DNA of 33,957 nucleotides from Methylotenera sp. (GTDB lineage: Bacteria > Pseudomonadota > Gammaproteobacteria > Burkholderiales > Methylophilaceae), in contig JACMNB010000023.1 in the NCBI GenBank assembly GCA_014378845.1, positions 1 through 33,957 of the forward strand, read 5' to 3'. The translations under genes and the position numbers were made by a program. The notes under the pieces were generated by a model. It worked only from the letters and a program-made list of their open reading frames with translations, had not been told where the DNA came from and did not search any database. Shown piece after piece: positions 1 through 33,957 of the stretch; position 1 is the stretch's first letter; every line of letters begins with the position of its first letter.

Positions 1-264
1 ATCGATATCAACACTATCGGGTAGAGAGCGACAAATATCTAAGAATTTTTTTGCAGAAATAGTGGTTGATAACTCGCCAGAAAATTCATTTTGAACACTT
101 AACGATATTTGCATTTCTAAATCGGTGGCAGTGAGCTGTATATGATTGTTTTTCGCCTCTAATAATAAATTAGATAATATTGGCAAGGTGTGTCGGCGCT
201 CTACAATGCTGGTTACATTGGTGAGAGGTTTTAACAATACTTCTCTGTTAATTTTAATCTGCAT
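1..264 (-). CDS. dnaN: DNA polymerase III beta subunit (sliding clamp), N-terminal part
   Basis: The 88 visible codons encode the start of the beta clamp, the ring that tethers DNA polymerase III to DNA. The protein begins MQIKINREVLLKPL and continues with the family pattern VERRHTLPILSNLLLEA and LTATDLEMQISL, all within clamp domain 1. The gene runs off the left edge, so domains 2 and 3 are not visible. The ATG at 262-264 (minus strand) is the only start that fits the family N-terminus. It lies downstream of dnaA on the same strand, the usual dnaA-dnaN order, with a 379 bp spacer that probably contains oriC. Identification is secure. Confidence 0.95.
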   Translation of the reverse strand, partial: MQIKINREVLLKPLTNVTSIVERRHTLPILSNLLLEAKNNHIQLTATDLEMQISLSVQNEFSGELSTTISAKKFLDICRSLPDSVDID

Positions 265-465
265 CTTATCGTCCTAAGTATAAATCTTAATTAAAAATCC
301 TAGATATAAATTCTAAAAATTAAGCACAAGTATAAAACCAAAGTTCAAAAACCAGGTACAAATTGAAAGTATAAATCCATACCTAAACGGGTTTGAAACT
401 GGAGCCTAATTAATAATGTTATTTTATATATAAAAACTAATAGTAATAATAATGGTCTTATTTTC

Positions 466-474
466 TGTGGATAA
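466..474 (-). promoter_or_regulatory. DnaA box (perfect)
   Basis: TGTGGATAA on the plus strand is the exact complement of the consensus TTATCCACA. It lies in the dnaA-dnaN spacer. Confidence 0.75.
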
Positions 475-599
475 GTCATTTAACATTCAAATAATCAAAA
501 ACTTACAGACCATTTTAAATGGTTATAAAGCCTAATAAAAACTGCGGATTAAATGTGTATTAAATAGCAAAATACAAAATGCGCGGTTTTATTCTTTAA

Positions 600-608
600 T
601 TATCCACA
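600..608 (+). promoter_or_regulatory. DnaA box (perfect)
   Basis: TTATCCACA, a full match to the consensus, 35 bp beyond the dnaA stop codon in the dnaA-dnaN spacer and in opposite orientation to the box at 466-474. Confidence 0.75.
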
Positions 609-643
609 ACATTATATGGCTTTAATCACAGTTGCTTGATGCA

Positions 644-2077
644 TTAATCACGTATCACTTGCGTTAAAAAGCCAATATCGCGCGCAATCGCTTGATCGTT
701 TAAGCGCAATTGTTCAATCTCATCACACGCGTGCATCACCGTTGTGTGATGGCGGCTGCCAAACGCCTCTCCAATTTCAGGAAAACTGTGATTGGTTAAC
801 TCGCGCGCTAAGCTCATGGCGATTTGGCGTGGCCGTGCAAAATTACGCGAGCGCTTTTTGCTGTGCATTTCGCCCACTTTAATTTTATAGTAATCGGCCA
901 CTGTTTTTTGGATATTTTCGATGGTGATTTGCCGGCCACGCACTGCAATTAAATCACGTAGCGCATCTTTGGCTAGGTGAATATCGATGGTATGGCCGGT
1001 AAATTTAGCCATCGCAATAATGCGGTTAAGCGCGCCTTCCAGCTCGCGCACGCTAGAGCGAATTTGTTTGGCCACAAAAAATGCCACATCTTCGCTTATA
1101 TTCACTTTCAATTCTTCGGCTTTTTTTAGCAAAATGGCCACGCGCATTTCAAGTTCTGGCGGCTCTACCGCCACGGTTAAGCCCCAGCTAAAGCGCGTTC
1201 TTAAACGCTCATCCACATCAATAATTTCTTTTGGGTAAGTGTCACAAGTGATGACAATTTGTTTTTTTTCTTCAATAAGCGTATTAAAAGCGTAAAAAAA
1301 TTCTTCTTGTGTACGGGTTTTTTTGGCAAAAAACTGAATGTCGTCAATCAATAATAAATCGAGCGAGTGATATTGACGTTTAAATTCATCAAACGCTTTA
1401 TTTTCATAGGCTTTTACCACATCAGACACATAACGCTCTGCATGCAGATAGCGAATATTGGCCTCTGGTTGAAGCTGTTTTAAATGATTGCCAATACTTT
1501 GCAACAAGTGCGTTTTACCCAAACCCACCCCGCCATAAATAAACAATGGGTTGTAAGCCTGGCCTGGATTTTCTGCGACTTGTATTGCCGCCGCGCGTGC
1601 TAATTGGTTAGCGCGACCAGTTACATAATTATTAAAGTTAAAGCTAGGGTTTAATCCAGTGCTGCGCAGATAGGGCGTTGCAGAGGCAGTAGTAGATTTG
1701 CGTGTTAAATCGGTTAATAAGCCGGTCGCAACAGAGCTTTTATTGGCAAGTGCATCTGCGTTTGCTTGGCCATTTAACAGTTTTTTTGGAGCATTTTTTT
1801 CAGCATCGGCTTTTTCAGAAGTAAGTTTTTCAGCAATGGGCTTTTGGGAAATCGATAATTCAATTAAAATATTTTGCGGCAAAAACTCGGTAGCAATCGC
1901 CTCAATTTTGCTTAAAAAACGGTCTTTTATCCATTGCAGCACAAATTTATTTGGCGCAAGAATGCGCAGCAAATTATCGGCAGACTCGGTTTGCAAGGGC
2001 TTAATCCAGGTATTAAATTGTTGCGCAGATAGCTCTTGTTCAAAGCGATTAAGGCAGGTTGACCAAAATTTTTCCAT
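644..2077 (-). CDS. dnaA: Chromosomal replication initiator protein DnaA
   Basis: DnaA binds DnaA boxes and melts oriC. The 477-residue product (E. coli: 467) has an N-terminal domain starting MEKFWSTCLNRFEQEL, a low-complexity linker rich in Lys, Ala and Ser at about 80-135, an AAA+ domain with Walker A GGVGLGKT at about 182-189 and Walker B LLLIDD at about 241-246, and a C-terminal helix-turn-helix domain with the signature FGSRHHTTVMHA. I chose the ATG at 2077: it matches the family N-terminus and has GGGAG upstream, about 11 bases from the ATG. An in-frame ATG at 2131 would add 18 residues but has a poorer ribosome site. A DnaA box at 2211-2219 upstream suggests autoregulation. Confidence 0.96.
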   Translation of the reverse strand: MEKFWSTCLNRFEQELSAQQFNTWIKPLQTESADNLLRILAPNKFVLQWIKDRFLSKIEAIATEFLPQNILIELSISQKPIAEKLTSEKADAEKNAPKKLLNGQANADALANKSSVATGLLTDLTRKSTTASATPYLRSTGLNPSFNFNNYVTGRANQLARAAAIQVAENPGQAYNPLFIYGGVGLGKTHLLQSIGNHLKQLQPEANIRYLHAERYVSDVVKAYENKAFDEFKRQYHSLDLLLIDDIQFFAKKTRTQEEFFYAFNTLIEEKKQIVITCDTYPKEIIDVDERLRTRFSWGLTVAVEPPELEMRVAILLKKAEELKVNISEDVAFFVAKQIRSSVRELEGALNRIIAMAKFTGHTIDIHLAKDALRDLIAVRGRQITIENIQKTVADYYKIKVGEMHSKKRSRNFARPRQIAMSLARELTNHSFPEIGEAFGSRHHTTVMHACDEIEQLRLNDQAIARDIGFLTQVIRD

Positions 2078-2210
2078 CGATTGCTTAATCTCCCTTTGTT
2101 TTATCGGCACGCACAATTTTTTTATTTTCATCTGTCATCATCATACAAGCGAATTAATGTGTTTAAATAATCAATCATTGGCGTATCTATTTTAGCTGCT
2201 TTAAAGAGAC

Positions 2211-2219
2211 TTATCCACA
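2211..2219 (+). promoter_or_regulatory. DnaA box upstream of dnaA
   Basis: TTATCCACA, a perfect match, in the dnaA-rpmH divergent spacer about 135 bp from the dnaA start. Its position fits DnaA autoregulation, or a second cluster for origin function. That role is inferred. Confidence 0.65.
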
Positions 2220-2251
2220 GGCAATGCTCGTTTTATTAAACAAAATATGCG

Positions 2252-2281
2252 TTGACAACAGTGGCGGTTATGAGGTCTAAT
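2252..2281 (+). promoter_or_regulatory. Sigma-70-type promoter for rpmH-rnpA
   Basis: A perfect -35 TTGACA (2252-2257) and a -10 TCTAAT (2276-2281, five of six matches) are 18 bp apart, about 38 bp upstream of the rpmH start. It points toward rpmH and would drive rpmH-rnpA-yidD-yidC-mnmE. Confidence 0.65.
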
Positions 2282-2318
2282 AGCAGGCTTTGTAGCATAT
2301 ACCAGCAGGAGAATTCGA

Positions 2319-2453
2319 ATGAAACGCACCTACCAACCCTCTAAAACTCGTCGCGCACGTACGCATGGCTTCTTAGTACGCATGAAAACCAAAGGCGGCC
2401 GCGCTGTGATTGCTGCGCGCCGTGCTAAAGGCCGCTCTCGCCTAGGTCTGTAA
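2319..2453 (+). CDS. rpmH: 50S ribosomal protein L34
   Basis: A 44-codon gene encoding L34, a small, very basic protein that packs against 23S rRNA in the large subunit. The product starts [18 protein letters not shown], includes [19 protein letters not shown] and ends SRLGL, matching the family along its whole length. A strong ribosome site (AGGAGA, 2307-2312) precedes the ATG. It is the first gene of the conserved rpmH-rnpA-yidD-yidC-mnmE cluster, divergent from dnaA. Confidence 0.98.
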
Positions 2454-2500
2454 TTGCACTCGCTATAACGGCTTTTTTCGCTCGTTAAGCATGCTGTTAC

Positions 2501-2914
2501 ATGATTAAAACAAAACCCCAGGCGCGCTGCAAATTGATGTCGTTTAAGTTTGTTAAACAAGCCAAAATCGTAAAAACGGATGATTTTTCATCCGTTTTTA
2601 ATTTGCGCAAGCGCATTGCTAGCCCACACTTGGTTGTGCGCTACAAGCCAAATATTCTAGATAGGCCACGCTTGGGTCTAATTGTGGGTAAAAAAACGGC
2701 AAAGTTGGCGGTGTGGCGTAATTATATGAAACGTGTGCTACGCGAGTTGTTTCGTTTAAATCAGTACCAATTACCCTGTTTAGACTTAGTGATTCAAGTG
2801 CAAAAGCCGTTTAAAAAAACTGATTTTTTACAAGTAAAACAAGAATTTGACCACTTACTGCTTAAGCTTTCATCAAAAACCCCCACTGTTCATGCTCGTA
2901 TAGTAGCTAGCTGA
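2501..2914 (+). CDS. rnpA: Ribonuclease P protein component
   Basis: RnpA is the protein partner of the RNase P RNA that trims the 5' leader of pre-tRNAs. The 137-residue basic product has the family core [31 protein letters not shown]; the Arg-Asn and Lys-Arg pairs are the conserved RNA-contacting basic patch. The start is uncertain: the ATG at 2501 has no clear ribosome site, and an internal ATG at 2537 ([21 protein letters not shown]) would give 125 residues, nearer the usual family length. It lies 47 bp after rpmH and 4 bp before yidD. The RNase P RNA itself is not in this window. Confidence 0.93.
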
Positions 2915-2918
2915 TAAA

Positions 2919-3191
2919 ATGAAACCAATTTTAATCGCATTAGTTCGCGGGTATCAAATCACTTTAAGTCCGTTTTTTGGCCAACATTGTCGATTCGCGC
3001 CAACCTGCTCTCATTATGCGATAGAAAGTTTGCACAAACATGGCGCAGTTAAAGGTTTTTGGCTAACGGTAAGACGATTGTCGCGGTGCCATCCCTGGCA
3101 TGTTGGTGGATATGACCCAGTGCCCAGCGCAGATACCATCCTTGCACCAAGCCCTGCACCAAAAACATGTTGTCATGTGCAACAACATTAG
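2919..3191 (+). CDS. yidD: Membrane protein insertion efficiency factor YidD
   Basis: A 90-residue protein with the YidD signature: Cys-rich [13 protein letters not shown], then the conserved [25 protein letters not shown]. The family is thought to help YidC insert proteins into the inner membrane, sitting at the membrane face through an N-terminal amphipathic helix. It starts 4 bp after rnpA and ends 25 bp before yidC, the standard position. The C-terminal 15 residues (Pro, Ala, Cys and His) are not conserved in the family. Confidence 0.94.
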
Positions 3192-3216
3192 TTAACTTAC
3201 TGAATATAAAGAATTT

Positions 3217-4923
3217 ATGGATACTCGCCGTCTAGTTTTATTTGTTATTTTTTCTTTTTCTATCATGATGTTGTGGGACGGGTGGCAGCAGCAACACGCG
3301 CCAATCGTCCCTGTGCAACAAGGTGCGCAAACAGCTTCTGGCGATGTTCCAACCAATGGCGCTGCTAATTCCACTAGCGCTGCAACAACTGATAACACCA
3401 ATAACGATGGCAGTTTTAAGCTTGATAAAGGTCAGCGCATTAAGGTTAGTACCGATTTATTTGATGCAGAAATTGACACCATTGGCGGGGATTTACGGCA
3501 TTTGGTGTTGAATAAACACCGCGCGGCTAACGAAAAAGATGGAAATTATGTGTTGATGGATGATGCAAAAACGCCATTATTATACGTGGCGCAAACCGGT
3601 TTATTGGGCGCCGGCTTGCCAAACCATAAATCAACATTTACCAGCACAGCAACAAGTTACACCATGGCGGATGGCGCTGCAAGCCAAGAAGTGCGCCTTT
3701 CATGGGCAGGTTCGGGCGCTGCCAGCGGCATTGCTGTTGATAAGATTTACACCTTCCACCGCGGCAGTTACGTGATTGATGTGCGGTATCAAATTAATAA
3801 TGGCGGTAGCCAAACCATTACGCCTTCCGCCTACTATCAAGTTGTGCATGACAATGAATCAAAACAAGGCTCTAAAATGATGCCAACGTTTACTGGCGGC
3901 GCTTATTATACTGACGCCGACAAGTTCAAAAAAGTGAAATTCGCCGACATGGCCAAGAATAAGCTTTCTATAAACGCTCAAGACGGTTGGATTGGTTTGA
4001 TTGAGCACTACTTTGCCAGTGCGTGGATTCCTAAAGCGGGCGATAAACGAGAGTTTTATACCAAACAACTTAATGATGATACGTTTGCGATGGGCGCAAT
4101 TGTTCCTGTTGCTAGCATTGCCACTGGCGCTAAAGCGGAATTTGGCGCACGTTTATTTGCTGGCCCACAAAATCACGCTGATTTAGCTGCCGCGGCGCCT
4201 GGCTTAGAGTTTGCGGTTGATTACGGTTGGTTAACCATTGTAGCGAAGCCACTTTTTTGGGTGCTTTCTAAAATTGAGGCTTTGGTACATAACTGGGGCG
4301 TGGCAATTATCATTGTCACCATATTGTTGAAAGCACTGTTTTACCCATTATCAGCCAAAAGCTATCGCTCGATGGCGCAAATGCGCGAAATGGCGCCGCG
4401 TTTGCAAAGCATGAAAGAAAAGTTTGGCGACGATAAGCAAAAAATGCAACAAGCAATGATGGAGCTTTACAAAACAGAAAAAATTAATCCCATGAGTGGT
4501 TGTTTGCCGATTTTAATACAAGTACCTGTTTTTATTGCGTTTTATTGGATGTTATCGGCCTCTGTTGAGCTGCGTCATGCGCCATTTTTTGGCTGGATTC
4601 AAGACTTAGCGGCGCCTGATACGCTGTTTGGGATTATCCCAAATAGCGTTCCTTTGCTGGGTGGCATGCCAATTGGTTTGTTGCCGATTTTGATGGGGGC
4701 CACCATGATTATTCAAACTTATTTAAACCCGCCGCCAACTGACCCAATTCAGGCACAAGTGATGAAAATTATGCCCATTGTGTTCAGCATCTTTTTCTTC
4801 TTCTTTCCGGCGGGTTTGGTGTTGTATTGGCTGGTCAATAATATTTTATCCATCGCCCAGCAATGGTATGTCAATAAAACCATCCACGCCGCCGCGCTTG
4901 CTAAAAAAGGCAATGCAAAATAA
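3217..4923 (+). CDS. yidC: Membrane protein insertase YidC
   Basis: YidC inserts and folds inner-membrane proteins, alone or with SecYEG; ATP synthase subunits a and c, encoded later in this window, are classical clients. The 568-residue product has an N-terminal membrane segment (about 6-21), a short low-complexity linker rich in Ala, Asn and Thr, a large periplasmic P1 domain (about 65-320), and a conserved C-terminal five-helix core with the family motifs [20 protein letters not shown] and [20 protein letters not shown]. Its stop codon overlaps the mnmE start by 11 bp, implying coupled translation. The Phe run near 4790-4807 is built with mixed TTT and TTC codons. Confidence 0.96.
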
Positions 4924-6268
4924 CAACGTTGTATTAATTGATACTATTGCTGCCATTGCCACCGCAAGTGGCGCTGGCGGAATTGGCGTGGTGCGGGTTT
5001 CAGGCAGTTTGGCGCAAACAATCGCTAATGCGATTTTGGGTCATTGTCCTGCCCCCCGCTATGCGGCGTACCTTGATTTTAAGTCAGGCGATAATGAATT
5101 GATTGATCGCGGCATCGCGATTTTCTATCCTAATCCGCATTCTTATACTGGCGAAGACGTGCTTGAATTGCAAGCCCATGGCGGCGCTGCAGTAATGCAA
5201 TTGTTGTTGGCACGTTGCATTGCTTTGGGTGCGCGTCAGGCCGAGCCAGGTGAATTTACTCGACGCGCCTATCTAAACAACAAAATGGATTTAGCGCAGG
5301 CCGAGGCGGTTGCTGATGTCATTAATGCATCCACTGCGGAGGCTGCACGCAGCGCCATGCGATCACTATCGGGCGATTTTTCAAATAGCATCAATACTGT
5401 TTTGGCTAAGCTTATTGATTTGCGCTTGTATGTTGAAGCTTGCCTAGATTTTCCTGAAGAAGACATTGATTTTATAACGCAAGGCAAAGTAGCGCTTAAG
5501 CTGGATAATATTAGTAAAGAGCTAAATAGCGTGTTTGCAAAAGCCAAACAAGGCAGTTTATTGCGTGAAGGTGTTCAGGTAGTCTTGATTGGCCAGCCTA
5601 ATGTTGGTAAATCGAGCTTGATGAATGCACTGGCTGGTGAAGATATTGTGATTGTAACGGCAATTGCAGGTACCACGCGGGATACTATTAAAAATGAAAT
5701 TCAGATTAGTGGTGTCCCATTACATATTATTGACACCGCAGGTTTGCGCGAAACAGAAGATGAAGTCGAAAAATTTGGGATTGCTCGCACTTTTCGGGCT
5801 CTAGAAACCGCTCACATCGCATTATTATTGCTAGACGTGAAGCACGGCATTACAGATAAAGAAAAATCGATTCTAGGGCGTTTGCCGCATGAAATCGCTA
5901 AAATCTGGGTGCATAATAAGATTGATGTGTCGCAAGAACCTGCGACTATTGCAGAAATTGATAATCAAACCCATGTTTACTTGTCAGCTAAAACGGGTGC
6001 TGGTTTAGATATTTTGAAACAGCAATTATTAAAATTAGTGGGCTATCAAGCATCAACAGAAGGTGTATTTATGGCGCGGACAAGGCATTTGCTTGCTTTA
6101 AACCAAGTGAGCGATCATTTAAAAAACGCGACTTTACAAATTAACGCTGCAGAATTAGTGGCAGAAGAGCTGCGTTTAGCACAAATTGGCTTAAGTAGCA
6201 TTACCGGGGAATTTACACCAGATGATTTATTGGGCGAAATATTCAGTAAGTTTTGTATTGGTAAATAA
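4913..6268 (+). CDS. mnmE: tRNA uridine-5-carboxymethylaminomethyl(34) synthesis GTPase MnmE
   Basis: MnmE works with MnmG to modify the wobble uridine of certain tRNAs. The 451-residue product (E. coli: 454) has an N-terminal folate-binding domain ([22 protein letters not shown]), a helical domain interrupted by a G domain with G1 GQPNVGKS (227-234), G2 GTTRDT (253-258), G3 DTAG (274-277) and G4 NKID (335-338), and the C-terminal CIGK that carries the catalytic Cys. The ATG at 4913 gives the family N-terminus; the frame stays open upstream inside yidC but that part is not MnmE-like. It ends the rpmH cluster, followed by a terminator. Its partner mnmG lies about 0.7 kb downstream, beyond an opposite-strand gene. 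Confidence 0.96.
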
Positions 6269-6301
6269 TGTTGATGCGATATTTTATGTTTTAATCAGCA
6301 T

Positions 6302-6340
6302 AAAAAAAGCGCCTCGATAGCTCAACAGGCGCTTTTTTTT
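6302..6340. terminator. Bidirectional rho-independent terminator
   Basis: GCGCCT (6309-6314) pairs with AGGCGC (6327-6332), extended by an A run before and a T run after. The hairpin sits between convergent mnmE (plus) and the DUF2853-type gene (minus) and has U-tracts for both strands. Confidence 0.85.
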
Positions 6341-6367
6341 AATTTAATTTTGCATTAAACCATTGAT

Positions 6368-6697
6368 TTACTTAACAAACATTTCTAATTTTCCAAAATG
6401 TGCTGCCAATAAATAGTAAAACGCTAAACGTGATTTAAAGCGATCTTCTTTCATCGTTACGCACACAGATTCAATCGCGGCATTTAACTTATCATCACCG
6501 TCGGCCAAGCCCAATTTTTTTTGTAAAAAGTTTTTGCGTACTGTATCGCGTTCTGACTCGTCGCCGCAAGATACAAACTGTGAATCTTTATTTGTTAACA
6601 CCAAGGCGTAAGTTTTTGCCATGCCATCTAACGCACCTTGGTGTACTGTACCAGCATATTTGGTTGCAATATTTTTGTGCTCCTGTAAATCAGCCAT
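6368..6697 (-). CDS. DUF2853 family protein
   Basis: A 109-residue soluble protein with the pattern AGMAKTYALVL-like (here DGMAKTYALVLTNKDSQFV), VRKNFLQKKLGL and SRLAFYYLLAAHFGKLEMF near the C-terminus. I recognise this as the DUF2853 family, a small helical protein of unknown function; the name is from memory and unchecked. A good ribosome site (AGGAGA) precedes the ATG at 6697. It is convergent with mnmE and divergent from mnmG, so it is its own transcription unit between two functionally paired tRNA-modification genes. No signal peptide or membrane segment is visible, and I infer no function. Confidence 0.75.
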   Translation of the reverse strand: MADLQEHKNIATKYAGTVHQGALDGMAKTYALVLTNKDSQFVSCGDESERDTVRKNFLQKKLGLADGDDKLNAAIESVCVTMKEDRFKSRLAFYYLLAAHFGKLEMFVK

Positions 6698-6872
6698 ACC
6701 ATTCTCCTATAAGTTATTGGGTGTTATTAATTGCAACGTTAGGTACAACTGCAAAAACCATTCCCAATACAACCCAAAACAGTTTTTAAATGTTACACCG
6801 CACCGCTAACTCCACTATAGGCCCGTTGCGACCCGTTGGTCAATAGTTGAATTTGTAAAGTTTTATTAATCG

Positions 6873-6888
6873 TGTTTCACGTGAAACA
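6873..6888. promoter_or_regulatory. parS: parS site 1 (perfect)
   Basis: TGTTTCACGTGAAACA is the full 16 bp consensus palindrome bound by chromosomal ParB. It lies between the DUF2853-type gene and mnmG, about 2.7 kb upstream of parA. Confidence 0.97.
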
Positions 6889-6920
6889 GTTGATATTGGT
6901 TGTTTTTAATGACCTTTTAC

Positions 6921-6949
6921 ATGACTTAGTTTGATGATTCCAGTAAAAT
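6921..6949 (+). promoter_or_regulatory. Possible mnmG promoter
   Basis: ATGACT (6921-6926, four of six to the -35 consensus) and TAAAAT (6944-6949, five of six to the -10) are 17 bp apart and end about 42 bp before the mnmG start. parS site 1 lies about 30 bp upstream. This is weak, pattern-only evidence. Confidence 0.35.
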
Positions 6950-6991
6950 CTAATTCTTTGAAATAGTTGCCTTAATAGATGAATTTTGAAT

Positions 6992-8899
6992 ATGAATTAC
7001 CCCGATATTTTTGATGTAATTGTAGTAGGCGGTGGCCATGCAGGCACCGAAGCTGCGCTGGCTGCCGCGCGCATGGGCCAAAAAACTCTTTTATTAAGCC
7101 ATAACATCGAAACGCTGGGGCAAATGTCGTGCAACCCTAGCATTGGCGGCATTGGTAAAGGCCATTTGGTTAAAGAAGTAGATGCGCTTGGCGGCGCAAT
7201 GGCGCAAGCAACAGACCTTAGCGGCATTCAATTTCGTATTTTAAACTCTAGCAAAGGCCCTGCTGTTCGCGCTACTCGCGCGCAAGCAGACCGTATTTTG
7301 TACAAAGCGGCGATTCGTCACAAACTTGAAAATCAACCCAATTTATGGCTTTTTCAGCAAGCGGTAGATGACATCATGTTAGAGGGCGACCGCGCCGCCG
7401 GCGTTGTAACGCAGATTGGATTGCATTTTAAATCAAAGTCGGTTGTGCTAACGGCGGGTACTTTTTTGGGTGGACTGATACATGTCGGCCTACAAAGCTA
7501 TAGCGCTGGCCGCGCTGGCGACCCGCCTGCAATTAGCCTCGCGGCAAGATTGCGCGAAATTGGCCTGCCCGCTGGCCGACTAAAAACAGGTACGCCGCCG
7601 CGCATCGATGGCCGCACCATCAATTATTCTGTTATGCAAGAGCAACCTGGCGATAACCCTGTGCCAGTGTTTTCGTTTATGGGCTATGGTGCGCAACATC
7701 CACAACAAGTACCGTGCTGGATTACCCATACCAATGAAAAGACGCACGATATTATCCGCAGTGGCCTTGATCGCTCGCCCATGTACACGGGCGTGATTGA
7801 AGGCGTTGGCCCGCGTTATTGCCCAAGTGTGGAAGATAAAATTCACCGTTTTGCAGATAAGGAATCGCACCAATTGTTTTTGGAGCCTGAAGGCTTAACC
7901 ACGCACGAAATCTACCCAAATGGTATTTCAACCAGCTTGCCGTTTGATATTCAGCTGGCTCTGGTGCGCAGCATTAATGGCTTAGAAACCGCGCATATTT
8001 TGCGCCCAGGCTACGCAATTGAGTATGATTATTACGATCCGCGTGCATTAAAATCAAGCTTGGAAACCAAATCTATACAGGGCTTATTTTTTGCAGGCCA
8101 AATTAATGGCACGACTGGTTATGAAGAAGCCGCTGCCCAGGGCTTGCTGGCTGGCGCTAACGCTGCGCTTTATGTACAGGGCAAAGAATCTTGGTGTCCT
8201 GCCCGCGATGTGGCCTATATTGGCGTGCTGGTTGACGACCTAATAACGACTGGTGTGACCGAGCCATACCGCATGTTTACTAGCCGCGCCGAGTACCGTT
8301 TGCAATTACGCGAAGATAATGCCGACATGCGCTTAACCATAAAAGGTCGCGAGTTAGGCTTAGTAGATGATGCGCGTTGGGCGGCTTTTGAGCAAAAACT
8401 AGAAGCAGTTTCGCGTGAGCAAGCGCGGCTCAAATCGACTTTTGTGCAAGTGGCGACAGACGATGTTTCACGTGAAACACAAGTAAGTATTTTAGGAAAG
8501 CCACTAGAGCACGAATATAGCTTGTTTGAATTGCTACGTCGCCCCGAAGTAAGTTATGACAGCATGTTAAGTTTGGGTGAGGTTGGTAAGGGTGAGCTAG
8601 CGCCAGATGTGCGTGAACAAGTGGAAATTGCCGCCAAATATCAAGGTTATATAGATAGGCAAAAAGACGAAATCGCCAAACAAGCAAGCAGTGAAAACAC
8701 TAAATTAGATATTGATTACAACGATGTGCATGGCCTAAGTATAGAAGCGCGCCAAAAATTATTAATGCATAAACCGCAAACGATTGGCCAAGCGGGCAGA
8801 ATTTCGGGCATTACGCCTGCCACCATTTCGCTGCTATTGGTGTATTTAAAACGCAAATATAAAAAACAAACCCAGTTACCCAATATAGAAGCAGCATGA
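6992..8899 (+). CDS. mnmG: tRNA uridine-5-carboxymethylaminomethyl(34) synthesis enzyme MnmG
   Basis: MnmG is the FAD-dependent partner of MnmE in wobble-uridine modification. The 635-residue product opens with the dinucleotide-binding motif [21 protein letters not shown], then [17 protein letters not shown]; it contains [12 protein letters not shown] and the second family signature [19 protein letters not shown], and a C-terminal helical MnmE-binding domain. The ATG at 6992 is preferred; an in-frame TTG at 6986 would add two residues. The stop overlaps the rsmG start by 4 bp (ATGA), so the two are translationally coupled. A perfect parS site is embedded in the gene, read as part of Val-Ser-Arg-Glu-Thr at about codons 492-496. 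Confidence 0.97.
8464..8479. promoter_or_regulatory. parS: parS site 2 (perfect, inside mnmG)
   Basis: TGTTTCACGTGAAACA, again the exact 16 bp consensus, inside mnmG coding sequence and 1.1 kb upstream of parA. Confidence 0.97.
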
Positions 8900-9555
8900 C
8901 GCAAGCGGCTTTATTAGCCAGCGGTATTGCAGAAATGCGCCTGAATATTTCACGTGAAACACAAGAAAAGTTGCTGGCCTATTTAGCGTTGTTGCATAAA
9001 TGGAATAAGGTGTACAACCTAACTGCGGTGCGCGATCCGCTTGAGATGGTGACGCTGCACTTGCTGGATAGTTTGAGTGTGTTGCCCTATATAGGTAGCA
9101 ACAACTTGTTGGATGTGGGTAGTGGCGGCGGTCTGCCAGGTATTGTGTTAGCGATTTGTAAGCCGGAGTTGCAAGTAACGACAATAGATACCGTGCAGAA
9201 AAAAGCCATTTTTATGCGCCAAGTAAAAGGTGAGTTGGATTTAAGTAATTTAACGGTGGTGCATGCGCGGGTAGAAAGCTATCAGCCAAGCGACAAGTTT
9301 GAGGCGATTGTTTCGCGCGCTTTTTCGGATGTCGGCTTGTTCGTTAAGCTCACACAGCATTTGATAACGCAAAACGGACAATGGCTGGCAATGAAAGGCC
9401 AAGTGCCGCATGAAGAATTAGCAAGCTTACAAGAAATAGAAAAGTACACAATCAACATTAAAAATGTAATCCCGCTAACTGTGGCGGGTTTAGAGGCGAA
9501 GCGGCACTTGCTGGTTTTAGAGAAAATTGGTTATATTCAAAGAGAAATAGTTTAA
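8896..9555 (+). CDS. rsmG: 16S rRNA (guanine(527)-N(7))-methyltransferase RsmG
   Basis: RsmG uses S-adenosylmethionine to methylate G527 of 16S rRNA. The 219-residue product has the family pattern [14 protein letters not shown] (about 35-48), the SAM-binding loop [17 protein letters not shown] (about 71-87) and VVHARVESY followed by IVSRAFSDV. The start ATG overlaps the mnmG stop. A near-perfect parS site covers codons for Asn-Ile-Ser-Arg-Glu-Thr at 17-22, close to the N-terminus. It precedes parA by 39 bp, the usual mnmG-rsmG-parA-parB order. Confidence 0.96.
8946..8961. promoter_or_regulatory. parS: parS site 3 (one mismatch, inside rsmG)
   Basis: TATTTCACGTGAAACA differs from the consensus palindrome only at the second base. 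It is 467 bp from site 2 and about 0.65 kb upstream of parA. Confidence 0.88.
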
Positions 9556-9594
9556 AGAATTAAATTAAGAATCGTTTGTTTTTAAAGGTCAGGG

Positions 9595-10380
9595 ATGAAA
9601 ATATTAGCGATTACCAATCAAAAAGGCGGTGTGGGCAAAACCACTACTTGCGTTAACTTGGCGGCCAGTTTGGCCGCCAATTACCAAAAAGTTTTGTTGA
9701 TTGATTTAGACCCGCAAGGCAACGCCAGCACTGGCAGTGGCATCGATAAAGCGCATCTAAAGCACAGCATCTACCATGTGTTGATTGGCGAAAAAACGCT
9801 AAGTGAAGTGATTGTTCCCAGCGAAAAAGGCGGCTACCACGTTGCCCCAGCTAATCGTGAACTAGCGGGCGCCGAGGTTGAACTGGTAAATGAGTTGGCG
9901 CGCGAAACGCGTTTAAAAAAAGCTTTGTCTAAACTAGAACAACTATACGATTATATTTTGCTCGATTGCCCCCCTGCCCTGAATTTGGTTACGGTGAACG
10001 CTTTAACTGCCGCCACCAGCGTGATGATTCCGATGCAATGCGAGTACTACGCGCTAGAAGGTTTGTCGGATTTGGTGAATACAATTAAAAAAGTGCGCGC
10101 TAATTTAAACGCGACTTTAGAGATTGAAGGTTTGCTGCGCACCATGTTTGATACGCGCAATATGCTCGCCCAGCAAGTATCGGCACAACTTGTCAGCCAT
10201 TTTGGCGATAAGGTTTACAACACAGTTATTCCGCGCAATATTCGTTTGGCTGAAGCGCCGAGTTACGGCTTGCCAGTGCTAATTTACGATAAAACATCAA
10301 AAGGCGCGACAGCTTATCTAGATTTGGCAAAAGAGATTATACATAAAAATCAACAAGTTAAAGGTGCTGCGCATGGTTAA
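9595..10380 (+). CDS. parA: Chromosome partitioning ATPase ParA (Soj)
   Basis: ParA is the ATPase that moves ParB-parS complexes to segregate replicated origins. The 261-residue product has the deviant Walker A motif KGGVGKTTT (10-18), the A' region LLIDLDPQGNAS (about 34-45) and Walker B YILLDCPPAL, the compact chromosomal type with no N-terminal helix-turn-helix. The ATG at 9595 follows GGTCAGGG, a reasonable ribosome site. It overlaps parB by 8 bp. The three parS sites lie just upstream, so the whole origin-segregation module is contained in 6.87-11.22 kb. Confidence 0.97.
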   Translation: MKILAITNQKGGVGKTTTCVNLAASLAANYQKVLLIDLDPQGNASTGSGIDKAHLKHSIYHVLIGEKTLSEVIVPSEKGGYHVAPANRELAGAEVELVNELARETRLKKALSKLEQLYDYILLDCPPALNLVTVNALTAATSVMIPMQCEYYALEGLSDLVNTIKKVRANLNATLEIEGLLRTMFDTRNMLAQQVSAQLVSHFGDKVYNTVIPRNIRLAEAPSYGLPVLIYDKTSKGATAYLDLAKEIIHKNQQVKGAAHG

Positions 10381-11221
10381 ACATAAAGGATTGGGGCGGG
10401 GCCTAGACGCGCTGTTGGCGAATGATGTAGAAGATGCACGCAATACAGATTCGCAACAAATGCTCAATGTGACGCAATTACAGCCAGGCAAATATCAGCC
10501 GCGTAGTTATATGGACGATGCCGCGCTGCAAACGCTGGCGGATTCGATTAAATCGCAAGGCATTATGCAACCGATTTTGGTGCGTGAAGTTTCGCCCGAC
10601 AAATTTGAAATTATCGCTGGCGAGCGTCGTTGGCGTGCCAGCCAAATGGCGGGTATAACGCAAGTGCCTGTTTTAGTGCGCGACATTGCTGATGAATCTG
10701 CGTTGGCGATGGCGCTGATTGAAAATATTCAACGTGAAAATCTAAACCCGCTAGAAGAAGCGCAAGGCATTAAACGCCTTATTGACGAATTTGCCATGAC
10801 GCACGAAAAAGCCGCCGAAGCGGTTGGTCGCTCGCGCGTTGCGGTTTCTAATTTATTACGGCTGCTTTCACTTAGCGCGCCCGTGCAAGACTTGTTGATG
10901 CACAATAAACTCGACATGGGCCATGCCCGCGCCTTAATTGGCTTAGATGCTGCGCAGCAAATTATGTTGGCTAATCGAACGATTCAGCAGCAATTATCGG
11001 TGCGCGACGTTGAAAATTTAGTCAAAAAAGTGGGCGCAGAAGCCAAACCAAATCAACAGAAAACCACTGTCAATCGTGACGTTTTAGCGCTGCAAAACAC
11101 ATTAAGCGAAAAAATTGGGGCAGTGGTCAGTATTTCTGCTAAAGCCAATGGTGCGGGAATGCTTAAAATTAGCTACAGTAATTTAGATCAGCTAGACGAC
11201 ATTATTAGGAAAATGACATGA
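10373..11221 (+). CDS. parB: Chromosome partitioning protein ParB (Spo0J)
   Basis: ParB binds parS and spreads on flanking DNA as a CTP-dependent clamp. The 282-residue product starts MVKHKGLGRGLDALL and has the ParB/Srx domain with GERRWRASQMAG (83-94) and ENIQRENLNPLEEA (117-130), a helix-turn-helix at about 140-165 (EKAAEAVGRSRVAVSNLLRLL), and a C-terminal dimerisation region. The ATG at 10373 is favoured by AAAGGTG about 7 bp upstream; an in-frame GTG at 10364 would add three residues. It ends the mnmG-rsmG-parA-parB unit, 182 bp before atpI. Confidence 0.97.
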   Translation: MVKHKGLGRGLDALLANDVEDARNTDSQQMLNVTQLQPGKYQPRSYMDDAALQTLADSIKSQGIMQPILVREVSPDKFEIIAGERRWRASQMAGITQVPVLVRDIADESALAMALIENIQRENLNPLEEAQGIKRLIDEFAMTHEKAAEAVGRSRVAVSNLLRLLSLSAPVQDLLMHNKLDMGHARALIGLDAAQQIMLANRTIQQQLSVRDVENLVKKVGAEAKPNQQKTTVNRDVLALQNTLSEKIGAVVSISAKANGAGMLKISYSNLDQLDDIIRKMT

Positions 11222-11295
11222 TAATTATTTTTGCATATTTTGATGCTAAGTGTTTCTTTTTGCTGATAGATTAAGGTTTAATTTTCATATAACAC

Positions 11296-11324
11296 TTGAC
11301 TAAAAACCCTTAATAATTCAGAAT
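11296..11324 (+). promoter_or_regulatory. Possible atp operon promoter
   Basis: TTGACT (11296-11301, five of six) and CAGAAT (11319-11324, four of six) are 17 bp apart in the parB-atpI gap, about 80 bp upstream of atpI. Pattern evidence only. Confidence 0.4.
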
Positions 11325-11362
11325 CGCGGACTTTGCTAACCGAAGCTTTTAATTTATCTGAG

Positions 11363-11391
11363 TTTTGCAAAATAAGGTTTTGCAGAATAAG
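11363..11391 (+). repeat. Two-copy 15 bp tandem repeat in the atpI leader
   Basis: TTTTGCAAAATAAGG is followed directly by TTTTGCAGAATAAG, a tandem duplication with one internal mismatch. It ends 12 bp before the atpI ATG, so it falls in the operon leader if the upstream promoter is real. Confidence 0.7.
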
Positions 11392-11403
11392 AAACATTTG
11401 TGA

Positions 11404-11775
11404 ATGATATTAACTAATCGCGTTTTTACAGCAATGCTGGCATGGCAAACACTGGCAACCTGCGTTGTAAGTGCAATAATTTTTGTTATGTATGGTAAAT
11501 ACGCAGCAATATCGGCTGGATTAGGTGGTTTTTCCATCATATTTGCTGCGGCAATGGCTAGTTTAATTTTTGTACGTAACAGAAATAAAAATGACGCTGC
11601 TGCTATTTTGATTAGCTTAATAGTGTCAGAAATGGTCAAGCTGGTGTTTGTATTTTCGTTTTTGTTTTTGGTATTTAAGCATTATAAAAGCCTTGTGCCG
11701 GTGGCCTTAATAATAGGTTTAATGGCGGCAGTATTGGTATCAGGTGCCGCAATGAGTAAATTGGTGAGTAAATAA
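11404..11775 (+). CDS. atpI: ATP synthase protein I (assembly factor)
   Basis: A 123-residue protein with four hydrophobic segments (roughly 10-30, 33-56, 66-88 and 95-117) and a basic loop RNRNKN between the second and third. This is the AtpI pattern: a small membrane protein leading the atp operon that helps assemble the c-ring. Sequence conservation in AtpI is low, so the call rests on topology and on its place 76 bp before atpB. The ribosome site is weak and the leader carries a tandem repeat. Confidence 0.88.
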   Translation: MILTNRVFTAMLAWQTLATCVVSAIIFVMYGKYAAISAGLGGFSIIFAAAMASLIFVRNRNKNDAAAILISLIVSEMVKLVFVFSFLFLVFKHYKSLVPVALIIGLMAAVLVSGAAMSKLVSK

Positions 11776-11851
11776 TAAAAATAAGCCCGTTATAAGTTTT
11801 AACTAGTTTAGTGGTAAAGATTAATCAGTAAATCAAATTAAAAGAGTAAAT

Positions 11852-12727
11852 ATGGTTGCAGAACATACACAAGAAGCCTTAACACCAGCAAAATACATTG
11901 CCCACCACTTGGGTTTTAATGTGCAAAATGTTGGTGATGCGGGTGGTTTTTGGCGCATTAACATTGATACTTTGTTTACTTCAATATTTTTGGGTTTCTT
12001 AGTCATTGGCTTAATTTGGTGGGTAGCACGTAAAGCACAAGCAGGCGTGCCAAGCAAAACCCAAGCATTTGTAGAAATTATTTTTGAATTTGTAGATGAG
12101 CAAGCCAAGTCCATGTTTCATGGTGATCGCCATGCGTTTATTGCCCCAGCCGCTTTAACGGTGTTTTTGTGGGTTTTAGCGATGAATATGATGAGCTTTT
12201 TACCCGTTGATTATGTTGCCAATGTTGTTGAATTGATTGCTGGTCACGAGGCGCATTGGCGTCCAGTTCCCACCTCTGATATTAATACCACTTTTGCATT
12301 GGCGCTATCTGTATGGATATTAATGATTTTTTTCTCCATCAAAGTAAAAGGTTTTGGTGGTTTAATTCATGAAATTTTTTATTCCCCCTTTGGCGGTCCA
12401 AAATTCTTTAAACCAAAAAGCGTACTTGGCTTTATTGGCTTGATTGTCAGCCCATTATTATTGCTGGCAAACTTTATGTTCAACATGATTGAATATATTT
12501 CAAAACCACTTTCACATTCATTACGATTATTTGGTAACTTGTACGCGGGCGAAGTTATTTTCTTGCTTTTAGGTATGTTGGCAGGTTCTAGCATCTTGGG
12601 TATGGTGGGTGCGGCTTTGTTAGGCGCAGCTTGGTCAGTGTTTCACTTATTAGTAGTGCCATTGCAAGCATTTATTTTTATGATGATGACTGTAGTTTAC
12701 TTATCAATGGCACATGAAAGTCATTAA
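11852..12727 (+). CDS. atpB: F1Fo ATP synthase subunit a
   Basis: Subunit a forms the proton half-channels of Fo. The 291-residue, strongly hydrophobic product has the conserved [33 protein letters not shown] block, including the essential Arg (about 225) and nearby Asn, and ends in [20 protein letters not shown] loop, [10 protein letters not shown], precedes that block. It follows atpI and precedes atpE, the standard operon order, with the short ribosome site GAG before the ATG. Confidence 0.97.
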
Positions 12728-12797
12728 TAGTTATAAATGTAAGCAATTGTTTTGGTTGATTAGTTTGATTTAATTTTTGGTAGTAATTTTCACTTGA

Positions 12798-13073
<276 letters not shown>

Positions 13074-13139
13074 ATTTTGCAATATATAGCAATCGCTATA
13101 TAAAAGCTTAATTAATCAGAACTTAAATTTGGAGCAAAC

Positions 13140-13610
13140 ATGGATATTCATTTAACCCTAGTTGCGCAAGCAATTGCATTTGCGATTTTAATTTGGGTGA
13201 CCGTACAGTATGTATGGCCACCTTTATTAGGCGCTATAGAAACGCGTCAAAAAACAATTGCCGATGGTCTAGCCGCTGCACACGAAGGCAAAAGTGCGCT
13301 TGAAGTGGCCTCTAAAAAATCAGAAGTGACTTTGAATGAAGCCAAGCAAAAAGCCACTGAAATTATTGGTCAAGCTGAAAAACGCGCGTCACAAATCGTA
13401 GAAGATGCTAAAGGCGCAGCCAAAGTAGAAGGTGACCGCATTATTACAGGCGCTAAAGCGGAAATTGACCAAGAAGTAAACCGTGCAAAAGAAGGTTTAC
13501 GTGCGCAAGTATCTGTGTTGGCAATTGCTGGTGCAGAAAAAATATTGCGTAAAGAAATCGACGGCAAAGCGCATTCTGACATGCTGTCTAAACTTGCGGC
13601 GGAGCTATAA
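13140..13610 (+). CDS. atpF: F1Fo ATP synthase subunit b
   Basis: Subunit b is the peripheral stalk that holds F1 to Fo. The 156-residue product has one N-terminal membrane helix (about 5-27), then a long charged helix rich in Ala, Lys and Glu (about 35-130), typical of the b dimer coiled coil, and the end [24 protein letters not shown] that binds delta. GGAGC lies 5 bp before the ATG. It ends 3 bp before atpH. Confidence 0.96.
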
Positions 13611-13613
13611 GTA

Positions 13614-14150
13614 ATGGCTGAAATTTCAACCATCGCGCGGCCTTACGCGGTAGCGGCTTACAAGTTGGGTAAAGAGCAAAAAGCATTGGCCAAATGGTCT
13701 GAAATGTTAAGTTTTGCAACTAGTGTGGCTAACGATTCAAAAATGCAAGCTTACATTAACGATCCAAAAGTGTTGGCGGGCGATCTGCAAGCTGCATTTT
13801 TAAAAGTATGTGGCGACAAGCTTAATGCGAATGCGCAAAACTTAATTAAAGTATTGGTTGAATACGGCCGTATGCCTATATTGTCCGCCATTAGCAGCGC
13901 ATTTGAAGAATTAAAAGCCCAAGACGAAGGCGTGTTAGAAGCACAAATTATCGCAGCTGCCAAACCTAGCGACAAAGAGGTGAAGGACTTAGTTAGCCGC
14001 CTAGAAGCCAAGTTTGGTAAAAAAATTGACGCCAAAGTTTCAGTAGATTCTGAGCTCATTGGCGGCATAAAAATTATTGTTGGCGATACGGTGATTGATG
14101 CGTCCGTCAAAAGTCAGTTACAAAATTTAACCTACGCACTTACCGCGTAA
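13614..14150 (+). CDS. atpH: F1Fo ATP synthase subunit delta
   Basis: Delta links the b stalk to the top of the alpha3beta3 head. The 178-residue product begins AEISTIARPYAVAAYKLGKE (family start), and ends with the conserved VDSELIGGIKIIVGDTVIDASVKSQL region. Its ribosome site (GGAGC) lies inside the end of atpF, so translation is probably coupled. Confidence 0.96.
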   Translation: MAEISTIARPYAVAAYKLGKEQKALAKWSEMLSFATSVANDSKMQAYINDPKVLAGDLQAAFLKVCGDKLNANAQNLIKVLVEYGRMPILSAISSAFEELKAQDEGVLEAQIIAAAKPSDKEVKDLVSRLEAKFGKKIDAKVSVDSELIGGIKIIVGDTVIDASVKSQLQNLTYALTA

Positions 14151-14195
14151 GATAGTTGGGTTAGCAAAAACCCAAAGAAAAACTTAGGAGCCACA

Positions 14196-15737
14196 ATGCA
14201 GTTATCTACATCAGAAATCAGTGAACTGATTAAAAGCAGATTAGAAAATTTTACGACCGCAGCTGAAGCGCGTACTCAAGGTACGGTAATTTCAGTCACC
14301 GATGGTATTGTTCGTGTTCACGGGCTATCTAACGTGATGGCGGGTGAAATGATCGAGTTTCCAGGCAACACCTTTGGTCTTGCGCTTAACTTAGAGCGCG
14401 ACTCGGTTGGTGCTGTGGTGTTGGGTGATTACGAGCATATTACCGAAGGCGACGTGGTGAAATGTACAGGTCGTATTTTGGAGGTACCAGTTGGCCCAGA
14501 GTTGATTGGCCGTGTAGTAAACGCATTGGGCGTGCCAATTGATGGCAAAGGCCCAGTTAATGCCAAAATGACGGATAAAATTGAAAAAGTGGCACCAGGC
14601 GTGATTGCCCGTAAATCAGTTTCGCAACCTGTGCAAACAGGCTTGAAGTCTGTGGATTCAATGGTGCCAGTCGGTCGTGGTCAACGTGAATTGATTATTG
14701 GTGATCGCCAAACGGGTAAAACTGCGGTGGCGATTGACGCGATTATTAACCAAAAAGGTCAAAACATGACCTGCGTCTATGTGGCGATTGGTCAAAAAGC
14801 TTCTACGATTGCTAACGTGGTACGTAAATTAGAAGAAAACGGCGCCATGGCTTACACCATTGTGGTTGCTGCATCAGCATCAGATTCTGCCGCGCTCCAA
14901 TTCTTAGCGCCATATGCAGGCTGTACTATGGGCGAATACTTCCGCGACCGCGGTGAAGATGCGCTGATTGTGTATGATGATTTGACCAAACAAGCGATTG
15001 CTTACCGTCAAATTTCATTATTGTTACGCCGTCCACCAGGCCGCGAAGCTTACCCAGGCGACGTGTTCTACATTCACTCACGTTTGTTAGAGCGCGCAGC
15101 TCGCGTGAATGAAGATTATGTAGAAAAATTCACCAACGGCGCCGTTAAAGGCAAAACAGGTTCATTGACTGCATTGCCAGTGATTGAAACAGCTGCTGGT
15201 GACGTTTCAGCATTCGTTCCAACCAACGTAATTTCAATTACCGATGGTCAGATTTTCTTGGAAACTGACTTGTTTAACGCGGGTATTCGCCCAGCCATTA
15301 ACGCGGGTATTTCAGTATCTCGCGTAGGTGGTGCAGCGCAAACTAAAGTCATTAAGAAACTAGGCGGCGGCGTGCGTTTGGCCTTAGCCCAATACCGTGA
15401 ATTGGCTGCGTTTGCGCAGTTTGCTTCTGATTTGGATGAAGCAACCCGTAAACAACTAGACCGTGGTCGTATGTTTACTGAGCTGATGAAACAAGCGCAA
15501 TACGCCCCATTAAGCGTTTCTAAAATGGCGATTACGTTGTTAGCTGCGAATAAAGGTTACTTTGATGATGTACCAACCAATAAAGTATTGGCTTTTGAAA
15601 GCGCATTACACGGCTTCATGGGTTCTAAATACGCTAAATTGATGGACGGTATTGAATCTAGCAAAGACTTAGCCGGCGACAATGAAAAAGCGGTTGAAGC
15701 AGCGATTCAAGACTTTAAAGCAACGAACGCTTATTAA
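14196..15737 (+). CDS. atpA: F1Fo ATP synthase subunit alpha
   Basis: Alpha alternates with beta in the F1 head and carries a non-catalytic nucleotide site. The 513-residue product (E. coli also 513) has Walker A GDRQTGKT (169-176), Walker B ALIVYDDL and the [12 protein letters not shown] segment containing the conserved Arg that completes the catalytic site on beta. A strong ribosome site (TAGGAGCC) precedes the ATG. No internal anomalies. Confidence 0.98.
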
Positions 15738-15772
15738 TCTACTATTAGGTAAATGCTTGCTTAGGAAAACAT

Positions 15773-16639
15773 ATGGCTGGTAGTAAAGAGATTAGAACAA
15801 AGATCAAGAGCGTTGAAAATACGCGCAAAATCACCAAAGCGATGGAAATGGTTGCCGCTTCTAAAATGCGTAAAGCGCAAGATAGAATGCGCGCCTCACG
15901 CCCATATGCTGAAAAAATCCGTAACGTGGCTGCGCATTTGTCGTTTGCCAATTCCGAGTACAAACATCCGTTTTTAATTAAGCGCGATGTGGTGAAAAAC
16001 GTGGGTTTGATAGTGTTAAGCTCAGATAAAGGCTTGTGCGGTGGCTTAAATACCAACGTATTGCGCATGTCGATTAACCAAATGAAAACTTGGGAAACCG
16101 AAGGCAAAAAAATTGCTGTAACGGCGATTGGCAACAAAGGTTTTAGCTTTATGAACCGCATGAGTGCTGATGTTAAATCGCACGTGATTGGTTTGGGCGA
16201 TGTGCCGCACATGGAAACACTGATTGGCGCGATTAAAGTCATGTTAGATGCTTATACTTCCGGCGAAATTGACCAAGTGTATATTTGCTACACCAAGTTT
16301 ATTAACACCATGAAGCAAGAGCCGACAATGGAAATGTTATTGCCATTAAGCGGTGAAAAATTGGGCAGCCCGAATGGTTCTTGGGATTACATTTACGAGC
16401 CTGATGCAGTGCTGGTGATTGATCAACTGATGACGCGTTACACCGAATCATTGGTATATAACGCGGTGGCAGAAAACATGGCTTCAGAGCAATCATCACG
16501 TATGGTGGCGATGAAATCAGCGTCAGACAACGCAAAAGAAGTGATTGCTGACCTTAAATTGGTATACAACAAAGCCCGCCAAGCAGCCATCACCAAAGAA
16601 ATTTCAGAGATTGTTGGCGGCGCAGCAGCAGTTTCTTAA
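15773..16639 (+). CDS. atpG: F1Fo ATP synthase subunit gamma
   Basis: Gamma is the central rotor shaft. The 288-residue product has the N-terminal helix ([30 protein letters not shown]) and the conserved C-terminal helix ([20 protein letters not shown] and [14 protein letters not shown]) that pair as a coiled coil, with a Rossmann-like middle containing [16 protein letters not shown] precedes the start. Confidence 0.97.
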
Positions 16640-16697
16640 AAAGTCACAAATAGATTAAAACGTAAATTTTATAATTCAACAGATTAAGTTTGAATAG

Positions 16698-18158
<1,461 letters not shown>

Positions 18159-18182
18159 GTTTATAAAATCAAAGATAAAATC

Positions 18183-18608
18183 ATGGCAAATACAGTTCAT
18201 ATTGATGTGGTCAGCGCAGAAGCAAGCATATTCTCAGGTGAAGCCGAGTTTGTGGTTGCCCCTGCTGTCGCAGGTGAAGTGGGTATTTACCCGAATCACG
18301 CGCCAATGATTACGAGCATCAAACCAGGTGCGCTTCGCATTCAATTAGCAGATGCAGCAGAAGAAGTGGTCATTTTTATCTCCAGTGGATTGTTGGAAGT
18401 ACAGCCTGGCATGATTACCGTGTTAGCGGATACTGCTATTCGTGGCCATGATTTGGATGAGGCTAAGGCCAAGGCAGCCAAAGAAGCGGCGATGGAGGCG
18501 ATGAAAAATCGCACTTCGGACATGGATTACGCTAAAGCCCAAGCCGAGTTGTCTGAGGCAATGGCGCAAATTCAAGCAATCGAGCGGCTCCGCAAAAAGA
18601 CACATTAA
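18183..18608 (+). CDS. atpC: F1Fo ATP synthase subunit epsilon
   Basis: Epsilon sits at the foot of the rotor and can inhibit ATP hydrolysis. The 141-residue product has the N-terminal beta-sandwich ([40 protein letters not shown]) and a C-terminal helical hairpin rich in Ala, Lys and Glu (about 88-141). It is the last atp gene, 31 bp before a terminator. Confidence 0.97.
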
Positions 18609-18639
18609 CAAATGTAAAATTATGCAATTTAGTGTGATT

Positions 18640-18666
18640 AAAAAGGCAGCTTAAGTTGCCTTTTTT
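18640..18666 (+). terminator. Rho-independent terminator of the atp operon
   Basis: AAAAAGGCAGC, a TTAA loop, then GTTGCC and six T's form an 11 bp stem (one G-U) followed by a U tract, just after atpC. Confidence 0.9.
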
Positions 18667-18693
18667 GTTAGAGCGCGCTAAATACTTTACAAT
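18665..18693 (+). promoter_or_regulatory. Possible glmU promoter
   Basis: TTGTTA (18665-18670) and TACAAT (18688-18693, five of six) are 17 bp apart, about 30 bp upstream of the glmU ATG. The -35 touches the T tract of the atp terminator. Pattern evidence only. Confidence 0.45.
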
Positions 18694-18722
18694 ACTATTA
18701 ACTCTATTGTGATCACATTTTA

Positions 18723-20111
18723 ATGACAGCACCCAATAAACGCCCCGCGCTTAATATCGTCATACTTGCCGCAGGCAAAGGCACGCGCATGCACTCCAAT
18801 GTGCCAAAAGTGTTACATGAGATTGGTGGCAAGTCCATATTGGCGCGCGTTATTGCTTGTGCTAAGTTGCTAAAGCCCCAAAAGATTATTGTCGTGTGGG
18901 GTTTCGGTGGCGAAATTGTGCGCGAAGCATTTGCACATGAAAACATTATTTGGGTTAATCAAGCCGAGCAAAAAGGCACAGGCCACGCCGTGCAACAAGC
19001 AACGCCGCATTTGGATGCTAACGCGAATAGCTTGATTTTATTGGGCGACGTACCATTAGTTGACGTTGAAGCTTGCAAGAGTCTTATTGAGCAGGCAAAC
19101 AATACATTAGCAATATTATCGTTTAATAAGCCAGACCCAACGGGTTACGGACGCATTGTGCGAAATGATCTCGGAGACGTAAACGCCATTGTCGAGCATA
19201 AAGACGCAACACAAGCGCAGCGCCAAATTACCGAAGTCAATACCGGCATTATGGCAATGCCGAACGCAAAACTAACAAACTGGCTAAGCCGGCTAAACAA
19301 TAACAACGCGCAAGGCGAATATTACTTAACGGATATTGTAGAGTTCGCGGTGCTAGATAACATAGATGTAGTGGCCGAAATCACGTCGGATGAATGGTCG
19401 GTGACGGGCATAAACTCAAAAACCGATTTAAGCTTAATTGAACGCATTTACCAGGGCCGCGTTGCACAACAACTATTATTGCAAGGCGTGACATTAAAAG
19501 ACCCAGCGCGGCTTGATGTGCGCGGCAACTTAAGGTGCGGACGCGATGTAGAAATTGATGTGAACTGCGTGTTTGAAGGCGATGTAACGCTTGGCGATGA
19601 TGTAAAAATTGCCGCCAATTGTGTGATCAAAAACGCAGCGATAGCGTCAAAAGCACAAATTTTACCGTTTACGCATATTGAAGATGCGCTCATCGGCGAA
19701 AATAGCCGCATTGGGCCATATGCAAGGTTGCGCCCAGGTACTACACTAGCGGCTGATACGCATGTTGGTAATTTTGTGGAGCTTAAAAATACCCAAGTTG
19801 AAACTGCTAGCAAAATCAATCACTTAAGCTACGTAGGTGATGCGACTATTGGCAAAAATGTAAACATTGGCGCTGGCACTATTACCTGCAATTATGATGG
19901 AGCAAATAAACACCGCACGATTATTGAAGATGGCGTTTTTGTAGGCTCTGACACGCAATTAATTGCGCCAGTGACAATCGGCAAAGAGGCCACCATTGCG
20001 GCTGGCTCAACCATTACTAAAGATGTGCCCGCGGCCGGATTAACTGTTTGCCGTGCAAAAGAGCAAAAAACGTATGCTAATTGGCAGCGGCCGCAAAAGA
20101 TTAAAAAATAA
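18723..20111 (+). CDS. glmU: Bifunctional N-acetylglucosamine-1-phosphate uridyltransferase / glucosamine-1-phosphate acetyltransferase
   Basis: GlmU makes UDP-GlcNAc, the precursor of peptidoglycan and lipid A, from glucosamine-1-phosphate. The 462-residue product has the nucleotidyltransferase motif LAAGKGTRM (15-23) with downstream VPKVLHEIGGKSIL, then LLGDVPL, and a C-terminal left-handed beta-helix of hexapeptide repeats (about 245-440) with IGPYARLRPGT and IGAGTITCNYDGANKHRT, the acetyltransferase region. It is paired with glmS downstream, which supplies glucosamine-6-phosphate for the same pathway. Confidence 0.97.
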   Translation: MTAPNKRPALNIVILAAGKGTRMHSNVPKVLHEIGGKSILARVIACAKLLKPQKIIVVWGFGGEIVREAFAHENIIWVNQAEQKGTGHAVQQATPHLDANANSLILLGDVPLVDVEACKSLIEQANNTLAILSFNKPDPTGYGRIVRNDLGDVNAIVEHKDATQAQRQITEVNTGIMAMPNAKLTNWLSRLNNNNAQGEYYLTDIVEFAVLDNIDVVAEITSDEWSVTGINSKTDLSLIERIYQGRVAQQLLLQGVTLKDPARLDVRGNLRCGRDVEIDVNCVFEGDVTLGDDVKIAANCVIKNAAIASKAQILPFTHIEDALIGENSRIGPYARLRPGTTLAADTHVGNFVELKNTQVETASKINHLSYVGDATIGKNVNIGAGTITCNYDGANKHRTIIEDGVFVGSDTQLIAPVTIGKEATIAAGSTITKDVPAAGLTVCRAKEQKTYANWQRPQKIKK

Positions 20112-20129
20112 CTGATTAAATATCACTTG

Positions 20130-20179
20130 GTAGGAGCGAATTTATTCGCGAAAGCAATACTGCAATCGCGAATAAATTC
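20130..20179. repeat. REP-like hairpin between glmU and glmS
   Basis: A perfect 14 bp inverted repeat, GAATTTATTCGCGA (20138-20151) and TCGCGAATAAATTC (20166-20179), flanks a 14 base loop that has its own GCA/TGC pairing. The left arm is preceded by GTAGGAGC, the head typical of REP elements mobilised by RAYT transposases; the right head is degenerate. It resembles a REP doublet (REPIN). It could also affect glmS expression as an RNA hairpin, since it ends about 30 bp before the glmS ATG. Confidence 0.7.
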
Positions 20180-20208
20180 TGTCTTACATAAAATGAAAGA
20201 GCAAAAAA

Positions 20209-22038
20209 ATGTGTGGAATTGTCGGCGCAGTTGCCAGTAGAAACGTAGTTTCAACTTTAATTGAAGGCCTTAGCCGTTTAGAATACCGTGGCTATGATTC
20301 TGCAGGCGTAGCAGTGCTAAATAGCAATGGCATAGAGCGCGTACGCGCCATTGGCCGTGTAGCGGCCATGACAGAAAAAGCAATCGATGCCAATTTAAGT
20401 GGCCAAGTTGGCATTGGCCATACCCGCTGGGCAACACACGGCGGCGTAACTGAAAGCAATGCGCATCCTCACGTTTCAAAAGGGGAAATTGCCGTGGTAC
20501 ACAACGGTATTATCGAAAACCATGACGAGCAGCGCGATAAATTAAAAGCACTTGGCTACGAGTTTACATCGCAAACTGATACTGAAGTCATCGCGCACTT
20601 AATTCATTATTATCACAAAGATTTACCACTGTTAGCCGCTACACAAAAAGCAGTGGCCGAGCTGACAGGTGCATTTGCAATCAGTGTAATTTCGGTAAAA
20701 GAGCCAGAACACATGATTACTGCGCGCCTTGGCTGCCCGCTATTAATTGGCTTGGGTGAAGGCGAAAACTTCATCGCATCCGATGTTTCAGCCGTGTTAT
20801 CTGTTACGCGTAAAGTCATTTATTTAGAAGACGGTGATGTGGCGGATGTGAAGCGCGAAGGCGTGACCATTTTTGGCCGCGATGGTAAAACGGTCGAGCG
20901 TAAAATTCATCTAAGTGATGTGTCGCTCGCCAGTATGGAGCTTGGTCCTTACGCACATTTCATGCAAAAAGAAATCCACGAGCAACCCAAAGCCCTTACA
21001 GATACGATAGAAGCCTTAATTGACGACAATAGCTTCTCTGCCGCCTTGTTTGGCGATGAAGCCAGCGAAGTGTTCAGCCAAGTTGATAGCATATTGATTC
21101 TTGCCGCAGGTACCAGCTATTACGCGGCGCTGACTGCTAAATATTGGCTTGAAAGCATCGCAAAAATCGCCACCAATGTTGAGATTGCTAGTGAATATCG
21201 CTATCGCGCATCTGTGCCAAACCCTAAGCAACTCATTGTCACCATTTCCCAATCAGGTGAAACGCTCGATACGATGGAGGCACTTAAACACGCTAAATCA
21301 CTTGGCCAACACTACACCTTATCGATTTGTAACGTGCAAGAAAGTGCGATTCCGCGTGCATCAAAACTGGTGTTTTACACCCGTGCAGGTGCAGAAATCG
21401 GGGTAGCTTCTACCAAAGCATTCACTACGCAATTGGTCGCCCTGTTCACCTTGGCCGCCACGCTTGCTAAGCAGCGCGGCCTGTTAAGTACCGCGCAAGA
21501 GCAAGAATATTTAACCGCGTTGCGGCAATTGGGTGGCAGCATACAACACGCGTTAAATTTAGAGCCGCAAATTCGCGAATGGGCAAAAGCCTTTGCTAAT
21601 AAACAGCACGCCTTATTTTTAGGGCGCGGTATACATTACCCAATAGCCCTAGAAGGTGCATTAAAGCTTAAAGAAATCTCCTACATTCATGCCGAGGCCT
21701 ACCCTGCTGGCGAGCTTAAACATGGCCCGCTGGCACTGGTAGATAGCGATATGCCAGTGGTGGTGATTGCGCCAAACGACAGCCTGCTAGAAAAAGTAAA
21801 ATCCAACATGCAAGAAGTACGCGCACGTGGCGGCGAGCTATTTGTGTTTGCCGATGCCGATAGCCACTTTGCCGAAAGCGAGGGCGTGCATGTCATCCGC
21901 ACACCGCGCCACGTGGGTGTACTCTCCCCTATTTTGCATACCATTCCTGTACAAATGCTGGCATATCATGCGGCTTTATTAAAAGGCACCGATGTGGATA
22001 AACCTAGGAATTTGGCTAAAAGTGTGACGGTTGAATAA
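20209..22038 (+). CDS. glmS: Glutamine-fructose-6-phosphate aminotransferase (isomerising)
   Basis: GlmS makes glucosamine-6-phosphate from fructose-6-phosphate and glutamine, the first step toward UDP-GlcNAc. The 609-residue product (same length as E. coli) starts MCGIVGAV, with the nucleophile Cys exposed after Met removal, has a glutaminase domain including HTRWATHGG, and two SIS sugar-isomerase domains with [21 protein letters not shown] and the end [12 protein letters not shown]. The leader holds a REP-like hairpin. The next gene starts inside or just after its stop codon. Confidence 0.97.
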
Positions 22039-22042
22039 AAGG

Positions 22043-23080
22043 ATGTTGTTGCCCGCAAATAACAACAATTTCGGATTTTTAAGACTTTTTTTTGCAAGTT
22101 TAGTCATTGTTTCACATTCGCCAGAAATTATTGACCAAAACCGATCAAGAGAAATTTTAACTAATATTTTTGGCACTATTTCGTTTGGAGAGTTGGCCGT
22201 TGATAGTTTTTTTTTAATCAGCGGCTATTTAATTTTAAAAAGCTTCTACAGTACATCATCAGTAAAAAGTTATTTCACTAAGCGCATTCTAAGAATATAT
22301 CCAGGTTTTATCGTCGCTTCATTATTCTGTTTATTTGTTGTAACGCCTATTGCAGGCGGCTGGCATTTATTATCAAACTTTCAATTGTTCGATTGGTTTA
22401 AAGCGTTTACCAAGCTTTTAATTTTAGATAGCCCAGAAGTAAATGGCTTATTGTTGGGCAAACAACCGTTTGTATTAAATGGCGCAATGTGGTCAATTTG
22501 GTTAGAATTTTTATGTTATGTTAGCATTCCCGTATTTTTCATATTAGGCTTCCACAAAAAACGCTTATATTTAGTCGTAACATTAGCGATTATTAGCCTA
22601 TATCTATTTTTATTAATCTCAAAAAAAGACTTATGGCTGCCCTATCCATTAAGAATAAGCGCTTATCATTCAACAAGGTTACTCAGCGCTTTTCTAATTG
22701 GCGGCGCTTTTTACTATTTTAGAGATCGCGTTATTTGGAGCCGAAACTTAAGTGTAGCCAGTTTGGTTTTACTGACTATCTGTTTGAATTTTAAATACAC
22801 AGCCGAGCTGGGATTTTTTATTTTTGGCGGCTATTTAATCTTTAATTTTGCACTCAATTTCAAAAATAAAACGCTGAATCAAATTGGCACAAAAAGTGAT
22901 ATTTCATACGGCGTTTATTTATATGCGTGGCCCATACAAATGTTAATTGTGCAGCGCTATCCTGACATTTCGCCAGTTGTAATGACGATAGCTACGCTAG
23001 CCTGTGTGGCAGTTTTAGGCTATTTAAGTTGGATTTATATTGAACAGCCATTTATGAAAATGAAAAAAAGGCTAGTTTAA
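22043..23080 (+). CDS. Acyltransferase 3 (OafA-like) integral membrane protein
   Basis: A 345-residue multi-pass membrane protein (about nine or ten hydrophobic segments) of the acyltransferase_3 family, which transfers acetyl or other acyl groups to cell-surface sugars. Visible family marks are FGFLRLFFASLVIVSHS near the N-terminus, with Arg and His in the usual positions, then ELAVDSFFLISGYLI, and the end SWIYIEQPFMKMKKRLV. The substrate is unknown. The start is uncertain: a TTG at 22031 inside the glmS stop region gives four more residues; the ATG at 22043 touches AAAAGG, a poor spacing. The gene is more AT-rich than its neighbours and holds T8 and T9 tracts (22086-22093, 22207-22215), suggesting later acquisition and possible slippage. 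Confidence 0.8.
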   Translation: MLLPANNNNFGFLRLFFASLVIVSHSPEIIDQNRSREILTNIFGTISFGELAVDSFFLISGYLILKSFYSTSSVKSYFTKRILRIYPGFIVASLFCLFVVTPIAGGWHLLSNFQLFDWFKAFTKLLILDSPEVNGLLLGKQPFVLNGAMWSIWLEFLCYVSIPVFFILGFHKKRLYLVVTLAIISLYLFLLISKKDLWLPYPLRISAYHSTRLLSAFLIGGAFYYFRDRVIWSRNLSVASLVLLTICLNFKYTAELGFFIFGGYLIFNFALNFKNKTLNQIGTKSDISYGVYLYAWPIQMLIVQRYPDISPVVMTIATLACVAVLGYLSWIYIEQPFMKMKKRLV

Positions 23081-23107
23081 ACGAGGTTTAAGCGTGAACT
23101 TGTTTGG

Positions 23108-23653
23108 CTAATAGTTGCTGGGCAATTTTAAACTCACAGGTGCAACTGTAAAACTACCCGCATCATTACTCACCAAAATTTCACCATCTTGAATCGTGCA
23201 AGCGATGTTGATGCTTTTGGCTGCAAGCCGCGCCAGCTCTTGTGTTTCAGGCAGCTTAATTACGGTTAGATTGTTCAGTTTCAGCAAGCCTTTACTGTTG
23301 GCATCCCACCACATATCGGCGATTCTTCCCCCGTAAAGCACCACAACAACTTGGCGCGAACGACCACAAGCTTTGCGGATATCTTTTTCTGTTGGCAGGC
23401 CAACATCCATCCAAAGTTGAATCGCGCCCGTTAAATCTTTTTGCCATAAATCTGGCTCTTCGTCGTCAGATAAACCTTTGCCGAATATTAGCGCCTCATT
23501 TGCATATAGTGCAAAGCCAATTAACCGCACCATCACCCGCTCATCGGTTTCAGATGGGTGCTTGGCCAGCGTTAAGCAGTGCTGTGCGTAATATTGCCTG
23601 TCCATATCGGCAATATTCAGGTCAATTTTGTAGATGGTTGATTTAATGGCCAT
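23108..23653 (-). CDS. yaeQ: YaeQ family protein
   Basis: The 181-residue product matches YaeQ along its length: MAIKSTIYKIDLNIADMDRQYY, LTLAKHPSETDERVMVRLIGFALYA, GLSDDEEPDLW and an IQDGEILVSND segment near the end. YaeQ has a fold related to PD-(D/E)XK nucleases; in E. coli it was linked to suppression of rfaH defects, and its biochemical role is unclear. A perfect -10 hexamer (TATAAT, 23683-23688 minus) lies about 30 bp upstream. It is convergent with the acyltransferase gene and divergent from ettA. Confidence 0.9.
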   Translation of the reverse strand: MAIKSTIYKIDLNIADMDRQYYAQHCLTLAKHPSETDERVMVRLIGFALYANEALIFGKGLSDDEEPDLWQKDLTGAIQLWMDVGLPTEKDIRKACGRSRQVVVVLYGGRIADMWWDANSKGLLKLNNLTVIKLPETQELARLAAKSINIACTIQDGEILVSNDAGSFTVAPVSLKLPSNY

Positions 23654-23682
23654 ATTGAATACAAGTCTTGTAAAGTTGGCAC

Positions 23683-23688
23683 ATTATA
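23683..23688 (-). promoter_or_regulatory. -10 element for yaeQ
   Basis: TATAAT on the minus strand, preceded by GCG, 30 bp upstream of the yaeQ ATG. No good -35 was found at the expected spacing. Confidence 0.4.
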
Positions 23689-23800
23689 CGCGCCATGCTG
23701 GCTTTAAATGCAGTTTAGAAAGTCGGTTTGATGGCCAACTTTAGCCAAGCAAGCACGCTTTCTGTTAAGCTTTCATCTTTCAAATTCTCAAAGTTTTGTC

Positions 23801-25465
23801 ATGGCTCAATATGTAATGTCTATGCTGCGCGTCAGCAAAATCGTCCCGCCTAAAAAAACCATTATCAAGGATATTTCATTATCGTTTTTCCCAGGTGCAA
23901 AAATCGGTTTGCTCGGTTTAAATGGCTCGGGCAAATCGACAGTGTTGCGCATTATGGCGGGTGCCGACAAAGAGTTTGAGGGCGAGGTGCAATGGCAGCC
24001 AAATATGAGCATCGGCTATTTGCCACAAGAACCACAGTTAGATGCCAACAAAACGGTGCGCGAAGAAGTGGAAAGCGGCATGGGCGAAGTGATGCAAGCG
24101 CAGGCTATGTTAGAGGCGGTATATGCCGCCTATGCCGAGCCCGATGCCGATTTTGACAAGCTGGCGGAAGAGCAAGCCAAGTGGGAAAATATTATCGCGG
24201 CCAGCGGATCAGACTTAAGCACGCAACTAGAAATTGCGGCCGATGCATTAAGATTACCGCCGTGGGATGCGAAAATCGGCCCGTTATCAGGCGGCGAAAA
24301 ACGTCGTGTGGCTTTATGTAAGTTACTGCTATCTAAGCCAGATATGTTGTTGCTAGACGAACCCACCAACCATTTGGATGCAGAATCGGTGGAATGGTTA
24401 GAGCAGTTTTTAGTGAGATTTACGGGCACTGTTGTGGCGGTTACGCACGATCGATACTTTTTAGACAACGCGGCCGAATGGATTTTAGAGCTAGATCGCG
24501 GCCATGGCATTCCGTGGAAAGGCAATTATTCAAGCTGGTTAGACCAAAAACAAGCACGCTTGGCGCTCGAAGAAAACCAAGAATCATCACGTCGTAAAGC
24601 GCTTAATACCGAGCTAGAATGGGTGCGCCAAAGCCCAAAAGCGCGCCAAGCCAAAAGCAAATCGCGCATTGCACGCTACGAAGAGCTAGCCAGCGCCGAA
24701 TATCAAAAACGCAACGAAACGCAGGAGATTTTTATCCCCGCAGGTGAGCGTTTGGGCGACCAAGTAATTGAATTTAAAGGCGTAACTAAGGCCTTTAAAG
24801 ATAGATTGTTGATGGATAATTTAGGCTTCAGTGTGCCAGCTGGCGCGATTGTTGGCATTATCGGCCCCAACGGTGCAGGTAAATCAACACTATTTAAAAT
24901 GATAATGGGGCTAGAAAAACCTGACAGTGGCGAAGTTGCTATTGGCCAAACCGTCAAGCTGGCCTACGTTGACCAAAGCCGCGATGATTTAGCCAACACC
25001 AAAACCGTATTTGAAGAAATCGCCAACGGCTCGGATATTTTAACCGTCGGCAAATACGAAACTCCTTCAAGAGCCTACATTGGCCGCTTTAACTTTAAAG
25101 GTGGCGATCAACAAAAAATCGTCGGGCAACTCTCTGGCGGCGAGCGCGGGCGCTTGCACTTAGCCAAAACGCTCATCTCTGGCGGTAATGTATTACTGCT
25201 CGATGAACCATCAAACGACTTGGATATTGAAACCCTGCGCGCGCTAGAAGACGCGCTGCTGGAGTTTGCAGGCTGCGTACTAGTGATTTCGCATGATAGA
25301 TGGTTTTTAGACCGCATCGCCACGCACATTTTAGCCGCCGAAGGCGATACGCAATGGACGTTTTTTAACGGCAATTATCAAGAATACGAAGCCGATAAAC
25401 GCAAACGCTTGGGTGAAGAAGGTGCGAAACCGAAACGGATTCGGTATAAGCCGATTACGAGATAG
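23801..25465 (+). CDS. ettA: Energy-dependent translational throttle protein EttA (ABC-F)
   Basis: EttA is a soluble ABC-F protein that binds the ribosomal E site and controls entry into elongation according to ATP/ADP. The 554-residue product (E. coli: 555) has two ABC domains: Walker A GLNGSGKST (39-47) and GPNGAGKST (about 350), signature LSGGEKRR and LSGGERGR, and Walker B LLLDEPTNHLD and LLLDEPSNDLD. Between them is the charged linker (about 250-290, SSRRKALNTELEWVRQSPKA) that contacts tRNA and rRNA. There are no membrane segments, as expected for ABC-F. Confidence 0.96.
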   Translation: MAQYVMSMLRVSKIVPPKKTIIKDISLSFFPGAKIGLLGLNGSGKSTVLRIMAGADKEFEGEVQWQPNMSIGYLPQEPQLDANKTVREEVESGMGEVMQAQAMLEAVYAAYAEPDADFDKLAEEQAKWENIIAASGSDLSTQLEIAADALRLPPWDAKIGPLSGGEKRRVALCKLLLSKPDMLLLDEPTNHLDAESVEWLEQFLVRFTGTVVAVTHDRYFLDNAAEWILELDRGHGIPWKGNYSSWLDQKQARLALEENQESSRRKALNTELEWVRQSPKARQAKSKSRIARYEELASAEYQKRNETQEIFIPAGERLGDQVIEFKGVTKAFKDRLLMDNLGFSVPAGAIVGIIGPNGAGKSTLFKMIMGLEKPDSGEVAIGQTVKLAYVDQSRDDLANTKTVFEEIANGSDILTVGKYETPSRAYIGRFNFKGGDQQKIVGQLSGGERGRLHLAKTLISGGNVLLLDEPSNDLDIETLRALEDALLEFAGCVLVISHDRWFLDRIATHILAAEGDTQWTFFNGNYQEYEADKRKRLGEEGAKPKRIRYKPITR

Positions 25466-25475
25466 GTATCACATT

Positions 25476-26165
25476 ATGCGACCAATTTACTTGGTTATGC
25501 TGCCTGGTCTAGATGGCACAGGGCTGTTATTTAGACCACTGATAAATGCTTTACCTATTTTTATAAAGCCAATAGTAGTGGATTATCCAACAGATAAAAA
25601 GCTAGGTTATGATGATTTACTAAATCTAGTGATTAAAGTGTTACCAAAAGAAGAGTCCTTTATCTTGTTAGGTGAATTTTTCAGCGGACCACTTGCTATG
25701 CGAGTTGCTGCAACAATGCCTGTGGGTTTAAAAGCAGTTGTACTTTGTGCGAGCTTTATCACTTGCCCCCAAAAATTAGTGCCCACTTGGGCATGTGTAT
25801 TAGTTTTTGATTTTCCATTTTACGCCTCACGAATATTTGCAAAAATTAATGCATGGTTTGGCGGTTATGATGGTGATGACATGCAAATGGCATTATCCAT
25901 TGTAAAGCCAGAAGTCATGGCTTATCGACTAAAAGAAGTTATCAAAGTAAATGTTACGCCCGAACTTGTGCAATGTGATCTACCAATTTTGTATTTACAA
26001 GGTAAGCACGATATTTTAGTGTCGCATGCAAATTTTGAGCAAATAAAAAAAATCAAACCAAACGTGCAGCATGCACAGTTAAGTTCGGGTCACTTAGTAC
26101 TTCAAACGCAACCAAAACCAGCAGCAAAATTAATTCAAGATTTTATTGAAGAAATAATGAGTTAA
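25476..26165 (+). CDS. Alpha/beta hydrolase-fold protein lacking the expected nucleophile Ser
   Basis: A 229-residue protein starting 10 bp after ettA at the ATG at 25476 (the frame is open upstream, but that part is ettA sequence in another frame). It has the oxyanion-loop motif LPGLDGTG (9-16), the nucleophile-elbow region LLGEFFSGPLAMRVA (64-78), a plausible catalytic Asp179 in LQGKHD and His206 in SSGHLVLQTQP. In relatives I recall, the elbow reads GESFSG with the first Ser as nucleophile; here that position is Phe68 (TTT, one base from TCT). Asp and His are kept. It may be a pseudoenzyme, a recently inactivated gene, or may use Ser70. Substrate unknown. Confidence 0.8.
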   Translation: MRPIYLVMLPGLDGTGLLFRPLINALPIFIKPIVVDYPTDKKLGYDDLLNLVIKVLPKEESFILLGEFFSGPLAMRVAATMPVGLKAVVLCASFITCPQKLVPTWACVLVFDFPFYASRIFAKINAWFGGYDGDDMQMALSIVKPEVMAYRLKEVIKVNVTPELVQCDLPILYLQGKHDILVSHANFEQIKKIKPNVQHAQLSSGHLVLQTQPKPAAKLIQDFIEEIMS

Positions 26166-26174
26166 CTTCTGTAT

Positions 26175-26250
26175 TGTCATTTTGAGCAAAGCGAAGAAAC
26201 TAGGTTTTTACTAACAAAGAACTAGAGTCTTCGCTTAGCTCAGAATGACA
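26175..26250. repeat. Palindromic intergenic repeat, TGTCATTNTGAGC type
   Basis: The left arm TGTCATTTTGAGCAAAGCGA and the right arm (complement TGTCATTCTGAGCTAAGCGA) form an imperfect inverted repeat with about two mismatches in 20 and a 30 bp interior. This sequence type occurs as a dispersed repeat in many bacterial genomes, from memory. It starts 10 bp after the hydrolase stop, so it could also fold at the 3' end of that mRNA. Confidence 0.75.
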
Positions 26251-26300
26251 GGTTAATTGCTTTGAGCTGTATTCATTCGCCGCGTTGGCTAACGTGATGC

Positions 26301-26335
26301 TTGCTTGGATACCAGTCCCCGTTGGTATGACGGTG
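26301..26335. repeat. Fragment of a second dispersed repeat
   Basis: TTGGATACCAGTCCCCGTTG followed by GTATGACGG resembles the TGGATTCCC...GGGAATGACGG repeat class, with ATACCA (26309-26314) pairing TGGTAT (26323-26328). It seems to be a degenerate copy. Confidence 0.5.
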
Positions 26336-26380
26336 ATTGCTAGGTGATATGTTTTATCTTAAATTGAAAATTCTTAGTTT

Positions 26381-26467
26381 CGTCATTGCGATCCAAAACG
26401 AAATTTGGGCGCGGCAATCTAAACGACAATACCAAACATGGATTGCCACGATGCGCTCGCAATGACG
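26381..26467. repeat. Palindromic intergenic repeat, CGTCATTGCGA type
   Basis: The left end CGTCATTGCGA with GGCAATCT and the right end GGATTGCC with TCGCAATGACG are inverted copies of a common dispersed bacterial repeat. The left arm has extra bases (ATCCAAAACGAAATTT region) that break perfect symmetry. With 26175-26250 and 26301-26335 it fills the 313 bp gene-free gap between the hydrolase and the SDR gene; nothing else is visible there. Confidence 0.75.
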
Positions 26468-26478
26468 ACTTAGAATAG

Positions 26479-27282
26479 TTACAGCCAATCCCAATCAATG
26501 CGTTTTTTATGGGGTGCATTTTTCATCAGATAATCCCATAAACGCGGTGGAATTAAGCGCATCAATCTTGCAATCAAGCCCATTTGCCACGGGATAATTT
26601 TAAAACGCACTTTGGCTTCAACTGCATTAGCGAATTTGTGCGCGAACACGTCGGCATCCATGAGAAAAGGCATTTTGTATTGATTTAGCTCGGTCATTGG
26701 CGTGCGAATATAACCTGGCGCGATGGTGGAAACTGCGATATTAAAGTGTTGCATCTCGGTACGCAGGCTTTCGCAATAGCTAATGACAGCGGCTTTGCTT
26801 GCGCTGTAAGCGCCGCTACCAGGTATGCCGCGTATGCCCGCCACGCTGGCAACGCCAACTAGCTGGGCTGTATCTCCTTTTGCCGCTGACAGCTTCATGG
26901 CCGTGATAAACGGCTGAAAAGTGTGCATCATGCCCATCACATTAATATCAAAAATCGCTTGAAATGCCGTGATGTCTTCTTTTAGTTCGGTGAGCGTACC
27001 GCGACTGACGCCTGCGCTGGCGATAACGATATTGGGTGCGCCAAAGCGGGCTATAAAATCTTGTGCGGCAACTTCAAGTGCAGTCGCGTCGCGCACATCC
27101 AACGGATAAATTGCGCAGCTAATGTTGTATTGGTTTTGCAGATTAGTTGCCAGCTGTTGTAAGTGCTCACTACGCCGTGCAACCAAGCCTATTATAGATT
27201 GCGTGTTAGCGTAGCGTTTAGCATATTCGTGAGCGATTGCATTGCCAATACCACTAGAAGCGCCTGTAATAAAGATGTTCAT
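26479..27282 (-). CDS. Short-chain dehydrogenase/reductase
   Basis: A 267-residue classical SDR. It has the NAD(P)-binding motif TGASSGIG (6-13), DVRD, ASAG, INVMG with the structural Asn, the catalytic Ser about 146 and the YSASK motif with Tyr about 159 and Lys about 163. Arg in VARRSEH after the second strand suggests NADP preference (inference). Substrate unknown; the hydrophobic C-terminal segment LIARLMRLIPPRLWDYLMKN may be a membrane-facing end. The ATG at 27282 is chosen; a TTG at 27288 would add two residues. It sits downstream of dsbA but beyond a terminator, so it is probably a separate unit. Confidence 0.88.
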   Translation of the reverse strand: MNIFITGASSGIGNAIAHEYAKRYANTQSIIGLVARRSEHLQQLATNLQNQYNISCAIYPLDVRDATALEVAAQDFIARFGAPNIVIASAGVSRGTLTELKEDITAFQAIFDINVMGMMHTFQPFITAMKLSAAKGDTAQLVGVASVAGIRGIPGSGAYSASKAAVISYCESLRTEMQHFNIAVSTIAPGYIRTPMTELNQYKMPFLMDADVFAHKFANAVEAKVRFKIIPWQMGLIARLMRLIPPRLWDYLMKNAPHKKRIDWDWL

Positions 27283-27320
27283 TTGCAAAAGTATAACGCA
27301 AATTAATGATGCCCAAAAAG

Positions 27321-27348
27321 AAACCCGCTAGTTTTATTTAGCGGGTTT
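27321..27348 (-). terminator. Rho-independent terminator of the argS-SPOR-dsbA unit
   Basis: AAACCCGCTA and TAGCGGGTTT form a perfect 10 bp stem with an 8 base loop. On the minus strand it is followed by CTTTTT. It lies 13 bp beyond the alternative (frameshifted) dsbA stop and about 90 bp beyond the annotated one. Confidence 0.82.
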
Positions 27349-27361
27349 GCAGGTGATTTAC

Positions 27362-27450
27362 TTAATAGTTGGTGCTATTTTTTGGCAAAACTTTAACTGA
27401 TGACGGAACTTTGGGCTTAACGGCAGTTTTTGCCGTACTTACTTTTTTAC
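27362..27450 (-). other. Putative -1 frameshift site and basic tail of dsbA
   Basis: At the dsbA end the minus strand reads GTA AAA AAG TAA. The heptamer A AAA AAG (27448-27442) is the dnaX-type -1 slippery sequence in the right phase. Five bases after it lies a hairpin, ACGGCA-AAAAC-TGCCGT (27436-27420). A -1 slip, or one extra A in the A6 run, opens a frame of 26 residues rich in Val, Lys, Thr, Ser and Pro (starts VSTAKTAVKPKVP, ends NSTNY, stop at 27364-27362). Seen: slippery site, hairpin and open frame. Inferred: either programmed frameshifting or a lesion/sequencing error in a formerly longer gene. Confidence 0.5.
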
Positions 27451-28104
27451 GGCGGCGGCCTTGTCTGTGCGTACGTTGCCAATAATATAATCGGCCACTT
27501 TTAGCGCTTGCTCGTTACCGCCCGCTTGCGTGGCTGATGTTATATATTTACCATCAATCACTAAGCTTGGCACGCCAGTTGCACCAGAAGCGCGAAAAAT
27601 CTGCGCAGCGCGGTTAAGGTTGGTGCTAGTGCTAAACGATTTAAACGCTTGTTCTACCTTCAATTTATCTAATCCGCTTTGCGCCGTTACCCAGGCTATA
27701 GTAGCCGCCTCGTCAGTTGGGTTTAACGATTTAGTTTTATGGATGGCATCAAAAAGTTTTGTATGCAATTTTTCGCCTACGCCTAATGTTTCCATCGCGT
27801 AAAACGCTTTGGCCATTGGTGCCCAACTGGCATTTGGCAAGCCTGGCATGCGTTTAAAGTAAACATCTGCAGGTAGTTTTTTTACCCAAGCGCTAAGCGG
27901 CGCTTCCATATGGTAGCAATGTGGGCAGCCATACCAAAAAATCTCCATCACCTCAATTTTGGCTGGGGTTTCGGTAGAAATGGGCTGTGCAACCGCTTCA
28001 AAATCGGTGCCGATTTTTGGCGCATCGGCAAAAGCGGCCGACATGGTTAAACTGCTAAACGACATGAGTAAAACGGCTAAACCGTTTTTAATACTGATTT
28101 TCAT
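27439..28104 (-). CDS. dsbA: Thiol:disulfide interchange protein DsbA
   Basis: DsbA introduces disulfides into proteins in the periplasm. The 221-residue precursor has a signal peptide (about 1-26, cleavage likely after AFA), a thioredoxin fold with active site CPHC (Cys60 and Cys63), an inserted helical domain, and the cis-Pro loop TGVPSLVIDGKY (Pro about 179). AGGAATG precedes the ATG. It is the last gene of the argS-SPOR-dsbA unit. The 3' end is unusual: the last codons AAA AAG TAA form a slippery heptamer followed by a hairpin, with an open basic frame beyond (see 27362-27450). Confidence 0.95.
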   Translation of the reverse strand: MKISIKNGLAVLLMSFSSLTMSAAFADAPKIGTDFEAVAQPISTETPAKIEVMEIFWYGCPHCYHMEAPLSAWVKKLPADVYFKRMPGLPNASWAPMAKAFYAMETLGVGEKLHTKLFDAIHKTKSLNPTDEAATIAWVTAQSGLDKLKVEQAFKSFSTSTNLNRAAQIFRASGATGVPSLVIDGKYITSATQAGGNEQALKVADYIIGNVRTDKAAAVKK

Positions 28105-28215
28105 TATTCATTCCTATTTATTTTAAAATTTTTTGCAATCTTGCATTGCTATTAACGGTAATTGACCACAAAAGATGACAATTAATTCAAGCCAGCGCAA
28201 ATTAGATGTGCCATA

Positions 28216-28836
28216 TTACTGTGCTTTGGTTTCGGTATGCACTTTAATTAAATCTGCATTAAACCCGCTGGTAGTCAAATCGCCGCGCACTTTATTAATT
28301 TGATCAACATCACTTAATGGCCCAACGCGCACGCGGTGCCAAACACCTTTCTCAGGAATCGTCGCCGTTTGCACCACAGCCTCAAAGCCTTGCAAAGCCA
28401 GCTTGGCCTTCATATTGTCGGCATCGGCTTCATCGGGAAAAGCGCCCACTTGCAAAAAGTAGCTATCTTTTTTAACGGATTTTTCGGTGTTTTTAATTTC
28501 CTGCTCGGTCACCGTACTTTCAGTTTCGGGCAAAATCGTATAAAAATCAAACTTATTATCAGGCTTTGTAACATCTGGATTTTCAGTTTGCGGCAAAGCA
28601 TTTTCTGCGGGTGTGGTTGATTTGGGCAGTTTTTCAGCAGGTACATCATGCTCCTGAGCGGTTAATTTTGGTGCGCCCATTTTTTTATTTGCAAATGGGC
28701 TATCTGCGCCTTTTAAATACATGGTTACCGCCAGCGATGCGCCCACGCCCAACAATAAACCCACCAGCAAGCCGCTAAAAAATGGGCTGCCTTTGTTGCT
28801 GATTCTTTGCGGTGCAGGTTTGTAATCTTTACTCAT
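28216..28836 (-). CDS. SPOR domain-containing membrane protein (FtsN-like)
   Basis: A 206-residue bitopic protein: a basic cytoplasmic N-terminus, one membrane helix (about 19-41, FFSGLLVGLLLGVGASLAVTMYL), a Pro, Lys and Glu-rich periplasmic linker, and a C-terminal SPOR domain (about 125-203; YFLQVGAFPDEADADNMKAKL, GVWHRVRVGPLSD). SPOR domains bind denuded septal peptidoglycan, and FtsN activates division. Similar proteins commonly sit beside argS in betaproteobacteria. The gap to argS is 49 bp and to dsbA 111 bp, all on one strand. Calling it FtsN itself would be an inference. Confidence 0.9.
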   Translation of the reverse strand: MSKDYKPAPQRISNKGSPFFSGLLVGLLLGVGASLAVTMYLKGADSPFANKKMGAPKLTAQEHDVPAEKLPKSTTPAENALPQTENPDVTKPDNKFDFYTILPETESTVTEQEIKNTEKSVKKDSYFLQVGAFPDEADADNMKAKLALQGFEAVVQTATIPEKGVWHRVRVGPLSDVDQINKVRGDLTTSGFNADLIKVHTETKAQ

Positions 28837-28885
28837 TGTTCATCCTCAGCAACCTTTTATTTATTTTTAATATAAAACCATGCAC

Positions 28886-30544
28886 TTACATTTTATGCGG
28901 CGCGCTTACGCCCAGCAAATGTAAGCCATTTTTAAGTACTTGCTGGGTTGCTGCAATTAATGCAAGCCGCGCCAATTTGGTTGGCAAGTCATCTACTAAA
29001 AACTTTGTATCATTGTAATAGCTATGCAAATCGGCTGCACACTCTTTTAAGTAATTGGCAATGGTGTACGGTGCTAAATCGGTTGCGGCATTACTAACCA
29101 CTTCAGTATAGTCACTTAAACGTTGCATCAATTTTGTTTCATTTGGCGCGCTTAAAGGCGCTAAATCAGCCACTTTTAGAGTAGCAACATCCCCCGCCCA
29201 CTGCGCCAAAACGCTGCAAATACGCGCATGTGCATATTGAATATAGTAAACAGGGTTATCATTGGTCTGCGCGCGCGCTAAATCAATATCAAAAATTAAT
29301 TGCGAGTCCGAACGCCTTGCGGCCAAAAAATACCGTGTTGCATCGCAGCTAACTTCGTCAATTAAATCACGCAGCGTTACGTAACTGCCTGCGCGTTTAC
29401 TTAATTTGACTTCTTCACCGCCGCGCATCACAGTGACCATTTGGTGCAATACATAATCTGGCCAAGCTTGTGGAATGCCCACATTAAGCGCCTGCAAACC
29501 AGCACGCACGCGGGTAATCGTACTGTGGTGATCGGCGCCCTGCTCGTTAATCACACGCTTAAAACCGCGATTCCATTTATCCAAGTGATAAGCCACATCT
29601 GGCACAAAATAAGTGTAGCCCCCGTCACTTTTACGCATGACGCGGTCTTTATCATCGCCAAAATCGGTGGTTTTTAGCCACATCGCGTCGCCTTCTTCGT
29701 AGGTATGACCGCTAGCAATCAGGCTCTGCTCGGTGCTTTCATCCTTGCCCGTGCTATATAGCGCGCTTTCTAGTGAGAACACATCAAACTTGATTTGAAA
29801 CGCTTTTAAATCTAAATCTTGCTCGTGGCGCAAATAGGCTACCGAGAAGGTACGAACTGATTCCACATCGCTCACATTGCCGCTGGCGGTTACAATCATG
29901 TCGTCCGCCGTCACCGTTTGTTTGGCTAAAAATGCCTCGGCGATGTCCATAATATAATCACCGCGATAACCATTTTCAGGAAATTGCGCATCATCGGTTG
30001 CCATGCCTTGCGCGCGCGCCTGCACCGAAATCACCAAGTTTTCAATTTGCGCACCCGCGTCGTTATAATAAAATTCGCGCGTTACATCCCAACCGTTCGC
30101 GTCCAGCAACCGTGCCAAGCAATCGCCCACCGCCGCACCGCGCCCATGACCAACATGCAGCGGCCCTGTGGGGTTGGCGGAGACAAATTCGACTTGCACT
30201 TTTTCGTGTTTGCCAGAATCATTACGACCAAACGCATCACCAGCATTTAAAATTTCGCCCACAATAGTTTGCTGAGACGCCGCATTTAAAAAGAAATTAA
30301 TAAAGCCCGCACCCGCGATTTCAACTTTGGCGATATACTCGCTTTTCGGCAAGGCGGCGATTAAAGCCTCTGCAATTGCACGCGGATTTTGGCGTAGCGG
30401 CTTGGCTAATTGCATGGCCAAATTGCTAGAAAAATCGCCATGCTCGGCCGATTTTGGTCGGTCAAGAATAATGCTTTCAACGGTAACATCTGCGCTTAAA
30501 CTCGCTGCCGCTTGGGTTAATAATTGGGTAATATGAGGCTTCAA
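28886..30544 (-). CDS. argS: Arginine--tRNA ligase
   Basis: ArgRS charges tRNA-Arg. The 552-residue class I synthetase has an N-terminal Add-1 domain, the [15 protein letters not shown] block with HVGH (130-133), the [17 protein letters not shown] region corresponding to KMSKS, and the C-terminal anticodon-binding helices ending [12 protein letters not shown]. It leads the argS-SPOR-dsbA unit and is divergent from the priA region, separated by a 1.3 kb zone of decayed sequence. Confidence 0.97.
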
Positions 30545-30641
30545 AGCTTTACACTTTCGAATACATTAACTGCTAAAAACAGTATTTTAACCTAAGCTGG
30601 ACTTTAAATCTAAGTTAGACGCATGGCACGCCAAAACCAAT

Positions 30642-30765
30642 ATGCCTCCAACAATTCTCAATATCGCATTGGATGTCGCACGTTTGATTAGTTAGCGGGT
30701 GAGTTTGTGGCGCGTGTTGATAACCGCAATATCTTTTTATATGCAGGTTATAAGCCAAACAACTA
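30642..30765 (+). pseudogene. priA: Remnant of a priA 5' end
   Basis: This stretch is homologous to the start of the intact priA at 31874. Over 49 aligned bases beginning GCACGTTTGATTA, 41 are identical. It has an ATG at 30642, then residues like M-P-P-T-I-L-N-I-A-L-D-V, a 10 bp deletion, and in the priA frame R-T-F-D-stop-L-A-G-E-F-V-A-R, where Tyr TAT has become TAG. A further exact 13-mer, TATAAGCCAAACA (30749-30761), matches priA at 32248-32260, in the right order but much closer, implying an internal deletion. It is a dead, old copy, 98 bp from the argS start. Confidence 0.8.
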
Positions 30766-30819
30766 GCTCATTGAGAGAATGCTTTTTAATATAAACTGCG
30801 CATTATGTGTTGGCAAATT

Positions 30820-30942
30820 TTATTTTGCTCTTAATGGTGCAGTCATATTTGCAATATGCTCAGTCAGTGGCTTTACAAATTTTCTTGAAGGATTCGAAAA
30901 AAGGCCAAGTATAAGTGTACATAAAAAGCCAATAAAATCTAT
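30820..30942 (-). other. In-frame continuation beyond a TGA stop
   Basis: Past the TGA at 30945-30943 the same frame stays open for 40 codons to a TAA at 30822-30820. It encodes a second hydrophobic stretch, IDFIGFLCTLILGLF, then a basic tail. This looks like the lost 3' end of the upstream gene. Confidence 0.6.
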
Positions 30943-31434
30943 TCAGCCGGGATATAACACCCTCGTACCAATAAATAAGCCAATAAAGAATATCAATTTG
31001 ATTAAAAACATCAGGAAAGAACTTAACCTGTTTGGATAGAAATCAATCAATTCTTCTAATATTGACTCTGCGCCATGTATTATATGAGTCAAACTAGAAG
31101 TGAGATTAATAAGTGCCACATAATAAGCGCTTTTGCTAGTTTTTGTTTGCGCCATTAAAATACTTATTTTTTGGCTTTCTCTTAGTGGAATATCATATCC
31201 ATTTAGTTGAACAGACTTTTCAGTGCCATCAGCTAGCTTTAACCAAAACTCTTGCTTGGTAGTGACAGAAGAATGGGCTTGCGCGGCAGCTACATGTCCG
31301 CCATGCGGGCCAATATGTCCACCACTCCCTAGACCAAACATGGGTTTCGCTGTATTTATGTGAGAGAGCACCTCGCCCGTAAAACTTCTAAATTCAATTT
31401 CTTCTTGCATAACTTTAAAGTTATTTAACGTCAT
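30943..31434 (-). CDS. Hypothetical membrane protein, probably truncated by a nonsense mutation
   Basis: I do not recognise a named family. The 163-residue product has a Gly/His-rich segment (GLGSGGHIGPHGGHVAAA), a beta-rich region (EFWLKLADGTEKSVQL, DIPLRESQKISILMA) and one hydrophobic helix near the C-terminus (SSFLMFLIKLIFFIGLFIG). The ADG...VQL...DIPLREGQ pattern recalls bacterial uncharacterised proteins with two C-terminal membrane helices. The reading frame continues beyond the TGA with a second helix, so the full-length form would be about 204 residues. No good ribosome site is visible; an internal Met at codon 9 is an alternative start. It lies in the decayed argS-priA interval and may be a pseudogene. 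Confidence 0.55.
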   Translation of the reverse strand: MTLNNFKVMQEEIEFRSFTGEVLSHINTAKPMFGLGSGGHIGPHGGHVAAAQAHSSVTTKQEFWLKLADGTEKSVQLNGYDIPLRESQKISILMAQTKTSKSAYYVALINLTSSLTHIIHGAESILEELIDFYPNRLSSFLMFLIKLIFFIGLFIGTRVLYPG

Positions 31435-31509
31435 TGAAACAACTTTTCATACTCTGGTTACTCTTCGCCATCAGGAGCCACAGAAGCGCCATTTGGTTGT
31501 CAATTTGTG

Positions 31510-31760
31510 ATGATGATACGTTCATGCGAGGCGAGGCTTAATTGTGGGTTTCGCGAACCAATTTCGGCACTGCAGCTAAGTTTGAAGAGTTTAATGCAAG
31601 CGCAATGATGAACCACTATGAAAAAGGCAAACATTATCCTGATTATAAAACTGCCGAAAGGCTGGCAAAAGTGCTGAATGTTTCAACCCTATATTTGTTT
31701 GTTAGGGAGCATGACTTGCCTGAATGGATTTTGCAATTTAAGCAACAAACCAATAGCTGA
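31510..31760 (+). pseudogene. Frameshifted XRE-family regulator
   Basis: The region encodes a Cro/C1-type helix-turn-helix protein broken by a frameshift. One frame (from 31510) reads M-M-I-R-S-C-E-A-R-L-N-C-G-F up to about 31551; the next frame continues SRTNFGTAAKFEEFNASAMM, NHYEKGKHYPDYKTAERLAKVLNVS and ends EWILQFKQQTNS. The pieces join as the family pattern R-L-N-x-G-F-S-R-T-N-F-G if one T is restored in the run at 31549-31551. The N-terminus also seems short. If the start were the TTG at 31542 it would lack the first helix, so a working DNA-binding domain is unlikely. Confidence 0.65.
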
Positions 31761-31873
31761 ATTCAACTTGAAGAACTTTTTAATTAACCCCAGAGCAAAT
31801 AAAACTCTCGTTACAATTTGCTGATTATAAATTTGCATAAATGTAGCCACAGGTTTTTGTTACACTATGCGCC

Positions 31874-33957
31874 ATGTTGTTATGCCCTATTTTGCAAGTT
31901 GCATTAGACGTGCCCTTAAAACGCACGTTTGATTATTTGGCGGGCGATTTTGTGGCGCGCATTGGTAATCGAGTAATCGTGTCGTTTTCGGGGCGCAGTT
32001 TGGTGGGCGTGGTTGTTGGCTTAGCGGACAGCTCTGATTTTCCGATTGAGAAATTAAAGTCTGTAAGTCATGTTTTTGATGAATTGGTTTTTGATGCGGC
32101 CAGCTTTAAACTCATGCAGTTTTGTGCCGATTATTATCATTATCCACTTGGTCAAGCGCTCATATCGGCGCTACCACTGCGTTTGCGGCAACTTAAACCT
32201 GCTGTTTCGCGTAAGGCGTTTGCTTATAGTTTGTTGCCGAACGTAGATATAAGCCAAACACCTACAAAAAAGGTTGTTTTGCATCGCATTATCACTGCCC
32301 TGCAAGCCGCACCAATGCTAGGAGGTGCGGAGCTCGCTTTTATCTCTTCTAGCTGGAAAAAAGCGATTTTAGAGCTTAAAAGTTTAGGCTTGGTAGCCGA
32401 GCATGAAGTGCTGGCAGTTAAAGCTTCTATGCCAAGCGCGAATGTGGCGCCAACCTTGAATGACGAGCAACAGAAAGCGATTGAGCAAGTGTTAGCGCTT
32501 ACTCACACGTTTAAACCGTGGTTGCTGCATGGTATTACCGGCAGCGGCAAAACCGAGGTTTACATTCAAATTTTGCGGCAAATTTTGCAAAACCCTCAAG
32601 CTCAAGTTTTAGTATTAGTGCCAGAAATAAACCTCACTCCGCAGCTAGAAGCGCGTTTTAGAAGCCGCTTAGCACAATATCCGCTGGTGACTTTACATAG
32701 CAATTTAAGCGAGAGTGAACGCCTGCAAAATTGGCTTGCCGCCAGCTCTGGCGCGGCTAAGATTGTGATTGGCACGCGTTTAAGTGTGTTTACGCCGATG
32801 CCAAATTTAAAATTAATTGTGATAGATGAAGAGCATGATGGCAGCTACAAACAGCAAGATGGCATGCGCTACCATGCGCGTGATGTGGCGATGGTGCGCG
32901 CGAAGCAGTTAAATATTCCGATTGTTTTGGGTAGTGCCACGCCTAGTTTAGAGACTTGGTATAACGCTCAAAAAGGCCAATATGGACTGTTAAGCCTAAA
33001 ACAACGCGCGGTTGAAAACGCGCAACTACCCAGTATTTTTTGTATTGATACTGCTAAAAGCCCAACAGAAAACGGTTTATCGCCAATTTTGGTAAAAGCT
33101 TTGCGTGAGCGTTTGAGCCGTGGCGAGCAAAGTTTATTATTTTTAAACCGACGAGGCTACGCGCCTGTGCTGCATTGCAATGCGTGCCAGTGGGCTTCAA
33201 GTTGCACACGCTGTTCAGCAAAATTAGTCGTACATTTAAGCCAAAAGCGCCTTAAATGCCATCACTGCGGGCATGAGCAAAAAATACCCGCGCAATGCCC
33301 AAGCTGTGGCAATGCCGACATTCGACCCGTTGGGCAAGCCACACAACGCTTAGAACAAACGCTCAAAACTTTGCTGCCAAACGCAAGAATCGCCAGAGTT
33401 GACCGCGACAGCATGCGCAGCAAAGATGCGCTAACTGACATGCTGGCTAGCGTACATGCGGGTGAGGTGGATATTTTAATTGGCACACAAATGCTGGCTA
33501 AAGGGCATGATTTTCCTAATTTAACCTTGGTAGGCGTATTGGATACCGATAGCGCGTTGTACAGCCCCGATTTTCGAGCTAGTGAAAAATTATTTGCGCA
33601 GTTAATGCAAGTGGCTGGCCGCGCTGGCCGCGCTGAGAAGCCCGGCGAGGTATTGATACAAACCGCGTTTCCGCAATATGCCTTATTTAATGCGCTGCGC
33701 AGCCAAGATTATGTGCATTTTGCCGATGAATTGTTGACTGAGCGCGAAACTATGCACTTTCCACCAACCAGCTTTTTTGCGTTGCTGCGTGCAGAATCAA
33801 ACAAATTTAGCGAAGTAGAAAAGTTTTTACATTTGGCTAGAAACGCAGCGCGTAATTTAACGCTTAATTTAAATAGTGAGGTGATGGTGTACGATGTTAT
33901 TCGGCCTCAATTAGAACGTTTAAAGAACATGGAGCGTGGCCAACTGTTGTTGCAAGC
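31874..33957 (+). CDS. priA: Primosomal protein N' (replication restart helicase PriA), 3' truncated by window
   Basis: PriA recognises stalled or broken forks and reloads the replisome. The 694 visible codons start MLLCPILQVALDVPLKRTFDYL and include the 3'-binding domain, Walker A GITGSGKT (220-227), the DEEH box (318-321), the zinc-binding cysteines (CNACQWASSCTRC from about 435, CHHCGHE, CPSCGN), and the helicase end motifs GTQMLAKGHDFPNLTLVGVLDTD and QVAGRAGRAEKPGEV. The frame runs off the right edge shortly before the expected C-terminus. A decayed duplicate of its 5' end lies 1.2 kb upstream. The ATG at 31874 has no strong ribosome site but gives the family N-terminus. Confidence 0.95.
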   Translation, partial: MLLCPILQVALDVPLKRTFDYLAGDFVARIGNRVIVSFSGRSLVGVVVGLADSSDFPIEKLKSVSHVFDELVFDAASFKLMQFCADYYHYPLGQALISALPLRLRQLKPAVSRKAFAYSLLPNVDISQTPTKKVVLHRIITALQAAPMLGGAELAFISSSWKKAILELKSLGLVAEHEVLAVKASMPSANVAPTLNDEQQKAIEQVLALTHTFKPWLLHGITGSGKTEVYIQILRQILQNPQAQVLVLVPEINLTPQLEARFRSRLAQYPLVTLHSNLSESERLQNWLAASSGAAKIVIGTRLSVFTPMPNLKLIVIDEEHDGSYKQQDGMRYHARDVAMVRAKQLNIPIVLGSATPSLETWYNAQKGQYGLLSLKQRAVENAQLPSIFCIDTAKSPTENGLSPILVKALRERLSRGEQSLLFLNRRGYAPVLHCNACQWASSCTRCSAKLVVHLSQKRLKCHHCGHEQKIPAQCPSCGNADIRPVGQATQRLEQTLKTLLPNARIARVDRDSMRSKDALTDMLASVHAGEVDILIGTQMLAKGHDFPNLTLVGVLDTDSALYSPDFRASEKLFAQLMQVAGRAGRAEKPGEVLIQTAFPQYALFNALRSQDYVHFADELLTERETMHFPPTSFFALLRAESNKFSEVEKFLHLARNAARNLTLNLNSEVMVYDVIRPQLERLKNMERGQLLLQ

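What the first reader, a model, noticed from the sequence alone, without database searches (positions are those of the whole stretch)
27362..27450. dsbA ends in a dnaX-like slippery site, stop and hairpin, with an open basic frame beyond
The minus strand reads A AAA AAG directly before the TAA, then 5 bases later a perfect 6 bp hairpin (ACGGCA / TGCCGT). This is the layout of a -1 programmed frameshift signal. The -1 frame encodes 26 residues of Lys/Val/Pro/Ser/Thr-rich sequence and stops 13 bp before the terminator hairpin, a more natural 3' end than the 90 bp trailer left by the zero-frame stop. Possible outcomes: two DsbA isoforms, one with a cationic tail; or a one-base loss in an A7 run of a longer ancestral gene; or a sequencing error.
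Basis: partly seen in the sequence, partly recalled or inferred. Interest (0 to 1): 0.72.

Follow-up and report, generated by a model that had tools for sequence, protein, structure and literature searches.

The report
Conserved frameshift adds tail to DsbA
The gene for DsbA, the enzyme that makes disulfide bonds in the bacterial envelope, ends in many of these methylotrophs with a slippery site where some ribosomes probably slip back one base, pass the stop codon and add a short conserved tail, a use of frameshifting that we did not find described.

Summary
Of 140 Methylophilaceae dsbA genes read, 54 end in A_AAA_AAG at the zero-frame stop (one with a codon between). In the three main genera 50 have it directly before the stop; codon usage predicts about 3. 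51 of the 54 have a -1 frame tail of 14-40 codons, against 23 of 86 without the heptamer. Tails are conserved within clades..ALPKKVK in the window's genus..WFKALYQKLFNW in a sister genus..KIKLPSRLK in a third. pN/pS is 0.20-0.40 in the -1 frame, 0.5-1.7 in the other frames. In tail-bearing genes the -1 stop, not the zero-frame stop, lies at the usual distance from the terminator. In the window's genus a stem 5-7 nt after the heptamer keeps pairing while its sequence changes (10 of 12).

Best reading: dnaX-type -1 frameshifting makes two DsbA forms, plain and tailed; the tail perhaps holds part of the pool at the membrane (inferred). No product has been measured. In one genus 27 of 33 tail genomes also hold tRNA-Lys(CUU), which should lower slippage.

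The parts
27439..28104 (-). dsbA, zero frame, 221 aa, ends ..AAAVKK-stop (short product)
   Evidence: Pfam PF01323 41.9 bits over its cut-off 25.6; residues 27-212 match solved DsbA 3h93 at E 1.4e-41
27442..27448 (-). slippery heptamer A_AAA_AAG in the zero frame (last two Lys codons)
   Evidence: same heptamer at the dsbA end in 54 of 140 family species read
27439..27441 (-). zero-frame stop TAA directly after the heptamer
   Evidence: after the heptamer in the 53 species that have it directly before the stop: TAA 39, TAG 13, TGA 1
27365..27442 (-). -1 frame tail, 26 codons: VSTAKTAVKPKVPSSVKVLPKNSTNY
   Evidence: tails of relatives conserved in the -1 frame
27362..27364 (-). -1 frame stop TAA, 13 nt before the terminator stem
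   Evidence: -1 stop to terminator stem median 19 nt in the genus (terminator found in 11 of 12 tail genes)
27420..27436 (-). local hairpin ACGGCA/AAAAC/TGCCGT, 5 nt after the heptamer
27428..27434 (-). 5' arm GGCAAAA of the stem that keeps its position between species (candidate stimulator)
27384..27390 (-). 3' arm TTTTGCC of that stem (it also encodes part of the tail)
27459..27462 (-). AAGG, 10 nt upstream of the heptamer: weak Shine-Dalgarno-like candidate
   Evidence: read; a group comparison of anti-SD pairing was inconclusive
27321..27348 (-). intrinsic terminator of dsbA

Best explanation
The dsbA mRNA carries a conserved programmed -1 ribosomal frameshift at its last two codons. Some ribosomes decode AAA AAG, meet the stop and release normal DsbA (221 aa here). 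Others slip back one base on A_AAA_AAG (tRNA-Lys re-pairs with AAA AAA), probably helped by the adjacent stop and a downstream stem-loop, and continue for about 14-30 codons to a stop shortly before the terminator. This yields a second DsbA with an added C-terminal tail. Shown here by sequence: the conserved heptamer and stop, coding constraint on the tail in the -1 frame, association of heptamer and tail, a stem whose arms change together in two genera, and a terminator placed relative to the -1 stop. Inferred: that ribosomes really shift, how often, and what the tail does. I think it most likely holds part of the DsbA pool at the membrane or another envelope polyanion, because the tails are either strongly cationic or amphipathic and aromatic.
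For: A_AAA_AAG directly before the dsbA stop in 11/14, 35/51 and 4/6 species of three genera against 0.4, 2.1 and 0.3 expected, and 0/50 in four genera that also end in KK. -1 run of 14-40 codons in 51 of 54 genes with the heptamer, 23 of 86 without (Fisher p 1.8e-16, not corrected for kinship; inside g7 33/35 against 5/16); 9 independent phylogenetic pairs on supported branches, median p 0.031, range 0.016-0.375. Coding signature: pN/pS in the -1 frame 0.40, zero frame 0.85, +1 frame 1.71 (18 g7 tails); 0.20, 0.52, 1.06 (last ten codons of 7 g1 tails); on the tree, 25 g7 tail cores need 55 amino-acid changes against 75.2 +/- 6.0 when columns are permuted (3 of 2000 as low), with 59 third-position changes against 37.2 (3 of 2000 as high). 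Terminator spacing: tail-bearing g7 zero-frame stop to stem median 81 nt, -1 stop to stem 27 nt; tail-less g7 zero-frame stop to stem 25 nt; g1 tail genes 89 and 19 nt; g35 18 nt. Stem starting 5-7 nt after the heptamer in 10 of 12 g1 and 3 of 4 g10 tail loci at p <= 0.05 against base shuffles; same test in genes without tail: g1 0 of 2, g10 1 of 2, g7 1 of 18, g35 4 of 22, g36 0 of 13, g37 0 of 9. Stem pairs vary as A-T/G-C/C-G/T-A at several positions. Fold more stable than synonymous-codon shuffles in 40 of 49 tails (z<0; 19 of 49 at p<=0.05). 22 of 49 tail loci have no ATG/GTG/TTG anywhere in the open -1 stretch, so independent initiation at these codons cannot make them. No in-frame tail motif in 158 genes. 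In E. [quoted passage not shown]
Against: No expression, ribosome-profiling or protein data. The window's own fold is ordinary (z -1.26; +0.2). Only 6 of 33 g7 tail loci have a significant near stem, although 27 of 33 have z<0 against synonymous shuffles. tRNA-Lys(CUU), expected to reduce slippage on AAG, is matched in 27 of 33 g7 tail genomes and 2 of 12 g1 (counted by hand). An upstream Shine-Dalgarno is not clearly present. Three heptamer-bearing genes lack a tail (L019, L123, L159). Two genes keep a related tail with A_AAA_AAA (L161, L192). Counting runs over 40 codons and run-ons through the next gene as well, 42 of 86 genes without the heptamer have a long open -1 frame. The two tail-less g1 genes keep a long trailer (76 and 99 nt to the terminator), unlike tail-less g7. 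Tail sequence is conserved within clades, not between genera, and g7 itself holds more than one type.
Confidence: 0.88

Rival explanations
1. One-base lesion: an ancestral longer gene lost a base in the A run, and the -1 frame is the remnant of its in-frame C-terminus.
For: The -1 frame is open and protein-like, as a lesion would leave it.
Against: No zero-frame tail motif in 158 genes (two motif patterns); relatives end at the same place in the zero frame, in KK in 116 of 121 genes of seven genera; purifying selection on the tail is seen across many species behind the same stop.
Confidence: 0.02
2. Transcriptional slippage on the A run rather than ribosomal slippage makes the mRNA that encodes the tail.
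For: An A6 run is at the site; both mechanisms are known at poly-A sites (PMC3711429, passages).
Against: The run is A6 followed by G; the cited paper gives A runs longer than 7 for transcriptional realignment. A7 genes, which should slip better in transcription, have mostly no tail (g1 2 of 2, g7 6 of 7, the one g35 gene; L161 of g7 and L192 of g10 keep one), whereas A_AAA_AAG has it in 51 of 54.
Confidence: 0.05
3. The selected feature is RNA only (a stem that protects the mRNA or slows termination), and the tail peptide is incidental.
For: The stem shows signs of RNA-level selection and shares bases with tail codons (TTGCC = Leu-Pro).
Against: The -1 frame shows low pN/pS and third-position excess in g7, where the near stem is mostly weak; the last ten codons of seven g1 tails have pN/pS 0.20.
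Confidence: 0.05
4. The shift is real, but the tail is a degron or a way to adjust DsbA dose (extended DsbA is destroyed by periplasmic proteases) rather than a targeting tail.
For: 21 of 33 g7 tails end in an aromatic residue (tails listed); tail-specific proteases such as Prc are recalled to favour nonpolar C-termini (from memory, no call).
Against: g1 and g10 tails mostly end in Lys-rich polar sequence; clade-specific conservation of a whole amphipathic stretch is more than a degron needs (inference).
Confidence: 0.2
5. The tail is a separate small gene (own start) overlapping the dsbA end.
For: 27 of 49 tail loci have some ATG/GTG/TTG in the open -1 stretch.
Against: 22 of 49 have none; the open stretch is closed by a stop 4-33 codons upstream of the heptamer; heptamer and tail go together.
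Confidence: 0.02

Closest known systems
E. coli dnaX -1 frameshift (tau/gamma), and the reported reversed dnaX form in a few bacteria with the zero-frame stop directly after the shift site
   Same: A_AAA_AAG heptamer and a downstream stem-loop; the reversed form also has the stop next to the site and makes the longer product by shifting (PMC5009743 and PMC3711429 passages).
   Different: The host gene is an exported oxidoreductase, not DNA polymerase III; the added part is a 14-30 residue tail; tRNA-Lys(CUU) coexists in one genus. dnaX of five of these genomes has no in-frame A_AAA_AAG.
copA (E. coli) and csoS2 chromosomal -1 frameshifts
   Same: Chromosomal, non-mobile genes making two products by -1 shifting (PMC5009743 passages).
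   Different: There the shift makes the shorter product; here the longer, tailed one.
IS3-family transposases and phage lambda tail gene G/GT
   Same: A -1 shift adds an extension to the first product (lambda: passage; IS3: passage and recall).
   Different: Mobile-element or virion genes; here a housekeeping envelope enzyme.
DsbA (thiol:disulfide interchange protein)
   Same: PF01323, CPHC active site and VPS loop in the sequence, best solved match 3h93.
   Different: An alternative C-terminal tail in part of the product; none recalled for described DsbA.

Membership tests
-1 programmed ribosomal frameshift, dnaX type | X_XXY_YYZ heptamer in the zero frame, conserved | tested here: met
   A_AAA_AAG in 54 of 140 species, far above codon-usage expectation
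-1 programmed ribosomal frameshift, dnaX type | new-frame product under purifying selection | tested here: met
-1 programmed ribosomal frameshift, dnaX type | downstream RNA structure a few nt after the heptamer | tested here: inconclusive
   met in g1 (10 of 12) and g10 (3 of 4), weak in g7 (6 of 33); synonymous-codon test z<0 in 40 of 49
-1 programmed ribosomal frameshift, dnaX type | upstream Shine-Dalgarno-like stimulator | tested here: inconclusive
   mean anti-SD energy -2.9 (g1 tail), -4.0 (g7 tail), -0.6 (g10 tail) against -0.6 (g1 no tail), -2.5 (g7 no tail), -1.8 (g35)
-1 programmed ribosomal frameshift, dnaX type | single tRNA-Lys (UUU) reads AAG | tested here: inconclusive
   only UUU found in the window's genome, 93% complete; CUU pattern in 2/12 g1, 0/4 g10, 27/33 g7 tail genomes; in G001 and G004 neither pattern was found
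-1 programmed ribosomal frameshift, dnaX type | both products detected | not testable with these tools
   needs reporter, profiling or proteomics
transcriptional slippage site | A run of 8 or more | tested here: not met
   A6; of 11 A7 genes 2 keep a related tail
frameshifted pseudogene / lesion | relatives with one continuous frame into the tail | tested here: not met
   two tail motif patterns sought in the last 30 zero-frame residues of 158 genes, none found
DsbA | DsbA-like thioredoxin domain | tested here: met
   PF01323 over its cut-off; NCBIfam DsbA equivalogs hit but below their curated cut-offs (54.8 of 290, 54.4 of 279 bits)

The most novel reading that the evidence does not exclude
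A conserved slip site acts as a platform for interchangeable C-terminal targeting tails: it splits the DsbA pool into a free periplasmic form and a membrane-held form, and the tail sequence has been replaced between genera (cationic Lys/Pro in one, mostly an amphipathic Trp/Phe helix in another, short cationic in a third) while the shift site stayed.
Probability: 0.3. Interest if true: 0.82.

Novelty: new member of a known kind. Interest (0 to 1): 0.7.

Why it matters
Confirmed programmed frameshifts in ordinary bacterial chromosomal genes are few, and this kind is easy to miss because the zero frame alone looks like a normal gene. It would give a central envelope-folding enzyme two C-terminal forms in a large group of methylotrophs, set by the ribosome. 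It offers many natural variants (intact, A7, heptamer lost, tail lost, with and without tRNA-Lys CUU) to test what makes A_AAA_AAG work, and suggests that sites at the very end of genes deserve a systematic scan.

Tried and rejected
Lesion, sequencing error, separate small ORF and RNA-only explanations were tested and are rejected or disfavoured (see rivals). Single-window statistics do not support the finding; the comparative data do. Rfam gave nothing at the site (one hit, 20.6 bits against a gathering score of 69, elsewhere in the gene). A common hairpin for g7 by alifold is weak (7 pairs, -2.1 kcal/mol over 18 sequences); I do not claim one shared structure. The 60-nt folding z-scores are lower in groups without tail (g35 -4.30, g36 -3.25, g7 no tail -2.75) than with it (g1 -1.74, g7 -1.61; g10 -2.63); I read this as the terminator falling inside the segment in tail-less genes and do not use it either way. 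The viral-contig scan returned no relative. Of 178 family genomes with a dsbA hit, 140 were read; 38 were not fetched, 28 of them in the divergent genus g28, of which one was read (L206). The 18 loci outside the grouped set (two are Methylophilales by title, L079 and L080) have no A_AAA_AAG before the stop (0 of 18). The tail's function was not testable: structure prediction was off.

Literature: full-text searches listed no paper on frameshifting in dsbA or in Methylotenera; some searches listed 20 of 410, 20 of 41 and 20 of 493 papers. PMC10304878 and PMC7311414 hold both search terms but were seen only in the listing. PMC5009743 (first 300,000 of 475,107 characters held): passages only, 'dsb' 0 times. 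PMC3711429: passages only, 'dsb' and 'disulfide' 0 times. PMC4066793: passages only, 'dsb' 0 times. Supplementary tables of these papers could not be read, so a listing there is not excluded.

Full report
WHAT IS THERE. The minus strand at 28104-27439 encodes a 221-aa DsbA (PF01323; best solved match 3h93). Its last codons are GTA AAA AAG TAA, so A_AAA_AAG stands in the zero frame directly before the stop. Five nt after the heptamer begins ACGGCA-AAAAC-TGCCGT. The -1 frame continues for 26 codons and stops 13 nt before the terminator stem at 27348-27321. Alone they prove little: 22 AAAAAAG occur in the window against 23.8 expected.

RELATIVES. A search of 187 genomes of the family found dsbA in 178; I read 140 of these, together with contigs of named records. 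Deduplication of the loci left 158 distinct ends, 140 in the family's genus groups and 18 others. 54 of the 140 have A_AAA_AAG at the end of dsbA; in one of them, L005, a TAT codon lies between heptamer and stop. They are 12 of 14 in the window's genus g1, 35 of 51 in g7, 4 of 6 in g10, and one each in g5, g8 and g30 (one gene read from each); none of the other 66.

THE HEPTAMER IS SELECTED. From codon usage inside the same genes, A_AAA_AAG would end 0.4, 2.1 and 0.3 genes in g1, g7 and g10; it directly precedes the stop in 11, 35 and 4. Four genera whose DsbA also always ends in Lys-Lys have it in 0 of 50. AAG is the rarer Lys codon elsewhere in these genes (12, 17 and 25% of Lys codons in g1, g7 and g10) yet is kept here.

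THE TAIL IS CODING. -1 runs in the heptamer genes cluster at 14-30 codons (51 of 54); 23 of 86 genes without the heptamer fall in the 14-40 range, their runs being scattered from 2 to 98 codons or running on through the next gene; counting those longer runs too, 42 of 86. The peptides form families: g7 ..T.WFKALYQKLFNW..EESNWLTSFFKRMFNR; g1 ..KVLPKKVALPKKVK..KKIALPTRIK; g10 ..KAADKIKLPSRLK. Of 33 g7 tails, 25 match one aromatic core pattern and two longer ones resemble it; six do not, three of them sharing a Lys-rich form. The g8 and g30 tails resemble none of these. pN/pS is 0.40 in the -1 frame, 0.85 in the zero frame and 1.71 in the +1 frame for 18 ungapped g7 tails; 0.34, 0.98 and 1.46 for 38 close pairs; 0.20, 0.52 and 1.06 for the last ten codons of seven g1 tails. 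On the protein tree, 25 g7 tail cores need 55 residue changes, against 75.2 +/- 6.0 for permuted columns, 3 of 2000 as low.

HEPTAMER AND TAIL GO TOGETHER. On the tree (quick method), independent pairs that differ in the heptamer differ in the tail the same way (mean 5.7 of 9 pairs, 0.1 the other way; median p 0.031, range 0.016-0.375). A g7 clade of six with A_AAA_AAA or less has no tail, nor have L145 (AAAAAGG) and L129 (AAAGAAG). Exceptions: L019, L123 and L159 have the heptamer and no tail; L161 and L192 keep a related tail behind A_AAA_AAA.

THE mRNA END IS BUILT AROUND THE -1 STOP. In tail-less g7 genes the zero-frame stop lies a median of 25 nt before the terminator (found in 17 of 18). 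In tail-bearing g7 genes the zero-frame stop lies 81 nt before it, but the -1 stop 27 nt (33 of 33). In g1 tail genes the values are 89 and 19 nt (11 of 12); in g10 52 and 8 nt (3 of 4); in g35 (no A_AAA_AAG) 18 nt (22 of 22). Against this pattern, the two tail-less g1 genes keep 76 and 99 nt, and the two g10 genes outside the tail class 33 and 52 nt (one of these, L192, has a tail behind A_AAA_AAA).

STIMULATORS. In g1 and g10 a stem starts 5-7 nt after the heptamer, with arms that change together: AGGCAAAA/TTTTGCCT, AGCAGGTG/TACCTGCT, AGGCAG/CTGCCT, TCGGCAA/TTGCCGA, AAGGCAAC/GTTGCCTT (10 of 12 and 3 of 4 loci at p <= 0.05 against 100 base shuffles each; pair types by column). Genes without tail reach this in 0 of 2 (g1), 1 of 2 (g10), 1 of 18 (g7), 4 of 22 (g35), 0 of 13 (g36) and 0 of 9 (g37). 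In the window this stem is GGCAAAA (27434-27428) with TTTTGCC (27390-27384) and a 37-nt loop; the local ACGGCA hairpin is an alternative. In tail-bearing g7 genes it is weaker and less regular (6 of 33). Against synonymous-codon shuffles, 40 of 49 tails have z<0 and 19 reach p <= 0.05; the window's own does not (z +0.2). AAGG 10 nt upstream of the heptamer is a possible Shine-Dalgarno element; group comparison is inconclusive. The window's genome shows tRNA-Lys(UUU) only (93% complete). CUU-type tRNA is matched in 2 of 12 g1, 0 of 4 g10 and 27 of 33 g7 tail genomes (counted by hand; G001 and G004 showed neither pattern), which should lower slippage in g7 (PMC5009743, passage).

ALTERNATIVES. 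A lesion would need relatives with a continuous frame: none of 158 by two tail motifs. A separate small gene would need a start: 22 of 49 tail loci have none of ATG/GTG/TTG in the whole open stretch. Transcriptional slippage is unlikely on A6 when 9 of 11 A7 genes have no related tail. An RNA-only signal does not explain the codon signature.

FUNCTION. g1 tails are cationic (mean net charge +6.6); g7 tails are more amphipathic (mean hydrophobic moment of the last 11 residues 0.53, against 0.18 in g1) and 21 of 33 end in an aromatic residue. DsbA is exported (general knowledge), so such tails would meet the outer face of the inner membrane or envelope polyanions. I infer tethering of part of the pool (about 0.3-0.4); a degron or dose role is the main rival (0.2).

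KNOWN OR NEW. The mechanism is that of dnaX. The gene, the optional tail on an exported enzyme, and the exchange of tails behind a fixed slip site were not found in the searches listed under Tried and rejected. dnaX of five of these genomes lacks an in-frame A_AAA_AAG. I file it as a new member of a known kind.

Noticed in passing
window 32266-32272, + strand: Another A_AAA_AAG in the zero frame of a 703-aa open frame with a 26-codon -1 run; 561 codons from the stop, conservation not checked.
   Followed up: no
L269-L273 (dnaX of G191, G142, G078, G000, G009): dnaX of these Methylophilaceae has no in-frame A_AAA_AAG (0 of 5); two have in-frame runs of A, in G078 a run of about ten, of the length that transcriptional slippage uses.
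   Followed up: partly
187 family genomes: tRNA-Lys(CUU) is matched in some genera and not in others (94 of 187 genomes), a natural experiment for A_AAA_AAG decoding.
   Followed up: partly
L123 (G151), dsbA 3' end: Heptamer kept but the -1 run stops after 3 codons while the +1 frame is open for 16 codons: recent indel or MAG error.
   Followed up: no
dsbA 3' ends of g36, g37, g11 and g6 loci: In several of these the SDR gene downstream begins within a few tens of bases of the dsbA stop (-1 frame runs on into it), whereas in g1, g7 and g35 a terminator was found after dsbA in most genes.
   Followed up: no
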